This document shows, one piece after another, positions 1 through 64,000 of a DNA stretch of 64,000 bases. Both the position numbers and the translations under genes were made by a program. Under the pieces are notes generated by a model. The model was not told the origin of the DNA and did no database searches. It was given only the letters and a program-made list of their open reading frames with translations. The stretch spans positions 1 through 64,000 of the forward strand of contig JAGAMO010000006.1 in assembly GCA_017624675.1 (NCBI GenBank), in the 5' to 3' direction. Source of the stretch: Clostridia bacterium. Lineage in GTDB: Bacteria; Bacillota; Clostridia; Oscillospirales; Acutalibacteraceae. Numbering within the stretch: position 1 is the first letter of the stretch; every line of letters starts with the position of its first letter.

Positions 1-360
1 AATAATCGCCGCAATACTACTAATGACAAAGGGAACGAGAAACAAAAAAACAACCATCAAAATAATTTTTACATACAAAAGCTCGGTGAAGTTGCTAAAG
101 ATTTCCCAAACTCCATTCCAATACTTTTGGATAAAGGGAAGTGCGTTAAAGGCAATGAGCCTTTCGGGATTATCGTATACAGATACGCCCAAAGCACCCA
201 AAAAGAGAATCATTGAGTGAAGAGCAAACAAAACACTTCCAAGCGGTAAAACGATTTTTTTCGCAAGGACATTGGCACACATCTTTTTGTTTAACGCACA
301 GGCGTAGTCAACGGCTTCAGGAAAGTTTTCCGCTGTGATTTGTTTGATTCTATTAGACAT
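1..360 (-). CDS. Partial membrane protein, 3' end outside the window
   Basis: An open frame runs without a stop from an ATG at 358-360 to the window edge, giving 120 codons. An AAGGAGTG Shine-Dalgarno sits about 7 bases upstream of the start. The product begins MSNRIKQITAENFPEAVDYA, a soluble stretch of about 40 residues. Hydrophobic segments follow near residues 38-60 (LPLGSVLFALHSMILFLGAL) and 98-120 (LYVKIILMVVFLFLVPFVIS), so it is probably an integral membrane protein. I do not recognise a family from this fragment. The frame, ribosome-binding site and hydrophobicity make it a real gene; its function is unknown. Confidence 0.7.
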   Translation of the reverse strand, partial: MSNRIKQITAENFPEAVDYACALNKKMCANVLAKKIVLPLGSVLFALHSMILFLGALGVSVYDNPERLIAFNALPFIQKYWNGVWEIFSNFTELLYVKIILMVVFLFLVPFVISSIAAII

Positions 361-423
361 AAAATCACTCCTTTATTTTATTATACCATACCATTAATTT
401 AATGTAAATATTTTTGCAAATGA

Positions 424-567
424 CTGTGCCATATATTGACAGCAGCCGATGGGTTTGTTTTAGGTGTTGGCGCCAATATGTTCAAAATCGCAGGACCTGT
501 TATTGTTTACGGTACTGTGGCAAGTGTGATTTACGGAGTTATTTATTGGATAATGCAGATGTATTAG
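424..567 (+). pseudogene. 3' remnant of a membrane transporter gene
   Basis: A frame bounded by TGA at 421-423 and ending in TAG at 565-567 encodes a C-terminus-like membrane segment containing TAADGFVLGVGANMF and IAGPVIVYGTVASVIYGVIY. There is no start codon with a ribosome-binding site in frame. The piece looks like the last transmembrane helix of an ion-coupled transporter whose 5' part has been deleted. It ends just before a strong terminator hairpin, as an intact gene would. The exact family cannot be fixed from about 47 residues. A non-coding coincidence is possible but less likely given the glycine-rich helix composition. Confidence 0.45.
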
Positions 568-581
568 CAAAGGTATATTTT

Positions 582-625
582 AAAAACTGCGGCAGGGAGA
601 ATAACACCTCTCTGCCGCAGTTTTG
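582..625. terminator. Bidirectional rho-independent terminator
   Basis: The arms AAAACTGCGGCAG and CTGCCGCAGTTTT form a long GC-rich stem with a short loop, flanked by A and T runs. It lies between the transporter remnant and the convergent pnuC gene and can serve both. Confidence 0.85.
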
Positions 626-628
626 TTA

Positions 629-1303
629 TTATGCTGTTTGTCGCCGTTTCATTTGCCGCCAACTAATGTATCCATATATATCGTTGATAAAAAAGGCAAT
701 AAAACAAACCACCACAGAGATATATTTGGTATCATAAATACTTGCCATAATCCACAAAACAATTAGAACCATATCATTGGCGGCGTATGCTAATGCAAAT
801 GTCGGACATCTGCGAAAGGTTAAATATACGGCGAGAAAACTTGTTGTTACAGATATTGTGCTTGGAACAATATTTACCGTATTAAAATAGTTCAATATAA
901 AATAGAATACAACAGTAACGACAATTGTGAGTAACCACATTAGTATTTGTTCTTTTTTACTGATGCTATTAACCCTAACCTCTGCTTTGTTTCCTTTATA
1001 TGGATTTCTAAGCCAAGAGATTAAAGCAACAAATGCCATCGGCATAGTCATTCCAAGATAGGTAATCATTTCGCCATAATAAGCAAAAGTAAAGGAAATA
1101 ATACCGTATAACAAACTGAAAACTATCATTAGTGCTTGACCTATAGGATTTCCTTTTGCATTAAATATTAAGGATGTTACACCAATCAGAGAAGCCACCA
1201 ATGTTAAATAACTTCCTCGGTCAAAAACATAAAAAGACATTGTTATAAAAAGAACCGATACCGACCATAATACAATCTCAATCTTAGAAAAATAGTTACG
1301 CAT
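629..1303 (-). CDS. pnuC: PnuC-family nicotinamide riboside transporter
   Basis: A predicted integral membrane protein of 225 residues with about seven hydrophobic segments, matching the PnuC family that takes up nicotinamide riboside (or a related vitamin) by facilitated diffusion for NAD synthesis. The segment ALISWLRNPYKG near the middle resembles the PnuC signature, and the C-terminus IYGYISWRQMKRR carries the late aromatic/basic motif of the family. The start is taken as the ATG at 1303. The best GGAGG lies about 13 bases upstream, an unusually long gap. A structured leader of about 115 bases precedes the gene, suggesting control at RNA level. Substrate is inferred; related PnuT or PnuX proteins carry thiamine or riboflavin. 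Confidence 0.8.
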   Translation of the reverse strand: MRNYFSKIEIVLWSVSVLFITMSFYVFDRGSYLTLVASLIGVTSLIFNAKGNPIGQALMIVFSLLYGIISFTFAYYGEMITYLGMTMPMAFVALISWLRNPYKGNKAEVRVNSISKKEQILMWLLTIVVTVVFYFILNYFNTVNIVPSTISVTTSFLAVYLTFRRCPTFALAYAANDMVLIVLWIMASIYDTKYISVVVCFIAFFINDIYGYISWRQMKRRQTA

Positions 1304-1430
1304 GATTTTTATATAGACCTCCAAAAAAATAAGCATGCGCAAACACATCTTCTAAGACCTAACGATGTGTAAACGAATGCTAATGCATTTCACTACCCGG
1401 TGGCAGTAATATTTTGTTTTTTTAATTATA
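1304..1430 (-). promoter_or_regulatory. pnuC promoter -10 and structured 5' leader
   Basis: On the minus strand a TATAAT lies at 1425-1430 with only a weak -35. The transcript leader would be about 115 bases. It contains a hairpin with arms ACACATC (minus strand, at 1364-1370) and GATGTGT (1343-1349), extended by GCAT/ATGC and CG/CG pairs across small internal bulges. A second, smaller hairpin lies around 1395-1412 (ACTGCC/GGTAGT). The SD GGAGG follows the large stem. I could not match it to a riboswitch class from memory; NAD-type leaders are known upstream of pnuC genes, so one is plausible. Confidence 0.45.
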
Positions 1431-1577
1431 ACACAAATATAGAAAGAAAACCATATAAATTTCAAAAAATTATCCCCTTAATTATATCATAAACCCAAAT
1501 TAATGTAAACGTTTTTTAACCTTAGGCGATAATGAATAGAACAAACTAAACGGAAAATAATATTTTCAGGTGATTTA

Positions 1578-2252
1578 ATGATTTCAATAATTATAAGAAC
1601 ACTTATATTATATACCGTTCTTACCTTAGGCATTAGGCTTATGGGCAAAAGGCAAATCGGTGATATGCAACCAAATGAATTGGTCGTTACCCTTGTTATT
1701 TCCGAAATTGCCGCAATACCCTTGCAAGACAGCAATCAACCTGTATTAAACGGTATTTGCTCCATCTTCGTTCTTGTGGTATTAGAGATTTCACTTTCTG
1801 CCTTGGCTATGAAAAATATGGCTGTAAGGCGGCTTATGAGCGGTCAGTCGGTTATTATTATTGAAAACGGCAAAATAGTTCAGTCGGCAATGAAAAAGGT
1901 TAGAATGACAATTTTAGACCTAGTTGAACTTCTTAGAAGTCAGGATGTTTTCGATATTAATGATGTTGCCTTCGCAGTGCTTGAGGTCAACGGAGATTTA
2001 AGTGTTTTACTTAAAGCACACAAGCAAACCCTTACACCTAAAGACATTGACCTGACACCAAAACCCGCCACTCTCCCGTTTCCTATTATCAGTGATGGAA
2101 AGGTTTTAAAGGAGACTTGCAAGGCTTTTGATATTTCAAATAAAGAATTAATGCTTTATTTAGAGAGAGAACGCATTAAAATGAACGATATATTTTTAAT
2201 GACTATTGACAAGGACAAGAAATATGAGATTATAAGGAAAAGTGATAAATAA
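1578..2252 (+). CDS. DUF421 (YetF/YcaP-like) membrane protein
   Basis: A 224-residue protein with three N-terminal transmembrane segments (roughly residues 5-20, 35-50 and 58-78). It carries the family signature GKRQIGDMQPNELVVTLVIS and a soluble C-terminal domain starting near residue 85 (MSGQSVIIIENGKIV). This is the DUF421/YetF architecture, common in Bacillus and Clostridia and sometimes linked to spores or the envelope; its biochemical function is not established. The start follows AGGTGA. The stop overlaps the next start as TAATG, so it is translationally coupled to the DUF4363 gene. Confidence 0.85.
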   Translation: MISIIIRTLILYTVLTLGIRLMGKRQIGDMQPNELVVTLVISEIAAIPLQDSNQPVLNGICSIFVLVVLEISLSALAMKNMAVRRLMSGQSVIIIENGKIVQSAMKKVRMTILDLVELLRSQDVFDINDVAFAVLEVNGDLSVLLKAHKQTLTPKDIDLTPKPATLPFPIISDGKVLKETCKAFDISNKELMLYLERERIKMNDIFLMTIDKDKKYEIIRKSDK

Positions 2253-2626
2253 TGAAGCGTCTTATAGCGGCAGGAGTGCTGACTGTTATAATTGCAATCA
2301 TACATTTTAGCGGCACTATATATATTAAAAATGTAATAGATGAAGCAAATACGCTTTTAGCCGAGTGCGTAACCGAATACAGTGAAAATTCTTCCCCGAA
2401 AGAAAAAGCAGTAGAGCTTGAAGAATATTGGAGTGAGCGAGAAAGTTATCTTTCAATTTTTGCGCATCACGACAACATTGATGAAATTGAAAGCGCAATT
2501 AACTCACTTGTGGTTTATTCATCTACCGAAAACAGTGAAATTTTTTATGAATATTCAGGTACAGTCAAGACGCTTTTGCATCAACTTTTAGAGGACAACT
2601 CCTTTAGTATGCACAGTATTCTATAA
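2252..2626 (+). CDS. DUF4363 family protein
   Basis: A 124-residue protein with one N-terminal hydrophobic anchor (residues 4-25) and an acidic helical remainder predicted outside the membrane, matching the DUF4363 family. It overlaps the DUF421 gene by one base (TAATG). The pairing of DUF421 and DUF4363 genes recurs in Clostridia, which suggests their products act together at the membrane. No catalytic motif is visible. Confidence 0.75.
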   Translation: MKRLIAAGVLTVIIAIIHFSGTIYIKNVIDEANTLLAECVTEYSENSSPKEKAVELEEYWSERESYLSIFAHHDNIDEIESAINSLVVYSSTENSEIFYEYSGTVKTLLHQLLEDNSFSMHSIL

Positions 2627-2663
2627 ATATTCAAACATTTTGCATATTTATGCTAAACAAAGG

Positions 2664-2692
2664 TTGACTTTTGCAAAATAAAGTGATATAAT
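2664..2692 (+). promoter_or_regulatory. Promoter of the amino-acid ABC operon
   Basis: TTGACT at 2664-2669 and TATAAT at 2687-2692, spaced by exactly 17 bases; transcription would start about 25 bases before the binding-protein start. Confidence 0.8.
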
Positions 2693-2724
2693 TTTCTCAA
2701 TAACTTTTAGAGGAGATTTTACTT

Positions 2725-3531
2725 ATGAAAACTTTCACAAAAATTTTTGCATTAGTTTTAGCAATTTGCATGTGCCTTTGCTTTGCAGGTTGCGGTGAGA
2801 AAGCTGATACCGTTAAAATCGGCGTTCAAACAACCACTACTGGCGATATTTACGCTTCGGGCGATTTTGGTGAAGACGCTGTTACCCGTTATGACAACGG
2901 CGCTGCTGCTGTTGAGGCTTTAAAGACCGGCAAGGTTGACTGCGTTATTATTGATAACGAACCTGCTAAATCTTTCGTTGCAGCAAACGACGGCTTGAAG
3001 ATTCTCGATACTGAATATGCTAACGAGGATTATGCTATCTGCTTCAAAAAAGGTAGTGATATGAAAGAAAAAGTTGACAACGCTTTAAAGGATTTAATTG
3101 CTGACGGTTCTGTTAAAGCTATTGTTGACAAATACATCAACGGCACCGATGCTGAGCTTGTAGGTGTTCCCGTAGAGAAGGTTGACACTGATAAGCCCGA
3201 CCTTATCATGGCTACAAATGCTGAATTCCCTCCCTATGAGTACATTGACGGCGACAACTACTACGGTATTGACGTTGAGGTTGCTAAGATTATTGCTGAC
3301 AAGTTAGGTTATGACCTTGTTATTGAGAACGTTGCTTTCGACTCCATCATCCCCGGTGTTCAAAGTGGCAAGTACACAATGGGTATGGCTGGTATGACAG
3401 TTACCGACGAGAGACTTGAAAAGGTTGACTTCTCTTCAAGCTATGCTACCGGTATTCAGGTTGTAATTATCAAAGAAGAAGGCGGCAAAATCAAAACATT
3501 TGAAGATTTAGAGAAGTACATTCTTTCCTAA
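2725..3531 (+). CDS. Amino-acid ABC transporter binding lipoprotein, circularly permuted
   Basis: A 268-residue lipoprotein (signal peptide with Cys23 in FAGC) of the family 3 solute-binding fold, which captures polar amino acids for the ABC transporter encoded downstream. In the usual family order, lobe I (TNAEFPPYEY...GMTVTDERLEKVDFS) comes first and lobe II (KIGVQ.GTTGD...YDNG..AVEALKTGKVDCVIID) second. Here the order is reversed. VKIGVQ starts at about residue 30, the lobe II return segment (EYANEDYAICFKKG) lies near 96-109, and the lobe I opening DLIMATNAEFPPYEY appears only near residue 157. The protein ends at the hinge sequence (KTFEDLEKYILS) that normally leads into lobe II. All motifs look intact, so this is a circular permutation rather than a truncation. 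Confidence 0.9.
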   Translation: MKTFTKIFALVLAICMCLCFAGCGEKADTVKIGVQTTTTGDIYASGDFGEDAVTRYDNGAAAVEALKTGKVDCVIIDNEPAKSFVAANDGLKILDTEYANEDYAICFKKGSDMKEKVDNALKDLIADGSVKAIVDKYINGTDAELVGVPVEKVDTDKPDLIMATNAEFPPYEYIDGDNYYGIDVEVAKIIADKLGYDLVIENVAFDSIIPGVQSGKYTMGMAGMTVTDERLEKVDFSSSYATGIQVVIIKEEGGKIKTFEDLEKYILS

Positions 3532-3553
3532 TTAAATTTTAGTTTATGCTTTG

Positions 3554-3579
3554 CGGGGCGTTTCATTTCGCCCCGTTTT
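3554..3579 (+). terminator. Intra-operon terminator or attenuator
   Basis: CGGGGCG at 3554-3560 pairs with CGCCCCG at 3569-3575, followed by TTTT. It lies between the binding-protein and permease genes. Partial termination here would give more binding protein than permease, as is common in ABC operons. Confidence 0.75.
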
Positions 3580-3608
3580 CTTATGTTTTTAATGAAAGGA
3601 GATTAAAC

Positions 3609-4331
3609 GTGTCAGAATTTTTTCAAGAATTCAAACGGGTTATGTTTGAAAATAACCGTTTTGACTTTATATTAGACGGTCTTAAAAACACCTTTTTAAT
3701 TACACTCGGCTCCCTTATTTTAGGTATTGCGCTGGGTGTTATTGTTGCAATTATTCGTTCTACATACGACAAGAATAAATTGCATCTTCAAAAAAACGGA
3801 GGTATCTCATATTACCTGTTTTCGTTTTTTAATGCCATTTGCCAATTATATTTAACCGTAATCCGTGGAACACCTGTTGTAGTGCAATTGATGATTTTCT
3901 ATTTCATAATCTTTGCTTCTACCGACAACGGTGTTTTGGTTGCAACCTTTGCTTTCGGTATAAACTCGGGCGCATATGTTGCAGAAATTTTCAGAAGCGG
4001 AATTATGGCAGTTGATAACGGACAGTTTGAGGCTGGTCGTTCTTTAGGTCTTAATTACATTCAAACAATGATATACATTGTTGTTCCCCAAATGTTTAAG
4101 GTTGTTCTTCCCACCCTTTGCAACGAATTTATTGTATTGCTTAAAGAGACCTCGGTTGCGGGTTATGTTGGCGTTATCGACCTTACAAAAGCGGGAAATA
4201 CTATCGCAGGCAGAACATTCTCCTACTTTATCCCTTTAATTTCGGTTGCGGTGATATATCTTGTTGTTGTAATAATTCTTACAAAGCTTGTTGGAATGTT
4301 AGAGAGGAGGCTTCGTAACAGTGACCACTAA
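3609..4331 (+). CDS. Polar amino-acid ABC transporter permease
   Basis: A membrane permease of the HisM/GlnP type, about 240 residues with five or six transmembrane helices. [19 protein letters not shown] is the typical N-terminal signature, [16 protein letters not shown] lies near the middle, and [17 protein letters not shown] is the EAA loop that contacts the ATPase. I place the start at a GTG at 3609, seven bases after AAAGGAG; the upstream in-frame ATG at 3546 would run through the terminator hairpin and has no ribosome-binding site. It overlaps the ATPase gene by 11 bases. One permease gene implies a homodimeric channel. Confidence 0.9.
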
Positions 4332-5061
4332 TGAAACACTTATTAAGGTAGAGGGACTGAAAAAAGCCTTCGGCAAAGTTGAGGTTTTAAAAGGCATAAA
4401 TATTGACATTAAAAAGGGCGAGGTTGTGGTTATTATCGGACCTTCAGGTTGCGGTAAATCAACCTTTTTAAGAACATTAAACCTCTTAGAGGAACCTACA
4501 GGCGGCCATATTTATTTCGAGGGAACAGATATCACAAGTAAAAGCGCGAACATCAACCTCCACCGCCAAAAAATCGGTATGGTTTTCCAACAGTTCAACC
4601 TTTTCCCCCATATGACCATACTCAAGAATATGACCTTGGCACCTATGAAGCTTTTAAAGGTTTCGAAAGAAGATGCCGAAAAACGCGCTTTAGAATTATT
4701 AGAGCGTGTGGGATTGGCTGACAGAGCAGACTCTTACCCCGCACAGCTTTCGGGCGGACAGAAACAGAGAGTTGCCATTGTTCGCGCACTTTGTATGCAA
4801 CCTGATGTTATGCTATTTGACGAGCCTACAAGTGCGCTTGACCCTGAAATGGTTGGCGAGGTTTTAGAGGTTATGAAAAACCTTGCAAACGAGGGTATGA
4901 CCATGGCGATTGTCACTCACGAAATGGGATTTGCCCGTGAGGTTGCTGACCGAGTTATATTTATTGATGAGGGAGTTATTGCCGAAGAAGGCACACCCGA
5001 AGAAATATTCAAAAATCCAAAAAGCGACCGACTCAAGGATTTCTTAGGAAAGGTGTTATAA
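4321..5061 (+). CDS. Polar amino-acid ABC transporter ATPase (GlnQ-like)
   Basis: A 246-residue ATPase that powers amino-acid import. It shows Walker [10 protein letters not shown] (residues 40-48), the Q-loop [11 protein letters not shown], the signature [15 protein letters not shown], Walker [15 protein letters not shown] and the switch histidine in IVTHEMGFA, so it should be active. The start is a GTG inside the end of the permease gene, giving translational coupling. The pyrophosphatase gene follows after 3 bases. The GlnQ/HisP family match is strong; the amino acid carried is not known. Confidence 0.93.
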
Positions 5062-5064
5062 TTT

Positions 5065-5595
5065 ATGTCTAACATTTGGCACGATATTAATCCTGAAAGA
5101 ATAAAACCTGACGATTTTATAAGCGTTATCGAAATTCCAAAATACTCCAAGAAAAAGTATGAGTTAGACAAGGAAACAGGTTTTATTATACTTGACCGAA
5201 TTCTTTACACATCTACCCACTACCCCGCTAACTACGGCTTTATCCCCCGTACCTACGGCGACGATAACGACCCGTTAGATGTTCTTTTGCTTTGCTCTGA
5301 AACATTAGAGCCGTTAACATTAGCCCGTGCTTATCCTATAGGCGTTATGACTATGATAGACAACGGAAGTAACGATGAAAAGATAATCGCTATCCCCTTT
5401 AACGACCCAACCTATAACAATTACCACGATATAGATGAGCTACCTGCCCACATTTTTGATGAAATGATGCACTTTTTCAAGGTTTACAAGCACCTTGAAA
5501 ACAAGCAAACAGCAGTTAAGGAAATTAAAGGCCGTGAAGATGCTATTAAGATTATTGAGTCAGCAATGGAAAACTACAACAGAAAATTTGGATAA
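5065..5595 (+). CDS. ppa: Inorganic pyrophosphatase, family I
   Basis: A 176-residue soluble pyrophosphatase that hydrolyses PPi to phosphate. The PPase signature DDNDPLDVL (near residue 66) carries the metal-binding aspartates. The upstream YELDKETGFIILDR and YPANYGFIPRTYGDD are the usual substrate-pocket segments, and the length fits prokaryotic family I enzymes. It begins 3 bases after the ABC ATPase gene and is followed by a strong terminator, so it is read as the last gene of that operon. Many Clostridia rely on family II or membrane pyrophosphatases, but this is clearly family I. Confidence 0.93.
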   Translation: MSNIWHDINPERIKPDDFISVIEIPKYSKKKYELDKETGFIILDRILYTSTHYPANYGFIPRTYGDDNDPLDVLLLCSETLEPLTLARAYPIGVMTMIDNGSNDEKIIAIPFNDPTYNNYHDIDELPAHIFDEMMHFFKVYKHLENKQTAVKEIKGREDAIKIIESAMENYNRKFG

Positions 5596-5600
5596 ACTAA

Positions 5601-5637
5601 AAACCGCGGTACAAAACACCGCGGTTTAATTTTTTTT
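5601..5637 (+). terminator. Rho-independent terminator after ppa
   Basis: AAACCGCGGT and ACCGCGGTTT form a ten-pair stem with a seven-base loop, followed by a run of T from 5630. Confidence 0.9.
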
Positions 5638-5651
5638 AAAAATAAGACTTT

Positions 5652-5681
5652 TTTCACGCATTTTTTCACCCTTCTTATAAT
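5652..5681 (+). promoter_or_regulatory. Probable promoter of the S1-domain gene
   Basis: TATAAT at 5676-5681 is perfect; the -35 (TTTCAC at about 5652) is weak. It lies 54 bases before the start codon. Confidence 0.5.
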
Positions 5682-5734
5682 ATACTTTTTATGGAGATTA
5701 ATTCCAAAGGATTAAATAGAAAGGTGAATTAATA

Positions 5735-6652
5735 ATGAATGAATTTTATCCAGAGGGTCTTAAAACCGAAAACAAAAGAAGTATTATCACAACAGCTGTT
5801 TTAGCCGAGGCAAAGGTACAGCAAACTGTTATGGAAGCGCCCGTAATTATGTGTGATGCGTCCCATAATTTAATCGTGAATTTGGGTTGTATGAGAGGAA
5901 TTATTCCAAGAAATGAGGGTGCATTAGGTATTGAGGACGGCACCACAAGAGATATTGCCTTGATTTCACGTGTCGGCAAACCTGTAAGCTTTATCGTTAC
6001 GGGTTTCAGCGAAGATAAGAACGGCAAACCCTACGCCCTACTATCACGCAAAGCCGCTCAAAAATTATGTCTTGACCACATCTTGAACAATAAAAAGGTC
6101 GGCGACATAATTGACGCTAAAATTACCCATTTTGAAAACTTTGGCGCTTTTTGCGATATAGGTTGCGGAAATATTGCACTTTTGCCTATAGATTCAATAT
6201 CAGTTTCTCGTATTTCCCACCCAAAAGACCGTTTTTATTTAGGAGAAAATATAAAAGCAGTTATCAAGAATATTGCTTCCGACGGCAAAATAACCCTTTC
6301 CCATAAAGAACTTTTAGGCACTTGGGAGGAAAATGCCTGTATGTTTTCAGCGGGTCAAACGGTTACGGGTGTTGTGAGAAGTGTTGAAGACTATGGCATT
6401 TTTGTTGAAATAACACCTAATCTTGCAGGTTTAGCAGAGCCTAGAGTTGGCACACAAATCGGTCAACAAGCAAGTGTTTATATAAAAAGCATTATCCCTG
6501 AAAAAATGAAAATCAAACTTATAATTATTGATAGTTTTGACACAGGTTACACGCCTCAGCTAAATTATTTCTATTCGGGCAATAACATTCTTCAATGGGA
6601 CTATTCACCAAAAGACTGTCAAAAACAAATCACAAGCAGATTTTGCTCATAA
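5735..6652 (+). CDS. S1 RNA-binding domain protein
   Basis: A 305-residue protein related to ribosomal protein S1. After an N-terminal S1-like region (about 35-110, DASHNLIVNLGCMRGIIPRNE), a clear S1 domain spans roughly 120-190 (VGDIIDAKITHFENFGAFCDIGCGNIALLPIDSIS). Another follows at about 205-270 (GQTVTGVVRSVEDYGIFVEITPNLAGLAE). It probably binds single-stranded RNA and affects translation or RNA handling. It is shorter than E. coli S1 and resembles the short S1-like proteins of Clostridia. It stands as a single-gene unit between two terminators. The last domain is less typical, and the C-terminal 25 residues are unrelated to S1. Confidence 0.8.
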   Translation: MNEFYPEGLKTENKRSIITTAVLAEAKVQQTVMEAPVIMCDASHNLIVNLGCMRGIIPRNEGALGIEDGTTRDIALISRVGKPVSFIVTGFSEDKNGKPYALLSRKAAQKLCLDHILNNKKVGDIIDAKITHFENFGAFCDIGCGNIALLPIDSISVSRISHPKDRFYLGENIKAVIKNIASDGKITLSHKELLGTWEENACMFSAGQTVTGVVRSVEDYGIFVEITPNLAGLAEPRVGTQIGQQASVYIKSIIPEKMKIKLIIIDSFDTGYTPQLNYFYSGNNILQWDYSPKDCQKQITSRFCS

Positions 6653-6659
6653 TAGTTAT

Positions 6660-6690
6660 AATTAAAGCTCCCGAAAGGGAGCTTTAATTA
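6660..6690. terminator. Bidirectional terminator between convergent genes
   Basis: TAATTAAAGCTCCC and GGGAGCTTTAATTA pair around a GAAA tetraloop. The stem overlaps the stop codon of the convergent yfhO-like gene at 6688-6690. Confidence 0.85.
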
Positions 6691-9258
6691 TTCGTTGTCA
6701 ATATCGGTATTGATTGTAAATCCGCCACTAAATGTTTGATTTGTATCGGGTGATTTTATTTCTTCAACATCATCTAAGATACTCTTTTTAACGGGAATTT
6801 CAAAATACTCTTCAATAGGCTCATTAGCCTCCTCTTTTTTCCATCGGGATATGAGTTCATTCCCCTCGGGATATTCCATAAGAGTATTATGCTTACGCTT
6901 GTAAAGAGAAAATATAATCACATACAACAAGAGTGCTACTGCAGAAGTGAAGGTAATCGCAATTCCTGTCATCAAATAAGGTGTCTGATAATCAAAACGA
7001 ATTACACTCTCGCCCTTTGGAACCTTAACAGCCATAAAACCGCTGTTCACTTCTTCTATCTCACAAGGTTTTCCGTTAACAGTAGCAGACCAACCCTTGT
7101 CATAAGGCACCGAGAAAAATACTAAATTTTCCTTATCGCGGCTTACCATTGCAGTAAAGCCTCGTTTATCAACCTTAAAACTTTTTGCCGAAGTCTCTTT
7201 CAACTCATCGCAATTTTCCTTTATACCTTCTGCAGAAAAATCAATTCTACTTATATCATCCTCAAGATTTTTAAACATATATCCGTATTTCTTAATCTGC
7301 TTGTCACTTAACATTATAGCCTCAAGCATTAAATCCGCTCTTTTTTCGTTGCTATATGTCTCGCAAAAATCCTTAGACATATAATAATCATATGAAAAAC
7401 CATACGGAATAAAGTTTTGGTTTTCGTAGATATAATATCCGCTCTCGGTTTTGAGATATTTATATCCCGCCATTTTAGTTTCATTAGTTTCGGTATCAAT
7501 AAAATCATCGCCGTCAACACGGTTTAAAAGATATTTGACCGACAAAAGAGGTCTTAACGATTCGTATTCAATTTCGGGTCGACTGCCAACACTTCTCTCC
7601 ACACCGATAAATGAATAAAACTCAAATATAGACGACGGAACTACCGAATGGAATGCATTAATACCCGCAAAGCCTAAATACATTGAGGTATTATCGACAC
7701 CGTCATAAACATCTATTCTGAACTGTGTCTCGTCTCCTAAATCAACCTCTCCCTCAATAAGTGAGTCAATTACAACATTTTTAATATCATAGGAATGTGA
7801 CCTACCCGTTGCGATAAATACATTACCGTATATAACCGAAACCATGCAAACACAGGCAAGGGAAACCTTATAGAAGTTGTTGAAGCTTTGAGTTCTGAGT
7901 TTTAGGACAAGACCTAATATAATAAGTGAAACCACCGCAATAATACAAGCTATGAAAAATCTGGGTCCATAGATGTTATCATCGCTTTGGGTGTAAAGGC
8001 CAAAGGTTAAGGTGCCATCGGAATTTTCTTGAGGGAAGAAGCCTATAACAAGGCTTGCCACCAAGGTAATAGATGCTACCCATTTATAACCAAAACTCCA
8101 ATCGGTTTGGCTGTCCTCAGTCAAGGAAACGGTCATAAGTGCCATCATTAATATCGGCATATAAAACCAACGGGCATAGTATGAGGTGTTAAAGGCATAA
8201 AATGCACTGTTTAAAATCGGCACCAAGGACATAAATATACAAATCCCAACTATGCGTCCAAGCCAATTTCTTTTGCGTTTTGAAAACCAAGTAAATACTC
8301 CAACCATACTGAAAACAGGAAGCCAACCGCCCAAAGAGGACCACTTAACATCTGCTTCGGGGAAGAATACGGGACGGGCAGGAATATCGGGAGGGAAAAA
8401 GAAGCACTGAAGCACATTAGCGTAAATCTGCTCCTTACCATACATAATGGCGTTCCAACCTGTGAGTATTTCAGAAACTCGGTAATTGCTTGTTATAGCC
8501 ATTATAGAGGGCAATAAAATCATTGCTGACAGGCAAAGACCCAAAATCGCCTCAAAGACAACGACCAAGAAATTCGAAATTTTAAATTTCACACTGCCGC
8601 TTAATGTTCTTACAAAGTAATATATGATGCAGAAAACTACCATTCCAAAGAAGAAAAAGTAATTTGAAACTGCACAAAGGCAAACCATAAGCACAAAGCA
8701 AAATCTCTTATTTTCGGTAATTAGAAGTTCAAACGCCAAAAGCAAAAGCGGAAAAAATACAATAGCCTCGTGGAAATGGTTAAAGAATATATTGTAAATA
8801 CTAAAGCCCGAAAAAGCATAAAGTATTCCGCCTAAACGGGCAGCGTCGGGCGTTCTTGTAAAACGCCTTATATACATACTCGCCGTAAGTGCCGCAAGAG
8901 CAAATTTTAAAATAAGCAAAGGCCCCATTAAATAAGGAATAAAGCTGTTAGGAAAAGGAATTGTTAGCCAGAAAAAAGGACTTCCTAAAAGATAAAAACT
9001 ATATGAACCAATGAAATTAACACCTAAATCGGTATTCCAATTCCAAAAAATATTGCCCTCTCTTACAGCTTTGTGACACATTTGATAAAAGGGTATTTGC
9101 TGAACATTAAAGTCGCCGTAAAAAATGAAATACCCCTCACTCATTATCATATATGGCACAAACAAAGCCATAGCCACAAAAAGGGCTATGAGAAAGGTTG
9201 AGCCATATTTTTCTTTTTGAGGTTTAAGTAAAGCAGCCTTAGCCTTAGAAAACATCAT
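6688..9258 (-). CDS. YfhO-family membrane protein
   Basis: A very large (856-residue) membrane protein with about 13 hydrophobic helices in the first 500 residues. An extracytoplasmic region of about 270 residues follows, then a final helix near residue 775 and an acidic cytoplasmic tail. This is the YfhO family, GT-C-like proteins implicated in adding sugars to teichoic or lipoteichoic acids. Supporting features are the aspartate in FYGDFNVQQIPFYQ after helix 1, WNTDLGVNF, and the soluble-domain end VPYDKGWSATVNGKP. In GT-C enzymes the first external loop aspartate is usually catalytic, so Asp49 or a neighbour is a candidate. It is transcribed alone, divergent from the yfbR-like gene. Confidence 0.85.
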   Translation of the reverse strand: MMFSKAKAALLKPQKEKYGSTFLIALFVAMALFVPYMIMSEGYFIFYGDFNVQQIPFYQMCHKAVREGNIFWNWNTDLGVNFIGSYSFYLLGSPFFWLTIPFPNSFIPYLMGPLLILKFALAALTASMYIRRFTRTPDAARLGGILYAFSGFSIYNIFFNHFHEAIVFFPLLLLAFELLITENKRFCFVLMVCLCAVSNYFFFFGMVVFCIIYYFVRTLSGSVKFKISNFLVVVFEAILGLCLSAMILLPSIMAITSNYRVSEILTGWNAIMYGKEQIYANVLQCFFFPPDIPARPVFFPEADVKWSSLGGWLPVFSMVGVFTWFSKRKRNWLGRIVGICIFMSLVPILNSAFYAFNTSYYARWFYMPILMMALMTVSLTEDSQTDWSFGYKWVASITLVASLVIGFFPQENSDGTLTFGLYTQSDDNIYGPRFFIACIIAVVSLIILGLVLKLRTQSFNNFYKVSLACVCMVSVIYGNVFIATGRSHSYDIKNVVIDSLIEGEVDLGDETQFRIDVYDGVDNTSMYLGFAGINAFHSVVPSSIFEFYSFIGVERSVGSRPEIEYESLRPLLSVKYLLNRVDGDDFIDTETNETKMAGYKYLKTESGYYIYENQNFIPYGFSYDYYMSKDFCETYSNEKRADLMLEAIMLSDKQIKKYGYMFKNLEDDISRIDFSAEGIKENCDELKETSAKSFKVDKRGFTAMVSRDKENLVFFSVPYDKGWSATVNGKPCEIEEVNSGFMAVKVPKGESVIRFDYQTPYLMTGIAITFTSAVALLLYVIIFSLYKRKHNTLMEYPEGNELISRWKKEEANEPIEEYFEIPVKKSILDDVEEIKSPDTNQTFSGGFTINTDIDNE

Positions 9259-9285
9259 AATTTCTTTTCCTTTTATAAAGTTCTA

Positions 9286-9320
9286 TTGAATATTATACCA
9301 TTAAATGTTATAATATTCAA
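9286..9320. promoter_or_regulatory. Overlapping divergent promoters within one inverted repeat
   Basis: Plus strand: TTGAAT at 9286-9291 and TATAAT at 9309-9314, 17-base spacer. Minus strand: TTGAAT at 9315-9320 and TATAAT at 9292-9297, also 17. The two promoters are formed by 15-base arms (TTGAATATTATACCA and its near copy, one mismatch) around five central bases, so the -10 of each lies beside the -35 of the other. They serve the YfbR-like gene and the YfhO-like gene and probably cannot be occupied at once. Confidence 0.75.
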
Positions 9321-9344
9321 CACAAAGCTTTAAAGGAGTATTTT

Positions 9345-9929
9345 ATGCAAAACCATTTTTACGCCTTAATGTCCAGAATGAAAAATATTACACGTTGGGG
9401 ACTTATGAGAAATACCCGAGCCGAAAATTTAAGTGAACACTCACTCGAGGTAGCTCAGATTGCCCACGCTTTAGCACTGATTAACAAAAAAAGGTTCGGA
9501 GGTAACGCCGACCCCAACTTTGTATCAGTAGTAGCGCTCTATCACGATACAAGTGAAATCATCACAGGCGATATGCCAACCCCCATCAAATATTATAATG
9601 ATGAAATTAAAGGAGCATACAAACAAATTGAAGCCGCCGCTGAAAAACAGCTTGTAGAAATGTTGCCCGACGATTTTAAAGATGAGTTTTACTCAATATA
9701 CAATCCAGACCCATTAACCGCAAAGCTCGTAAAGGCCGCAGATAAATTTTCAGCCCTTATAAAGTGCACCGAAGAATTAAATATGGGAAACATTGAATTT
9801 GAGGTTGCTTATAAATCAACTTTGAATTCAATCAACAACCTAAACCTGCCCGAAGCAAAGATATTTTTGGAGGAATTTATTCCCTCTTTTTCGCTTTCCT
9901 TGGATGAACAAAGACAAATGAAGAAATAA
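9345..9929 (+). CDS. yfbR: HD-domain 5'-deoxynucleotidase (YfbR-like)
   Basis: A 194-residue cytoplasmic HD-superfamily enzyme resembling E. coli YfbR, which removes phosphate from deoxyribonucleoside 5'-monophosphates. The opening HFYALMSRMKNITRWGLMRN and RAENLSEHSLEVAQIAHALA match YfbR closely. The metal ligands are visible as His33 in SEHS, the HD pair in LYHDTSE (about residues 68-74) and the later aspartate in KAADKFSALIKC. PTPIKYY matches the substrate-specificity loop. The SD AAAGGAG precedes the ATG. It is a single gene followed by a terminator. Confidence 0.9.
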   Translation: MQNHFYALMSRMKNITRWGLMRNTRAENLSEHSLEVAQIAHALALINKKRFGGNADPNFVSVVALYHDTSEIITGDMPTPIKYYNDEIKGAYKQIEAAAEKQLVEMLPDDFKDEFYSIYNPDPLTAKLVKAADKFSALIKCTEELNMGNIEFEVAYKSTLNSINNLNLPEAKIFLEEFIPSFSLSLDEQRQMKK

Positions 9930-9933
9930 TATA

Positions 9934-9960
9934 AAAAGCAGTAAATTTACTGCTTTTTTT
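9934..9960 (+). terminator. Terminator after the yfbR-like gene
   Basis: AAAAGCAGTAAA and TTTACTGCTTTT form a near-perfect palindrome ending in a T run. Confidence 0.85.
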
Positions 9961-9961
9961 G

Positions 9962-9990
9962 TTGCAAAACATTGACATTTCTGTTATACT
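9962..9990 (+). promoter_or_regulatory. Promoter of the decarboxylase operon
   Basis: TTGCAA at 9962-9967 and TATACT at 9985-9990 with 17 bases between. A TTGACA at 9972-9977 lies inside the spacer and is too close to this -10 to pair with it. Confidence 0.65.
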
Positions 9991-10052
9991 AACTGTAAAA
10001 AGGGTAAATTTTTTATTTGCCATTCATGTATATTTTAAGGAGGTGCATTCTG

Positions 10053-10328
10053 TTGCCGGAAATTTCAAATTTATTCGTTGTAGGATTAGGTATTGGTGTT
10101 GTATTTGTGGGTCTTATTTGCATAGTAATCCTTTGCAAAATTGTGAGTGCTTTTTGTATGATAGGTCAAAAGGACAAGCCTAAAGACACTCCACCAGCTC
10201 CTGTGGTTGCCACAAACGAGCCCATCCAAAACCGTCAAGAAATTATTGCCGCAGTTTCTGCCGCTATTGCAGAAGAGCTTGGCACTGACATTTCAGCAAT
10301 ACGAATTTTATCGTTCAAAAAATTATAA
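10053..10328 (+). CDS. Na+-pump decarboxylase gamma-type subunit (OadG family)
   Basis: A small single-span membrane protein of about 91 residues: one hydrophobic helix (residues 7-30, LFVVGLGIGVVFVGLICIVIL), a proline-rich linker and a short C-terminal helix ending in ISAIRILSF. This is the OadG/MmdD-type subunit that holds the Na+-translocating decarboxylase complex together. I choose a TTG start at 10053, nine bases after a strong AAGGAGG; the upstream ATG at 10017 lies before that site and has none of its own. It is first in a four-gene operon with the biotin carrier, beta and alpha subunits. Confidence 0.8.
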   Translation: MPEISNLFVVGLGIGVVFVGLICIVILCKIVSAFCMIGQKDKPKDTPPAPVVATNEPIQNRQEIIAAVSAAIAEELGTDISAIRILSFKKL

Positions 10329-10346
10329 AGAAAAGGTGTTTTAAAA

Positions 10347-10730
10347 ATGAAAAAATATAATGTTACTGTAAACGGTACTGCTTATGAAATTACTTTAGAG
10401 GTTGTAGATGCTGCTGATGTTAAGGCTGCTCCTGCTGCTCCTGCAACTACTCCCGCTCCTGCAGTCGCACCCGCACCCGCTGCTGCTCCTGCACCCGCTG
10501 CTGCTCCTACTACAGGTGGTGAAACCATCTCTTCTCCTATGCCCGGAACCATTCTTTCGGTAAATGTTCAAAACGGTGCCGCTGTTAAGAAGGGTGATGT
10601 TTTGATGGTTTTAGAGGCTATGAAGATGGAAAATGAAATTATCTCCCCTGTTGACGGAACTGTAGCTTCTGTAAATGTTCAAAACGGCGCTTCGGTTGAA
10701 ACAGGCGCAGTTCTTTGCGTTATCGCTTAA
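10347..10730 (+). CDS. Biotin carrier protein of the Na+-pump decarboxylase
   Basis: A 127-residue biotin carrier. The N-terminal 20 residues form a short strand region. A flexible Ala/Pro-rich linker (about 25-57, repeats of APAPAA) follows, then a biotinyl domain from about residue 60 with the attachment motif VLEAMKMENEI. Lys93 in AMKM is the predicted biotinylated residue, and the domain has the usual two-fold repeat (ILSVNVQNGA and VASVNVQNGA). It shuttles carboxyl groups from the alpha carboxyltransferase to the beta subunit in the membrane. The separate carrier gene is typical of Firmicutes and of glutaconyl- or methylmalonyl-CoA decarboxylases. Confidence 0.92.
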   Translation: MKKYNVTVNGTAYEITLEVVDAADVKAAPAAPATTPAPAVAPAPAAAPAPAAAPTTGGETISSPMPGTILSVNVQNGAAVKKGDVLMVLEAMKMENEIISPVDGTVASVNVQNGASVETGAVLCVIA

Positions 10731-10754
10731 ATTTCTTTAGTTGGAGAGAAAGAA

Positions 10755-11951
10755 ATGGAACAATTAATTGAATTTTTGAAGGGAACCGGATTTTACCTTC
10801 TTTTTGGAAAAATCGGCGAAAACTGGCCTTCCCTTGTAATGATTGCTGTATCGCTTTTCTTGCTTTGGCTTGGAATTAAAAAACAATTTGAGCCTTTGCT
10901 TTTAGTTGGTATTGCTTTTGGTATGCTTCTTACCAACCTTACCGCATTTACCCCATTTGACGCTATGTATCACACCGATTTATGGAGTGCTTTTATGAGA
11001 CACGAAATCGGATACGGCGAAATTTTGCTTCAAGGCGGACTCCTTGACTATCTCTACATTGGTGTTAAGACCTCTATTTATCCTTGCTTGATATTTGTAG
11101 GCATCGGTGCTATGACCGACTTTGAGCCTTTGATTTCTAACCCTAAGTCATTACTTTTAGGCGCTGCGGCTCAAGCAGGTATTTTTGCTACCTTCATCGG
11201 TTGCGTATACCTTGGTTTCCCCCAAGAGGCTGCTGCATCTATCGGTATTATCGGCGGAGCTGACGGTCCTACTGCAATTTACATCACTTCAAAGCTTTTC
11301 CCCGACCTTTTAGGTCCTATTGCCGTAGCGGCATACAGTTACATGGCTTTGGTGCCTGTAATTCAGCCACCTATTATGAAATTCCTTACAACCAAAAAGG
11401 AAAGAGCTATCGTAATGAAGCCTTTACGCAAGGTTTCAAAGACCGAAAAGATTATCTTCCCCATCGCTGTTACTATTTTCGTGGCTCTCTTAGTTCCTTC
11501 TGCTACACCTTTGGTTGGTTGCCTTATGCTTGGTAACCTTTGGAAAGAGTCGGGTGTTTGTGACCGACTTTGCAAGACCGCTCAAAACGAGCTTATGAAT
11601 ATTGTAACAATATTCCTTGGTATTTCTGTTGGTGCAACTGCTACCGCTGAAGCATTCTTAAATATTCAAACCCTTAAGATTATGGGTATGGGTATTGTGG
11701 CCTTCGGTTTTGGTACTGGATGCGGCGTATTACTTGCTAAGTTAATGAACTTGTTCAGTAAAAACAAGATTAATCCCCTTATCGGCTCTGCAGGTGTTTC
11801 GGCTGTTCCTATGGCTGCCCGTGTTTCACAGTCGGTTGGTCAGAAAGAAAACCCCTCAAACTTCTTGCTTATGCACGCTATGGGACCCAATGTTGCAGGT
11901 GTTATCGGCTCTGCTATTGCCGCAGGCGTACTCATTGCATTATTCGGTTAA
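10755..11951 (+). CDS. oadB: Na+-translocating decarboxylase beta subunit
   Basis: A 398-residue polytopic membrane protein with about ten helices. It catalyses decarboxylation of carboxybiotin and couples it to Na+ export. The conserved [18 protein letters not shown] (about residues 160-177) contains the Asp that binds Na+ and is the hallmark of OadB/GcdB/MmdB. The C-terminal [21 protein letters not shown] is equally typical. It lies 24 bases after the biotin carrier gene and 12 before the alpha subunit gene. The beta subunit alone does not tell oxaloacetate, methylmalonyl-CoA and glutaconyl-CoA decarboxylases apart; the alpha subunit does. Confidence 0.93.
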
Positions 11952-11963
11952 CGGAGGTTAAAA

Positions 11964-13373
11964 ATGGAAAACAAGAAATTATTTATAACTGATACTATTC
12001 TCCGTGATGCCCATCAGTCTCAAGCGGCAACCAGAATGAGAATAGAAGATATGATTCCTGTTCTTGATAAACTCGATAAAATCGGCTATTGGTCGGTTGA
12101 GTGTTGGGGCGGCGCAACCTTTGACTCTTGCATGCGTTTCTTAAATGAAGACCCTTGGGAGAGACTTCGTACCATTAAAAAGCATATGCCCAACACCAAG
12201 CTTCAAATGTTGCTTAGAGGTCAAAACCTTTTAGGCTACAAACATTATGCTGATGATGTTGTTGAGGCTTTCGTTGCGAAATCTATTGAAAACGGCATTG
12301 ATGTTATCCGTATTTTTGACGCACTTAATGATGTTCGCAACATTGAAACCGCAATTAAAGCTACCAAAAAGTACGGTGGTATTTGCGAGGCTGCTTTAAG
12401 TTATACCGAAAGCCCCGTTCATAACGAGGACTATTTCGTTGACCTTGCAAAGCAGTTAGAAAAAATGGGTGCAGATATTATTTGTATTAAGGATATGGCA
12501 AACCTATTGCTTCCTTATGACGCTTATTCTTTGGTTAAGAAGCTTAAAGAAAATGTTAAGTGCAAAATTCATCTTCACACTCACAATACCACCGGCACCG
12601 GTGATATGACCTATTTGAAGGCTGCTGAGGCGGGTGTTGACATTGTTGACTGTGCATTATCTCCTTTTGCTAACGGTACAGCTAACCCCTCAACCGAGTC
12701 TTTGGTTGCAACCCTACAAGGTACCGAGCGTGATACAGGTCTTGACCTTAACGCTTTAGGAGAGGTTGCTACACACTTTAGAGGTGTTGCCGACAGAATG
12801 AAGGCTGAGGGTATACTTGACCCCAAAGTGCTTAATGTTGATACTAAAACACTTATTTATCAAGTTCCCGGCGGTATGCTTTCAAACCTTTTGTCACAAT
12901 TAAAACAAGCAAATGCAGAAGATAAGTTCTATGACGTTTTAGCAGAGGTTCCGAGAGTTCGTGAAGACTTTGGTTACCCTCCCCTTGTAACTCCCACAAG
13001 CCAGATTGTCGGCACTCAAGCAGTGCTTAATGTTCTTTCTGGTGAGCGTTATAAGATGGTAACTAAGGAATCCAAGGGCGTTTTGCGTGGTGAATACGGC
13101 AGACTTCCCGCGCCCGTTAACGAGGAAGTTCGTAAAAAAGCTATTGGCGACGATAAGGTTATCACCTGCCGCCCTGCTGATTTATTAGAGCCCGAGCTAA
13201 AGTCTTATGCTAAAGAAATGTCTGAAAAAGGCATTGGCAAATACCCTGAAGATGTTTTAAGCTATGCCCTTTTCCCACAGGTTGCAGAGAAATTCTTTGC
13301 AGTTCGCGATAAAGCACCTGTTATAGACGAAAACGGTGTCAGAACACTTATTGTTGAGGATTTATCTGAATAA
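11964..13373 (+). CDS. oadA: Oxaloacetate decarboxylase alpha subunit (carboxyltransferase)
   Basis: A 469-residue carboxyltransferase that moves the carboxyl group of oxaloacetate to biotin, giving pyruvate. TDTILRDAHQSQAATRM at the start, LLRGQNLLGYKHYADD, and the metal ligands in KIHLHTHNTTGTGDM identify the pyruvate carboxylase/OadA carboxyltransferase domain. The conserved C-terminal domain ends near residue 460 without a biotinyl domain, because the carrier is encoded separately at 10347. With the other three genes this is a complete Na+-pumping decarboxylase, converting oxaloacetate decarboxylation into a sodium gradient. Pyruvate carboxylase subunit B or transcarboxylase 5S are close relatives; the beta subunit gene argues for OadA. 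Confidence 0.9.
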   Translation: MENKKLFITDTILRDAHQSQAATRMRIEDMIPVLDKLDKIGYWSVECWGGATFDSCMRFLNEDPWERLRTIKKHMPNTKLQMLLRGQNLLGYKHYADDVVEAFVAKSIENGIDVIRIFDALNDVRNIETAIKATKKYGGICEAALSYTESPVHNEDYFVDLAKQLEKMGADIICIKDMANLLLPYDAYSLVKKLKENVKCKIHLHTHNTTGTGDMTYLKAAEAGVDIVDCALSPFANGTANPSTESLVATLQGTERDTGLDLNALGEVATHFRGVADRMKAEGILDPKVLNVDTKTLIYQVPGGMLSNLLSQLKQANAEDKFYDVLAEVPRVREDFGYPPLVTPTSQIVGTQAVLNVLSGERYKMVTKESKGVLRGEYGRLPAPVNEEVRKKAIGDDKVITCRPADLLEPELKSYAKEMSEKGIGKYPEDVLSYALFPQVAEKFFAVRDKAPVIDENGVRTLIVEDLSE

Positions 13374-13377
13374 TTTT

Positions 13378-13408
13378 AAAAGGCTGTCTTAATTGACAGC
13401 CTTTAATT
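13378..13408. terminator. Bidirectional terminator between oadA and the M14 peptidase gene
   Basis: AAAAGGCTGTC and GACAGCCTTT flank a TTAATT loop; A and T runs lie on both sides of the stem between convergent genes. Confidence 0.85.
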
Positions 13409-13409
13409 T

Positions 13410-14321
13410 TTACATTATAATATAAAGCAAGAGCATTTCTCTTATTTGCCTGTAAATGCTTTCGACATCCTCAATAGGCAAAGGATTTTTACCATAACCG
13501 ATTTCTACAGTAAACCCAGGCTTGCGGAATTTTTCAATAAACCAATCTTTAAACCCACCGCCATCAGCTATAGCTATTGGAACATCTAAGGCATAGCCCG
13601 AACTTGTGGCTAGAATTTCCGCCATTTTGCGCGATTTTGCTGGGGTTTTATTGCCATAATTCCAATAAATAACCTCTCCTTGTGAATGAAGCGCCATACA
13701 ATGTCTAATATTGACCCTTTCGCAGAACTCTGTCAAAGCCACTGTCTCAGGCTCGCTGTGAGGCTTGTATCCGCCAAACCGTGTGGGTGCGGGACCCAAA
13801 ATACCACATTCTATTTCTTTTTCTCGCAAAGCTTCCCAACCTGCGTCAAAGTTGTGATTAATGTCAACACCTCTTAAATTTGCATTCCAACGGGTGAAAT
13901 TTCCTTTGCAAAGTGCTTCGATTTTATCCCCAAACTCACCACACGCCTTTTTGCCTAAAAGAGATATATCACAGCCGTCAGGGTTAACGCAAGGCACAAA
14001 TACCACACCTCTGCCTCTAAGGGCCTTGGATACCTTAATATCAGCTAAATATCCATCAGCTTGCAAAGCGGAACAAAGTTCTTCTATAAACATTAAAAGC
14101 ACATTCGAGGTTATTCTCTCGCTTCCGTGAACGCCTGCCACTATAAGAGCATAGCTTTCACTCGAGCCGATTTTAAGTAAAGGTATTCCCTTTCCGCTGC
14201 AGCTTCTACCAATGACTCCTTTTTTTAAGAAAGTATATTTTTCGCACAAATTGTCAATGACTTTTTTGCGTTCATAATAATCATATTCCTTGCAAACCAC
14301 TATATTTTCCAACTGCTTCAC
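13410..14321 (-). CDS. M14 family zinc carboxypeptidase
   Basis: A 303-residue M14-family metallopeptidase. The zinc ligands are visible in VAGVHGSERI (HxxE near residue 70) and MALHSQGEVIYW (His near 206). NANLRGVDINHNF gives the substrate-binding Asn/Arg pair, and VEIGYGKNPLP carries the catalytic glutamate. The best-matching subgroup contains gamma-D-glutamyl-diamino acid peptidases that trim peptidoglycan stem peptides, but no signal peptide is seen. It may therefore act in the cytoplasm on recycled muropeptides or inside the spore. Single-gene unit, divergent from the NUDIX gene. Confidence 0.85.
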   Translation of the reverse strand: MKQLENIVVCKEYDYYERKKVIDNLCEKYTFLKKGVIGRSCSGKGIPLLKIGSSESYALIVAGVHGSERITSNVLLMFIEELCSALQADGYLADIKVSKALRGRGVVFVPCVNPDGCDISLLGKKACGEFGDKIEALCKGNFTRWNANLRGVDINHNFDAGWEALREKEIECGILGPAPTRFGGYKPHSEPETVALTEFCERVNIRHCMALHSQGEVIYWNYGNKTPAKSRKMAEILATSSGYALDVPIAIADGGGFKDWFIEKFRKPGFTVEIGYGKNPLPIEDVESIYRQIREMLLLYIIM

Positions 14322-14357
14322 TCCCTTAGTAAACTATATTCCACGGAGGAAAAAATA

Positions 14358-14906
14358 ATGAATTTAGAAGAGAAACAATTAAAGAAAGAATACCTTTATA
14401 AAGGAAAAATCATAAATCTTAGATTAGATGATGCCGAATTACCTGACGGCAGTACTGCATTGAGAGAAATTGTTGAACACCCTGGAGGTGTTTGTGTGGC
14501 AGCACTTACCGACAATGACGAGGTTCTTTTGGTGAAGCAATTTCGTTATCCTTATAGTGAAGTTATTTTAGAAATACCTGCAGGAAAGCGCAACTCTAAA
14601 GAAGAAAATCCTCTCGACTGCGGCATCAGAGAATTAAAAGAAGAAACGGGCGCTACTGCCCAAAACTTTTTCTTTTTAGGTGAGCTTTACCCCACACCAG
14701 GTTATGTTGACGAGGTTATTTATATGTACGGTGCGACAGGACTTTCTTTCGGCGAAGCCACACCCGACGAGGACGAATTTTTAGAGGTGGAAAAAATACC
14801 TCTTGATATACTTGTAAACAAAATAATGTCGGGCGAAATTAAAGACGCCAAAACCCAAACCGCAATACTAAAACTGAAACACTTAAAAGAAATAGGAAAA
14901 ATTTAA
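14358..14906 (+). CDS. NUDIX hydrolase, probable ADP-ribose pyrophosphatase
   Basis: A 182-residue NUDIX enzyme. The NUDIX box reads GKRNSKEENP...GIRELKEETGA from about residue 76, with one extra residue before the first glutamate compared with the standard spacing. EIPAGK before it and GELYPTPGYVDEVIYMY after it (the proline about 16 residues past the box) are typical of ADP-ribose pyrophosphatases, which hydrolyse ADP-ribose to AMP and ribose 5-phosphate. An ACGGAGG ribosome-binding site precedes the ATG. A compact terminator follows directly. Confidence 0.87.
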   Translation: MNLEEKQLKKEYLYKGKIINLRLDDAELPDGSTALREIVEHPGGVCVAALTDNDEVLLVKQFRYPYSEVILEIPAGKRNSKEENPLDCGIRELKEETGATAQNFFFLGELYPTPGYVDEVIYMYGATGLSFGEATPDEDEFLEVEKIPLDILVNKIMSGEIKDAKTQTAILKLKHLKEIGKI

Positions 14907-14929
14907 AGCACCCTTTCGGGTGCTTTTTT
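14904..14929 (+). terminator. Terminator after the NUDIX gene
   Basis: AAAGCACCC and GGGTGCTTT around a TTTC loop, followed by T residues. Its end meets the uppP stop codon. Confidence 0.85.
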
Positions 14930-15809
14930 ATTTAACCAATGCAAAATACAAAATAACGATTATACCTAAAACTATTCGGTAGTAACCAAATGACTTGAAA
15001 TCGTGCTTTCTAATAAAGCTTAAAAGGAATTTAATTGCCAAAACAGATACAACAAATGCTGTTACAGTACCAACAAGCAAAATTGCGATTTCGCTCGAGG
15101 TAAAGGTGTTGCCGTCCATAAAGAACTGAAGAACTTTTATAGCGCTTCCACCCACCATAGCGGGGATTGACAGGAAGAATGAGAACTCGGCAGCAGCGGT
15201 GCGGGAAAGACCCAACAAACTAGCACCCAAAATTGTTGAGCCGCTACGTGATGTTCCGGGTACTAATGCAAGGCACTGAATAAGGCCTATAAAAAATGCT
15301 GTTCTGTAAGAGAGTGCACCCAAATCCTCTACCCTGCCCTTAATCTTCAAACTTTCAATTATAATAAATAAAATTCCGTAGAAGATAAGTGCGGCGGCAA
15401 CTATGTATGCTCTGAGATTTCCTGTTAGCATTGAGTCAATTTGGTCATCAAACAAAAGACCTAAAATTGCGGCAGGAACACTTGCTATCAATATTTTAAA
15501 CCATAAAATAAATCTTTCAACATAAACATAATTATTGCAAAGCCTTGTAAAACCGTTTTCGTTTGTGAAAAACGGTTTTACCTCTGTTTTCTTCAAATGG
15601 AACGGCCAAAGTTTGTTCCAGAAAAGAAGAATAACTGCAATAATTGCACCTAACTGAATTACCACAAAGAACATATCCTTGAAAGCATCAGACGCTTTTA
15701 AAGTGATAAACTCATCAAAAAGTATCATATGACCTGTGCTACTGATAGGCAACCACTCGGTAATACCCTCAATAACACCTAAAATAAAAGATTTTAAAAG
15801 TTCTAGCAT
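14928..15809 (-). CDS. uppP: Undecaprenyl-diphosphatase UppP (BacA)
   Basis: A 293-residue membrane phosphatase that recycles undecaprenyl pyrophosphate to the monophosphate carrier used for peptidoglycan and teichoic acid synthesis. GVIEGITEWLPISSTGHMIL near the N-terminus is the glutamate/SSTGH catalytic motif, and LVPGTSRSGSTI is the second conserved motif. Eight or so helices are predicted. The start is the ATG at 15809, preceded by GGGGAGG; the frame stays open 33 codons further up, but that part lies inside repeat copy A and is unlikely to be translated. Loss or duplication affects bacitracin resistance in other bacteria. Confidence 0.95.
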   Translation of the reverse strand: MLELLKSFILGVIEGITEWLPISSTGHMILFDEFITLKASDAFKDMFFVVIQLGAIIAVILLFWNKLWPFHLKKTEVKPFFTNENGFTRLCNNYVYVERFILWFKILIASVPAAILGLLFDDQIDSMLTGNLRAYIVAAALIFYGILFIIIESLKIKGRVEDLGALSYRTAFFIGLIQCLALVPGTSRSGSTILGASLLGLSRTAAAEFSFFLSIPAMVGGSAIKVLQFFMDGNTFTSSEIAILLVGTVTAFVVSVLAIKFLLSFIRKHDFKSFGYYRIVLGIIVILYFALVK

Positions 15810-15838
15810 AAAATCCTCCCCTCGGTTTACAGATATAT

Positions 15839-16040
15839 TATAATGATTGTGGTTAGTCGAAACGCTAAAAAGCGCTTCGACAAGCCACTTTCTAAGTGGC
15901 TTTAGCAAAATTAAATTCTAATATTTAATTTTGCCCAACACTCATTGCAATGGGATAGGACAAATTTTTCTGAAAATTTGTCGCAAAATCAAAGATTTTG
16001 TGGCGAAACAAGATTGTTTCGCCTAACCTATACCATTATA
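15839..16040 (+). repeat. 202-bp multi-hairpin inverted-repeat element, copy A
   Basis: The ends form an imperfect terminal inverted repeat of about 25 bases, TATAATG...GTTAG.CGAAAC on the left and its complement ending CATTATA on the right. Inside, hairpins are laid nearly end to end: GTCGAAACGCT/AGCGCTTCGAC (15856-15881), AGCCACTT/AAGTGGCT (15883-15901), GCAAAATTAAAT/ATTTAATTTTGC (15905-15934), the palindrome CATTGCAATG (15943-15952), GACAAATTT/AAATTTGTC (to 15982), GCAAAATC/GATTTTGT (15983-16001) and GGCGAAACA/TGTTTCGCC (16002-16023). Copy B at 49522-49723 has the same length and order on the opposite strand. No ORF of its own. It resembles a non-autonomous mobile element (MITE-like). Confidence 0.85.
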
Positions 16041-16069
16041 TAGGGGTTGTTAAATTTTAACAACCCCTA
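16041..16069. terminator. Terminator after glgA
   Basis: TAGGGGTTGTTAAA and TTTAACAACCCCTA form a perfect 14-pair stem with a single central base, followed on both strands by A/T tracts. It directly abuts copy A of the 202-bp element. Confidence 0.8.
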
Positions 16070-16073
16070 ATTT

Positions 16074-17495
16074 TTATTTACCTATTATTTCTTTGTAAAG
16101 TCTGATATATGCGTTAGCCGAGGTTCCCCAACTGTTATCGCACTTCATTGCACGGTCGCGAAGTACAGCCCAACCTTTTTTGTCAGCATAGCCTGTAATA
16201 GCGCGCCAAACAGTGTTTAGCATATCGTGAGCGTTATAGGATTTAAAGGTAAATCCGTTACCCTCACCGTCACCACTGTCTTGAATGGTGTCATTAAGGC
16301 CGCCTGTTTCCCTGACAATCGGAATTGTGCCGTAACGCAAAGCAACCATTTGTGCCAAACCGCAAGGTTCACTCTGACTTGGCATTAGGAATATATCCGC
16401 ACCCGCATAAATTCTATGTGCAAGTTGAGGATTAAACCCAAGCTTTAGACCCACCTTATCGGGATATTTTTCTGCCATTGAATGGAAGAAGGTTTCAAAC
16501 TCCCACTCGCCAGAGCCTAAAATTGCAAACTGCAAATCTGCCTGAAGCATATCCTCAAAAACATGCTTCACAAGGTCAATACCCTTATGCTTAACCAAAC
16601 GGGTAACAATACCAATAACAGGAGTGTCTGCTTTTTGGGGAAGGCCCAACTCCTCTTGGAGCTTTTTCTTGTTAACAGCCTTATCCTTAACCGTACCCGC
16701 AGTAAAGTTTTTGTAAATAAGCGGGTCGGTTTCGGGGTTATAAACATCACAGTCAATTCCGTTAACAATACCTGTGAGCTTATAGGTGAACATACTTAAA
16801 ATACCGTCAAGACCGTGAGAATAATATGGGTCTAAAATTTCTTTTGAGTATGTTGGTGATACCGTCGTAACCTTATCGGCACACTGAATGGCACCCTTCA
16901 TAAAGTTAACGCACTTATCATAATCCAAAAGACTTGCATTTTCGGGCGGAAGACCCAAAACATCCTCTGTAAGTTCATAGCCGTATTTGCCCTGATACTG
17001 AATATTATGAATCGTGAAAACAGTTTTAATATTGCTGTATAAGGGGTCAAAACGGTAGAAAGAATTAAGATAAACAGGCACCAAAGCCGTCTGCCAATCA
17101 TTGCAATGAATAATGTCAGGAGTAAAGCCTATATGAGGTATCATCTCAAGCACTGCACGGGAGAAAAAAGCAAAACGCTCAGCGTCGTCATAGTGACCGT
17201 AAAGACTGTCACGCTTAAAGTAATACTGATTATCAATAAGATAATAAATTACGCCGTCAATATGCGCTTCAAAAATACCGCAATACTGTCTTCTCCAAGC
17301 AACAGGAACAGTAATGCTTGTCACAAAGGTCATCTTTTCGCGCATTTCGTCAGAAATAGTACCGTAAAGTGGCAAAACCACTCTACAACCCACCAAACGT
17401 TTTCTAAGAGCTTTAGGAAGTGCTCCTGCAACGTCGGCCAATCCTCCTGACATAGCGAATGGATAGGCTTCACTTGAAGCAAATAAAACTTTCAT
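16074..17495 (-). CDS. glgA: Glycogen synthase GlgA
   Basis: A 473-residue GT5 enzyme that extends alpha-1,4-glucan from ADP-glucose. The C-terminal domain shows IVTRLVKHKGIDLV and the catalytic MPSQSEPCGLAQMVALRYGT. The N-terminal nucleotide-sugar loop reads FAMSGGLADVAGALPKAL: the lysine of the usual KxGG motif is methionine at residue 15 (codon ATG), although neighbouring residues are conserved. It is the last gene of the glgB-glgC-glgD-glgA operon, 10 bases after glgD, with a good AAGGAG site, and is followed by a strong terminator. Confidence 0.93.
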   Translation of the reverse strand: MKVLFASSEAYPFAMSGGLADVAGALPKALRKRLVGCRVVLPLYGTISDEMREKMTFVTSITVPVAWRRQYCGIFEAHIDGVIYYLIDNQYYFKRDSLYGHYDDAERFAFFSRAVLEMIPHIGFTPDIIHCNDWQTALVPVYLNSFYRFDPLYSNIKTVFTIHNIQYQGKYGYELTEDVLGLPPENASLLDYDKCVNFMKGAIQCADKVTTVSPTYSKEILDPYYSHGLDGILSMFTYKLTGIVNGIDCDVYNPETDPLIYKNFTAGTVKDKAVNKKKLQEELGLPQKADTPVIGIVTRLVKHKGIDLVKHVFEDMLQADLQFAILGSGEWEFETFFHSMAEKYPDKVGLKLGFNPQLAHRIYAGADIFLMPSQSEPCGLAQMVALRYGTIPIVRETGGLNDTIQDSGDGEGNGFTFKSYNAHDMLNTVWRAITGYADKKGWAVLRDRAMKCDNSWGTSANAYIRLYKEIIGK

Positions 17496-17505
17496 TGTTT
17501 TCTCC

Positions 17506-18624
17506 TTAAACTGTTTCGTTCTTATTTATAAATATTCTTCTATCGTCTGTGCCTTTAACAACCATATCCTCGGTTATAACAACATTTTTATCCGCAATAA
17601 CACTGTCAAGTATTGCGTTTGCTTTAATGGTGGTTTCTTGCATTAAGATGCAATTTTCTACAACCGCACCCTTTTCAACCTTAACACCGCGACTTAAAAT
17701 ACTGTTTTTAACAATACCGTCTATTACACAACCATCGCCTATCAAGGAATTTTTAACCTCACAGCCAATTCCGTAGCGTGTGGGCATATCGTCACGAATT
17801 TTTGTGTAAATAGGTCTTTCGCGGTTAAAGAGTTCTTTTCTTACATTTCTGTCAAGCAAGTCCATATGAGCCTTGTAATAGGTTGAAGTTCCATTCATAA
17901 GGGTTATAAAACCTTTATGTTCGTATCCAATAACCTTAAGTTCACCGATTTTCTTTGCTAATACATCTCTGTTAAAGTTTTGCAAATCTTTTTCAACAGC
18001 ATCCAAAACCAAGTTAGACAAAAGTTCACGACCGATTATGGTAATACCTATTCCGTAATTTTGTTCCTCTTCACTTGAACCTACAAACTCCAACTCTTCA
18101 ACAACATCGTTTTCGTCAAATGTTAAAATCATTGCATCTTCTCGGTTAGCAGGTATCATTCCATTGTGGTAAATAATTGTAATGTCGGCGTTATTATTTA
18201 CATGCTTTTGAATGGCTTCGCCAATATTTACATTGGCTAATACATCGGCAGCACAAAGCACAATGTAATCACTTTCGCAACGGTCAATAAAATCCATCGC
18301 TGCATTTAAAGCATCTACTGTACCTCTGAAACGCTTAACATCACTTGCCATATAGGGAGCCAAAATATGAAGTCCACCGTTTTTACGGTCAAGGTCCCAA
18401 TAAATTCCGTTGCTAACATGGTCCATAAGTGAACGGTAATTACCGGTGGTGATAAGACCAACATTGGTAACACCTGCATTTACAAGGTTAGAAAGGCTAA
18501 AATCTATAAGACGATAGCTTCCGCCAAAAGGAACCGACGCCATTGAACGCTTTTCGGTTAATTTCTTAAGCAATTTATCGTTTGCATTGGCAAAAACTAA
18601 TCCTGAAACAGCTGATGCTCTCAT
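17506..18624 (-). CDS. glgD: Glucose-1-phosphate adenylyltransferase regulatory subunit GlgD
   Basis: A 372-residue GlgC paralogue. The nucleotide-binding loop is degenerate ([18 protein letters not shown] in place of the GGxGxRL loop), the pattern of GlgD, which pairs with GlgC to give a more active heteromeric ADP-glucose pyrophosphorylase in Firmicutes. The body is still homologous ([33 protein letters not shown]), and the C-terminal part has hexapeptide repeats (about 270-350). The start overlaps the glgC stop as ATGA, so the two subunits are translationally coupled. Confidence 0.93.
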
Positions 18625-19835
18625 ATTTCCTCACCCTCCTTCACATCTTCAACAATCATTTTATTGGCGCCAATTTTTGCATTTTTACCTATGTTCAAAT
18701 TTGCACCCACAAGGGTAATACCCCAACCGTCGGTGCCGACAATCTGCGGGTCACCGCCGATATCGGCATTTTCTTCAACAACAACATTTTCAGCAATTAT
18801 TGAATATCTAACCTTGGCACCCTTTTTAATAACTGCACCTGGCATTACAAGAGAATATTCAACCTTTGCTCCCTCTTCAACCGTTACATTTTCAAAAAGA
18901 ATTGAAAAATCTACATCGCCATATATTTCACAGCCGTCTGTAACGAGAGAATTTTCTACCTTTGAACTGTCAGATATATACTGAGGTGGCTCACTGTTAG
19001 AACGGGAATAGATTTTCCAGTTCTTATCAGCTAAATTAAGGTCTATATTTGGGTTTAAAAGGTCTAGGTTTGCATCCCAAAGAGAATCGACCGTTCCAAC
19101 ATCTTTCCAATAATCGTTAAAACGGTATACCTTTAATTTTTCACCTGCATTTAACATTAAAGGAATAATATTTTTGCCAAAATCGTTAGAAGACTCGGGG
19201 TTTGCCTCGTCTATGGTTAAATAATGTCTCAACTTATCCCAACTGAATACATAAATACCCATGGAAGCCAATGTACTTTTCGGTTTTGCGGGTTTTTCCT
19301 CAAACTCATAAATAGTACCGTCTTCATAAGTATTCATGATACCAAAACGGGTTGCTTCCTCTAAGCTTACATCTAAAACGGCGATGGTACAAGCAGCATT
19401 ATCTTCCCTGTGCTGTTTTATCATTTTAGAGTAATCCATTTTATAGATATGGTCACCCGATAGGATAACCACATATTCAGGGTCGTAACGCTCAATAAAT
19501 TCAAGGTTTTGATAAATAGCGTTAGCAGTACCTTTATACCAACCTTCACCTGATAAACCTTGATATGGAGGCAAAATGTGAACGCCGCCGTTACTGCGGT
19601 CAAGGTCCCAAGGTTTACCTGAGCCTACATAATCGTTAAGTTCCAACGGCTTATACTGGGTAAGTATACCAACAGTATCAATACCTGAGTTGGTGCAGTT
19701 TGAAAGTGGGAAATCAATAATGCGGTACTTTCCGCCATAAGGTACGGCAGGCTTGGCAATTTTACTTGTAAGGACACCGAGTCGGCTTCCCTGACCGCCG
19801 GCAAGTAGCATTGCCACTGTTTTTTTGTTTTTCAA
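18621..19835 (-). CDS. glgC: Glucose-1-phosphate adenylyltransferase GlgC
   Basis: The catalytic ADP-glucose pyrophosphorylase, which makes ADP-glucose from ATP and glucose 1-phosphate, the committed step of glycogen synthesis. The loop [50 protein letters not shown] and [20 protein letters not shown] are all intact. A left-handed helix domain occupies roughly residues 290-395. Two starts are possible: an ATG at 19844 directly abutting the AAAGGGAG site, or a TTG at 19835 nine bases from it. The TTG fits the spacing and the usual family N-terminus better. Confidence 0.93.
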
Positions 19836-19875
19836 AACAAACATCTCCCTTTAAACTTTATATATTTAACTTGAT

Positions 19876-21753
19876 TTATTTTGTGGATGAGGTTTTGCGT
19901 TTTTGCGGTAATTTAAAGTAACTTACAGACATTGGTGGAATGTCCAAACCAACAGAATAATCGTAACCGTGCATAGGCTTTTTTACGGCCTTAAATCCTG
20001 AAGTTAAAGGTTTTGTTTTGCCTCCGTATTTAACATCATCTGTGCAAAACACCCTCTTATAGCTTCCCATAACGGGAACGCCTATCTTATAGTCTGTCCG
20101 CCCTACAGGAACAAAGTTACAAACTGCAATTATTTCATCTCCTGCCTTATTTTTTCGGCGGAAAGCAATGATACTTTGCTCGTTATCGTCATTGGAAATC
20201 CACTCAAAGCCTTCCCAGGAATAGTCAATTTCCCAAAGTTGTGAATTTTCCAAATAGAATTTATTAAGGTCGGAAACAAATTTTTTCATATTTCTATGAG
20301 GCTCATATTCAAGCAATAACCAATCAAGCTGTTGCTTATAGTTCCACTCTATAAACTGAGCAAACTCTTGGCCCATAAATAAAAGTTTCTTACCTGGGTG
20401 AGCCATCATATATGCATAAAACGCTCTTAAAGAATCAAATTTCTGCTCATATTCACCCGACATTTTTCCAATCATTGAGCATTTGCCGTGAACTACCTCA
20501 TCGTGAGACAAAGGCAAAACAAAATTTTCGGAAAAAGCATAGAAAAACGAGAAGGTTAGGCAGTCATGATTATGCTTTCTAAAATAGGGATCTAGAGACA
20601 TATACCTTAGCATATCGTTCATCCAACCCATATTCCACTTGAAATTGAAACCTAATCCACCGTCAAAAGCAGGTTTTGTAACCATAGGCCAAGCGGTGGA
20701 TTCCTCAGCAATCATTAAAATATTGGGGTCAGCTTCAAAGGTAGAAGCATTAAGTTCTCTCAAAAACTCTATTGCTTCTAAGTTTTCGTGGCCGCCGTGA
20801 ATATTAGGAATCCACTCTCCGTCTTTGCGGTTATAGTCGAGATAAAGCATTGAAGCCACAGCATCAACGCGAATTCCGTCTATATGGTACTCCTTAATCC
20901 AAAAATTAGCACTTGAAATTAAAAAGCTTTTAACTTGTGGTTTTCCGTAATCGAAAACAACGGTGCCCCACTCTTTATGTTCACCCTTTTTAGGGTCTTC
21001 ATATTCATAACAGGGAACTCCGTCAAAATGGAACAAGCCGTGCTCGTCCCTCGGGAAATGAGCGGGTACCCAGTCTAAGATTACACCTATACCGTTTTGG
21101 TGCATTATATCAACAAACTGTTTGAACTGTTCAGGATTTCCGTAACGCGAGGTAGGTGCAAAATAACCTGCAACTTGATAACCCCACGAGCCTTCGAAAG
21201 GATACTCGGTTATGGGCATAAGCTCTATATGGGTATAATTCATTTCTTTAAGGTATTTTGCTAAATCCTTAGCCAATGTGACATAGTCAAAAGTATTGCC
21301 GTCCTCATATCGTTTCCAAGAACCAGCATGTACCTCATAAATATTAACTGGGGACTCATAAATATTCCTATTTTTTTTAGATTCGAGCCAATTTTTATCC
21401 TTCCACTCATAATCATCAAAATATATCTTCGATGCATTAGCAGGTGCTGTTTCAAAATGACGAGCATACGGGTCGGATTTTAAAACAACATTTCCTTGGT
21501 TGTCTTCTACAGCATATTTGTATGCCGTATATTTTTGAGGACCTTTTATTTCGGTTTGCCAAACACCGTAACCTATATTTTCCATATAATTGGCAGTAGT
21601 ATTCCAGTTGTTAAAATCACCAACAACAGATACTGCTTTGGCTTTAGGCGCCCACACCCTGAAGGTTACTGTATCACCGTTTAAAAAGGAGCCAAAAACA
21701 TTATAAGCATCTTTAAGTATCGCATTTTCAAAAGCATTTAATTTATCCCACAT
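19876..21753 (-). CDS. glgB: 1,4-alpha-glucan branching enzyme GlgB
   Basis: A 625-residue GH13 branching enzyme that adds alpha-1,6 branches to glycogen. An N-terminal carbohydrate-binding module (about 25-110, TFRVWAPKAKAVSVVGDFNNW) precedes the catalytic barrel. GIRVDAVASMLYLD holds the nucleophile aspartate, MIAEESTAWP the acid/base glutamate, and LPLSHDEVVHGK the third catalytic residue. The C-terminal beta domain begins around residue 530. It is the first gene of the glycogen operon, 31 bases or so ahead of glgC, with its own promoter upstream and SD AAGGAG. Confidence 0.95.
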   Translation of the reverse strand: MWDKLNAFENAILKDAYNVFGSFLNGDTVTFRVWAPKAKAVSVVGDFNNWNTTANYMENIGYGVWQTEIKGPQKYTAYKYAVEDNQGNVVLKSDPYARHFETAPANASKIYFDDYEWKDKNWLESKKNRNIYESPVNIYEVHAGSWKRYEDGNTFDYVTLAKDLAKYLKEMNYTHIELMPITEYPFEGSWGYQVAGYFAPTSRYGNPEQFKQFVDIMHQNGIGVILDWVPAHFPRDEHGLFHFDGVPCYEYEDPKKGEHKEWGTVVFDYGKPQVKSFLISSANFWIKEYHIDGIRVDAVASMLYLDYNRKDGEWIPNIHGGHENLEAIEFLRELNASTFEADPNILMIAEESTAWPMVTKPAFDGGLGFNFKWNMGWMNDMLRYMSLDPYFRKHNHDCLTFSFFYAFSENFVLPLSHDEVVHGKCSMIGKMSGEYEQKFDSLRAFYAYMMAHPGKKLLFMGQEFAQFIEWNYKQQLDWLLLEYEPHRNMKKFVSDLNKFYLENSQLWEIDYSWEGFEWISNDDNEQSIIAFRRKNKAGDEIIAVCNFVPVGRTDYKIGVPVMGSYKRVFCTDDVKYGGKTKPLTSGFKAVKKPMHGYDYSVGLDIPPMSVSYFKLPQKRKTSSTK

Positions 21754-21790
21754 TTTAAAACTCCTTAAACCAAAATATTTCTTTTATTTT

Positions 21791-21819
21791 ATTATATCAA
21801 TAAAAAAACTACATTTCAA
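21791..21819 (-). promoter_or_regulatory. Promoter of the glgBCDA operon
   Basis: Minus strand TTGAAA (21814-21819) and TATAAT (21791-21796), exactly 17 bases apart, about 40 bases before the glgB start. A second TATAAT-like hexamer further upstream (around 21883) has no good -35. Confidence 0.75.
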
Positions 21820-21924
21820 GGCATTTTTGTGGAAATTCTTAAATGAACTAAAAAAAATTATTGCATTTTTTGTTAATATTATACAAAAATCGACCCTTTA
21901 TCCCAAATAATACCTTGGCAAAAC

Positions 21925-21957
21925 AAAAAAAAGCAGACAAAACTGTCTGCCGTTTTT
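21925..21957. terminator. Terminator after the SurA-like lipoprotein gene
   Basis: GCAGACA (21933-21939) and TGTCTGC (21944-21950) with AAAC loop. On the minus strand the stem is followed by a run of eight T, so it terminates the lipoprotein transcript. Confidence 0.8.
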
Positions 21958-21969
21958 TGTTTTAAATGT

Positions 21970-23043
21970 TTAAACTTCAGGCTCAATTATTTTCTTAACC
22001 TTGAATTGACCTATAGCATAACTATTAATCTCAGGCTTGAGCTTCTTGGCTTGTTTTTCAATTTCCTTTTTATAATCTTCGTCCTTGATAGCGTGTCTTG
22101 CAAAGCTATCTAAATAATCCATATAATAAGCGTCTGCTGTAATATCGCGTTTTATTATAAGGTCATAACCGGTTTTAGAACTGTTTTCTACAACTTGAAC
22201 TGCATCAACCTCATAACCCTTATAGGTTTTGAAATTTTCATCCTCAAAGCTTGTTCCCTCGGCTCCCGAAATGGTTGCATAAGTATTAATGGGTTTAAGT
22301 TCCTCATCTTCCTCAGCAGTTGATTCTTCCTTTATATCATTATGTGTTTTATAAATTTCAATAAAGGTTTTCTTGCCACTCTTAATTTGGGACGCATAAT
22401 CGTCTAACTTTGACTTGCTTTCAGTTTTTTTGGCAGCATCAGCATTAGCATCGTAGGTGACTGAGATTTTATCTAAAAGCACATAATTATCAGTTATTTC
22501 CTTAGATACTTCATCCTCGGCAATTTCTTTTGTTCCGCCTTTACCATACAACGACTCGAAATAAGCCTCACTATAATAACTGTCCTCGGTAAACTTAGCG
22601 TAAGTATCACGGCTTACACCGTTTGGCTCATAAAGAACAGAATATCCGTAACTATCCCACAAAGTAGTTACTGACTGAGTAGCCTCTGCTTTCAATTCGT
22701 CAGAAAGTTTTACGTTATTTTTATCGCATAATTGTTTAAAAGCTGCAGTTTCCTTTAAAATTTCAACTGCCCTATCCTCTACCCAATCTACGAACTTTTT
22801 ATTGTCAACTTTCTTTGAATAATAATTAACTTCCTTTTCCTTATCCTCATCCGATAAAGTTTCACTAACCTTTTGCTTTGCTTCCATATTCGCATTTACA
22901 AGTGCGCACATATAGTAAGCAGAGGTAAACTTAATATCTCCTATTGTTACGGCAATTTCATTCTTCTTATGAAGACATCCCGCAAGGGAGAATGTAAGCA
23001 CTGCTACCATCATTAAGGCAGCAATTCTTTCTATCATTTTCAT
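21970..23043 (-). CDS. Secreted lipoprotein, SurA/PrsA-like foldase candidate
   Basis: A 357-residue predicted lipoprotein: lysine-poor signal peptide of about 22 residues ending in the lipobox LAGC, then a charged helical protein. IAVTIGDIKFTSAYYMCALVNAN and the long helical region resemble the N-terminal chaperone domain of PrsA/SurA proteins. A parvulin domain is not evident; the central EIYKTHNDIKEES region is too divergent to call. Its position immediately after mfd is typical of PrsA/SurA-like genes in Firmicutes. It would help proteins fold outside the membrane. It has its own promoter and terminator. Confidence in the lipoprotein is high, in the foldase role moderate. Confidence 0.7.
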   Translation of the reverse strand: MKMIERIAALMMVAVLTFSLAGCLHKKNEIAVTIGDIKFTSAYYMCALVNANMEAKQKVSETLSDEDKEKEVNYYSKKVDNKKFVDWVEDRAVEILKETAAFKQLCDKNNVKLSDELKAEATQSVTTLWDSYGYSVLYEPNGVSRDTYAKFTEDSYYSEAYFESLYGKGGTKEIAEDEVSKEITDNYVLLDKISVTYDANADAAKKTESKSKLDDYASQIKSGKKTFIEIYKTHNDIKEESTAEEDEELKPINTYATISGAEGTSFEDENFKTYKGYEVDAVQVVENSSKTGYDLIIKRDITADAYYMDYLDSFARHAIKDEDYKKEIEKQAKKLKPEINSYAIGQFKVKKIIEPEV

Positions 23044-23079
23044 TTTAAATTCCTCCGAAAATAACTTCTTAATGAATCT

Positions 23080-23108
23080 ATTATATACTAGACATTCTTA
23101 AATGTCTA
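23080..23108 (-). promoter_or_regulatory. Promoter of the lipoprotein gene
   Basis: Minus strand TAGACA (23103-23108) and TATAAT (23080-23085), 17-base spacer. The -35 lies in a small palindrome, AGACATT/AATGTCT, that could also serve as a weak mfd terminator. Confidence 0.6.
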
Positions 23109-23118
23109 CCTTTTTTTA

Positions 23119-26100
23119 CTATAAAGCTTTGCCGAGTTCGGCTACAAGTTGAAACATTTTTTGACCCTTTTCAAGTCGCACTGTATAAACAGGTTTCGAC
23201 ATTACATTAATCATAAAGCGGTTGCCAAAATACTCGGTTAATTTATGGACAGTTTCTGGCTCTATAGAATTAATATGCAAAACAGCCATATTGCCGCTGC
23301 TTGTGATTTCGGCTATTTTAGCGTTTGCCGCTTTGTTTCGTAAAATTGCAATATCAATAAGCCCAATAACAGACTGAGGCGGCTCACCGAAACGGTCACA
23401 TAACTCATCTATAACGTCACTTGCGTCCTCATCACAGCGAATATTAGCAATTCTTTTGTAAATTCCCAGTCTTGCCGAAAGCGATTCAATATAGTTTTCG
23501 GGAATATGTGCCGACACATTAAGGTCAACAGTGCAAGGAATATCATCGCTCTCGGGCGCGCCGTTTTCTTCGTTTACAGCCTCGGACAAAAGTTTTAGAT
23601 ACATATCATAACCGACAGACTCCATATTTCCGTGCTGGTCTGCACCCAAAATACTTCCCGCTCCCCTGATTTCAAGGTCGCGCATTGCAATTTTAAAGCC
23701 CGAACCAAACTCGGTATATTCTCTTATGGCTTCAAGTCTCTTTGATGCAACATCGCTTAATTGTTTGTTAAGTCCAAAGCAGAAATACGCATAGGCTCTT
23801 CTCGGCGAACGACCGACTCTGCCCCTTAACTGATGAAGCTGTGAAAGCCCCATTCGGTCAGCATCCTCGATTATAAGGGTGTTTGCATTTGGTACATCAA
23901 CACCCGTTTCAATAATCGTGGTGCAAACCAAAACATCAATTTCTCGCTCAAGCAGTTTCTTCCAAATCGAAGTCAGCTCATCTTCGCTCATTTTTCCGTG
24001 AGCCACGCCGATATTTATATCAGGTAATTTTTGTTTTAATTTTGCCGCGCATCTCTCAATAGTTTCAACCCTGTTATGCAGATAATAAACCTGTCCGCCG
24101 CGGCGGATTTCCTTATTTATCGCGTCAATAATCACCCCTTGGTTATATTCCAAAACATAGGTCTGAACGGGGTGGCGGTCACCTGGGGCTTCGTCAATAC
24201 TTGACATATCTCTAAGACCCGACATAGCCATATTAAGAGTTCTCGGAATGGGTGTTGCGCTTAGAGTCAAAATATCTACAAAGGGATAGAGTTCTTTTAA
24301 GCGTTCTTTTTGTGCAACACCGAACCTCTGCTCCTCGTCTATAATTACAAGACCGATATTTTTAAAGGCAACATCTTTGGATATAAGGCGGTGTGTTCCA
24401 ACTACCATATCCACCCTGCCGTTTTTAAGTTCTCTTATGGTTTTTTCCTGTTGTTTAGGTGTTACAAAACGGTTCAAAAGACGAACTGTTACGGGCATTT
24501 CTCCAAAACGGCGGATTATTGTATTGTAATGTTGCATTGCAAGGATAGTTGTCGGCACAAGTAATGCACACTGTTTACCCTCGCTTATGCACTTGAAAGC
24601 GGCTCGTAAAGCCACCTCGGTTTTGCCGAAGCCCACATCTCCACACAAAAGACGGTCCATTGGAATATCCCGTTCCATATCCGCCTTAATTTCGTTTATA
24701 CAACGCAATTGGTCCTCAGTTTCGTCATATTCAAAACGTCTTTCAAAATCATTTTGCAGGTCGGTATCGGGCGAGAAAGCATAGCCCTTAACCGACATTC
24801 TTTTAGCATAAATAGCGGTGAGTTGCTTTGCCATATCACGAACTGCTTTTTTAACCCTAGTTCTGGTTTTTTGCCACTCAGTACCGCCCAAGCGGTTAAG
24901 TTTTATACCACCGTTTTCAGAAGCCGCGCCAATATAACGCGAAACCAAATCAAGCTGGGTTACGGGCACATATAAAACATCGGTTTTAGCGTATTTAATT
25001 TTAATATAATCCTTTGTGACGCCATCATTTGTAATGCGGTTTATACCGTCAAAAATTCCTATTCCGTGCGCCTCATGAACGACATAATCTCCCCTATGCA
25101 GTTCATCGAGAGAACCGATTTCTTTGGCATTTTTAGGTCGGTTTCGTTTTTTCTTTATATTTTCTCCAAGATACCTGTGTGTTACAAGCAAAAATCTTTG
25201 TGACGGTATCTCAAATCCGCCCGAAACCCCGCCTAAAGTGACCGTAACACCCGCCTGAATTTCATCGGGATTTTCAGAATAAACCGATGCGATACCTCTG
25301 CGGCAAAGCTCGTCGTTTAGCACCTTAGCTGCTCGTTTTTCTCCCGCCAAAACAACAACTTTTCCCTTTTGGGAAAGTATATATTCAATATCCTCTAAAA
25401 GAACATTAATATCACCGCTCCAAGGGGTTGAGCCCTTGAAATTAAAGTTTATAATATCCTTGATTTTAAGTTCATATTGAGTGCGTGGGAAGTTCTCTAA
25501 AATAACAGCATTTTCCGTTTTTTCAAAAAACTCGCTACCGCTCAAGTAAAGTTTCGCGGTGGCTGATGATAAAATGCCCTCCTCCAAGAAACTTTCGGTA
25601 TCGGCAGACTGTTGAATTTCCATTGATTTGAGTCTATCTAGAATATTTCCCGACTCGCATAAGTAAAGCTGACAGTTTTTAATATAGTCAAAAATCGTCT
25701 CACCGTTTGGATATATAAGTGGTAAATAACGGTCAGTAGATACAGAAACGCCGTTTTGCAGTCCTGCAATATCCTCTTCTAAAATTTTAAGTTGAGACTC
25801 GGTTAATTTTTTAGCTGTTTTCTTGTATTCCTCTAGAATTGAAGCCAGTTTTTGCGGTGCAATTAAAATTTCTTTTGCAGGGGAAATTTCAATCTTTTCT
25901 GTGTTTTCAGTTCTTCTTTGGGTTTCAATATCAAAGAAAGATAGGGTGTCTATTTCGTCGCCCCAAAACTCAATTCTAACAGGATTTTCTGCAGTTATTG
26001 GGAAAATATCAAAAATACCGCCTCTTACCGCAAATTGACCTTTGCCCTCACACTGTTCGCTTCTTACATACCCTGCATCAAGCAGTTTTTCGGTCAAAAG

Positions 26101-26547
26101 CCTTGTATCTATTTCCTCGCCTTGCGACAAGGTAAAGCGTGAAACCGCCAAAATCTCGGGTGGAACTGTGTATTGCAAGGCAGAATCAATAGAAAAGCAC
26201 ACAACGTCAAATGCCCCATCTGCAAGAGCAGATAGGGTGTCAGTTCTTTTGTGTTCGTATTCTTTTGAGTGACCCGTCAGGTTTTGAAGGCAATAGTCCC
26301 TCAGTGGAAAATTCAAGGCTTTAAGTCCTAACGAACTCAAGTCGCCCGTAAATTTAATGGCAGATGCTTCATCGCTTGTGATAACGGCACATTTGGTGTT
26401 TGTTTGGGCGAAAATGCTTTTAATAACAACCGCCTTGTGAATATCCGAAAGTCCCGTACAAGCCAAAGGCACACGCCCCACACTCACATCCTTCAAAAGC
26501 AATTTAAAATCGGGGTCGGAAGATAGAATTTTGTTTAAAAACTCCAT
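23119..26547 (-). CDS. mfd: Transcription-repair coupling factor Mfd
   Basis: A 1142-residue ATP-dependent DNA translocase that removes stalled RNA polymerase from lesions and recruits UvrA. The N-terminal UvrB-like region (1-300) contains RGGIFDIFP. The RNA polymerase interaction domain follows around 480-545 (LHRGDYVVHEAHGIGIFDGI). The helicase motifs are intact: Walker A GDVGFGKTEVALRAA, DEEQRFGV, LSATPIPRTLNMA and QLRGRVGRS. The C-terminal domain ends at the stop. Full length for the family. It lies 7 bases after pth, a common arrangement in Firmicutes. Confidence 0.97.
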   Translation of the reverse strand: MEFLNKILSSDPDFKLLLKDVSVGRVPLACTGLSDIHKAVVIKSIFAQTNTKCAVITSDEASAIKFTGDLSSLGLKALNFPLRDYCLQNLTGHSKEYEHKRTDTLSALADGAFDVVCFSIDSALQYTVPPEILAVSRFTLSQGEEIDTRLLTEKLLDAGYVRSEQCEGKGQFAVRGGIFDIFPITAENPVRIEFWGDEIDTLSFFDIETQRRTENTEKIEISPAKEILIAPQKLASILEEYKKTAKKLTESQLKILEEDIAGLQNGVSVSTDRYLPLIYPNGETIFDYIKNCQLYLCESGNILDRLKSMEIQQSADTESFLEEGILSSATAKLYLSGSEFFEKTENAVILENFPRTQYELKIKDIINFNFKGSTPWSGDINVLLEDIEYILSQKGKVVVLAGEKRAAKVLNDELCRRGIASVYSENPDEIQAGVTVTLGGVSGGFEIPSQRFLLVTHRYLGENIKKKRNRPKNAKEIGSLDELHRGDYVVHEAHGIGIFDGINRITNDGVTKDYIKIKYAKTDVLYVPVTQLDLVSRYIGAASENGGIKLNRLGGTEWQKTRTRVKKAVRDMAKQLTAIYAKRMSVKGYAFSPDTDLQNDFERRFEYDETEDQLRCINEIKADMERDIPMDRLLCGDVGFGKTEVALRAAFKCISEGKQCALLVPTTILAMQHYNTIIRRFGEMPVTVRLLNRFVTPKQQEKTIRELKNGRVDMVVGTHRLISKDVAFKNIGLVIIDEEQRFGVAQKERLKELYPFVDILTLSATPIPRTLNMAMSGLRDMSSIDEAPGDRHPVQTYVLEYNQGVIIDAINKEIRRGGQVYYLHNRVETIERCAAKLKQKLPDINIGVAHGKMSEDELTSIWKKLLEREIDVLVCTTIIETGVDVPNANTLIIEDADRMGLSQLHQLRGRVGRSPRRAYAYFCFGLNKQLSDVASKRLEAIREYTEFGSGFKIAMRDLEIRGAGSILGADQHGNMESVGYDMYLKLLSEAVNEENGAPESDDIPCTVDLNVSAHIPENYIESLSARLGIYKRIANIRCDEDASDVIDELCDRFGEPPQSVIGLIDIAILRNKAANAKIAEITSSGNMAVLHINSIEPETVHKLTEYFGNRFMINVMSKPVYTVRLEKGQKMFQLVAELGKAL

Positions 26548-26554
26548 AAAATCC

Positions 26555-27142
26555 TCATTTACTGTATTTATTCATAGCCGAGTCAATTCCCCGCTTTATA
26601 ATCTCCTCAATGGCTAAAACCGAATTTTTGAGAGCAATTTCAAGTTGTTCTTTGTCCTCATTCGGAAATTTGCCAAGAACCCAAGATGCTAAATCATAAT
26701 CGGGATGCGGTTTTTGACCCACACCGATTTTAACCCTCATAATGTCATCTGTTCCCATTAAAGCAAATATATCTTTAAGTCCGTTATGACCGCCGTGGCT
26801 TCCTTTTCGTCTTAGTCTAATCTTTCCCACATCTAAGGAAATATCATCGGAAATTATAATTATTCTATCATTTGGAATTTTAAAAAACTTGGAAATCTGC
26901 GAAACGGCAGTGCCCGAATTATTCATAAAATTCTGCGGCTTTGCAACCAAAACACGATTATTTCCTATCTGACACTCGCCATACAAGGCTTCCATTTTAC
27001 GCTTGTTATAGCTTCCACCGTTTTTCTCCATTAATAGGTCGGCAGACATAAAGCCTACATTGTGCCTTGTGTTTTCATATTGAAGTCCCACATTTCCAAG
27101 GCCTACAACTAAAAAATCATAGGTAGCTTTTTTGAAAATCAT
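26555..27142 (-). CDS. pth: Peptidyl-tRNA hydrolase Pth
   Basis: A 195-residue enzyme that releases peptides from prematurely dropped peptidyl-tRNA. FLVVGLGNVGLQYENTRHNVGFM near the start carries the catalytic histidine, followed by VAKPQNFMNNSG (conserved Asn) and ISDDISLDVGKIRLRRKGSHGGHNGLKDI with the catalytic aspartate region and the tRNA-contacting GGHNGL loop. The ATG at 27142 is preceded by GGAGG; a TTG four codons upstream overlaps that site and is rejected. First gene of the pth-mfd operon. Confidence 0.95.
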   Translation of the reverse strand: MIFKKATYDFLVVGLGNVGLQYENTRHNVGFMSADLLMEKNGGSYNKRKMEALYGECQIGNNRVLVAKPQNFMNNSGTAVSQISKFFKIPNDRIIIISDDISLDVGKIRLRRKGSHGGHNGLKDIFALMGTDDIMRVKIGVGQKPHPDYDLASWVLGKFPNEDKEQLEIALKNSVLAIEEIIKRGIDSAMNKYSK

Positions 27143-27159
27143 AAATACCTCCAAATTTA

Positions 27160-27215
27160 AAACAGCAGTAAAAATACTGCTGTTTAATTATAATATTAAA
27201 TTTAACCTTTGTAAA
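27160..27215 (-). promoter_or_regulatory. pth-mfd promoter and leader hairpin
   Basis: Minus strand TTTACA (27210-27215) and TATAAT (27187-27192), 17-base spacer. The transcript would start inside or just before an 11-pair hairpin, AAACAGCAGTA/TACTGCTGTTT at 27160-27185, so the stem would cap the 5' end. The hairpin may also be the degV terminator, as its minus-strand continuation is T-rich. Confidence 0.6.
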
Positions 27216-27222
27216 GTGTTTT

Positions 27223-28050
27223 TTAAGACTCAAAACCTATCAAAACACCGCCAAGTTCGGCATAAAAACTGCAAAGACCCGTGCAAGAAATAATTTCTAT
27301 ATCACATTCGGGGTATCTATCTTTTATTTTATTTTTGAGAATGCTTGCCGACTCTTCATTTTGGCAATGTGCTATACGCACCTTACCGCCCTTATAACCC
27401 ATCTCAAGCATATCATTTTTAAGTGTTTCAAGGGTTTTATCCTTACCTTTACACTTGTGCATTGTTTTAAGGTGTCCGTCTTCAGCCATTCCTGTGATTC
27501 TGATACCCAAAACACCCGCAATTTTTGCAACAGCAGGATTTACTCTGCCGTTTTTAGCAAGGTTATTAAGATTTCTTAAAGCGAAAATCAAATTTGTGGT
27601 TTTTTTGTATTCTTCAATTTTCTCCTTAATTTCATCAAATGAAAAACCGCTATCTGCCAGTTCTGCAAGTTTTTCGATTATAAGCTGCATTTCGGGACCG
27701 GTAGACAAACTATCAATAACATATATGTTGCCGTTAGGATTTTGAAGCATATAATCCTCTGCCGCATTTTGTGCCGCAGAATAACTGCCCGAAAGGTGTT
27801 TTGTTATAGTCAAGGCAAATATATTCTCTTCTCCCTCAAAAGCCTCTGCCCATTCAAAAGCATTAGGACAAGAGGTGGAAAATCTTTCGCGGCTGGAATA
27901 CATTGTGTTTATCATATCGCCAACATCCAAGCCCGGAGCATCAATATATTCCTTTGTTTCTGAAATAATTTTCAAAGACACAAACTTATAATTTAACTTT
28001 TCAAATTCAAATATATTTGATGAAGAATCAGATACAACTGTTATTTTCAA
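27223..28050 (-). CDS. DegV family fatty-acid-binding protein
   Basis: A protein of about 275 residues of the DegV fold, which binds a fatty acid between two domains and in some Gram-positives delivers it to FakA. The family opening ITVVSDSSSNI, the ligand loop FSTSCPNAFEW, LSGSYSAAQNAAEDY and IYVIDSLSTGPEMQ are clear. Start choice: the TTG at 28050 lies seven bases after GAAGG and gives the usual DegV N-terminus. An ATG at 28080 has no ribosome-binding site and lies in a short duplicated sequence, and an ATG at 28056 is too close to the site. A perfect-consensus promoter lies upstream. Confidence 0.88.
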   Translation of the reverse strand: MKITVVSDSSSNIFEFEKLNYKFVSLKIISETKEYIDAPGLDVGDMINTMYSSRERFSTSCPNAFEWAEAFEGEENIFALTITKHLSGSYSAAQNAAEDYMLQNPNGNIYVIDSLSTGPEMQLIIEKLAELADSGFSFDEIKEKIEEYKKTTNLIFALRNLNNLAKNGRVNPAVAKIAGVLGIRITGMAEDGHLKTMHKCKGKDKTLETLKNDMLEMGYKGGKVRIAHCQNEESASILKNKIKDRYPECDIEIISCTGLCSFYAELGGVLIGFES

Positions 28051-28062
28051 AACCATACCTTC

Positions 28063-28164
28063 TTTTAAAAACTTTGTCATAGGTTATTGAAAAACCGATG
28101 CCAAACAAATTATAAACTATAGCATATATCTTGTCAAGAGTTTTTTAAAAACTTATCATAGGTT
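28063..28164. repeat. Pair of short direct repeats flanking the degV promoter
   Basis: TTTTAAAAACTT..TCATAGGTT occurs at 28063-28085 and again at 28143-28164, differing by a one-base gap and one mismatch. The copies lie 80 bases apart and enclose the degV -10 and -35 region. Confidence 0.6.
28109..28137 (-). promoter_or_regulatory. Consensus promoter of degV
   Basis: Minus strand TTGACA (28132-28137) and TATAAT (28109-28114), spacer exactly 17: a perfect sigma-A consensus. Confidence 0.85.
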
Positions 28165-28169
28165 TTGCC

Positions 28170-28198
28170 TTGACAAACTCTTAGGTGTGATGTAAACT
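28170..28198 (+). promoter_or_regulatory. Promoter of the DUF1836 gene
   Basis: TTGACA at 28170-28175 and TAAACT at 28193-28198 with 17 bases between, shortly before the SD GGAGG and ATG at 28222. Confidence 0.7.
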
Positions 28199-28221
28199 GT
28201 TATGGAAGGAGGGCATAAAAA

Positions 28222-28737
28222 ATGATTTACTCCCAAAACAGCGAGTTAGTTGAAGCTATAAAAGATTTTCATTTGCCTAAATACAATGAAATTCCTAATG
28301 TTGGTTTATATCTTGAACAAACCTCTAAATATATAACCGATGCTTTATCTCCCCTTTTCCCAAATGCAATAACAGGTTCTATGATTTCTAACTATGTAAA
28401 AAAAGGTCTTGTTAGCAACCCTGTAAAAAAACAGTATGACCGCGAACAAATTGCATACCTTATATTTATCGCGGTAGTTAAAAATGTTATTTCTATGGAC
28501 GATATAAAACTTTGCATTGATATACAAAAGAAAAGCTACAAAAGTGTTGTGGCATATACCTACTTTGCCGAAGAATTAGAAACACTTATTTCTTATGTAT
28601 TCGGTCAAACAACATTGTCTGAGGAAAGAGGTCTTGAACTCGACAGTGAGAAAAGAATGCTCCGCAATATTATTATTACCGTTGCGCACAAAATTTATCT
28701 CGAAAAATACTTTAATTTGATGGATGAAAAAAAATAA
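28222..28737 (+). CDS. DUF1836 domain protein
   Basis: A 171-residue soluble protein of the DUF1836 family, common in Clostridia. The central TGSMISNYVKKGLVSNPVKK and YDREQIAYLIFIAVVKNVISMDDI are its signature and look like a winged or MerR-like helix-turn-helix, so a DNA-binding role is likely but not established. SD GGAGG lies upstream. It is transcribed divergently from degV and sits immediately before the tRNA-Met/tRNA-Glu unit, which has its own promoter. Confidence 0.8.
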   Translation: MIYSQNSELVEAIKDFHLPKYNEIPNVGLYLEQTSKYITDALSPLFPNAITGSMISNYVKKGLVSNPVKKQYDREQIAYLIFIAVVKNVISMDDIKLCIDIQKKSYKSVVAYTYFAEELETLISYVFGQTTLSEERGLELDSEKRMLRNIIITVAHKIYLEKYFNLMDEKK

Positions 28738-28746
28738 AATTTAGTA

Positions 28747-28775
28747 TTGACAAAAGTCGACTTGTTCGCTATAAT
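28747..28775 (+). promoter_or_regulatory. Promoter of the tRNA-Met/tRNA-Glu unit
   Basis: TTGACA at 28747-28752 and TATAAT at 28770-28775, spacer 17: perfect consensus, 21 bases before the first tRNA. Confidence 0.9.
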
Positions 28776-28795
28776 ATACAAGTCGCTTTAAATTT

Positions 28796-28872
28796 GGCTG
28801 TATAGCTCAGTTGGCTAGAGCATGCGGTTCATACCCGCAGTGTCACCGGTTCGAATCCAGTTACAGCCACCA
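28796..28872 (+). tRNA. tRNA-Met (CAT)
   Basis: Seven-pair acceptor GGCTGTA/TACAGCC, D arm GCTC/GAGC, anticodon stem TGCGG/CCGCA with loop TTCATAC (anticodon CAT), T loop TTCGAAT and an encoded CCA at 28870-28872. One mismatch appears in the T stem. The first base pair is a normal G-C, so this looks like an elongator Met tRNA or a CAT tRNA later modified for Ile, rather than the initiator. Confidence 0.93.
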
Positions 28873-28971
28873 GCCGAGAGGCTCGGCACCCAATCTGTCT
28901 TAAGTCTTGTTTTGACTAAAATCATTGACTCGACCGTAAGTTAAATTTGGGTGGCAAACCTCAAGCGCTTT
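28873..28971 (+). other. Structured spacer between two tRNAs
   Basis: Directly after the CCA of tRNA-Met comes a small hairpin GCCGAG/CTCGGC (28873-28887). Then CACCCAA (28887-28893) can pair with TTGGGTG (28947-28953), enclosing AGTC/GACT. It lies within one transcript with the two tRNAs and may guide RNase processing. No ORF. Confidence 0.4.
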
Positions 28972-29047
28972 GGCCCGGTGGTCAAGAGGCCTAAGACACC
29001 GCCCTTTCACGGCGGTAACACGGGTTCGAATCCCGTCCGGGTCACCA
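28972..29047 (+). tRNA. tRNA-Glu (TTC)
   Basis: Acceptor GGCCCGG/CCGGGTC, anticodon stem CCGCC/GGCGG with loop CTTTCAC (anticodon TTC), T arm CGGGTTCGAATCCCG and an encoded CCA at 29045-29047. Transcribed from the same promoter as tRNA-Met. Confidence 0.95.
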
Positions 29048-29086
29048 AAATCCCGTTCTCGAAAGAGAGCGGGATTTTTACTTTTA
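29048..29086 (+). terminator. Terminator of the tRNA-Met/tRNA-Glu unit
   Basis: AAATCCCG...CTC/GAG...CGGGATTT stem with a GAAA loop, followed by TTTACTTTT. The same AAATCC...GGATTTTTACTTT frame recurs after the other two tRNA units of the window. Confidence 0.85.
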
Positions 29087-29108
29087 AATCAAACATAAGG
29101 AGATTTGC

Positions 29109-29780
29109 ATGACAACAAAATTATTCATACAAGCAATTTCAAAATTTTTGTTAGGCATTTTTTTGGTTGCTTTGTTAATTTTCTTGCCCGCAGGTACTTT
29201 GCGTTTTGCAAACGGTTGGCTATTTATCGCTATTTTATTTATTCCTATGCTTATTGCAGGGATTGTAATGATGTTTAAAAACCCCGAATTATTAAAAAAA
29301 CGACTTGACGCAAAAGAAAAAGAGCGCGAACAGGATATTGTTGTAAAGCTCAGCGGACTTATGTTTTTAATAGGTTTTATAGTTGCGGGTTTGACTCTCC
29401 GTTTTGGTTGGTATTCCCTGCCAAAAGGTATTGTTATTGCTTCCTCAATTTTATTCCTTAGTGCATATATTTTATATGCCGAGGTTTTGAGAGAAAATAC
29501 ATATTTAAGCCGCACCATTAAGGTGGAAGAAAATCAAAAAGTTATTGATACAGGTCTTTACTCCATTGTGAGACATCCTATGTATAGCATTACCTTGATT
29601 TTATTTTTATCAATGCCTTTGGTACTTGGCTCTATTTATTCTTTTTTAATTTTTCTTGCCTACCCTTTTATAATTGCCAAACGAATTAAAAACGAAGAAA
29701 AATTACTCGAAAATGAGCTTGATGGCTATAAAGAATACAAACAAAAAGTCAAATACCGATTAATTCCGTTTATTTGGTAA
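29109..29780 (+). CDS. Isoprenylcysteine/phospholipid methyltransferase-like membrane protein
   Basis: A 223-residue integral membrane protein with about five helices. The C-terminal signature GLYSIVRHPMYSITLIL followed by AKRIKNEEKLLENELDGYKEYKQKVKYRLIPFIW is that of the ICMT/PEMT-like family, membrane methyltransferases using S-adenosylmethionine. Bacterial members have largely unknown substrates. SD AAGGAG precedes the start. It is a single gene with a terminator about 60 bases downstream. The family call is firm; the substrate is not known. Confidence 0.8.
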   Translation: MTTKLFIQAISKFLLGIFLVALLIFLPAGTLRFANGWLFIAILFIPMLIAGIVMMFKNPELLKKRLDAKEKEREQDIVVKLSGLMFLIGFIVAGLTLRFGWYSLPKGIVIASSILFLSAYILYAEVLRENTYLSRTIKVEENQKVIDTGLYSIVRHPMYSITLILFLSMPLVLGSIYSFLIFLAYPFIIAKRIKNEEKLLENELDGYKEYKQKVKYRLIPFIW

Positions 29781-29838
29781 TCCTTCTAATCAGTGACTGC
29801 ATAAATCTTTTATCTTAAAATTCATCTAACAACTAAAT

Positions 29839-29868
29839 AAAAAGGTCGCAAAATTGCGACCTTTTTTG
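29839..29868. terminator. Bidirectional terminator
   Basis: AAAAAGGTCGCAA and TTGCGACCTTTTTT form a stem of about ten pairs between the convergent methyltransferase-like and nucleotidyltransferase genes. Confidence 0.85.
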
Positions 29869-29871
29869 TAT

Positions 29872-30753
29872 TTACAGACCTTCATAAAGTCCGTCATTAA
29901 TTTTTTTAGTTATAGCATCAACCACAACCTGTTTATCTTCCTTATATGTAACGCCATACCATTTATCTTCTGCAACAAGAACTTGTACATCTTTTTCGCC
30001 CTTTTCAATTCTTTCGGAAACTACCGAAGGCAGATAATATTCAGATTTCGGAACATTGATTTTTTCATCCAAGAACTTTTTAAAGCCCGTTTCAATATAT
30101 CCGAACACATCGGTTCTGAATCCCCAAAGATTCATAGAAACCACTGTGTCCTCAGGTAATTTCGTCCAAGTTTGACCATCGTCTTCAGTATACTTACAGT
30201 CCATAATTTTTGTTCTTTCGGTTACTGTTTTAAGTTTTCCGTTTTCTATCTCACAAACGCCTCTTGAAACATAGCCGTTTTCGGTTAGGGTGTTTGCCAA
30301 ACGGAATCCAACCATTGCATAATCGGGTGTGTCAGAATTCAAGAAATCTGCCATTTGCTTAAATGCCGAAGGACCGTAATAATCATCGGCATTGATAACT
30401 GCAAAAGGCTCGTTTACTAATTCTTTACAGCAAAGAATTGCATGAGCTGTGCCCCAAGGTTTTTCACGCTCGGCAGGGCAATTGTAACCTGCGGGGAGCT
30501 TATCTATCTCTTGAAAAGCGTATTCAACCTTTACACGATTAGCTATTCTCTTGCCAACCATTTCTTTAAAATCTTTTTCTATTGCGTGTTTGATAACGAA
30601 AACAACCTTTGTAAAACCCGCTTCCACAGCATCATAAACCGAGAAATCTAACAAAACCTCTCCGTTAGGTCCGATAGGCTCAATTTGTTTAAGTCCGCCA
30701 AAGCGGCTTCCCATACCTGCCGCCATAACAACCAATGTAATATCTTTTTTCAT
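29872..30753 (-). CDS. Sugar nucleotidyltransferase-like protein
   Basis: A 293-residue GT-A fold nucleotidyltransferase. LVVMAAGMGSRFGGLKQIEPIGPNGEVLLDFS is the NTP-binding loop, and PWGTAHAILCCKELVNEPFAVINADDYYG contains the substrate loop and the metal-binding aspartates. It resembles GlmU/GalU-type enzymes joining a nucleotide to a sugar phosphate, but belongs to a subgroup often found near sugar kinases. The C-terminus (KWYGVTYKEDKQVVVDAI) is conserved in that subgroup. It is separated by one base from the pyridoxamine kinase gene upstream, suggesting co-transcription. Substrate unknown. Confidence 0.8.
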   Translation of the reverse strand: MKKDITLVVMAAGMGSRFGGLKQIEPIGPNGEVLLDFSVYDAVEAGFTKVVFVIKHAIEKDFKEMVGKRIANRVKVEYAFQEIDKLPAGYNCPAEREKPWGTAHAILCCKELVNEPFAVINADDYYGPSAFKQMADFLNSDTPDYAMVGFRLANTLTENGYVSRGVCEIENGKLKTVTERTKIMDCKYTEDDGQTWTKLPEDTVVSMNLWGFRTDVFGYIETGFKKFLDEKINVPKSEYYLPSVVSERIEKGEKDVQVLVAEDKWYGVTYKEDKQVVVDAITKKINDGLYEGL

Positions 30754-30754
30754 A

Positions 30755-31570
30755 TCAAAGTCCCCTTTTCAAAAGTTTTTCAAAATTCAATCCGTTTCGT
30801 TCGGGAATATTATCATTAATAGTTTTTTTAATTGCTTTTCCAATAAAAGCAGACGCTTTTTTGACCGCTTTTTTGATAGGAACACCTTTTAAAATAAGTC
30901 CAAAAACCAAAGAGGCAAATATATCGCCTGTTCCGTGGAAATTTTGAGAGATTTTTTTAGAATATACTTCGTAACAATTTTCTGAATCGAAAATCAAAGC
31001 ACCAATTTTTTTACCTCTCTCAATTCCCGTTATTATAACCTTTGCTTTTGTGATATTGTAAAGCTTTACAGCCAGAGAAATAATCTTATCAGTATTGGCA
31101 TCTTCATCATACTTCTCACCGCAAAGCAAAAACGTTTCGGTTAGATTGGGGGTTATAATGTCCGCCTTTTTGCAAAGATTTAACATTTCCTTTGCAAAAT
31201 CATTGGTTATGCCTGAAAACAGTTTGCCATTATCTCCCAAAACAGGGTCAACAAGTACAAGAGACTTTTCAGCCTTTATAGCATCAATTTCATTTGTGAA
31301 ATTAACTATTTGCTCTAAATCTCCGAAATATCCTGTGTATATTCCATCAAAACAAAGATTTTCTTTTTTAAAATGCTCTATTGCATTCATTGAAAAATAA
31401 GTTGTCTCAAGTTTTTGTGGCTCTCCGAAACCGCCTGTGTGGGTCGAAAGCAAAACCGTTGGCAACACCGACAATGAAATACCCAAAGACGAAATCAAGG
31501 GCAAAGCCTCGCTTAAAGAACACTTTCCGTGACACGCCAAGGATTGCACTGATAAAGCTGTTTTTTGCAT
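30755..31570 (-). CDS. pdxY: Pyridoxamine/pyridoxal kinase (PdxY-like)
   Basis: A 271-residue ribokinase-fold enzyme that phosphorylates pyridoxal, pyridoxamine or pyridoxine in vitamin B6 salvage. LSVQSLACHGKCSLSEALPLISSLG matches the PdxY/PdxK opening, LLSTHTGGF the substrate region, DPVLGDNGKLF and ITPNLTETFLLCG the middle motifs, and FHGTGDIFASLVFG the anion hole and catalytic aspartate (GTGD). Length fits the short Clostridial form. Part of a minus-strand run with nth upstream and a nucleotidyltransferase gene downstream. Confidence 0.87.
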   Translation of the reverse strand: MQKTALSVQSLACHGKCSLSEALPLISSLGISLSVLPTVLLSTHTGGFGEPQKLETTYFSMNAIEHFKKENLCFDGIYTGYFGDLEQIVNFTNEIDAIKAEKSLVLVDPVLGDNGKLFSGITNDFAKEMLNLCKKADIITPNLTETFLLCGEKYDEDANTDKIISLAVKLYNITKAKVIITGIERGKKIGALIFDSENCYEVYSKKISQNFHGTGDIFASLVFGLILKGVPIKKAVKKASAFIGKAIKKTINDNIPERNGLNFEKLLKRGL

Positions 31571-31574
31571 TTTA

Positions 31575-32198
31575 TCACCTCTTAGGGCAAATTTGGTTTA
31601 GCGGACATTTATCGCATTTAGGTGTTCTTGCAACACAAATATCTCTGCCAAACAAAACCGTTCTGTGGCAGAAATCATTTGATTTTTCGGGTGGCAAAAG
31701 TTTTCTCATTTCCCTTTCAACCTGTAACGGATTTGTGGTGTCAACAAATCCTAAACGGTTGCAAATTCTAATAAAATGAGTATCGGTAACAACGGCGGGT
31801 TTGCCGTATATATCGCCGCAAACAAGATTAGCGGTTTTTCTGCCAACACCCGAAAGCTTGATTAATTCTTCGATACTGTCGGGTACAATTCCGCCGTAAT
31901 CTTCGGTTATAGACTTGCCTATCTCCACCAAATCTTTAGCCTTTGTTTTATAAAGACCGCAAGTTTTTATGAGTTCCTCTACCCTTTTAATGTCTGCATT
32001 CGCCATTTTTTCGGCGGTTGGGAATTCCTTAAAAAGGTCGGGTGTTACCATATTAACACGCTTATCGGTACACTGTGCCGAAAGGCGCGTTGCAATAAGA
32101 AGCTGAAACGCGTCCTTATAATCAAGTGAGCAAATAGCGTCGGGATAAAGCTTTTCCAGAGTCTCTACCGCCGCTAAAACTCTTTCTTTTTTACGCAT
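31575..32198 (-). CDS. nth: Endonuclease III
   Basis: A 207-residue DNA glycosylase/AP lyase that removes oxidised pyrimidines. The helix-hairpin-helix IKLSGVGRKTANLV contains the catalytic lysine, and VVTDTHFIRICNRLGF has the catalytic aspartate. The C-terminal 4Fe-4S ligands follow the C-x6-C-x2-C-x5-C pattern in CVARTPKCDKCPLNQIC. All key residues are present. The start overlaps the end of the EIIC-like gene by 8 bases. Confidence 0.95.
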   Translation of the reverse strand: MRKKERVLAAVETLEKLYPDAICSLDYKDAFQLLIATRLSAQCTDKRVNMVTPDLFKEFPTAEKMANADIKRVEELIKTCGLYKTKAKDLVEIGKSITEDYGGIVPDSIEELIKLSGVGRKTANLVCGDIYGKPAVVTDTHFIRICNRLGFVDTTNPLQVEREMRKLLPPEKSNDFCHRTVLFGRDICVARTPKCDKCPLNQICPKR

Positions 32199-33234
32199 TT
32201 AATTTTAAATCTCCAAACTTAATAAGACCCATTTTTCTCATGCCCTCAGCAATAGCAAGTGTTAAAGCAGCAGGTAGAATAAAATGCATTGCAATGATTT
32301 CAAGCAAGGCTACAACGGAAGATACACCACCTGCAACCATGCTGTCATAAGCCATAAACTGACCTACCAAACCTGCAGAGCCCATACCTGAGCCTACAGG
32401 ATTGCTCACCATCTTTAAAAGGCAAGAAGCAACGGGGGCCAAAATTGCACTTGAGAGTACGGGAGGCACCCATAAAATTGGTTTTTTAACAAGGTTTGGT
32501 ACCTGAAGCATTGAGGTGCCAAGTCCTTGAGCCACAAGACCACCGAATTTATTTTCTCTATAACTCATAACAGCAAAGCCCACCATATTACAGCAACAAC
32601 CGATTGTCGCAGCACCAGCGGCAAGACCGTTAATTCCCATTGAAACGCCGATAGCGGCAGAGGAAATAGGAAGTGTTAGAATCACACCCATCAAAACGGA
32701 AATTGCAATTCCACCGAAGAAAGGATATTTTTCAACATTAATATTGACAAGATTTCCAATCCATACCATAGCATTTGTTATGTAAGGTCCAACAAAGAAA
32801 CCTGCGGCAGCACCTGTTAAAATACAGCAAAGAGGGGTAACAATTATATCCATCTTTGTTTTTCCTGCAACCATTGTGCCAATTTCTATAGCAACATAAG
32901 CCGCAATAAATGCGCCTAAAGGCTCGCCGGGTTTACCAACCACAAACGACTCATTCATAAGATTGGGGAAAGCACCTATCATACCGCAAACACCCGCGCA
33001 AACAGTAGTTAGTGGCGAGGATTTGAGTTTACACGCAACGCCGACACCGATTCCTGCACCTGTTAATGTTTTTGCAACATTACCCATTGCGGTTAAATAT
33101 TCTGCAAAAGCATTATTACCTAAAAGAGACGCAATTTGACAGATTATTGTGCCGATAATAAGCGTAGAAAAAAGTCCAAGAGCCATTCCCGAAAGACCGT
33201 CAATAAAAATCCTGTTTAAATACTTCTTGAGCAT
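32191..33234 (-). CDS. PTS EIIC-like membrane protein (PF13303 type)
   Basis: A 347-residue glycine-rich membrane protein with around ten helices. FIDGLSGMALGLFSTLIIGTI and MGINGLAAGAATIGCCCNMVGFAVMSY fit the PTS_EIIC_2 family, which lacks the EIIB and EIIA domains needed for phosphorylation and is not next to any PTS gene here. It may transport without phosphorylation or be a regulator. It is the first gene of a minus-strand group with nth, which it overlaps by 8 bases; that link may be positional only. Confidence 0.7.
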   Translation of the reverse strand: MLKKYLNRIFIDGLSGMALGLFSTLIIGTIICQIASLLGNNAFAEYLTAMGNVAKTLTGAGIGVGVACKLKSSPLTTVCAGVCGMIGAFPNLMNESFVVGKPGEPLGAFIAAYVAIEIGTMVAGKTKMDIIVTPLCCILTGAAAGFFVGPYITNAMVWIGNLVNINVEKYPFFGGIAISVLMGVILTLPISSAAIGVSMGINGLAAGAATIGCCCNMVGFAVMSYRENKFGGLVAQGLGTSMLQVPNLVKKPILWVPPVLSSAILAPVASCLLKMVSNPVGSGMGSAGLVGQFMAYDSMVAGGVSSVVALLEIIAMHFILPAALTLAIAEGMRKMGLIKFGDLKLNA

Positions 33235-33301
33235 TTTGAAACTTCCTTTTCAGGTTTTTTCACTATTATAACAAAATATATCTTATTTTACAATAGTTTA
33301 C

Positions 33302-33330
33302 TTGTTTTTTATTGGGGTTTATGATATACT
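33302..33330 (+). promoter_or_regulatory. Promoter of the RuvX-MurF-Ddl gene cluster
   Basis: TTGTTT at 33302-33307 and TATACT at 33325-33330, spacer 17, 18 bases before the first start codon. Confidence 0.6.
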
Positions 33331-33347
33331 TTATTTTGGTGATTTAT

Positions 33348-33998
33348 ATGACAAAAGTTTATATTATAAGGCATTGCGAAACCGACGGTAATGCTTTGAA
33401 AAAATTTCAAGGACATACAGATAACGACATTAACGAAATGGGTGCCAAACAGCTACTTGCTTTGGGTGACAAGTTTAAAAATATACCCCTTGATGCAGTT
33501 TACTCAAGCCCACTTATAAGAGCCCACAAAACCGCGTTGGCAATTTCCGAAAGCCAAAACACTCCCCTTTTTACCAACGATGGATTAGTCGAAATTAACG
33601 GTGGTGTTTACGAAGGCAAAACCTTTGATGAACTCAAAAATTCTTATCCCGAGTTTGCCGAGATGTGGGAGTCAAAAACATGGGAATTTGCTCCCGAAAA
33701 TGGTGAAACCATGCCCGATGCTTATGAAAGAATTTGGAATACCGTTACTAAAATCGTCAAAGAAAACAAAGACAAAACTATCGCCATAGTAAGTCACGGA
33801 TTTGTTATTCGCTCGCTCTTTTGCCGAATTTTATATAACGATATTAAAAAATTCCGCCAACTCGATTATGGTTTTAACACTTCGGTTTCTCTTTTAGAAT
33901 TTGAAGACGAAACTAAACCAAAAATAGTATATTTAAACGATTTATCCCATCTGACCGATGACCTTATCAATAAAAACGCAAGGGTGCCAATAAAATGA
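33348..33998 (+). CDS. Histidine phosphatase superfamily protein
   Basis: A protein of about 216 residues of the phosphoglycerate-mutase-like histidine phosphatase family. The catalytic motif is RHCETDGN (His9), with cysteine in place of the usual glycine of RHGET. The second histidine is in IVSHGFVIR, and the acid region reads EINGGVYEGKT. The start at 33348 follows GGTGA by five bases; an ORF extension to 33312 has no site. Substrate unknown. It heads a close-packed cluster, overlapping ruvX by ATGA. Confidence 0.85.
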   Translation: MTKVYIIRHCETDGNALKKFQGHTDNDINEMGAKQLLALGDKFKNIPLDAVYSSPLIRAHKTALAISESQNTPLFTNDGLVEINGGVYEGKTFDELKNSYPEFAEMWESKTWEFAPENGETMPDAYERIWNTVTKIVKENKDKTIAIVSHGFVIRSLFCRILYNDIKKFRQLDYGFNTSVSLLEFEDETKPKIVYLNDLSHLTDDLINKNARVPIK

Positions 33999-34417
33999 TA
34001 ATTATGTCTGTTGACCTTGGAAAGGCAAGAACAGGAATTGCCGTTTCGGACAGTTTGGAAATGTTTGCTTTCCCGAAAACCGTTATTACAGAATACAACA
34101 CCGAAAAATTAATAGATAAAATCTGTCTTTGTGCCAAAGAATATTCTGCCGATATGTTGGTTGTAGGTTTCCCTAAAAATATGGACGGAAGCGTTGGTTT
34201 CAGAGCCGAGGAGTGCGAAAACATTGCAAAAAGTTTACAGCAGAAAACCTCACTCGAAACTGTTTTGTGGGACGAAAGATGCACAACAATTTCAGCCCAC
34301 ACAGCCCTGAATTACACCAACACCAGAGGTAAAAACCGAAAAAAAGTTATTGACGCAGTTGCGGCGGTTATAATACTTGAAGACTATCTTAAATACAGAC
34401 AAAACCGAAAGGATTAG
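33995..34417 (+). CDS. ruvX: Holliday junction resolvase-like RuvX (YqgF)
   Basis: A 140-residue RNase H-fold protein. MSVDLGKARTGIAVSD, VVGFPKNMDGS, and DERCTTISAHTAL followed by KKVIDAVAAVIILEDYL carry the conserved acidic residues of the YqgF/RuvX family. These proteins have been linked to Holliday-junction cleavage and to processing of pre-16S rRNA 5' ends. The start overlaps the preceding stop as ATGA, and the next gene starts within six bases of its stop, so it is firmly in the operon. Confidence 0.93.
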   Translation: MIIMSVDLGKARTGIAVSDSLEMFAFPKTVITEYNTEKLIDKICLCAKEYSADMLVVGFPKNMDGSVGFRAEECENIAKSLQQKTSLETVLWDERCTTISAHTALNYTNTRGKNRKKVIDAVAAVIILEDYLKYRQNRKD

Positions 34418-34422
34418 TGTAT

Positions 34423-35106
34423 ATGTATAAATTTGAAATACATCTTCATACAAATAATTGCAGTGCCTGTGCCAAGTCTTCACCAAGAGAATATATTGAT
34501 GCTGCTTTGGAACACGAATACAGCGGCATTGTGGTCACAAATCATTTTTATCACGGCAATACACGAGTCGACCGAAATTTGCCTTGGCGTGATTTTGTTA
34601 ATGCTTACATTGAAGATTATTTGGAGTTTAAAGAATTAGGGGACAAATACGGCATTACTGTATTCTTTGGCATTGAAGAGGGTTTTGCGGCTGGCAAAGA
34701 AATGTTAGTATACGGTCTTGACCCCCAGTGTCTTTTAGACCATCCCGAATTTCTTTTAATGACACTTAAAGAAAAATATGAATTTATCCACGAATGCGGC
34801 GGAATTTGTGTTTGCGCTCATCCCTTCAGGGACAGAAGTTATATCCCTGACCCCAACACTCCCCCCAATCCTAAGTGTTTTGACGCTATTGAGTGTTTTA
34901 ATCTGTCTAATACCATTGAAGCAAACGAAAAAGCTTTTGTTTACTCATTTAACAATAAAAAAGTTATGCTTTCGGGTAGCGATGTTCACCACGCCAAAGC
35001 TTTTGGTAACGCAGGAATTGCGTTTGATACACCCGTTACCGACTATCCCACCTTTTTAGAAAAAGTTAAAAAAGGTGACTTTAAATTAATCTACCCCGAA
35101 TTTTAG
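34423..35106 (+). CDS. PHP-domain phosphoesterase
   Basis: A 227-residue PHP-fold protein, related to histidinol phosphatase-like and DNA polymerase PHP domains. FEIHLHTNNCSACAKSSPREYIDAAL holds the first metal-binding motif (HxH). The second is in VVTNHFYH, later ones are in GIEEGF and CVCAHPFRD, and the last is in GSDVHH. It should be a metal-dependent phosphoesterase of unknown substrate. The start is taken as the ATG at 34423, nine bases after AAAGG; a GTG at 34417 overlapping the ruvX stop is the alternative. Confidence 0.8.
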   Translation: MYKFEIHLHTNNCSACAKSSPREYIDAALEHEYSGIVVTNHFYHGNTRVDRNLPWRDFVNAYIEDYLEFKELGDKYGITVFFGIEEGFAAGKEMLVYGLDPQCLLDHPEFLLMTLKEKYEFIHECGGICVCAHPFRDRSYIPDPNTPPNPKCFDAIECFNLSNTIEANEKAFVYSFNNKKVMLSGSDVHHAKAFGNAGIAFDTPVTDYPTFLEKVKKGDFKLIYPEF

Positions 35107-35115
35107 GTGAAAAGT

Positions 35116-35871
35116 ATGTTTACAACTGTTAAAGGACTTAAAATTGAATATACCGAGCAAGGCGAAGGCACCCCTGTTCTTTTGCTTCACGGATGGGGCT
35201 CTTCCTTTGCGGTTTACGGCAGAATAATGAATGCTTTGAGTAATAAATGCCGTTTGGTTGCCGTTAATTTTCCCGGTTGCGGCGAGAGTGAAACCATGAA
35301 AGAACCTTGGAATTTAGAGGATTATTGCGATTTTTGTCTTGAATTTATGAAAAATGTGGGACTTGAAAATCCCATACTCATAGGTCATTCCCACGGCGGC
35401 CGAGTAATTTTAAAAATGACCGCCGAGAAAATGGTTAATCCCCCTAAAATTGTTTTGCTTGACAGTGCGGGACTTATCCCCAAAAAGACCTTTAAGCAAA
35501 AATACCGTGCTAAAAGCTTTAAGGCAATTAAAACTGTTTTAACCTTGCCTGTTATCAGAAATTTCAGTGAAGACCTTTTGCAAAAGGCTAGAAATCATTA
35601 CGGCTCAGCGGACTATAACGCCGCTCCCGAAGTGCTTAGAAAAACTCTTGTTAGCCTTGTTAACACGGATTTGAAAGATATTTTACCTAACATCTCTTGT
35701 CCCTCTCTCCTGATTTGGGGCGACCTTGACACCGCAACTCCCTTAGAAGACGCTAAAACCATTGAAAGTCTTATCCCCGATGCGGGTCTTTGTGTCCTTA
35801 AAGGCACAGGGCATTACTCATTTTGCGAAAGTCCCTTTGAGGCCGAAGCAATTTTAAAAAGCTTTATATGA
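35116..35871 (+). CDS. Alpha/beta hydrolase
   Basis: A protein of about 251 residues of the alpha/beta hydrolase fold. VLLLHGWGSSFAVY is the oxyanion loop, IGHSHGGRVIL the nucleophile elbow (Ser in GHSHGG), and GDLDTATPLEDAKTIE and GTGHYSFCESP supply the aspartate and histidine. All three catalytic residues are in place; the substrate is unknown. The ATG at 35116 has AGGTGA five bases upstream; a GTG at 35107 is less likely. It lies between the PHP gene and the MurF-like gene in one operon, which hints at a role in envelope or precursor metabolism. Confidence 0.85.
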   Translation: MFTTVKGLKIEYTEQGEGTPVLLLHGWGSSFAVYGRIMNALSNKCRLVAVNFPGCGESETMKEPWNLEDYCDFCLEFMKNVGLENPILIGHSHGGRVILKMTAEKMVNPPKIVLLDSAGLIPKKTFKQKYRAKSFKAIKTVLTLPVIRNFSEDLLQKARNHYGSADYNAAPEVLRKTLVSLVNTDLKDILPNISCPSLLIWGDLDTATPLEDAKTIESLIPDAGLCVLKGTGHYSFCESPFEAEAILKSFI

Positions 35872-35884
35872 AAGGAAGGTTTTG

Positions 35885-37453
35885 ATGAATTATTACCTGT
35901 TAATATCCCTTGTTTTGGCAGCATTCTCTTCAATTTTCACCCTTAGCCGCCAACTGCAAATGCTACAGCAAAATTCATACTATCCTTCAAGATATTTTTC
36001 CTGGCTTAGGGACAATTTGCCTTTTTACGAGGTTTTAATGTTCCTTATAACATCTATTTTATTTATTTTTAAATTCAATATTCCCTTGGTTATATTTTGT
36101 GCTGCAGTAGCCGCCATAAGAATACCAAGATACTTAAATATTCAGAAAAAATCCATTAAAAAATTGGTTTTCACCGCAAGAGTAAAAAGACTTTTTGCAA
36201 CCGCTATCATAATTCAGGTTATTTTGATTTCAGTTTATGCGATATGGCCTATAACTTTTGCAGGCAGACTTTGCTTAGATTTCAGCTTTGTATTTTCCTA
36301 TTTAGTGCCCGTTTTCACCTTTGTTATTTGGGTGGTTACCTTACCCATTGAAAAAGCATTTAATTTATACTTTATAAACGATGCCAAAAAAATACTTCGC
36401 TCATATAAGGGTTTAAAAGTTATTGGCATTACAGGAAGTTACGGAAAAACCACCACTAAATTTATTTTAACCCGAATTTTAAGTGAGAAATTTAATGTCG
36501 TATGCACCCCTCATAGTTTTAATACCCCTATGGGTGTTGTAAGAACTGTGCGGGAATATTTCAAGCCTCAGACACAAATTTTTGTTTGTGAGATGGGTGC
36601 TAAAAATATTGGCGATATTAAAGAAATATGCAAAATTGTGCACCCTGATTTTGGTCTTATTACTTCAGTTGGCGAACAACACCTTGAAACCTTTAAGAAT
36701 GTTGACAATGTATTTAAAACCAAGTTTGAATTAGCCGACGCTGTTTCACAAAAGCAAGGTCTTACCTTTGTTAATGGCGACAGCGATGAAATTATAAACC
36801 GAATAAACCCGGAAGATTTTAAGGTTTACGGAAGCAATAATAATTTTAACTACAGCATTAGTAATATTACATGCGGCAGAAACGGTTCTAAATTCGACCT
36901 TAATTTAGGCGATACTACCGTTACACTTACAACCAAGCTTTTAGGCAAACACAGTATTGTAAATATTGCGGGTGCCGCCGCTCTATCTTATAGTTTAGGC
37001 GTTTCGGCTGATGATATTAAATTTGCAGTAGCATCGCTAAAACCCACCGAGCACCGATTAGAGCTTAAAAACAGTGTTAATCGCTCACTTTTGATCGATG
37101 ATGCATATAACGCCAACCCCGAAGGCTCGATAGAGGCAGTTAATGTTTTAAACTCCTTTGAGGGTATGAAAAAGGTTATTATCACCCCTGGTCTTATTGA
37201 ACTTGGAGAGCGTGAATATGACTGCAACTTTAATTTAGGTGTTGCCGCCGCTTCGGTTTGCGATGTTGTGATTTTAGTAGGTATCAACCGCTCAAAGCCT
37301 TTGGCAGAGGGTGTTAAATCTACTGATTTTAACAAGGAAAACCTCCACATTGTTGGAAGTTTCAAGGACGCTATGGCAATTTACTCAAAAATAGCCGACA
37401 GTAACACTGTGGTGCTTTTAGAAAATGACTTGCCCGATAACTATTTGAACTAA
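35885..37453 (+). CDS. MurF-like Mur ligase with N-terminal membrane domain
   Basis: A 522-residue protein. About 170 N-terminal residues form four or five transmembrane helices. A Mur ligase follows with the ATP loop VIGITGSYGKTTTKF, CEMGAKNIGDI, TSVGEQHLETF, LLGKHSIVNIAGAAALSYSLG, KPTEHRLELK and DDAYNANPEGSIEAV, the pattern of MurF, which adds D-Ala-D-Ala to UDP-MurNAc-tripeptide. The next gene is ddl, which makes D-Ala-D-Ala, so the two act in sequence. The membrane anchor is unlike E. coli MurF and may place the ligase beside MraY. The ATG at 35885 follows GGAAGG; a TTG one codon earlier is an alternative. Confidence 0.87.
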   Translation: MNYYLLISLVLAAFSSIFTLSRQLQMLQQNSYYPSRYFSWLRDNLPFYEVLMFLITSILFIFKFNIPLVIFCAAVAAIRIPRYLNIQKKSIKKLVFTARVKRLFATAIIIQVILISVYAIWPITFAGRLCLDFSFVFSYLVPVFTFVIWVVTLPIEKAFNLYFINDAKKILRSYKGLKVIGITGSYGKTTTKFILTRILSEKFNVVCTPHSFNTPMGVVRTVREYFKPQTQIFVCEMGAKNIGDIKEICKIVHPDFGLITSVGEQHLETFKNVDNVFKTKFELADAVSQKQGLTFVNGDSDEIINRINPEDFKVYGSNNNFNYSISNITCGRNGSKFDLNLGDTTVTLTTKLLGKHSIVNIAGAAALSYSLGVSADDIKFAVASLKPTEHRLELKNSVNRSLLIDDAYNANPEGSIEAVNVLNSFEGMKKVIITPGLIELGEREYDCNFNLGVAAASVCDVVILVGINRSKPLAEGVKSTDFNKENLHIVGSFKDAMAIYSKIADSNTVVLLENDLPDNYLN

Positions 37454-37464
37454 GAGGTCTTTTT

Positions 37465-38664
37465 ATGAAAACAAATGTAGCATTTTTTTACGGTTGCCGT
37501 TCGGTTGAACACGAGGTTTCTATTATTTCCGCCGTTCAGGCTATGATGGCAATAAACAAGGAAAAGTATGACATCACCCCCGTTTATGTTACAAAAGACG
37601 GCGAGATGTATACAGGCGAAAAGCTTTTCTTTATTGAAGAATACCGCGATTTGCCAAAGCTTTTAGAAAACTGCAAAAAAGTTTTCTTTGTTAGAGAAAA
37701 CGGTAAAGTACTTATGAAGCAAGAATGTGAAAAAGGCTTCTTCAAAAAGGAAATCCCCCCTGTGGAAATTGATGTTGCTTTCCCAGTTGTTCATGGCACA
37801 AACTGTGAAGACGGCACAATTCAGGGTTACTTAGAGTTTTTAGGACTCCCCTATGTTGGCTGTGATATTTTATCCTCGGCAGTTGGTATGGATAAGGCAG
37901 TTTTCAAGGATGTTTTAATGAAAGCGGGACTTCCCGTGCTTGACTGTATCCGTTTCACTTCCCGTGAATATTTAAGCGACAAAGAGGGTATACAGGCTAA
38001 AATTACAGAAAAAATCGGTTATCCTCTAATTGTTAAACCCGTAAATTTAGGCTCAAGTGTCGGTATCAGCAAGGTAAACTCTGCAGAAGAATTAGACGAG
38101 GCTTTAACCCTTGCCATATCCTTTGCCGATAAAATCTTGGTTGAAAGAGCCGTTACTAAAATTCGTGAAATTAACTGCTCGGTTTTAGGCGATGTTAACG
38201 AGTGTTTTGCCAGTGTTTGCGAAGAACCCTTTATGAGCGATGAAATCCTTTCTTACGAAAATAAATACCTCTCTAACGCAAAGGGCGGTCAGAGTAAAGG
38301 TATGGCTTCTTTAGGCAGAAAAATACCCGCCGATTTAAGTGAAGAAAGAAGCAACGAAATCCGTGAACTTTCTTGCAAGATATTCAAAGCTATCGGTGCC
38401 AGTGGCGTTGTTAGAATTGACTATATTATCGACGGCGAGACTGATACTGTCTACGCCAACGAAATTAACACCATCCCAGGCTCCTTGGCTTTCTATCTTT
38501 GGGATGCTACCGATATGAAATATCCCGAGCTTTGCGAAAGACTAATTGAACTTGCTTTCCGCAGACAGCGTAACCGTGATAATTTAACCTTTACTATTGA
38601 TACTAATATACTTTCAGGTGTTAAACTCGGCGGTGCAAAGGGAACAAAAGGAGCAAAGTTTTAA
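37465..38664 (+). CDS. ddl: D-alanine--D-alanine ligase family
   Basis: A 399-residue ATP-grasp ligase. The start KTNVAFFYGCRSVEHEVSIISAVQAM is the Ddl signature (SxEHEVSxxS). HGTNCEDGTIQGYLEFLGLPYVGCD, VKPVNLGSSVGISK and the late NEINTIPGSLAFYLW are conserved and hold the metal and substrate residues. It joins two D-alanines for peptidoglycan, feeding the upstream MurF-like enzyme. At 399 residues it is longer than typical Ddl (about 350), with additions in the middle and after residue 370. The omega-loop region reads SYENKYLSN, which suits D-Ala-D-Ala rather than D-Ala-D-Lac, but this is inference. Confidence 0.9.
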   Translation: MKTNVAFFYGCRSVEHEVSIISAVQAMMAINKEKYDITPVYVTKDGEMYTGEKLFFIEEYRDLPKLLENCKKVFFVRENGKVLMKQECEKGFFKKEIPPVEIDVAFPVVHGTNCEDGTIQGYLEFLGLPYVGCDILSSAVGMDKAVFKDVLMKAGLPVLDCIRFTSREYLSDKEGIQAKITEKIGYPLIVKPVNLGSSVGISKVNSAEELDEALTLAISFADKILVERAVTKIREINCSVLGDVNECFASVCEEPFMSDEILSYENKYLSNAKGGQSKGMASLGRKIPADLSEERSNEIRELSCKIFKAIGASGVVRIDYIIDGETDTVYANEINTIPGSLAFYLWDATDMKYPELCERLIELAFRRQRNRDNLTFTIDTNILSGVKLGGAKGTKGAKF

Positions 38665-39848
38665 TGACCGAACTGATTGTAAAGTTATTCATAAAAAACA
38701 GTGATGACATAAAGGACAATACTGTTAGAAAAGCATACGGAACCTTAGGCGGTTTTGTTGGAATTATATGCAACCTTATTTTGTGTGTGATTAAAATCAC
38801 TGTAGGTTTAATTTCGGGCAGTATTTCCATTATGGCGGACGGCTTTAACAACCTTTCCGATATGGGCTCCTCTCTTATCACTATTATTGGTTTTAAAATT
38901 GCAGGAAAGCCTGCCGATAAAGACCACCCATTCGGTCATGGAAGAATAGAATACATATCGGCTTTTATTGTGGCTGTTCTTATTCTAATTGTGGGTGTTG
39001 ACCTTCTTGAAAGCTCAGTTAGTGCTCTTATAAACAACAGTAAAGCGCCTACATACAGTGCTTTAGCTATTATTGTTCTTGCTGTTTCGGTTTTAATTAA
39101 GTTTTGGATGTTTTTATTCAACAAAAAGCTTTCAAATAAAATATCTTCCGAAGTATTATTTGCCACAGCTAAGGACAGTCTCAATGACGCTATTGCCACC
39201 GCTGTAATTTTACTCTCGGTTGCTGTTACGAAATTCGTAACTCTTCCCTTTAATCTTGACGCATTAATGGGTATTTTGGTGGCATTGTTTATACTTTGGT
39301 CGGGCATTAACTCCGCTCGTGATACACTTAATGAAATTTTGGGCAAACCGCCCGAAAAAGAGCTTATTGAAGAACTTGAAAGCATTATAATGTCCTTCAA
39401 AGAATTCGTTGGTATTCACGATTTAATTGTTCATAACTACGGTGTTGGCAGACAGTTTGCTTCGGTGCATGTTGAGGTGCCTCAGGATATAGACATTGTA
39501 AAATGTCACGAACAGGTTGACCTTTGTGAAAAGCTTGTGGGTGAGCAACTTAATTTAACTCTTGTCATTCATATGGACCCTATCGACATCAACAACGAAG
39601 CGGTAAATGACACAAAACAAAAATTATCCGATGCCATAAAGGTTATTGATGAAAATTTGACTCTTCACGATTTTAGGATGACACCATTAAGCGAAAAACG
39701 GACAAACCTTATTTTTGATGTTGTAGTCCCCCCAGAACTTAAAATCAGTGAAAAAGAGCTTGAAGAAAAAATTATAACTTTAGCAAAACTTATAAACCCA
39801 ATTTTCGAATGTGTCATAACCTTTGATAACGATTTTTGCGGACACTAA
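38664..39848 (+). CDS. Cation diffusion facilitator (CDF) transporter
   Basis: A 394-residue metal exporter with six transmembrane helices in the first 215 residues. GSISIMADGFNNLSDMGSSLI contains the first metal-site DxxxD, and DHPFGHGRIEYISA the HxxxxxH motif. The fifth-helix NDAIATAVIL (aspartate) follows near residue 173. The cytoplasmic domain (about 216-394) is longer than usual and includes a second ferredoxin-like segment (DFRMTPLSEKRTNLIFDVVVP). It probably exports Mn2+, Zn2+ or Fe2+. It overlaps ddl by one base (TAATG) and closes the operon at the terminator. Confidence 0.9.
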   Translation: MTELIVKLFIKNSDDIKDNTVRKAYGTLGGFVGIICNLILCVIKITVGLISGSISIMADGFNNLSDMGSSLITIIGFKIAGKPADKDHPFGHGRIEYISAFIVAVLILIVGVDLLESSVSALINNSKAPTYSALAIIVLAVSVLIKFWMFLFNKKLSNKISSEVLFATAKDSLNDAIATAVILLSVAVTKFVTLPFNLDALMGILVALFILWSGINSARDTLNEILGKPPEKELIEELESIIMSFKEFVGIHDLIVHNYGVGRQFASVHVEVPQDIDIVKCHEQVDLCEKLVGEQLNLTLVIHMDPIDINNEAVNDTKQKLSDAIKVIDENLTLHDFRMTPLSEKRTNLIFDVVVPPELKISEKELEEKIITLAKLINPIFECVITFDNDFCGH

Positions 39849-39856
39849 GTAAAACT

Positions 39857-39889
39857 TAAAGAACCCCTTTGTGGGTTCTTTTTTTATTT
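39857..39889 (+). terminator. Terminator after the CDF gene
   Basis: AAAGAACCC and GGGTTCTTT around CTTTGT, followed by seven T. Confidence 0.9.
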
Positions 39890-39949
39890 TCTAATATTTT
39901 GCAAAAAAAGTGGAAAAGTATTAAAAGAACTAAACTTTGGAGGGATTTT

Positions 39950-41290
39950 ATGAAAAATAAAATTTTGGCAACAATACTTTCATTAATTTGTATTGTTTCT
40001 TGTTTTTCTTTGGCAGGATGCGGCGAAAGAAAAGAAGCACTGGTTTATTATTTGAATTTTAAACCCGAATCTGCTGCTGTTTACGAGGAACTTGCAAAAA
40101 AATACGAAGAAGAAACAGGTATTGCCGTTAAGGTGGTTACTGCCGCCGCCAACACCTATGAGCAAACCTTGAAATCGGAAATTGCTAAATCCGATGCACC
40201 TACAATTTTTCAAGTTAACGGACCTATTGGTTATGACGCTTGGAAAGATTACTGCCTTGATATTAAAGACAGTAAACTTTACTCATTTTTAACAGATACA
40301 GACCTTGCAATTAAGGACGGTGACGGTATTTACGGCATCCCTTATGTTGTAGAGGGTTACGGCATTATTTACAACGATGCAATTATGGAAAAATATTTTG
40401 CCTTAAAATCAAAAAAGACTAACATTAATTCAGTTAGTGAGATTATTTCCTTTGACAAATTAAAGGCTGTTGTAGAGGATATGACCACCCAAAAAGAAAC
40501 ATTAGGAATACAGGGTGTTTTTGCCTCTACCTCACTTTCAAGCGGAGAGGATTGGCGTTGGCAAACCCACCTTTTAAACGTTCCGCTTTATTACGAAATG
40601 GTCGAAAATGACAACAAAAATGACCCAACTTTAAATCTTTTAGATGCTAAGGAAATTAAACACAACTATTCAAAAAACTTTCAAAATCTTTTTGACCTTT
40701 ATATAAACAACTCGGTAACCGCAAAAACACTTTTGGGTTCAAAATCGGTTGCCGATTCGATGGCAGAATTTGCATTAGGTCAGGTTGCTATGGTACAAAA
40801 CGGTAACTGGGGTTGGTCTCAGATTTCGGGTGTAAAGGGAAACACAGTTAAAGAAAGCGATGTTAAAATGATGCCTATGTATATAGGAATAGAGGGCGAA
40901 GAAAACCAAGGTATTTGCATTGGAACTGAGAATTATTTTGCAATTAATAAAAATGTTTCAAAAGAAAAACAAGAGGCTTCTTTAAAATTCCTTGAATGGT
41001 TATTCTCAAGCGAAACAGGTAAAAAATATGTCAGTGAAAAATTAGGATTTATCACACCTTTCAACACATTTACCGAGGCAGAACAACCCGCCGACCCATT
41101 AGCAAAAGAAATTGTGCGTTATATGTCAGATGAAAAATATGAAAACATTCCTTGGATATTTACCGCTTTCCCCAGCGAAGCCTTTAAAAAGGATGTTGGC
41201 AACGCATTGCTTGATTACGCTCAAGGCACTAAAAAATGGGAGGATGTTGAAAAAACAGTTATTTCCAAATGGAAGAGTGAGCGTTCTTGA
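39950..41290 (+). CDS. Sugar ABC transporter binding lipoprotein
   Basis: A 446-residue extracellular binding protein of family 1, lipid-anchored: the signal peptide KILATILSLICIVSCFSLAGC ends at a lipobox Cys. Two lobes follow, with VYYLNFKPESAAVYEELAKKYEEETG at the start and QVAMVQNGNWGWSQI in the second half, as in maltose or maltodextrin binding proteins. The ATG at 39950 follows GGAGGG; the ORF continues upstream to 39869 without a ribosome-binding site. It begins an operon with two permeases and MalQ, so the ligand is inferred to be maltodextrin. There is no ATPase gene nearby. Confidence 0.85.
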   Translation: MKNKILATILSLICIVSCFSLAGCGERKEALVYYLNFKPESAAVYEELAKKYEEETGIAVKVVTAAANTYEQTLKSEIAKSDAPTIFQVNGPIGYDAWKDYCLDIKDSKLYSFLTDTDLAIKDGDGIYGIPYVVEGYGIIYNDAIMEKYFALKSKKTNINSVSEIISFDKLKAVVEDMTTQKETLGIQGVFASTSLSSGEDWRWQTHLLNVPLYYEMVENDNKNDPTLNLLDAKEIKHNYSKNFQNLFDLYINNSVTAKTLLGSKSVADSMAEFALGQVAMVQNGNWGWSQISGVKGNTVKESDVKMMPMYIGIEGEENQGICIGTENYFAINKNVSKEKQEASLKFLEWLFSSETGKKYVSEKLGFITPFNTFTEAEQPADPLAKEIVRYMSDEKYENIPWIFTAFPSEAFKKDVGNALLDYAQGTKKWEDVEKTVISKWKSERS

Positions 41291-42135
41291 AAATAAACCA
41301 ATACAGAAGATATTTTCCCATTTTTGTAGCCCCTTGTCTTGTTGCATTTTTAATTGCCTTTGTAATCCCCTTTGTTATGGGACTGTTTCTTTCCTTTACC
41401 GAGTTTAGAACTGTTAGCAACGCTCAGTTTGTGGGAATAGAAAATTATATAAGAGCCTTTAGTGATGACAGCGGTTTTTTAGAGTCCCTTTGGTTTACTG
41501 TTAAATTTGCAATCATTTCGGTTATAACCATAAATGTTTTTGCCTTTTTCTTGGCGCTGATTTTAACTAAATCGGTGCCTGGAACAAAGCTTTTTCGAAC
41601 TGTATTTTTTATGCCGAATTTGATAGGCGGTATCGTACTAGGCTATATTTGGCAAGTTATTATAAACGGTGTTCTATATAATTTTAATTACTCTATAACC
41701 TCTGACCCAACCTTTGGATTTTGGGGGCTTGTAATTCTTATGAATTGGCAAATGATAGGTTATATGATGATAATTTATATTGCGGGAATACAAAATATCT
41801 CGACAGATATTTTAGAAGCCGCAAAGGTGGACGGTGCGGGTGGTTTTGTTACCCTGACCAAAATAATTATCCCATCAGTTATGCCTTCTATTACCATTTG
41901 TCTTTTTCTTACAATTACAAACTCGTTTAAGCTTTTCGACCAAAACTTAGCACTCACCGCAGGTGCACCCGCAAACCGCACCCAAATGGTTGCCCTTAAT
42001 ATATACGAGACCTTCTATTCCCGCAACGGGTATGAAGGTGTGGGTCAAGCGAAAGCCGTTATGTTCTTTGTGATTGTGGCGGTTATAGCATTGGCGCAAC
42101 TTTATTTAACAAGGAGAAAAGAGGTAGAAAATTAA
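41287..42135 (+). CDS. Sugar ABC transporter permease (MalF-like)
   Basis: A 282-residue permease with six helices. It carries the coupling loop EAAKVDGAGGFVTLTKIIIPSVMP (EAA motif near residue 180) and TEFRTVSNAQFVGIENYIRAF after the first helix, as in carbohydrate transporter permeases. It has a TTG start that overlaps the preceding stop as TTGA. It forms a heterodimer with the next gene product. The ATPase it needs would be a shared MsmX-type subunit encoded elsewhere. Confidence 0.87.
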   Translation: MKINQYRRYFPIFVAPCLVAFLIAFVIPFVMGLFLSFTEFRTVSNAQFVGIENYIRAFSDDSGFLESLWFTVKFAIISVITINVFAFFLALILTKSVPGTKLFRTVFFMPNLIGGIVLGYIWQVIINGVLYNFNYSITSDPTFGFWGLVILMNWQMIGYMMIIYIAGIQNISTDILEAAKVDGAGGFVTLTKIIIPSVMPSITICLFLTITNSFKLFDQNLALTAGAPANRTQMVALNIYETFYSRNGYEGVGQAKAVMFFVIVAVIALAQLYLTRRKEVEN

Positions 42136-42965
42136 TGAAAGAAAGATTTTTTAATACTCTATACTTCTTTATTCTTCTTATTTTATCAGTGCTTTTTATT
42201 TTCCCTGTCTTTGTTGTGGTTATAAACTCACTTAAGTTCAAGTTTTCTATTGCCACCGCTCCCTTTGTTTTGCCAAACGCAGATACCTTTAGCGGAATAG
42301 AAAACTATACCACAGGTATTGAAACAACCGGTTTTCTTTCGGCTTTAGGTTGGTCTTTGTTTATAACGGTATTTTCGGTTGGGGTTATTATAGTTTTCAC
42401 CTCAATGACTGCTTGGTATATAACAAGGGTAAAGTCGCTTTTTAACAGTCTTTTATATTACGCCTTGGTCTTTTCTATGATTGTACCATTTCAGATGGTA
42501 ATGTTTACAATGTCCAAGGTGGCAAATGTTTTAAGACTTGATAACCCACTTGGAATAATTTTAATCTATTTGGGATTTGGAGCAGGACTTTCGGTATTTA
42601 TGTTTTCGGGCTTTATAAAAACTGTTCCCAGAACAATAGAGGAAGCGGCAACCATTGACGGTTGCAACACCTTTCAGGTTTTTTGGCTTGTGGTTTTCCC
42701 CGTGCTCAAACCCACAGCAATTACAGTAGCTATATTAAATACTATGTGGATTTGGAACGACTATCTGTTGCCTTATCTTGTAATAGGAAAAGATTATAAA
42801 ACAATACCCATAGCCGTACAATATTTAAAGGGAGGATACGGCTCGGTAGATATGGGCGCTTTAATGGCTATGCTAGTTTTATCTATTATCCCCGTTGTGG
42901 TATTCTATCTTTTGTGCCAAAAATATATCATAAAAGGAGTAGCCTCAGGTGCAGTTAAGGGCTAA
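42135..42965 (+). CDS. Sugar ABC transporter permease (MalG-like)
   Basis: A 276-residue second permease with six helices, pairing with the MalF-like subunit. The coupling loop reads EEAATIDGCNTFQVFWLVVFPVLKP. The N-terminal LFIFPVFVVVINSLKFKFSIA and the terminal YIIKGVASGAVKG are typical of the CUT1 MalG/UgpE group. It overlaps the previous gene by one base (TAATG), and the next gene, malQ, starts 17 bases before its stop, so translation is strongly coupled. Confidence 0.88.
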   Translation: MKERFFNTLYFFILLILSVLFIFPVFVVVINSLKFKFSIATAPFVLPNADTFSGIENYTTGIETTGFLSALGWSLFITVFSVGVIIVFTSMTAWYITRVKSLFNSLLYYALVFSMIVPFQMVMFTMSKVANVLRLDNPLGIILIYLGFGAGLSVFMFSGFIKTVPRTIEEAATIDGCNTFQVFWLVVFPVLKPTAITVAILNTMWIWNDYLLPYLVIGKDYKTIPIAVQYLKGGYGSVDMGALMAMLVLSIIPVVVFYLLCQKYIIKGVASGAVKG

Positions 42966-44328
42966 ATTTGAAAATCGTAAAAGGGGAATTTTACTTCCCC
43001 TTTCCTCTTTGCCGTCTAATTACGGTATTGGAACACTGGGAATTGAAGCATACAACTTTATAGACCTTTTAAGGGAAACGGGACAAAATTTTTGGCAAAT
43101 ACTGCCTCTATGCCCTGTAGGCCGTGGCAACTCGCCTTATGCTTCAATCAGTTGTTTTGCGGGGGAGATTCTTTATATTGACCTTGATATGTTAGTAGAC
43201 GACGGACTACTAACAAAAAGCGAGATTGGTTGCTATAGTTTTTCAAAAAATATAGATTACAAAAGGGTAAGAGAATTTAAAATTCCTTTGCTGAAATTGG
43301 CGTCAAGCCGTTTTAACAAGGATAACGAGGATTTTGAAAACTTCTGCAGAGAAAATGATTATTGGCTTCAAAGTTTTGCATCGTTTTGCTCCCTTAAAAA
43401 CGAAATTTCAGAAGATTTTCATAAAATAACTCAGTATTTGTTTTTTAAACAGTATAAAAAACTTCACGCTTACGCTAACCAAAACGGCATTAAAATTATC
43501 GGCGATATCCCCTTTTATGTAGATTTAGAAAGTGCCGATGTTTGGGCTAATCCCGAAATCTTTGAATTTGGCGAAGATTTAAAACCAACCCTTGTTGCAG
43601 GTGTTCCGCCTGATTTTTTCAGTAGCACAGGTCAACTTTGGGGAAACCCCGTTTATAATTGGGAATACCTTAAACAAAATAATTATGATTGGTGGCAAAA
43701 AAGACTTATTCATAACGCAAAGCTATATGATGCCATAAGAATAGACCACTTCAGAGCCTTTGCAAATTATTACTGTATCCCCGCTAATTCCTCTGACGCT
43801 ACAAAAGGTTTTTGGAGAAAGGGTGTGGGGGAGGACTTTTTTAATCAAGTAAAAGAAAAACTCTCAAACACTATGATTATTGCAGAGGATTTGGGCGGTG
43901 AGGAAGACCCGCTTGTTATTGAACTTTTAAATAAAACAGGTTTTCCAAATATGAAGGTTTTGCAGTTTGCCTTTAGTTCTGATGAAAGTAATATCTTTCT
44001 GCCAAGAAATTTCGGTAAAAACTGTGTTTGTTATACAGGTACTCACGATAATGATACAACTCTTGGCTGGTATGAAAAATTGTCCGTGGACCAAAAAGAC
44101 CTTTTCAAAAAACTAGTACCGCAAAAATACAATTCCCCTGTTTTAAATCTTATTTCCTTTGCAATGGACTCTAAGGCCGAAATTGTAATTATACCTTTTA
44201 CTGATTATTTAGAGTTAAACTCAGACTGCCGAATCAACACCCCCTCAGTACCTGAAGGCAACTGGGAATGGCGATTTGAAAGACAACAAATAACCGAAAA
44301 TCTTAAAGAAAAAATTAAAAATTTTTAG
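42949..44328 (+). CDS. malQ: 4-alpha-glucanotransferase MalQ
   Basis: A 459-residue GH77 amylomaltase that disproportionates maltodextrins to free glucose and longer chains. RGILLPLSSLPSNYGIGTLG is the family N-terminus. The catalytic residues are visible: nucleophile Asp in YDAIRIDHFRAF, acid/base Glu in IIAEDLGGEE and the third Asp in TGTHDNDTTLGWY. The start is a GTG with AAAGGAG upstream, inside the permease gene. The length is slightly below the usual 480-500. It turns imported maltodextrins into glucan for degradation or glycogen storage. Confidence 0.92.
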   Translation: MQLRAKFENRKRGILLPLSSLPSNYGIGTLGIEAYNFIDLLRETGQNFWQILPLCPVGRGNSPYASISCFAGEILYIDLDMLVDDGLLTKSEIGCYSFSKNIDYKRVREFKIPLLKLASSRFNKDNEDFENFCRENDYWLQSFASFCSLKNEISEDFHKITQYLFFKQYKKLHAYANQNGIKIIGDIPFYVDLESADVWANPEIFEFGEDLKPTLVAGVPPDFFSSTGQLWGNPVYNWEYLKQNNYDWWQKRLIHNAKLYDAIRIDHFRAFANYYCIPANSSDATKGFWRKGVGEDFFNQVKEKLSNTMIIAEDLGGEEDPLVIELLNKTGFPNMKVLQFAFSSDESNIFLPRNFGKNCVCYTGTHDNDTTLGWYEKLSVDQKDLFKKLVPQKYNSPVLNLISFAMDSKAEIVIIPFTDYLELNSDCRINTPSVPEGNWEWRFERQQITENLKEKIKNF

Positions 44329-44338
44329 ACTCCTGCTC

Positions 44339-44383
44339 TTGACTTTATACACGCTTTTATGTATAATTGTATACAATTATACA
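44339..44383 (+). promoter_or_regulatory. Citrate operon promoter with palindromic operator
   Basis: TTGACT (44339-44344) and TATAAT (44362-44367) with spacer 17. The -10 lies inside a perfect 24-base palindrome at 44360-44383 whose half is TGTATAATTGTA. The centre, TTGTATACAA, fits the TTGTnnACAA-like sites of FadR-group GntR regulators. A GntR/FCD protein is the second gene of this operon (45765), so repression of its own operon is likely. Confidence 0.8.
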
Positions 44384-44397
44384 AATGAGGTGAAAAA

Positions 44398-45765
44398 ATG
44401 CTGGAATTATCCAATAAGACCAACCTATTAGAGCAGGCTACATATAAGTATTCCCTGCAGGATATTGAAAATCCTAATTTGTATCGTGATCTTTATCCCT
44501 ATGATAATGTTCCGAAAATTGCTTTTAACCACCGTAGAGTCCCTATGGGTATGCCCGAAGAAATTTGGATTACCGACACATCTCTCCGCGACGGTCAGCA
44601 ATCGGTTGAGCCTTATACAGTTAAACAGATTGTAGACCTTTACAAGCTTATGTCCAAGCTTGGCGGTCCTTACGGAATAATTCGACAGACCGAGTTTTTC
44701 GTTTACAGTCAAAAAGATAGAAAGGCTTTGGAAGAATGTCAGGCTTTAGGACTTAAGTTCCCCGAAATTACAACCTGGATTAGAGCAAACAAGGAAGACT
44801 TTAAGCTTGTTAAAGATTTGGGTATTCGCGAAACAGGAATTTTGGTTTCTTGCAGTGACTATCATATTTTCAAAAAACTTAAAAAAACCCGTAAAGAAGC
44901 AATGGAAGGCTACTTAGCCGCCGTCGCTCAGGCTTTTGAGGCTGGTGTTATGCCAAGATGCCACTTAGAGGATATTACAAGGGCTGACTTCTACGGCTTT
45001 GTTGTTCCCTTTGTTAACGAGCTTATGAAAATGTCAAAGGATGCAGGTATCCCTGTTAAAATCCGTGCTTGTGATACAATGGGTTACGGCGTACCTTTCA
45101 GCGAAGTTGCACTGCCTAGAAGTGTTCCGGGTATTATTTACGGTTTACAGCATTATTCTGATGTTCCAAGCGAAATGTTAGAATGGCACGGCCACAATGA
45201 CTTTTATAAGGCTGTTGCGAATGCCTCTACCGCTTGGCTATATGGTGCATCCGCCGTTAACTGTTCCCTTTTAGGTATCGGCGAGCGTACAGGTAATGTG
45301 CCGCTCGAGGCTATGATTATGGAATACGCTTCACTCAGAGGCTCTCTTGACGGAATGGATACCACTGTAATTACCGAAATTGCTGACTATTTTAAAAATG
45401 AGATGGGATATAAAGTTCCGCCAATGACACCCTTTGTTGGCAAGAACTTTAATGTTACAAGAGCGGGTATTCACGCCGACGGACTTTTAAAGGACGAGGA
45501 GATTTACAATATATTTGATACAAACAAACTCCTCAACCGCCCCGCCTCTGTTTCGGTTAGCAAAACAAGCGGTCTTGCGGGTATTGCTTATTGGATTAAT
45601 AACAACTACCGTCTTAAAGGTGATAAAGCCATTGATAAAAAACACCCCCTTGTAATTGCCCTTAAGGATTGGGTTGACAAGGAATATGAAGACGGTAGAC
45701 AAACCGCACTTTCAGATATTGAGCTTGAGAACAAAATAGGCGAACTATCGGGAGGTAAATTCTGA
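44398..45765 (+). CDS. Homocitrate-synthase-like protein, probable Re-type citrate synthase
   Basis: A 455-residue member of the DRE-TIM isopropylmalate/homocitrate synthase family. ITDTSLRDGQQSVEPYT carries the metal ligand Asp and general base Arg, and LEWHGHNDFYKAVANA contains the HxH metal motif. GIGERTGNVPLEAMIMEYASLRG and GIHADGLLKDEEIYNIFD are also conserved. The neighbours are a GntR regulator, aconitase and isocitrate dehydrogenase. That context, together with the absence of leucine or lysine genes, points to the Re-citrate synthase known from Clostridium kluyveri, which condenses acetyl-CoA and oxaloacetate. Isopropylmalate or homocitrate synthase cannot be excluded by eye. Confidence 0.8.
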   Translation: MLELSNKTNLLEQATYKYSLQDIENPNLYRDLYPYDNVPKIAFNHRRVPMGMPEEIWITDTSLRDGQQSVEPYTVKQIVDLYKLMSKLGGPYGIIRQTEFFVYSQKDRKALEECQALGLKFPEITTWIRANKEDFKLVKDLGIRETGILVSCSDYHIFKKLKKTRKEAMEGYLAAVAQAFEAGVMPRCHLEDITRADFYGFVVPFVNELMKMSKDAGIPVKIRACDTMGYGVPFSEVALPRSVPGIIYGLQHYSDVPSEMLEWHGHNDFYKAVANASTAWLYGASAVNCSLLGIGERTGNVPLEAMIMEYASLRGSLDGMDTTVITEIADYFKNEMGYKVPPMTPFVGKNFNVTRAGIHADGLLKDEEIYNIFDTNKLLNRPASVSVSKTSGLAGIAYWINNNYRLKGDKAIDKKHPLVIALKDWVDKEYEDGRQTALSDIELENKIGELSGGKF

Positions 45766-46403
45766 TGATTATACATAAGACTGTGTCCCTTGCCGACCAA
45801 GTTTTCGAACACATTGAAACCGATATTTTAAGCGGTAAATATGGGCGCGGCGAAGTTATTACCGAGGGTAAACTCAGTGCCGAGTTAGGTGTTAGCCGCA
45901 CCCCTATAAGAGAGGCTTTAAGAAGACTAAGTCAAGAACACTTGATTGAAGAAAGCGGTAAAGGAAGCGTTGTTATTGGTATTTCCGAAAAGGATTTAGA
46001 CGACATTTTCCTTATTCGCAAACAACTTGAAAGCCTTGCGGCTTCTATGGCGGCAAAGCACCACAACGAAGAACAGTTGGAAGAACTCCGCGAGGTTTTG
46101 GAACTTCAGGAATTTTATATGGGCAAGAGCGACACCGAACACATAAAACATATGGATAACAAATTCCACAGTATTCTTTACAAACTCACAGGAAGTAATA
46201 TCTTTTATGATACCCTCGTTCCCCTGCACCGCAAAATTCAAAAATACCGCCGTGCGTCTTTGCAAAAGCCAAGCCGCGCTAAAGATTCGGTTTTAGAGCA
46301 TCGCAAAATTTTTGAGGCTATATTGGAAAGAAATGAAGAACTTGCTTCAAAATATGCTTTAGAGCATATTGAAAACGCTTATAACCATATAAAGAGAGGA
46401 TAA
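45765..46403 (+). CDS. GntR family regulator with FCD domain
   Basis: A 212-residue GntR/FadR-group repressor. The N-terminal winged helix (about residues 8-68) reads VFEHIETDILSGKY, GKLSAELGVSRTPIREALRRL, LIEESGKGSVV. The C-terminal FCD ligand domain follows (70-210), with DNKFHSILYKLTGSN and ELASKYALEHIENAYNHI supplying the metal-binding histidines. It starts one base inside the citrate synthase gene and is followed 5 bases later by aconitase. It is inferred to bind the palindrome at 44360-44383 and to sense a citrate-cycle metabolite. Confidence 0.88.
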   Translation: MIIHKTVSLADQVFEHIETDILSGKYGRGEVITEGKLSAELGVSRTPIREALRRLSQEHLIEESGKGSVVIGISEKDLDDIFLIRKQLESLAASMAAKHHNEEQLEELREVLELQEFYMGKSDTEHIKHMDNKFHSILYKLTGSNIFYDTLVPLHRKIQKYRRASLQKPSRAKDSVLEHRKIFEAILERNEELASKYALEHIENAYNHIKRG

Positions 46404-46408
46404 AAATA

Positions 46409-48337
46409 ATGGGTTTAACTATTGCACAAAAAATCATTAAGGCTCATATGCTTTCGGGCGATATGACAGTTGGAAGCGAAGTGGCCTTAAAAATCGACCA
46501 GACCTTAACTCAGGATGCTACAGGTACTATGGCTTACCTTGAGTTTGAAACAATGGGCTTAGACCGTGTTAAAACCGAAAAAAGTGTTGCTTACATAGAC
46601 CACAACACATTACAGTCTGGCTTTGAAAATGCCGACGACCACAGATACATACAATCGGTTTGTAAAAAGCACGGAATTTATTTCTCACGCCCCGGTAACG
46701 GCATTTGCCACCAAGTTCATCTTGAGCGTTTCGGCAAACCCGGTAAAACCTTAATTGGTTCTGACAGCCACACCCCCACAGGCGGCGGTATCGGTATGCT
46801 TGCAATGGGTGCAGGCGGTCTTGACGTTGCTGTTGCAATGGGCGGCGGTGCTTACTATATCACAATGCCTAAAATGTATAAGGTTAACCTTACAGGCAAA
46901 CTCAGACCCTTTGTTACCGCAAAGGACGTAAGTCTTGAGATTTTAAGAATTTTATCTGTTAAAGGCGGCGTTGGTGCCATTATTGAATGGGGCGGCGAGG
47001 GTATTAAAACTCTATCTGTTCCTGAACGTGCCACCATTACCAATATGGGTACTGAGCTTGGCGCTACAACCTCAATATTCCCCTCTGACGAAATTACCAA
47101 GGCTTTCTTAGAGGCTGAGGGCAGAGGCGAGGATTATGTTGAACTTTCAAGCGACCCCGACGCAGTTTACGACAAGGTTATCGACATTAATTTAAGCGAA
47201 TTAAAACCCCTTATCGCTTGTCCCCACAGCCCCGACAATATTGTTACTGTCGAGTCTTTAAAGGGCACTAAGGTAGACCAGGTTTGCATTGGTTCTTGCA
47301 CCAACTCTTCCTTACTCGATATGCTTAAGGTTGCGACACTGCTCAAGGGCAAGGTTATTGACCCCAGTGTCAGCCTTTCTATCTCCCCCGGCTCTAAGCA
47401 GGTTTTATCAATGCTTTCAGACTGTGGCGCTTTAACCGATATTTTGGCTAGCGGCGCCCGTCTTTTAGAGTGCGCTTGCGGTCCTTGTATCGGAATGGGC
47501 TTCTCCCCCAACTCTGCAGGTGTTTCACTTAGGACATTTAACCGCAACTTCGAGGGCAGAAGCGGTACTGCCGACGGTCAGGTTTACTTGGTTTCTCCCG
47601 AAACTGCAGTTGCCGCCGCAATTACAGGCTACATTACCGACCCTCAATTACTAGGAGATATGCCCGAGATTAAAATGCCCAAGTCTTTCAAAATTGACGA
47701 CAGCGCAGTTATTCCACCCGCCAGTGTCGAGGAAGCCGAGAGTCTTGAGGTTTTACGCGGACCCAACATTAAACCTTTCCCCACCGAAATTCCTCAGGAA
47801 GACAGTCTTACTGCTAATTTAGCATTAAAGGTTGGCGATAATATTACCACCGACCACATTATGCCTGCAGGCGCTAAAATCCTCCCCTACCGTTCAAATA
47901 TTCCCCACCTTTCACAGTTCTGCTTTGGCGTTTGCGACACCACATTCCCCGCAAGAGCAAAGGAACTTGGCAGAAGCATTATCGTGGGCGGTAGCAACTA
48001 CGGTCAGGGCTCATCCCGTGAACACGCGGCTTTAGTTCCTATGTATTTAGGTGTTCGCGCAGTTATTACAAAGAGCTTTGCCCGTATCCATGTTGCAAAC
48101 CTTATAAATGCAGGTATTATGCCATTAACCTTTAAAAACCCCGAGGATTACGATAAACTAAATCAGGGCGACACTTTAACCCTTACTAATGTGTTTGAGG
48201 GTATGGACAAAGGCGAAATTACCTTATTAGATGAAACCACAGGCGAAAGCTTTGCACTTGCTTGTTCATTTACCGAACGCCAAAAGGCAATTCTTAAAGC
48301 CGGTGGTCTTCTCTCCTTTACAAAGAAAGGTGAATAA
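46409..48337 (+). CDS. Aconitate hydratase
   Basis: A 642-residue aconitase that isomerises citrate to isocitrate through a 4Fe-4S cluster. VCIGSCTNSSLLDM contains the first cluster cysteine, and CACGPCIGMGFSPNSAG the other two. GSDSHTPTGGGIGMLAMGAGGLDVAVAMGG and the C-terminal GGSNYGQGSSREHAALVP substrate loop are intact. The length is that of the short bacterial/archaeal homoaconitase-like group rather than the 850-residue AcnB. Genes on both sides are citrate-pathway enzymes. Confidence 0.93.
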   Translation: MGLTIAQKIIKAHMLSGDMTVGSEVALKIDQTLTQDATGTMAYLEFETMGLDRVKTEKSVAYIDHNTLQSGFENADDHRYIQSVCKKHGIYFSRPGNGICHQVHLERFGKPGKTLIGSDSHTPTGGGIGMLAMGAGGLDVAVAMGGGAYYITMPKMYKVNLTGKLRPFVTAKDVSLEILRILSVKGGVGAIIEWGGEGIKTLSVPERATITNMGTELGATTSIFPSDEITKAFLEAEGRGEDYVELSSDPDAVYDKVIDINLSELKPLIACPHSPDNIVTVESLKGTKVDQVCIGSCTNSSLLDMLKVATLLKGKVIDPSVSLSISPGSKQVLSMLSDCGALTDILASGARLLECACGPCIGMGFSPNSAGVSLRTFNRNFEGRSGTADGQVYLVSPETAVAAAITGYITDPQLLGDMPEIKMPKSFKIDDSAVIPPASVEEAESLEVLRGPNIKPFPTEIPQEDSLTANLALKVGDNITTDHIMPAGAKILPYRSNIPHLSQFCFGVCDTTFPARAKELGRSIIVGGSNYGQGSSREHAALVPMYLGVRAVITKSFARIHVANLINAGIMPLTFKNPEDYDKLNQGDTLTLTNVFEGMDKGEITLLDETTGESFALACSFTERQKAILKAGGLLSFTKKGE

Positions 48338-48339
48338 TA

Positions 48340-49488
48340 ATGGAAAACTATATTGATTCTGCCGTTGCGCAATTTAAAACCCTTTTGACCGAGCAAATTG
48401 CCCGTCAACAAAAAATGGAAAACGACACTGCTTACACCGATTACAAAAAACTTGATAAAATTGTTATCGGTATTTGTGGTGGCGATGGCATTGGCCCCAT
48501 CATTTCCCGTGAAAGCGACCGTCTTTTACAGTTTATTTTAAAGGATGAAATCGCAAGTGGTAAGGTTGAACTTAAAACCATTGAGGGCCTTACCATTGAA
48601 AACCGAATTGCTCAAAACAAGGCTATTCCCGATGATGTTTTGGCCGAAATTAAGTCTTGCAACGTAATTCTCAAGGCTCCTACCACAACCTTGAAAGGTG
48701 GTTCTCTTGAAAGCGCTAACGTGGCTATGCGCCGTGAACTTGACCTTTATGCAAATGTTCGCCCCGTTTGTGTTCCCGAAGAAAACATTGACTGGATTTT
48801 CTTCCGTGAAAACACCGAAGGTGAATATGTTTTAGGTTCCCGTGGTGTTGAAATTCCCGACACTTTAGCCTTTGACTTTAAGGTTACTACCAATGCAGGA
48901 ACAAAGCGTATTGCTAAGGCGGCTTTCGAGTATGCAAGAAACAATGGCAAAACTAAGGTTGCAATCGTTACCAAGGCAAACATAATGAAAAAGACCGATG
49001 GCAAATTCTCGCAAATATGCCACGAGGTTGCAAAAGATTACCCCGAAATTGAAATTGATGAGTGGTATATCGACATTATGACTGCTAACCTTATTAATCC
49101 TGCAATCCGTTCACAGTTCCAGGTTGTTTTACTTCCTAATTTATACGGTGATATTATTACCGACGAAGCAGCCCAAATCCAGGGCGGTGTCGGAACAGCA
49201 GGAAGCGCTAACATCGGCGATGTTTACGCTATGTTTGAGCCTATCCACGGTTCAGCGCCCAGAATGATTGAAGCAGGCATCGGTGAATACGCAAACCCAA
49301 CAAGTATTTTCAAGGCAACCGAAATGTTGCTTCGCCATATTGGTTTCAATGATAAGGCAGACAAGTTAAATGAGGCTTTGAATATTTGCACCGAAACCGA
49401 AAAACGCGTAGTTGTTACCGGTGATACCGACGGCGCTACATGTAAAGAGTTCGGCGACTATATAATGGAAACAATTGAAAAGCTATAA
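48340..49488 (+). CDS. Isocitrate dehydrogenase (isocitrate/isopropylmalate family)
   Basis: A 382-residue dehydrogenase producing 2-oxoglutarate from isocitrate. IVIGICGGDGIGPIIS opens the fold. ENTEGEYVLGSRGVEI holds the conserved phosphorylation-loop region, and NLYGDIITDEAAQIQGGVGTAGSANIG the metal aspartates. IHGSAPRMIEAGIGEYANPTS is the nucleotide-binding motif. About 40 residues precede the canonical start, which is longer than usual. The lack of leucine genes and the aconitase beside it favour isocitrate over isopropylmalate. Last gene of the operon, 2 bases after the aconitase stop. Confidence 0.87.
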   Translation: MENYIDSAVAQFKTLLTEQIARQQKMENDTAYTDYKKLDKIVIGICGGDGIGPIISRESDRLLQFILKDEIASGKVELKTIEGLTIENRIAQNKAIPDDVLAEIKSCNVILKAPTTTLKGGSLESANVAMRRELDLYANVRPVCVPEENIDWIFFRENTEGEYVLGSRGVEIPDTLAFDFKVTTNAGTKRIAKAAFEYARNNGKTKVAIVTKANIMKKTDGKFSQICHEVAKDYPEIEIDEWYIDIMTANLINPAIRSQFQVVLLPNLYGDIITDEAAQIQGGVGTAGSANIGDVYAMFEPIHGSAPRMIEAGIGEYANPTSIFKATEMLLRHIGFNDKADKLNEALNICTETEKRVVVTGDTDGATCKEFGDYIMETIEKL

Positions 49489-49492
49489 TTTT

Positions 49493-49521
49493 AAAAGCAC
49501 CACTTTTAAGTGGTGCTTTTT
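49493..49521 (+). terminator. Terminator of the citrate operon
   Basis: AAAAGCACCACTT and AAGTGGTGCTTTT, then T residues that lead straight into copy B of the 202-bp element. Confidence 0.9.
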
Positions 49522-49723
49522 TATAATGGTTATGATTAGTCGAAACACTTCTGTTTCGACACAAAATCTTTGATTTTGTAACAAATTTCTCTTGAAATTT
49601 GTCCATATCCATTGCAATGAGTGTTGTGCAAAATTAAATTGCAAAAATTAATTTTGCCAAAGCTACTTAAAAAGTGGCTTGTCGAAGCGCTTTTCAGCGT
49701 TTCGACAAACAACATTCATTATA
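49522..49723 (-). repeat. 202-bp multi-hairpin inverted-repeat element, copy B
   Basis: Read on the minus strand this repeats copy A (15839-16040) with the same total length and the same hairpin order. Terminal TATAATG...GTCGAAAC ends, GTCGAAACGCT/AGCGCTTCGAC, an AGCCACTT hairpin and GCAAAATTAA.../...TTAATTTTGC are all present. So are the palindrome CATTGCAATG, the GACAAATTT hairpin, ACAAAATC/GATTTTGT and GTCGAAACA/TGTTTCGAC. Several differences compensate within stems, for example GGCGAAACA in A against GTCGAAACA in B. It lies between the citrate operon terminator and the gene at 49719, and its end provides that gene's stop codon. Confidence 0.85.
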
Positions 49724-50153
49724 AGAACTTTCTTAAATCAATGGCTAATTGGGCTTCTAAGTTTATTAGTCTTTTGGTAATATCCTTTGATTTTTCATCT
49801 GCGGCGGCATACTGATTAAGATATTTATTAAGAGATTTCACACCCATATTACAGCCATCAGTCATAAGGTCGGCTACTGTATTATCGGTTTCGTTCATCT
49901 GAAGTTTAACTTCGGTCTTGATTTTAGCCATCTTTTCAGCCATAAAATTGGGGTCTTTGCCCTCATCCTCGTATTTTCCAAGTAATTCTTGAAGCTCCTT
50001 GTCAAGCTTATCGTGTTCGTCCTTACAAGCGTTGAGAAGCTTAACCAACTCCTCACTTTCTACTCGGTCTAAAACATCGCTTATGGACTTAACGCCCATT
50101 TTAATACCTGCGTCGCATTCTCTTAAAAGTCTTATTGTATCTTTTTCTATCAT
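49719..50153 (-). CDS. Predicted helical-bundle protein of unknown function
   Basis: A 144-residue soluble, charged, all-helical protein. Two halves each contain a similar block, GIKMGVKSISDVLDRV near residue 16 and GCNMGVKSLNKYLNQYA near residue 100, suggesting an internal duplication and a four-helix bundle like DUF2383/PA2169 proteins. No metal ligands stand out. GGGGAG precedes the ATG. The last codons RKFL run into the terminal TATAATG of repeat copy B, so the stop TAA at 49719-49721 belongs to the element. The original 3' end may have been different. Function unknown. Confidence 0.75.
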   Translation of the reverse strand: MIEKDTIRLLRECDAGIKMGVKSISDVLDRVESEELVKLLNACKDEHDKLDKELQELLGKYEDEGKDPNFMAEKMAKIKTEVKLQMNETDNTVADLMTDGCNMGVKSLNKYLNQYAAADEKSKDITKRLINLEAQLAIDLRKFL

Positions 50154-50209
50154 AAAAACACTCCCCTTTTTTGTAGTATATACATTAAAGGGGAGTTAAT
50201 TCATAGGTT

Positions 50210-50929
50210 TTAATTAAACTTAATATCGCCTGTTTCGGTTTCTATTTCACATCTGCCGCCTCTTATACTTTTGGGAACATCAATATCACCCGTATCGGTT
50301 TTAGTTATGAACACTTTTGGGGTCAGAAAACTACCCGTCACATCGCCCGTATCGGTTTTAACAAAAATTTCTTTAGCATCGCATTTATCGAGCTTAACAT
50401 CTCCTGTATCGGTTTTGATTTTAATAATATCAGCCGATGCCGAGTTCTTAATGTCTCCTGTGCTAATAGAAATATCAATATTTTTAAATTTAAAATCTTT
50501 AGGTATGTTAATATCTCCCGTGCTTTCTCTAATTGAAAGATTTTTATATTCGTTTTCGGGCAGATATACAATAATATCAGACTTTCCCATAGTTATACCG
50601 ACATATTCATACCAATTTCTTTCATCAATTTGTTTAATTGTAAGGGTTTCATCTACAACTTCGGCAGAATAATATACATTTTCCTCTTCGTAGCAAACCA
50701 CTTCGCATTTACCGTTTTGAGACAAAGCAAAAACTATATCTTCTGTATCAGTTTCTATTAATATGTTACTGAATTTATCATCTATCTGCCTATTGGTTTT
50801 ATATTTTACCGTTGTTGCAAGTTTAGTAAAATCCCAATTATTTATTGTCATTGCAGAAGCAAAGATTGAAGCTCCAATAACAATAAAGAAGGTTGCAATA
50901 ATGAGCCATATTTTCGTTTTTTTAGACAT
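50210..50929 (-). CDS. DUF4097-type beta-strand repeat protein
   Basis: A 239-residue protein with one N-terminal membrane helix (8-30) and an extracytoplasmic beta-helix. Short repeats of the form x-T-D/S-T-G-D-I/V occur at least six times (ESTGDIN, SISTGDIK, TDTGDVKL, TDTGDVTG, TDTGDIDV, TETGDIKF), the hallmark of DUF4097 proteins. These are found with PadR and DUF1700 genes in many Firmicutes and are thought to act in envelope homeostasis. It starts one base before the DUF1700 stop and ends the PadR operon. Confidence 0.87.
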   Translation of the reverse strand: MSKKTKIWLIIATFFIVIGASIFASAMTINNWDFTKLATTVKYKTNRQIDDKFSNILIETDTEDIVFALSQNGKCEVVCYEEENVYYSAEVVDETLTIKQIDERNWYEYVGITMGKSDIIVYLPENEYKNLSIRESTGDINIPKDFKFKNIDISISTGDIKNSASADIIKIKTDTGDVKLDKCDAKEIFVKTDTGDVTGSFLTPKVFITKTDTGDIDVPKSIRGGRCEIETETGDIKFN

Positions 50930-51537
50930 TACTCTTCCTCCTTTTTAATAAAAGATTTTTTAATACTAAACACAATCTTTTTGGTAAATAATAAAATGCC
51001 TTTTGTGGCAACTTTACAACTATAGAAAAACAATATAGAAAGTCCTATACAAACAAGCCCTGCAGATATTAAAGCCACACCTGTAAGTCCATTTTTATAA
51101 ATACTGAGTATAATACCGCCTATAATTCCACCAAAAGCAGAGGCAATAATTGCCGAAAAGCAGGCCCAAAGTGAAACAATTACTGCCCACAAGGAAACAT
51201 AAAGAGAAAAGATTACGGCAAATATTGCAATTAAAATTGCTAACCACAAAGGCGCACCCAAAACCAATAGCACAATTTCCCACGCCTTAATGCGTCTTTT
51301 GGGTTTTATTTTTTCCTTTGCAATTTTAGTGAGTGGAATATCTGCTACAATCTGCTCAACTATTTCATCAACGGTTCCAATTTCTGCAATAGCTTCCGCC
51401 TCTGAAAGTCCATCTTCAATGCGGTCCTCTATCATTTCGTTATAAAAATTAAGACGCTCTTCAATTTCGTTTTGGGGAAGTCCTGATAATTTATTATGTA
51501 AAGACAAAAGAAACTGCAATTCAGTCATTTCCCTCAT
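50929..51537 (-). CDS. DUF1700 membrane protein
   Basis: A 202-residue protein. The cytoplasmic N-terminus (FLLSLHNKLSGLPQNEIEERLNFYNEMIEDRIEDGLSEAEAIAEIGTV) is the DUF1700 signature, followed from about residue 88 by four hydrophobic segments. It is probably an anti-sigma-like or sensing partner of the downstream DUF4097 protein. The start lies 17 bases inside the PadR gene, so translation is coupled. Confidence 0.87.
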   Translation of the reverse strand: MREMTELQFLLSLHNKLSGLPQNEIEERLNFYNEMIEDRIEDGLSEAEAIAEIGTVDEIVEQIVADIPLTKIAKEKIKPKRRIKAWEIVLLVLGAPLWLAILIAIFAVIFSLYVSLWAVIVSLWACFSAIIASAFGGIIGGIILSIYKNGLTGVALISAGLVCIGLSILFFYSCKVATKGILLFTKKIVFSIKKSFIKKEEE

Positions 51538-51841
51538 CCTCCTTGGTTACAAATTTATATATTGAAAGAATTTCTCGCCATTCGTTTTTGAAATCCTCTA
51601 TTCGCTTTAATCCGTGTTCGGTTATATGGTAGTATTTACGAAGTCGGCCACCGTGCTCCGCAGTTCTGACAGTCAGCATATTTGCACTTTCCAAGCGTTT
51701 TAAAATTGTATATAAGGTTGATTCGGACAACTCAATATATGGCTTCATATCTTTTATAATCTTATAGCCATAGGAATCTTCGTTTTTGATAGATGCCAAA
51801 ACGCATACATCCAAAAGACCTCTTTTTAATTGAATATCCAT
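51521..51841 (-). CDS. PadR family transcriptional regulator
   Basis: A 106-residue winged-helix repressor. LKRGLLDVCVLASIKNEDSYGYKIIKDM, LSESTLYTILKRLESANMLTVRTAEHGGRLRKYYHITEHGLKRI is the complete PadR domain. The ATG at 51841 has a strong AAAGGAGGT; the frame is open 32 codons further upstream, but that stretch covers the promoter. It regulates its own operon with DUF1700 and DUF4097 by inference, since an inverted repeat overlaps the promoter -10. Confidence 0.92.
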   Translation of the reverse strand: MDIQLKRGLLDVCVLASIKNEDSYGYKIIKDMKPYIELSESTLYTILKRLESANMLTVRTAEHGGRLRKYYHITEHGLKRIEDFKNEWREILSIYKFVTKEDEGND

Positions 51842-51860
51842 ACAATACCTCCTTTTACAT

Positions 51861-51894
51861 AATACATCGTAACACGAAGTATTGTTTTTGTCAA
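51861..51894 (-). promoter_or_regulatory. padR operon promoter and operator
   Basis: Minus strand TTGACA (51889-51894) and TACGAT (51866-51871), spacer 17. An inverted repeat, ATACTTCG and CGATGTAT with five bases between (51863-51883), covers the -10, fitting PadR autoregulation. Confidence 0.65.
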
Positions 51895-51932
51895 GTCCTA
51901 TAAATTCGTCTGCGAAGCAGACACCGAAGTTC

Positions 51933-52025
51933 TTCACTATTCACTATTACTTATTATTTCCAAAAATCCTCTTTATAAAAGCGTAGAGAACAGTGAAAAG
52001 TGAAGAGTGAACAGTGAAAAAGTAA
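51933..52025. repeat. Heptad repeat tracts in two orientations
   Basis: On the minus strand, after the tRNA-Gln terminator, seven-base units follow in register: TTACTTT, TTCACTG, TTCACTC, TTCACTT, TTCACTG, TTCTCT (51985-52025). An oppositely oriented tract TTCACTATTCACTATTACTT lies at 51933-51952. A matching tract follows tRNA-Ser at 61413-61454. Confidence 0.7.
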
Positions 52026-52053
52026 AATCCCCATTCTTACGAATGAGGATTTT
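52024..52053 (-). terminator. Terminator of the tRNA-His/tRNA-Gln unit
   Basis: Minus strand AAAATCC-TCATTC/GAATGGGGATTTT, starting immediately after the CCA of tRNA-Gln and followed by the TTTACTTTTTC tract. Confidence 0.75.
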
Positions 52054-52128
52054 TGGCTGGGGTGGCAGGATTCGAACCTACGAATGCAGCAGTCAAAGTG
52101 CTGTGTCTTACCGCTTGACGACACCCCA
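52054..52128 (-). tRNA. tRNA-Gln (TTG)
   Basis: Minus strand acceptor TGGGGTG/CACCCCA, anticodon stem CAGCA/TGCTG with loop CTTTGAC (anticodon TTG), T arm with GGTTCGAATCC, discriminator G and encoded CCA at 52054-52056. Confidence 0.93.
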
Positions 52129-52147
52129 TTATTAAATTGTATTTATG

Positions 52148-52176
52148 TTTAAAGCACACTTTCGTGTGCTTTAAAC
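52148..52176 (-). other. Hairpin between tRNA-His and tRNA-Gln
   Basis: TTTAAAGCACAC and GTGTGCTTTAAA pair around a four-base loop in the 53-base spacer. It lacks a following T run on the minus strand, so a processing signal or partial terminator is likely. Confidence 0.5.
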
Positions 52177-52181
52177 TGAAC

Positions 52182-52258
52182 TGGGGTGGAAGATGGGACT
52201 CGAACCCACGGTCTCCAGTGCCACAAACTGGCGCTTTAACCAACTAAGCTACATCCAC
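52182..52258 (-). tRNA. tRNA-His (GTG)
   Basis: Minus strand acceptor GTGGATG/CTTCCAC with one mismatch, anticodon stem CCAGT/ACTGG with loop TTGTGGC (anticodon GTG), T arm GTGGGTTCGAGTCCCAT, discriminator C and encoded CCA. A G at 52259 on the minus strand supplies the extra 5' G of tRNA-His. Confidence 0.93.
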
Positions 52259-52273
52259 CATAGTGCAAAAGTT

Positions 52274-52301
52274 ATTATACCACATTTAAACTTATTGTCA
52301 A
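52274..52301 (-). promoter_or_regulatory. Promoter of the tRNA-His/tRNA-Gln unit
   Basis: Minus strand TTGACA (52296-52301) and TATAAT (52274-52279) with a 16-base spacer. Confidence 0.85.
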
Positions 52302-52461
52302 GAAAAAAATCTATTATTTTTTAAAGTGTTTTTCAAGTGTGATTTATCCTTAAATTTGGTAAATAAAAATTTACAAAAAAGTGAATTTTTTCTTTAGAAA
52401 CAGTAAAAACTATTAAAAATATACAACCTTTGCAACCAGAGGTTGCGAAAAATTCAATGTT

Positions 52462-52504
52462 TTGTTGCTTGTATTATTGCTAAATATAATGTATTATTAT
52501 ATTT
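52462..52504 (+). promoter_or_regulatory. Promoter of the XRE-GlmM operon with inverted repeat over the -10
   Basis: TTGTTG (52462-52467) and TATAAT (52485-52490), spacer 17. The -10 lies in the inverted repeat AAATATAAT-gtatt-ATTATATTT (52482-52504, nine-base perfect arms), a candidate operator for the XRE domain of the first gene product. A small hairpin GCAACC/GGTTGC (52432-52446) lies upstream. The rest of 52302-52431 is AT-rich with no gene. Confidence 0.65.
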
Positions 52505-52550
52505 GTGATTGAATATATTACAAACGAATCCACTTCAAGGAGGACACAAT

Positions 52551-54173
52551 ATGACAATCGGCGAAAAAATCACTCAACTTAGAACTGCATTGGATATCTC
52601 TCAGGAAACCCTAGCAGATAAGCTTTCGGTTTCCCGTCAATCTGTTTCCAAATGGGAAATGGACCAAGCTCAACCTCAGATTGATAAAATTCTCCAGTTA
52701 TGCGAGATTTTTAACATCACTGCAGATGAGCTTATATCTGATAAAATTTCAATCAACCCCACCCCCGCAGGTGCGCCTGTTAAAAATAAATATTTTGGTA
52801 CTGACGGTTTCAGAGGCGAAGCTAACCTCAACCTTACTTCTATGCACGCATATAAAGTAGGCAGATTTTTAGGTTGGTATTATTCCTCAAAACTTTCAGG
52901 CTGTGCTTCATCGGGCTACCGTCCCAAAATTGTTATCGGTAAAGACACCCGCCGCTCAAGTTATATGCTTGAATATTCCATCGTTGCAGGTATTACCGCT
53001 TCGGGTGCTGACGCTTATATGCTTCACGTAACCACTACCCCCAGCGTTTCTTATGTTACCCGTCAGGATGAATTTGACTGCGGTATTATGATTACTGCAT
53101 CTCACAATCCTTTTTATGATAACGGAATTAAGGTTATAAACAAATACGGTGAAAAGCTCGACGATGAGACCACTGCTTTAATCGAAGCATATATTGACGG
53201 TAACCTTTCCGCTTTAGGTGTTAAGGGCGAAGACCTCCCCTTAGCTCACAGAGAGCGCATCGGCGAAATTGTTGATTACTCAGCAGGCAGAAACAGATAT
53301 GTAGGTTACCTCATTTCTGTTGCATCTAACTCATACAAAAAACTCCGTATCGGTCTTGACTGTGCTAACGGTGCTTCTTGGATGATTGCAAAATCTGTTT
53401 TTGACGCTCTCGGCGCTCAGACAGTTATTATTGGAAACGAGCCTAACGGACTTAATGTTAACAACGGCTGCGGCTCAACACATATGGAAAATCTCTGCAA
53501 TTTAGTTAAAGAGCAACACCTTGATGTCGGCTTTGCTTTTGACGGTGATGCTGACCGCTGTATTGCTGTTGACGAAAACGGAAATATTATTGACGGCGAC
53601 GCTATGATGTATATCTTAGCAAACCGCTTAAAATCTCGCGGAATGTTAAACGGCAACACAGTTGTTGCAACAGTTATGTCTAACAGCGGCTTCTTTGCTT
53701 CACTTAAGAAGCTAGGCATTGAGTGTGACCAAACCAAGGTCGGCGACCGCTTTGTATATGAATCAATGCAAAACAATAACTTTAGTCTCGGCGGTGAGCA
53801 GTCGGGTCATATTATCCTTAAAAAATACGCCACCACAGGCGACGGTATCTTAACCGCTATTATGTTGGCTGAGGAAATGTGCGACCGCAAGATGTCTTTA
53901 GCTAAGCTTTCCGAAAACCTTATGCTTTATCCTCAACATCTCATTAACCTTAGAGTTAAGAGCAAGGCGGATGTTATGAACGATGCCGAAGTTTTAGCTG
54001 CTAAAGAAGAGGTTAACAAGCTAATCGACGGAAATGGCAGAGCGCTTCTTAGAGAAAGCGGAACAGAGCCGGTTATCCGTATTATGATTGAAGCTGAAAC
54101 TAACGAGCTTTGCGCCCAATACGCTGAAATGATTGCAAAAGTTATTAAGGAAAGAGGTCATTTGAGTGAATAA
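52551..54173 (+). CDS. glmM: Phosphoglucosamine mutase GlmM fused to an N-terminal XRE DNA-binding domain
   Basis: A 540-residue protein. Residues 1-62 are an XRE helix-turn-helix (TIGEKITQLRTALDISQETL, LSVSRQSVSKWE). A 16-residue linker leads to a full phosphoglucosamine mutase from about 78 to 540. The active-site serine is Ser184 in TASHNP, the metal loop DGDADR is at 331-336, the sugar loop GGEQSGH at 414-420 and the phosphate loop RESGTEPVIR at 501-510, all intact. GlmM interconverts glucosamine 6-phosphate and glucosamine 1-phosphate. The ATG at 52551 is preceded by AAGGAGG; an upstream TTG at 52509 is rejected. Followed by an acyltransferase-like gene and nagB. Fusion to a DNA-binding domain is unusual. 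Confidence 0.93.
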   Translation: MTIGEKITQLRTALDISQETLADKLSVSRQSVSKWEMDQAQPQIDKILQLCEIFNITADELISDKISINPTPAGAPVKNKYFGTDGFRGEANLNLTSMHAYKVGRFLGWYYSSKLSGCASSGYRPKIVIGKDTRRSSYMLEYSIVAGITASGADAYMLHVTTTPSVSYVTRQDEFDCGIMITASHNPFYDNGIKVINKYGEKLDDETTALIEAYIDGNLSALGVKGEDLPLAHRERIGEIVDYSAGRNRYVGYLISVASNSYKKLRIGLDCANGASWMIAKSVFDALGAQTVIIGNEPNGLNVNNGCGSTHMENLCNLVKEQHLDVGFAFDGDADRCIAVDENGNIIDGDAMMYILANRLKSRGMLNGNTVVATVMSNSGFFASLKKLGIECDQTKVGDRFVYESMQNNNFSLGGEQSGHIILKKYATTGDGILTAIMLAEEMCDRKMSLAKLSENLMLYPQHLINLRVKSKADVMNDAEVLAAKEEVNKLIDGNGRALLRESGTEPVIRIMIEAETNELCAQYAEMIAKVIKERGHLSE

Positions 54174-54837
54174 GTTAGTTAAAACCTGTGAACTATATGA
54201 CTGTCAAGTTCCTTATTTAAAAGATTTTTTCAATTCTTTTGAATATCCTTGGGAGATGCTTCCCAAAATCAAAGACCTTATCGCTTCCCTATTGGAAAGC
54301 GGAATTGAAGGCTTCACCGAGCTTAAAGAGGGTGTGCTTGTAGGCAGAAACGTTACCATTGCTCCTACAGCTACTATTGAAGCCCCAGCTATAATCGGAC
54401 ACGATACAGTAATTCGTCCCGGTGCTTATATTAGAGGCAACCTTATCACAGGAAGCGGTTGTGTTATCGGCAATTCATCTGAATACAAAAATGCTATTTT
54501 GCTTGATAACGTTCAAACACCTCATTACAATTATATCGGCGATTCTATTTTAGGTAACCGCGCCCACACAGGTGCAGGTACCGTTTGCTCCAACCTTAAA
54601 TCTGACGGTAAAAATGTTGTTATCCGCGGCGACAAGGATTATGAAACAGGTCTTCGTAAAATTGGCGGAATTTTAGCCGACGGTGCGGATGTTGGTTGCG
54701 GATGCGTTATTAATCCAGGTACTGTAATAGGCAAAAAAACTTCTGTTTATCCATTAACCATGCTCAGAGGAGTTTACCCCGCTAACTGCATTGTTAAATC
54801 CACAAAAGAGTATGTTTTAAGAAAGGAAAATTTTTAA
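54166..54837 (+). CDS. Left-handed beta-helix acyltransferase-like protein (GlmU C-terminal type)
   Basis: A 223-residue protein with an N-terminal helical segment (1-65) and hexapeptide repeats from about 68 (VLVGRNVTIAPTATIEAPAIIG, VIRPGAYIRGNLITGSGCVIG). NRAHTGAGTVCSNLKSDGKNVVIR matches the acetyltransferase region of GlmU and archaeal ST0452-like proteins. No uridylyltransferase domain is present. It probably acetylates glucosamine 1-phosphate made by the upstream GlmM, although the catalytic histidine is uncertain. It has a GTG start overlapping glmM by 8 bases. Confidence 0.82.
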   Translation: MNKLVKTCELYDCQVPYLKDFFNSFEYPWEMLPKIKDLIASLLESGIEGFTELKEGVLVGRNVTIAPTATIEAPAIIGHDTVIRPGAYIRGNLITGSGCVIGNSSEYKNAILLDNVQTPHYNYIGDSILGNRAHTGAGTVCSNLKSDGKNVVIRGDKDYETGLRKIGGILADGADVGCGCVINPGTVIGKKTSVYPLTMLRGVYPANCIVKSTKEYVLRKENF

Positions 54838-55547
54838 TGAAATTCATCACTGTTAAAACCTATGAAGAGTTAAGTGAGAAAGCTGCTGACATTATCGCTT
54901 CTCAAATCATTGTTAAGCCCAACTGTGTGTTAGGTTTGGCTACAGGCTCCTCACCTGTTGGCACTTATAAAAGACTTATCAAGGACAACGAGAACGGAAA
55001 AATTGATTTTTCAACCGTTACAAGTGTTAACCTTGACGAGTATGTTGGTCTTGATGTTACAAACGACCAAAGCTATCGTTACTTTATGAATGACAATTTC
55101 TTTAATCATGTTAACATTGATAAATCCAAGACCTTTGTTCCCAACGGTTGTGCCGCTGATTTAAAAGCAGAGGGCGAAGCTTATGACAAGATGATTAAAG
55201 ATTTAGGCGGTATTGATTTACAGCTTTTAGGTATTGGACTTGACGGTCATATTGGTTTCAATGAACCTGATTCTTGCTTTGTTGGTCCCACCCACGAAGT
55301 AACTCTTGACGAGTCTACCATCAAGGCAAACGCTCGTTTCTTTGCTAATGAGGACGAAGTTCCAAAGACCGCTATCACAATGGGTATGATGTCTATTATG
55401 CAAGCAAGAAAGATTCTTTTGGTTGCTAACGGTGCTGCTAAAAAGGAAATTATTGAAAAATCCTTCTTTGGCCCCATCACCCCCGAAGTTCCCGCTTCGA
55501 TTCTTCAGTTACACCCCGATGTAACCGTAATTTTCAGTGAAAACTAA
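54837..55547 (+). CDS. nagB: Glucosamine-6-phosphate deaminase NagB
   Basis: A 236-residue enzyme converting glucosamine 6-phosphate to fructose 6-phosphate and ammonia. VLGLATGSSPVGTYKRLI binds the phosphate. SVNLDEYVGL carries the catalytic Asp, GIGLDGHIGFNEP the catalytic His and Glu pair, and ITMGMMSIMQARKI the C-terminal signature. It overlaps the acyltransferase gene by one base and ends at a terminator. Together with the upstream GlmM it sets the balance between amino-sugar synthesis and breakdown. Confidence 0.95.
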   Translation: MKFITVKTYEELSEKAADIIASQIIVKPNCVLGLATGSSPVGTYKRLIKDNENGKIDFSTVTSVNLDEYVGLDVTNDQSYRYFMNDNFFNHVNIDKSKTFVPNGCAADLKAEGEAYDKMIKDLGGIDLQLLGIGLDGHIGFNEPDSCFVGPTHEVTLDESTIKANARFFANEDEVPKTAITMGMMSIMQARKILLVANGAAKKEIIEKSFFGPITPEVPASILQLHPDVTVIFSEN

Positions 55548-55556
55548 AAACTTCAA

Positions 55557-55592
55557 AAAAAGCTGTTTGATTTAAGGTCAAACAGCTTTATT
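55557..55592 (+). terminator. Terminator of the amino-sugar operon
   Basis: AAAGCTGTTTGA and TCAAACAGCTTT around TTTAAGG, followed by TATTTTTATT. Confidence 0.85.
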
Positions 55593-55652
55593 TTTATTGC
55601 ATTTTTTGTCTAAATATAGTAGAATATTAGGGTATGGAACGAGGTGGGACTA

Positions 55653-56975
55653 ATGGTAAAGAAAAAACATTCTAAAAAGAAACTCACAGCGAGAATTATA
55701 ACAGCTTTTTACTCATTCGTTTTAATTGCTACTATTGCTATTTTGGGGTTTGTTGCCATAAGTCTGACCAAAGCAGAAAAAGAGACCGTTAAAGAACCTT
55801 CTGTTTCTTCGGCTTCAAGCGAAATCAAGTTTAAAGAAACCACCGCCACCGTACTTTCTACGGGAGATATTATGGTACATAGCCCTCAACTAAACGGAGC
55901 TTTCATTCCCTCAAGCGGTGTGTATGATTTCAGCGCTTTTTTTAAAGAAACCGCTCCCTATTTTAAAAAAGCCGATTTAAGCATTGGTAACTTAGAGGTT
56001 ACCTTTGGCGGGAACGAGGGCAGAGAATACTCGGGTTACCCAATGTTTAACACACCAGACAGTCTGGCAGACGCTATTAAGGACTCAGGTCTCAATCTCC
56101 TTTTAACCTCAAATAACCACAGCTATGACACAGGTCTTTCAGGACTTAAACGCACAGTGCAGGTGCTAAAGCAAAAAGGCATTGATTACACAGGAACAAG
56201 GGAATTCGAAACAGAGCCCGTATATAAAATCAAAAAAATCAATAACATTAATATAGGAATCATAAACTATACCTACGAAACTTCTCCCGCAAACCCCACC
56301 GCAGGCAGAAAATATTTAAACGGCTCAGTAATCAGTGCTGAAGCCAATAACCTTATTAACACCTTTAGTTACAATAACATTAATGCTTTTTATACCGACA
56401 TACAAACAAATCTCAGCAAAATGAAGGACGAGGGTGCCGAGTTTTTAGTGGTTTATATCCATTGGGGTAACGAATACCAAACTTCGCCCAACACCCACCA
56501 AAAATCTATTGCTCAGAACCTTTGCAATATGGGTGTTGACATTATAATCGGAAGTCACCCACATGTTATTCAACCTGTAGAGTTAATAACAAGCGAAGAT
56601 TCCACACACACTACTGTTTGCCTTTATTCAACGGGCAACGCCGTTTCAAATCAACGCCAAGAGGTAATGACAAGCTGTCCCACAGGTCACACTGAGGATG
56701 GTATGCTCTTTGAGTTTACACTTAAAAAGACCAAAGACGGTGTTATCTTGTCGAGTCTTGACTTAATTCCCACTTGGGTTAACAAATATCTTAAGGACGG
56801 AAGATACCAATACACCATCTATCCGCTGGAAAATCCAAATGATTTAGGAAAATATTCCTTTAATGCCACCGAGCTTAGCAAAGCCCAAAAATCTTACGAG
56901 AGAACAAAAGAAATTGTGGCAATAGGACTTACTGAATGTCAGCAGTCTGTCGGCTGTGATATAACCTTTAATTAA
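55653..56975 (+). CDS. CapA family metallophosphatase-like protein
   Basis: A 440-residue protein anchored by an N-terminal helix (about 15-38), with an extracytoplasmic CapA domain. STGDIMVHSPQLNG, IGNLEVTFGG, LTSNNHSYDTGLSGLKRTVQVL, YIHWGNEYQ and GSHPHVIQPVELI are the conserved metal-site motifs of the CapA/PgsA family. The family is linked to poly-gamma-glutamate synthesis, but here no capsule genes are nearby, so the role is open. The ATG at 55653 follows GAGGTG; a GTG at 55644 is the alternative. Confidence 0.87.
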   Translation: MVKKKHSKKKLTARIITAFYSFVLIATIAILGFVAISLTKAEKETVKEPSVSSASSEIKFKETTATVLSTGDIMVHSPQLNGAFIPSSGVYDFSAFFKETAPYFKKADLSIGNLEVTFGGNEGREYSGYPMFNTPDSLADAIKDSGLNLLLTSNNHSYDTGLSGLKRTVQVLKQKGIDYTGTREFETEPVYKIKKINNINIGIINYTYETSPANPTAGRKYLNGSVISAEANNLINTFSYNNINAFYTDIQTNLSKMKDEGAEFLVVYIHWGNEYQTSPNTHQKSIAQNLCNMGVDIIIGSHPHVIQPVELITSEDSTHTTVCLYSTGNAVSNQRQEVMTSCPTGHTEDGMLFEFTLKKTKDGVILSSLDLIPTWVNKYLKDGRYQYTIYPLENPNDLGKYSFNATELSKAQKSYERTKEIVAIGLTECQQSVGCDITFN

Positions 56976-56996
56976 AATGCGAAAGGAACCACTATT

Positions 56997-58706
56997 ATGA
57001 TTAAAGAGAATTACAGGCTTTGGAAAGAAAAAGCTATCAAAGACCCCGACCTTGTAAAAGAGCTTATAGAGCTTGAGGGTAATGATGAACTTATATCCGA
57101 CGCTTTTTATAAGAATTTAGAGTTTGGTACTGCAGGCCTTAGGGGGGTTATCGGCGCAGGTACAAACAGAATGAATATATACACTGTAGGTCAAGCCACA
57201 CAAGGTCTTGCAGCTTATGTAAATTCATTGACCGACAAGGGCACAGTTGCCATTGCTTATGACAGCCGTATTAAATCGGAAGAATTTGCAAAGACCACCG
57301 CTTGTGTTTTTGCCGCTAACGGAATTAAGGTTTATATTTACCCTGAACTCGCTCCTACACCAATGCTTTCCTTTGCTGTTCGCAGACTTAAATGCGATGC
57401 AGGTGTTGTAATAACTGCAAGTCACAACCCCGCAAAATATAACGGCTACAAGGCATATGCTCCTGACGGAAGCCAGTTAGGACCCGAAGCCGCAGATTAT
57501 GTGCTTTCAATTATGCAGAGTGTTGATATTTTTGACGGCGTTAAATACTGTGATTTTGATGAGGCTGTAAAGAACGGTCAAATCGAATACATAGGCGAAG
57601 ATATTATTAATGACTATTTAGAAAATGTTATGGCTCAGCGTATTGAGCCTGATGCCGATGTTTCTGATTTAAGGGTTGTTTACACTCCTTTAAACGGTGC
57701 TGGAAATAAGCCTGTTCGCGAGATTTTAAAGCGCATTGGCGTTAAAAATGTATTTGTTGTGAAGAGCCAAGAGCATCCCGACGGCAACTTCCCCACCACG
57801 CCCTTCCCCAACCCTGAATTTGAGCAGACCTTTGAATGCGCCTTAGAACTTGCAAAAACCACCAACCCTGACTTGCTTCTTGCAACCGACCCTGACAGTG
57901 ACCGTGTTGGTATTGCTGCAAACATTGACGGCACATTCAAACTTTTCACAGGCAACGATGTTGGCGCACTTCTCTTAAACTATATTTTAGAACGCAAAAC
58001 CGAAAAAGGCACTTTGCCTAAAAATCCTGTTGCTGTTAAAACTATCGTTTCAACCGAGCTTTGCCAGAAAATTACAGATTTTTATGGTTGCACTCTTATT
58101 AATGTGCTGACAGGCTTTAAGTTTATTGGTGAACAAATAACAATTTTGGCTGACAAAGGCGAACAAGACCGCTATATTTTAGGTTTTGAAGAAAGCTACG
58201 GTTATCTAGCCGGTGACTATGCCCGTGATAAAGATGCTGTTGTTGCCTCAATGTTAATCTGTGAAATGGTTGCATTCTATAAATCACAGGGTCAGAATTT
58301 AGAGCAGGTTATGAACTCGATTTACGATAAATTCGGTTACTATGCTTCGGCTCAAAAGAGCTTTACTTGTGAGGGTCAATCTGGTATGGCAAAGATTGCT
58401 TCTATAATGGAGCGTCTCCATAACACTCCTCTCACTGATTTAGGCGGTAAAAAAATTGTTAAAATCAGTGATTACGAGTTATCCGTTACCAAAGACCTTA
58501 ATACTAACAAGGAAACACCAATCACATTACCTAAATCAAATGTAATTTCCTTCACTTTTGAGGATGACAGTTACATTATTGTTCGTCCCTCGGGAACTGA
58601 GCCTAAGATAAAACTCTATTTAGGTGCTGTGGGTGAAGATAAAACTTCTGCCGACGAGCAGTTAGAAAAACTTGTAAAAATCGGCACCGAAGCATTAGGA
58701 TTTTAA
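56997..58706 (+). CDS. Phosphoglucomutase/phosphomannomutase (PgcA-like)
   Basis: A 569-residue alpha-D-phosphohexomutase. GTAGLRGVIGAGTNRMN near residue 44, active-site Ser in VVITASHNPAKYNGYKAY, metal loop ATDPDSDRVGIA, sugar loop GFEESYGYLAGDYARDKDAV and phosphate loop VRPSGTEPKIKLYLG are all intact. Length and motifs match B. subtilis PgcA, which makes glucose 1-phosphate for glycogen and teichoic acid. It probably supplies glucose 1-phosphate to the GlgC/GlgD enzyme encoded elsewhere in the window. SD AAAGGA upstream; terminator follows. Confidence 0.92.
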   Translation: MIKENYRLWKEKAIKDPDLVKELIELEGNDELISDAFYKNLEFGTAGLRGVIGAGTNRMNIYTVGQATQGLAAYVNSLTDKGTVAIAYDSRIKSEEFAKTTACVFAANGIKVYIYPELAPTPMLSFAVRRLKCDAGVVITASHNPAKYNGYKAYAPDGSQLGPEAADYVLSIMQSVDIFDGVKYCDFDEAVKNGQIEYIGEDIINDYLENVMAQRIEPDADVSDLRVVYTPLNGAGNKPVREILKRIGVKNVFVVKSQEHPDGNFPTTPFPNPEFEQTFECALELAKTTNPDLLLATDPDSDRVGIAANIDGTFKLFTGNDVGALLLNYILERKTEKGTLPKNPVAVKTIVSTELCQKITDFYGCTLINVLTGFKFIGEQITILADKGEQDRYILGFEESYGYLAGDYARDKDAVVASMLICEMVAFYKSQGQNLEQVMNSIYDKFGYYASAQKSFTCEGQSGMAKIASIMERLHNTPLTDLGGKKIVKISDYELSVTKDLNTNKETPITLPKSNVISFTFEDDSYIIVRPSGTEPKIKLYLGAVGEDKTSADEQLEKLVKIGTEALGF

Positions 58707-58710
58707 ATCT

Positions 58711-58747
58711 AAAACCTCAAGGAGTTTTCTCCTTGAGGTTTTTTTAA
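58711..58747 (+). terminator. Terminator after the phosphoglucomutase gene
   Basis: AAACCTCAAGGAG and CTCCTTGAGGTTT form a 13-pair stem with a TTTT loop, then a T run. Confidence 0.92.
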
Positions 58748-58859
58748 TACCACATAAATAATATATAAATACCGCAAATTCAAATCAAAAGGATAAGATT
58801 TGTCCTATTTGCGACCACTGTTCCTGCGAACACTCACCTAACAGAAATTGATAATATCG

Positions 58860-60173
58860 TCATTTAACTAAAACTTGTCCATCGCCCTTTTGGAGGATTA
58901 AAATTTCCTCTTCCCTAAGGGCGTCGGTATTTATATATACCAAAATTTCCTGAGAATCGGCAGAGATACAACTAAATTCATAACACCGCTTTTCTTCACT
59001 ATCGGTAGGAATAAGCGCTAATCTCACATCATTTATTTGAAGCTTTGAACTAACGATATTTCTTGCCTCTTCCTCAGTGATTTGCGGCGTTTCAAAAGCT
59101 CTGGCTTTATGGTTTGAAATGTATCCTCCAGCCTCGTAAAATACAATCTCCCCGTCATCCTCAGCAACGCCAACTTTAACAAGGTCGGTGTAACAAAGTG
59201 TTTTGCCATCAAGAAAAGCAAAATTTATAACACATACTCCGCCATAGCTTGAATAATAGGTTTCCTTTAAATTTCTCATTCCTATACTGTCAAGGTAAGC
59301 CGACGCCTTCAAAAGCGACTGGTCATAACTTAAAAGCACATCTGCAATTTCTCTTTCTTTTCTAAGATAAAGCAGGTACCCACCTTGCTTTGTAATCCCT
59401 ACAGTTACACCTGCCCCGAGAAAATCAAAGGTGGCAATTTTTCCTTGACTCTCCCCTGCAAATTCAAGGTTACCCTCTCCCGAGTATTTTATCGCATTTT
59501 TAAGAGCCTCGTCGTGAGAGATTACTGCTGTTTCCTTTAAAAGAGTAGGCTCTTTATTTAAAATATGGTCGGAGTAAGGTCCATCGTAAATCAGGGTTGG
59601 GTAATCTTTAAATTCGTCTTCCAACTCGGTCAGAGAGACGCTCAAACCCTTTTCTTCTACAGTCTGAGAAATTTCACGGTCAAGAGTTGCAGCCCAATAT
59701 TCAAGATTATTATAATCATCACGCGAAGTTCTTAATAATTCCGCTACATTCCGAGAAATTTCGCTTAGTTTTTCAATATTGGCCGTATCCTGAGCAGACA
59801 AACCCTCTTCGTCTAATCTTTCCGACAAGGAATAGGCGTAATTTCCTACTTGAGAAAAAAAGAGGTTTAAAGAACTCAACCGATCGGCAATGGGAAGTTG
59901 GGACAAGGTAGATTTGCAAATCTCCGCCTCGGTCAAAAGCTTTGAAGCCATACGGCTAATCTGCGGTTTAGTGGTTAAAAACCTTGTTTTATTGAGTATT
60001 GTTGCAATATTTCCCGTTGCAGTATTTAATTCGTCAAGCATATAGGAATAAGTATTTTCTATATTCAAAATATATGCCTTATTTTCCTTGTTTGTTTTAT
60101 AAAAAAAGCCTAAACAAACAAGGGCAATGCTAAGGGAAAAACTTACCGTTCTAACGGCATTTCGTCTGCTCAT
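58860..60173 (-). CDS. ypeB: Germination protein YpeB
   Basis: A 437-residue protein with an N-terminal membrane helix (about 9-26) and a long, coiled helical domain (30-195) of YpeB type. Three PepSY-like modules follow; FDFLGAGVTVGITKQGGYLLYLRK and ITEEEARNIVSSKL are typical. YpeB is needed for stability and localisation of the cortex-lytic enzyme SleB in spores, so it marks a sporulating organism. YDGPYSDHILNKEP is the signature of the family. The ATG at 60173 follows GGAGGC. No sleB gene lies next to it here. The 112 bases downstream hold nothing I can identify. Confidence 0.85.
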   Translation of the reverse strand: MSRRNAVRTVSFSLSIALVCLGFFYKTNKENKAYILNIENTYSYMLDELNTATGNIATILNKTRFLTTKPQISRMASKLLTEAEICKSTLSQLPIADRLSSLNLFFSQVGNYAYSLSERLDEEGLSAQDTANIEKLSEISRNVAELLRTSRDDYNNLEYWAATLDREISQTVEEKGLSVSLTELEDEFKDYPTLIYDGPYSDHILNKEPTLLKETAVISHDEALKNAIKYSGEGNLEFAGESQGKIATFDFLGAGVTVGITKQGGYLLYLRKEREIADVLLSYDQSLLKASAYLDSIGMRNLKETYYSSYGGVCVINFAFLDGKTLCYTDLVKVGVAEDDGEIVFYEAGGYISNHKARAFETPQITEEEARNIVSSKLQINDVRLALIPTDSEEKRCYEFSCISADSQEILVYINTDALREEEILILQKGDGQVLVK

Positions 60174-60214
60174 AAAAGCCTCCAAAATTCATTTTCCTTA
60201 GTATTGCCCAAAAT

Positions 60215-60712
60215 TTACATATTATTTAATTTTTTATCCAGATATTGCCTTACCTCATCACAGGACAAATTCAGCGCACAAGCAAGTTCCTCTAAAAGAA
60301 GCTTTTCTGCTAAAGCCATATACCTTTCATCTACATATCCGGGTTTTTTGCGGTTTTCTAAAGCAGTTTTTCTCTTGTGGTAAAGCCTTGACGCCAACCC
60401 TACCAAATCCTCGCAGTTATGGGTTGCTATCATCATATCATACTGCTCTTTGGAAAGCTCTATGTCGGCAGAAAACTGTACTATTTCGGGAATTTTATCT
60501 ATCAATTCCTCGGCTTCCTTTTTAGATATAACAGGTCTGACAAAAACTTTATTCGCCTCCACAGGCACAAATATTGTGCTGTTAGGACTGCCAAAAGGTT
60601 TTAGAACATAATAAAGCTTTTTCTGATTTCTCGTCAGTTCCTTTTCACACTGTCCCTCAACCGTACAAACTCCCGTTTTTCCGTATACAACCTTTGCTCC
60701 AATTTCAAACAT
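60215..60712 (-). CDS. CarD family transcription factor
   Basis: A 165-residue protein. The N-terminal Tudor-like domain (1-60, FEIGAKVVYGKTGVCTVEG, YYVLKPFGSPNSTIFVPVE) is that of CarD/CdnL, which binds the RNA polymerase beta subunit and stabilises open complexes. The helical C-terminal part (75-165) ends in LACALNLSCDEVRQYLDKKL. It stands 40 bases upstream of ypeB on the same strand, so the two may be co-transcribed, and a terminator-like hairpin separates it from the gene upstream. Confidence 0.88.
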   Translation of the reverse strand: MFEIGAKVVYGKTGVCTVEGQCEKELTRNQKKLYYVLKPFGSPNSTIFVPVEANKVFVRPVISKKEAEELIDKIPEIVQFSADIELSKEQYDMMIATHNCEDLVGLASRLYHKRKTALENRKKPGYVDERYMALAEKLLLEELACALNLSCDEVRQYLDKKLNNM

Positions 60713-60732
60713 TTTCTCACCTCAAGACAAAA

Positions 60733-60760
60733 GCCGTTTTCCAAGGTTCAAGAAAACGGC
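60733..60760 (-). terminator. Terminator between the 107-residue protein gene and carD
   Basis: GCCGTTTTC and GAAAACGGC arms with a ten-base centre; on the minus strand TTTTGTC follows the stem. Confidence 0.65.
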
Positions 60761-60834
60761 ATGGCTGTTAAAATAAACCTATAGGTAAATTTTAACACAT
60801 TTTGTCTAAAAATGTAAGTAAAAGTTTCATTTTT

Positions 60835-61158
60835 TTATTTCATCATAATTTTTGCTGTATTTTTGTGTGCCACAGTAATAAAATTAATGTTTTGTTTAGG
60901 GATAATTGTACTCACGCAATCCTCACTCATTTTAATAACAATGTAGTCTTCTCCGACTTCTAAAAGTTTGCCAACCTTTTTAGACATACATCTTCCGCTA
61001 CAAGCCTCAACCATAACCCATTTTCCAATACAGCCTGTTAAATGCTTTGCGAAATCACCTTTATGCTGTAAGACTTCATTATAGGGCATTTGAGTCAGGT
61101 GCTTTTCGTAAACCTCCAAGTCCTTTTCACAGCTTATATGCATCATTTTGTTTTCCAT
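60835..61158 (-). CDS. Small conserved-looking protein of unknown function
   Basis: A 107-residue soluble protein with a good AGGAGGT site before the ATG at 61158. The N-terminal 50 residues are helical and charged. From about residue 45 a beta-rich domain appears (GKWVMVEACSGRCMSKKVGKLLEVGEDYIVIKM, TIIPKQNINFITVAH), shaped like a small Sm, KOW or PRC-like barrel. Five cysteines, including CSGRC, are notable in a protein of this size. It is transcribed alone, between tRNA-Ser and carD, in a region of sporulation genes. I do not recognise the family. Confidence 0.7.
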   Translation of the reverse strand: MENKMMHISCEKDLEVYEKHLTQMPYNEVLQHKGDFAKHLTGCIGKWVMVEACSGRCMSKKVGKLLEVGEDYIVIKMSEDCVSTIIPKQNINFITVAHKNTAKIMMK

Positions 61159-61248
61159 ATAATACCTCCTAAAAATAGCATCAATATATCTTATGAGCAA
61201 TGACATACAAGCGTTAAAATATAATTTTACAAAAAACAAAATTGGGTC

Positions 61249-61277
61249 TTGATTTTTTAAACTCTTTAAAGTATAAT
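61249..61277 (+). promoter_or_regulatory. Promoter of tRNA-Ser
   Basis: TTGATT (61249-61254) and TATAAT (61272-61277), spacer 17, 13 bases before the tRNA. Confidence 0.8.
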
Positions 61278-61290
61278 GGATAAGTCGCTT

Positions 61291-61382
61291 GGAGAGATGG
61301 CTGAGCTGGTCTAAGGCGCACGATTGGAAATCGTGTAACGGCTAATACCCGTTCAGGGGTTCGAATCCCCTTCTCTCCGCCA
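61291..61382 (+). tRNA. tRNA-Ser (GGA)
   Basis: Acceptor GGAGAGA/TCTCTCC, anticodon stem CACGAT/ATCGTG with loop TTGGAAA (anticodon GGA), long variable arm TAACGGCTAATACCCGTTC, T arm GGGGTTCGAATCCCC and encoded CCA at 61380-61382. A single-gene unit. Confidence 0.95.
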
Positions 61383-61454
61383 AAAATCCTCGTACAAAAA
61401 GTACGAGGATTTTTACTTTTTCACTATTAACTATTCATTCTTCACTTTTCTCTT
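61383..61454 (+). terminator. tRNA-Ser terminator followed by a heptad repeat tract
   Basis: AAAATCCTCGTAC and GTACGAGGATTTT form the terminator (61383-61414). It runs straight into seven-base units in register, TTACTTT, TTCACTA, TTAACTA, TTCATTC, TTCACTT, TTCTCTT (61413-61454). The same frame follows tRNA-Gln on the other strand. 61455-61521 holds only an AT-rich leader with the SD GAGGA for the next gene. Confidence 0.8.
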
Positions 61455-61521
61455 TGATTTTGGATTTTTTAAAGATTATAGATAATAGTGACTTAATCAA
61501 AAACTTTGCGAGGATAATAAA

Positions 61522-62031
61522 ATGATTATTTTAATTACCGGTGCATCGCACACAGGAAAAACCGCACTTGCCCAAAAATTGCTTGAAAAATATAAGTTTC
61601 CTTACCTTTCAATAGACCATTTAAAAATGGGGTTAATTAGAAGCAAAAACACCGACCTTACCCCTTTGAGCAGTGACGATAACTTAACAGCATATCTCTG
61701 GCCTATTGTTCGTGAAATGATTAAAACCGCTATTGAAAATAAGCAGAATTTAATTATTGAAGGTTGCTATATCCCCTTTGACTTTGCAAAAGATTTTGAA
61801 AAAGAATATCTTGATAATATTAAATACTACTGTCTTATAATGAGTAAAAAATATATTGAAAACAATTTTTCTGAGATAAAAAAATATGCAAGTGTAATTG
61901 AAAACCGTTTGTACGATGACTGCACTTTAGAAGATTTGTTAGATGATAATGTAAAAAATCTGGAACTTGCGAAAAAGCACAAAGTAAACTACATACTTAT
62001 TGATGATAAATATGAAATAGAATTATCATAA
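61522..62031 (+). CDS. P-loop kinase-like protein
   Basis: A 169-residue protein of the adenylate-kinase-like P-loop group. The Walker A motif GASHTGKTALAQKL occupies residues 7-20. LIIEGCYIPFDF (about 75-86) fits the Walker B/substrate region, and a basic helix follows near 120. The acceptor substrate is unknown; the protein resembles the small AAA or zeta-toxin-like kinases found singly in Clostridia. The start follows GAGGA by nine bases, and a terminator comes directly after the stop. Confidence 0.7.
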   Translation: MIILITGASHTGKTALAQKLLEKYKFPYLSIDHLKMGLIRSKNTDLTPLSSDDNLTAYLWPIVREMIKTAIENKQNLIIEGCYIPFDFAKDFEKEYLDNIKYYCLIMSKKYIENNFSEIKKYASVIENRLYDDCTLEDLLDDNVKNLELAKKHKVNYILIDDKYEIELS

Positions 62032-62063
62032 GCACCGACTCTTTGAGGGTCGGTGCTTTTTTC
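62030..62063 (+). terminator. Terminator after the P-loop kinase gene
   Basis: AAGCACCGAC and GTCGGTGCTT around TCTTTGAGG, followed by TTTT. Confidence 0.9.
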
Positions 62064-62108
62064 ACAAATAAAAAAACGCCTCATATTTTAAATTAGAGGT
62101 GATTTTTT

Positions 62109-62597
62109 ATGGATAAAAACTTAATTGACCGCTATAAAGCGGAAATGATGAGTCTTTATAAAGGCCGTTCAAAACCTGTTATGGCTCAAACTGTACCCGT
62201 GCCACAACAAGGAGATACAGGAAAACTAATAGGTGTTGCAACACAGATTCGAGGAATTTATTTTGTTCCAAACACAAAAGTTACTGTCTTTACGGGAAGT
62301 CCCGACAATATGCAAATTATTGACACCGATTTTACAAACGAAAACGGAAGAACAAAGGAGTTTATTCTGCCGACACCCGCAAAGGCACTCTCCGAAGATC
62401 AAAACAACACTATACAGCCTTATTCTCTTTACAATATGATGTTCGAGGCAGACGGATATCTCACAAACATTCATCTTAATATCCCTGTTTTCGAGGGTGT
62501 AACCTCAAGGCAAACCTCAAATCTCTTGCTGTTAGAGACAGCAGGTGTTAACAAGGGTCCACGCATTTTCGATGAAATGCCAAATTACAATTTATAG
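62109..62597 (+). CDS. Unknown protein paired with the SpoIID-like gene
   Basis: A 162-residue soluble protein. After a Gln/Pro-rich N-terminus, about 110 residues read like a carboxypeptidase-regulatory or transthyretin-like beta domain (GKLIGVATQIRGIYFVPNTKVTVFTGS, YNMMFEADGYLTNIHLNIPVFEGVTS). The order suggests a surface-binding or adaptor module. GAGGTG precedes the ATG. It lies 12 bases before the SpoIID-like gene and shares its transcript, so the two proteins probably work together in the spore or cortex. No signal peptide. I do not recognise a named family. Confidence 0.7.
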   Translation: MDKNLIDRYKAEMMSLYKGRSKPVMAQTVPVPQQGDTGKLIGVATQIRGIYFVPNTKVTVFTGSPDNMQIIDTDFTNENGRTKEFILPTPAKALSEDQNNTIQPYSLYNMMFEADGYLTNIHLNIPVFEGVTSRQTSNLLLLETAGVNKGPRIFDEMPNYNL

Positions 62598-62609
62598 GAG
62601 GTTATAAAA

Positions 62610-63977
62610 ATGCCCGAAGCACTGCTTCCCGTTATTCCCGAAAACATAACAGTTCATTTGGGTGCGCCTGGGTCTGACGCTCAAAATGTTACTGTAAATT
62701 TTATAGACTACATTAAAAATGTGGCATCAAGTGAAATTTACCCAACCTGGCCCGAAAACGCTTTGAGAGCCAACATTTATGCTATAATATCCTTTGCACT
62801 TAACCGGATTTACACCGAATGGTACCCGGCACGTGGTTATAACTTTGACATCACAAACTCCACCCAGTTTGACCAAGCATTTGTACCAAACCGTGAAATT
62901 TATGATAATATCAGTGCTATCGTAGACCAAATTTTTAACGATTATGTTGTTCGCCAAGGCACAATACAACCCCTTTTTACCGCCTTTTGCAACGGCACAA
63001 CCTCTCAATGTGCGGGGCTTTCCCAATGGGGAACGGTAAGTCTTGCCGAACAAGGCTTTACCCCATACCGCATTTTGCAAAACTATTACGGCAATGACAT
63101 TAACATTGTAGAAAATGCCCCCGTTGGCGACAGCGGCGAGTCATACCCAGGTGTTCCTTTAGAAACGGGTGACCGCGGAAACAATGTGCAAATTCTTCAA
63201 ATACAGTTAAACCGAATCAGACAAAACTACCCTGCCATACCCGAAATAACAAACCCCAACGGCACCTTTGGAATAGAAACCGAAAACGCGGTAAGAAAAT
63301 TCCAAGAGATATTTTCTCTACCTCAAACAGGTATTGTTGATAAATCGACTTGGTATAGAATTAAACAATATTATAACGGAGTTAAAAGTCTTGCCGAACT
63401 TGCCAGTGAGGGGATAACCCTTGAAGAAGCCACTGTTCCTTTCAGCACTCAATTAGCTCAAGGAAACAGCGGAATTGATGTTAGAACATTGCAGTATTAT
63501 TTAAGCATTATTGCCTATTTTAACAGTGATTTACAGCCTGTGCCTTTGGACGGAATATATGACGCCGCAACGGTTGATGCGGTAGAGCGTTTTCAAGAAT
63601 TTTACGGTCTGCCCGTTACAGGAATTGTTGATAACGACACTTGGAATGTGATAGATAGAATTTACACCGAAACTGTTGCCGCTCTGCCCGAGGGGTATCA
63701 AGGCAACAACGCAAAGCTCTACCCCGGTTATTTCTTGACAAAAGGTATGCGAGGAGAAAATATTACCGATTTGCAAACTTATTTGAATTTAATCGGCAGA
63801 AACATCCCCGAAGTACCCGAGGTGCCTGTGACAGGTTATTTCGGCGACCAAACCGAAAACGCAGTTCGTGTCTTCCAACGGCTTTTCGGCATACCCGTTT
63901 CGGGAGATGTTGGTCCTGTTACTTGGTATCAAATCGCACTGCAATACGACTTTTTAAACAGGGGCGTTGCAAGTTAG
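62610..63977 (+). CDS. SpoIID-like domain protein with three peptidoglycan-binding repeats
   Basis: A 455-residue protein. The N-terminal 180 residues match the SpoIID/LytB domain (NVASSEIYPTWPENALRANIYAI, FNGTTSQ-like CNGTTSQCAGLSQWGTVSLAEQGFTPY), which acts on denuded glycan strands during engulfment. Three PG_binding_1 modules follow, around 188-255, 288-350 and 378-448, each ending in a TWYRI/TWNVI/TWYQI motif. There is no signal peptide or membrane anchor, so it may act in the mother cell, or inside the spore, or be released by lysis. GGAGG precedes the ATG. Downstream 23 bases to the window end hold nothing I can identify. Confidence 0.87.
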   Translation: MPEALLPVIPENITVHLGAPGSDAQNVTVNFIDYIKNVASSEIYPTWPENALRANIYAIISFALNRIYTEWYPARGYNFDITNSTQFDQAFVPNREIYDNISAIVDQIFNDYVVRQGTIQPLFTAFCNGTTSQCAGLSQWGTVSLAEQGFTPYRILQNYYGNDINIVENAPVGDSGESYPGVPLETGDRGNNVQILQIQLNRIRQNYPAIPEITNPNGTFGIETENAVRKFQEIFSLPQTGIVDKSTWYRIKQYYNGVKSLAELASEGITLEEATVPFSTQLAQGNSGIDVRTLQYYLSIIAYFNSDLQPVPLDGIYDAATVDAVERFQEFYGLPVTGIVDNDTWNVIDRIYTETVAALPEGYQGNNAKLYPGYFLTKGMRGENITDLQTYLNLIGRNIPEVPEVPVTGYFGDQTENAVRVFQRLFGIPVSGDVGPVTWYQIALQYDFLNRGVAS

Positions 63978-64000
63978 GAAAAAATGTGTTAAAATGGTTT

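Follow-up and report, generated by a model that had tools for sequence, protein, structure and literature searches.

A phosphoglucosamine mutase with an XRE DNA-binding head as a candidate autoregulator of its amino-sugar operon

Can an enzyme of cell-wall precursor synthesis also be the transcription factor of its own operon? The question is raised by a gene in the 64,000-nucleotide stretch of DNA analysed here (the window), whose product carries an XRE-type helix-turn-helix (HTH) domain in front of a phosphoglucosamine mutase (GlmM).

The fusion gene

52551..54173, + strand: XRE-HTH-GlmM fusion gene (540 aa: HTH 1-65, linker ~66-79, GlmM 80-540)

On reading the open reading frames (ORFs), the gene was found to be a single ORF without internal stop. 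An AAGGAGG ribosome site precedes the ATG at 52551, and an alternative TTG start at 52509 would lengthen the protein by 14 residues. Pfam placed HTH_3 at residues 9-61 (48.3 bits, cut-off 23), covering positions 3-55 of the 55 in the model, i.e. a complete XRE domain, and four PGM_PMM domains (I-IV) at residues 80-530, each above its cut-off. Against the NCBIfam model TIGR01455 (glmM) the protein scored 500.9 bits, above the cut-off of the curated GlmM equivalog (447.55). The 540-residue product is a complete XRE head joined to an intact GlmM; an earlier, sequence-only reading of this DNA had described this architecture and was borne out by the ORF, the Pfam and TIGR01455 matches, and the conserved residues. 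A search for the XRE plus PGM_PMM architecture, as proposed in that reading, was productive: the collected and classified loci comprised 91 distinct fusion genes, each distinct protein being counted once, alongside 41 distinct headless genes, of which L065 is a contig-edge fragment.

In the aligned fusion homologues S184, D331/D333/D335, E416, S418, and S503 were kept without exception (90/90), as were R501 in 89/90, G504 in 88/90, and T505 in 89/90; we take these residues to belong to the phosphoserine, metal, substrate, and phosphate loops. Mutase activity on glucosamine-6-phosphate (GlcN-6-P) is predicted for the GlmM half from its sequence. The recognition-helix residues R29, Q30, S33, W35, and E36 were likewise kept in 90/90 fusions. 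The linker is variable, with 10-23 residues and no conservation among the aligned fusion homologues.

The core (residues 79-534) aligned nearly full length with ordinary GlmM (TIGR01455; B. subtilis 7OJR, E = 2.5e-122; S. aureus 6GYZ). The best solved match to the head, residues 1-62, was the XRE regulator of ICEBs1 (PDB 7t8i, E = 2.1e-5), which differs from the fusion in being free-standing, encoded on a mobile element, and without an enzyme. Of the 54 PDB sequences matched, not one spans both head and mutase. The fusion is the sole GlmM-class gene found in its source assembly (1.58 Mb, 41 contigs, 96.7% complete). A second GlmM was sought in this genome and none was found: the other phosphosugar mutase matches were only 26-29% identical, and the ORF at L216 reads as phosphomannomutase-like. 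The fusion gene further differs from ordinary glmM in not lying beside cdaA in the source genome, where cdaA is followed by a CdaR/YbbR-like ORF (by reading) and no glmM (L199:1446-3606); the B. subtilis order is cdaA-cdaR-glmM-glmS (excerpt of PMC6171935).

Upstream in the window, at 50210-51937 on the minus strand, genes for a PadR regulator, a HAAS-domain protein, and a DUF4097 protein lie in a row, presumably as a small envelope or stress cassette.

The operon and the supply of GlcN-6-P

54166..54837, + strand: hexapeptide (left-handed beta-helix) acetyltransferase, resembling the C-terminal half of GlmU
54837..55547, + strand: nagB, glucosamine-6-phosphate deaminase/isomerase, above the TIGR00502 cut-off
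55559..55589, + strand: terminator-like hairpin after nagB

The operon content proposed earlier, an acetyltransferase and nagB, was right. The nearest models to the acetyltransferase are GlmU-type, all scoring below their cut-offs, and the protein is the best TIGR01173 match in the source genome; it is probably a GlcN-1-P acetyltransferase. The hairpin probably closes a three-gene operon, terminator-like sites in the region numbering 6 where 3.3 were expected. Within 3.2 kb downstream of the 91 fusion loci, 52 of which hold less than 3 kb of downstream sequence, we found the acetyltransferase in 72, nagB in 37, and glmS in 5, while 8 had none of the three; for the 39 loci with at least 3 kb the corresponding numbers were 32, 21, 1, and 3. 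At L104:7303-7987 nagB occupies two frames that overlap, perhaps through a frameshift in the assembly.

Searches for glmS, cdaA, glmU, and nagA covered 40 genomes each. Eight of the 11 fusion genomes scanned, the source genome included, had no glmS above cut-off; the gene was found in G001, G004, and G023, and adjoins the fusion in the latter two. The nagA gene exceeded its cut-off in 8/11 fusion genomes, leaving salvage open there, and was not found in the source genome, G005, or G014. No GlmU above cut-off was found in the source genome, this cut-off being one that just 3/40 genomes pass. The UDP-GlcNAc pyrophosphorylase of the source genome was sought and not identified; two candidates, L214 and L215, look by reading like IspD and RmlA.

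Because neither glmS nor nagA was found in the source genome, nagB is here likelier to supply GlcN-6-P than to serve catabolism. An aminating NagB is probably the simplest source in this genome, and glucosamine uptake may be an alternative one. NagB may not be biosynthetic, since under physiological conditions the NagB of Akkermansia was judged incapable of amination (excerpt of PMC5902328). The same excerpt describes Akkermansia as lacking GlmS and requiring GlcNAc or GalNAc, a precedent for cells that scavenge GlcNAc or GlcN with a catabolic NagB, the operon standing at a salvage branch point. That most of the fusion genomes scanned carry nagA agrees with scavenging; the three genomes in which it was not found would have no NagA route from GlcNAc-6-P to GlcN-6-P, and nagB shares its operon with biosynthetic genes. 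We consider scavenging unlikely, if worth serious attention, and prefer an aminating NagB.

In some relatives the supply of GlcN-6-P carries another control. The glmS ribozyme (RF00234), an RNA acting on the glmS mRNA, exerts feedback on this supply (excerpt of PMC6171935), which is the role proposed below for HTH-GlmM. A search of 60 genomes with stricter filters detected the ribozyme in 0/15 fusion genomes (source genome included) versus 16/45 others. Within the genus it was present in 9/9 genomes with ordinary glmM (40-43% identical), and in none of the seven with HTH-less close relatives (68-73%), the two with 54-55% relatives, or the five without a glmM match; outside the genus it was found in 7/22 non-fusion genomes. 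At L123, an HTH-less gene 62% identical and outside the fusion clade, the order is glmM, ribozyme (6564-6739), glmS. No ribozyme was detected at the fusion-glmS loci L055, L062, L114, L203, and L204, or at the non-fusion glmS loci L128, L129, and L188. Since HTH-less relatives and several non-fusion genomes and loci also lack RF00234, its absence does not set the fusions apart.

Operator, promoter, and the history of the head

52432..52446, no strand: putative operator O1, GCAACCAGAGGTTGC
52454..52468, no strand: putative, imperfect operator O2, TCAATGTTTTGTTGC; centred 22 bp from O1 and adjoining the -35
52469..52474, + strand: -35 TTGTAT, its TTG beside O2 conserved in relatives
52482..52504, no strand: inverted repeat named in the sequence-only reading; real, unconserved, probably due to chance
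52492..52497, + strand: -10 TATTAT, position conserved in relatives

The nine-base-arm repeat at 52482-52504, earlier proposed as the operator, is present in the DNA. However, 47 of 1000 dinucleotide shuffles of 52350-52550 gave such a repeat, and none of seven close relatives (L010, L011, L012, L013, L068, L070, and L099) had a perfect repeat with arms of at least 7 at this place; the check on conservation upstream of homologues, proposed in the sequence-only reading, thus came out negative. The repeat is for both reasons probably not the operator. The -10 had been placed at TATAAT, 52485-52490; the conserved position is that of TATTAT, and use of TATAAT in the source genome is possible.

A different, palindromic site, O1, unmentioned in the sequence-only reading and recognised by comparing the 110 nt in front of each fusion, lies 36-50 bp upstream of the repeat. 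From 69 sequences aligned on it the consensus was GCAACYNNNRGTTGC, often with TTT and AAA flanks. A relaxed form of this motif occurred within 250 nt upstream of 73/90 fusions versus 0/38 HTH-less genes, and in a mean of 0.5 (maximum 2) of the 90 in 20 shuffled sets; L089 (at a contig edge, without upstream sequence) was left out of the fusions, and L028, L065, and L131 (less than 100 nt upstream) out of the HTH-less genes. The half-site GTTGSTTG was found in 46/90 fusions, 0/38 HTH-less genes, and 0.85/90 shuffled sequences. With a leave-one-out weight matrix 77/90 fusions outscored 38/39 HTH-less genes. The exception, L064, keeps GCAGCCAGCGGTTGC, one mismatch from the operator motif; judged from its sequence, its loss of the head looks like an in-frame deletion, either a recent loss or an assembly fault. 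Sequence-specific DNA binding of the XRE head is predicted from this association with the operator. A variant motif with a 4-base gap was rejected (1/90 fusions; nine places in the source genome, none at the fusion); the gap is 5.

Weight-matrix scores were passed by 72/75 fusions outside a Bacilli clade, as defined on a quick tree, and by 5/15 inside it; L029, L052, and L126, all outside, also scored low. Ten of the 15 Bacilli-clade fusion genes lack the standard operator. Five such genes (L101, L108, L115, L118, and L121) share a perfect upstream palindrome, GTAAA-N6-TTTAC, and L103 has GTAAC-N5-GTTAC where L104-L107 have the standard operator. Head residue 32, considered as a possible determinant of operator type and tallied by genes with/without operator, was V in 68/6, L in 0/7, I in 5/3, and M in 0/1, a distribution confounded by ancestry.

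Ten base pairs, one helical turn, separate the half-sites of O1, a spacing that suits paired XRE heads. A second, degenerate copy (GTTG, 22 bp beyond O1) was found in 37/74 genes with O1, and the left half of O2 reads CAA in 22/56 genes with GTTG at 20-24 bp. In 55 scorable promoters the median centres from the assumed start were -65 for O1 and -43 for O2, the mean promoter match was 4.2 of 6 for the -35 and 5.2 of 6 for the -10, and an extended -10 (TGn) was present in 37/55. A -35/-10 spacer of 17 nt was best in 40/56 genes with 14-20 nt allowed and in 51/55 promoters with 16-18 allowed; the latter figure and the tight centres of O1 and O2 arise partly by construction, because the spacer was held to 16-18 and the O2 step to 20-24. 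The operator lies upstream of the -35 in most promoters scored. In L104-L107 and L109 it is preceded by a weakly predicted -10 (the promoters scoring 8-11 of 12; L109 also has a weaker alternative promoter downstream of the operator), and in L029 it overlaps a consensus -35, TTGACA. The operators downstream of a -10 favour repression, while the -65/-43 pair alone also fits activation.

Were HTH-GlmM an activator, the strong O1 would load a dimer at O2 that touches sigma at the -35. Lambda CI activates at its own promoter in this manner. The median positions of both sites, the partial -35 with a good -10, and the greater strength of the distal site would all be explained; the operators downstream of the -10 or overlapping TTGACA would not, and the extended -10 may make an activator unnecessary. 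Activation appears rather improbable to us, and repression is preferred. The protein might also bind its operator as a plain regulator of its own level, sensing no metabolite. The short, unconserved linker offers no conserved path for a signal, and homeostasis would follow from the DNA site by itself. A metabolite input is suggested, indirectly in both cases, by the joining of the head to an enzyme that binds GlcN-6-P and by the absence of the ribozyme in fusion genomes. Control free of any ligand is in our estimation doubtful, and repression with a metabolite input remains the preferred reading.

Whether the operator serves this one gene or a regulon was addressed in a chosen set of 45 genomes (25 fusion, 20 non-fusion). 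GCAAC-N5-GTTGC occurs three times in the source genome, and the copy at 52432 is the sole one that fits the Y/R consensus. The strict site stood directly upstream of the fusion in 22/25 chosen fusion genomes (misses: G116, G192, and G200) and was the single copy in the genome for 16 of those 22. Elsewhere there were 7 strict sites in the 25 fusion genomes versus 12 in the 20 non-fusion genomes, and none of those 12 was near glmM. Since the strict site is tied to the fusion gene, the data point to autoregulation rather than a regulon; one with many targets was unsupported in the tested genomes by the numbers of extra sites. For the same reason it is very unlikely that the operator serves a separate XRE protein whose recognition helix resembles that of the fused head, with the head serving another purpose. 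The source genome does hold three further XRE-type stretches 33-44% identical to the head, and at L064 an operator-like site stands before a headless gene; across genomes, however, presence of the site goes with presence of the fused head, and the site is near-unique at that gene. An assembly or frameshift artefact joining two genes, anticipated in the sequence-only reading together with homologues that always lack the HTH, has a negligible probability even though all 55 named fusion records among the best 80 loci are titled as MAGs or uncultured isolates, given 91 distinct fusion genes, from several sequencing projects by their titles, with HTH and operator conserved; these homologues likewise exclude the other condition, that every homologue lacks the head.

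Fused GlmM is widespread in uncultured, mostly gut, bacteria. Full-length fusions were found in 15/60 relatives, the source genome included, and in 14/37 genomes of its genus. An order-wide survey in which four candidates were scored per genome found them in at least 28/295 genomes (source genome included) from seven families. Among the best 80 named loci, 55 were fusions, including ones titled Bacilli, Bacillales, Erysipelotrichaceae, or Acholeplasmatales at 61-64% identity. Related genomes are non-independent data points in all such counts. A quick tree built from 130 GlmM domains (51/127 inner forks open; L065 and L089 left out) required four changes of the head, consistent with a single gain and three losses, the losses being in the single row L064, the seven rows L024-L028, L030, and L119, and the single row L022. 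Two of the three head-losing lineages lack the operator.

Six of the HTH-less genes in the fusion clade (L024-L027, L030, and L119) share a long predicted hairpin in the last 60 nt before glmM: CGCATA-loop-TATGCG or a near variant plus flanking pairs, with the ribosome site in the 3' arm. It is a possible RNA-level replacement control. On contig C61 of G025 (6214-7821 and 28245-29621; L013, L208, and L209) a fusion and an HTH-less relative, the latter 74% identical to the query, lie about 20 kb apart.

Proposed mechanism and known systems

We propose, at a probability of about 0.6, that HTH-GlmM is both an enzyme and the transcription factor of its own operon, most likely a repressor, working in the manner of NadR and replacing the ribozyme. 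In B. subtilis the GlmM dimer forms between domains 1 (excerpt of PMC8573169). Two heads per dimer are expected because the dimerising domain 1 comes right after the head. Dimerisation of the GlmM domains would bring the XRE heads at the two N-termini together on the palindromic O1, and another dimer would sit on the weaker O2, 22 bp off on the same face of the helix, covering the -35 and blocking RNA polymerase. HTH-GlmM, the GlcN-1-P acetyltransferase, and NagB would together convert fructose-6-phosphate and ammonia to GlcNAc-1-P, and the product pool, most likely GlcN-6-P, would be read by the GlmM active site and strengthen DNA binding. The enzyme would thus provide the feedback for which some relatives use the glmS ribozyme. 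The repression of its own operon suggested in the sequence-only reading thus keeps its core, self-control through the HTH, with comparative support, while the operator proposed there gives way to O1 and O2. For the sensing of amino-sugar phosphates, also suggested there, we infer that the likeliest arrangement is repression in which GlcN-6-P or a GlmM intermediate acts as the corepressor. A fuller history, in which a GlcN-6-P-sensing HTH-GlmM repressor took over the feedback of the glmS ribozyme and one branch then swapped GlmS for a biosynthetic NagB, is offered tentatively, at somewhat less than even odds.

By analogy, NadR is the closest working counterpart. The NadR of Enterobacterales carries an N-terminal HTH repressor domain on pathway enzymes, and its orthologues elsewhere mostly lack the HTH and are enzymes only (excerpt of PMC12421817); headed and headless forms are likewise found for GlmM. 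Two marks of NadR-like autoregulators were found here, a pathway enzyme that carries an HTH and keeps its catalytic residues, and a conserved operator at a pathway operon (73/90 versus 0/38 genes; 22/25 genomes). HTH-GlmM differs in its enzyme family, NadR belonging to the NAD pathway, and in having its site at one gene where NadR represses several. The NadR ligands are ATP and NAD (same excerpt), whereas that of HTH-GlmM is proposed by inference. The protein is not a member of the NadR family, Pfam finding PGM_PMM domains rather than an NMN adenylyltransferase/kinase; it would work like NadR without belonging to it.

PutA and BirA, too, combine catalysis with a DNA-binding domain of their own and regulate the pathway in which they act; they differ from HTH-GlmM in the types of domain and enzyme. 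No XRE-GlmM fusion was described in the open-access literature among the matches listed, as judged from titles and abstract openings. If the proposed mechanism is true, a cell-wall enzyme would join the few enzymes that are the transcription factor of their own operon, with a concrete operator, and the family would provide a natural case of a metabolite-sensing ribozyme possibly replaced by a protein. The operon may in addition exemplify how UDP-GlcNAc precursors can be made without GlmS.
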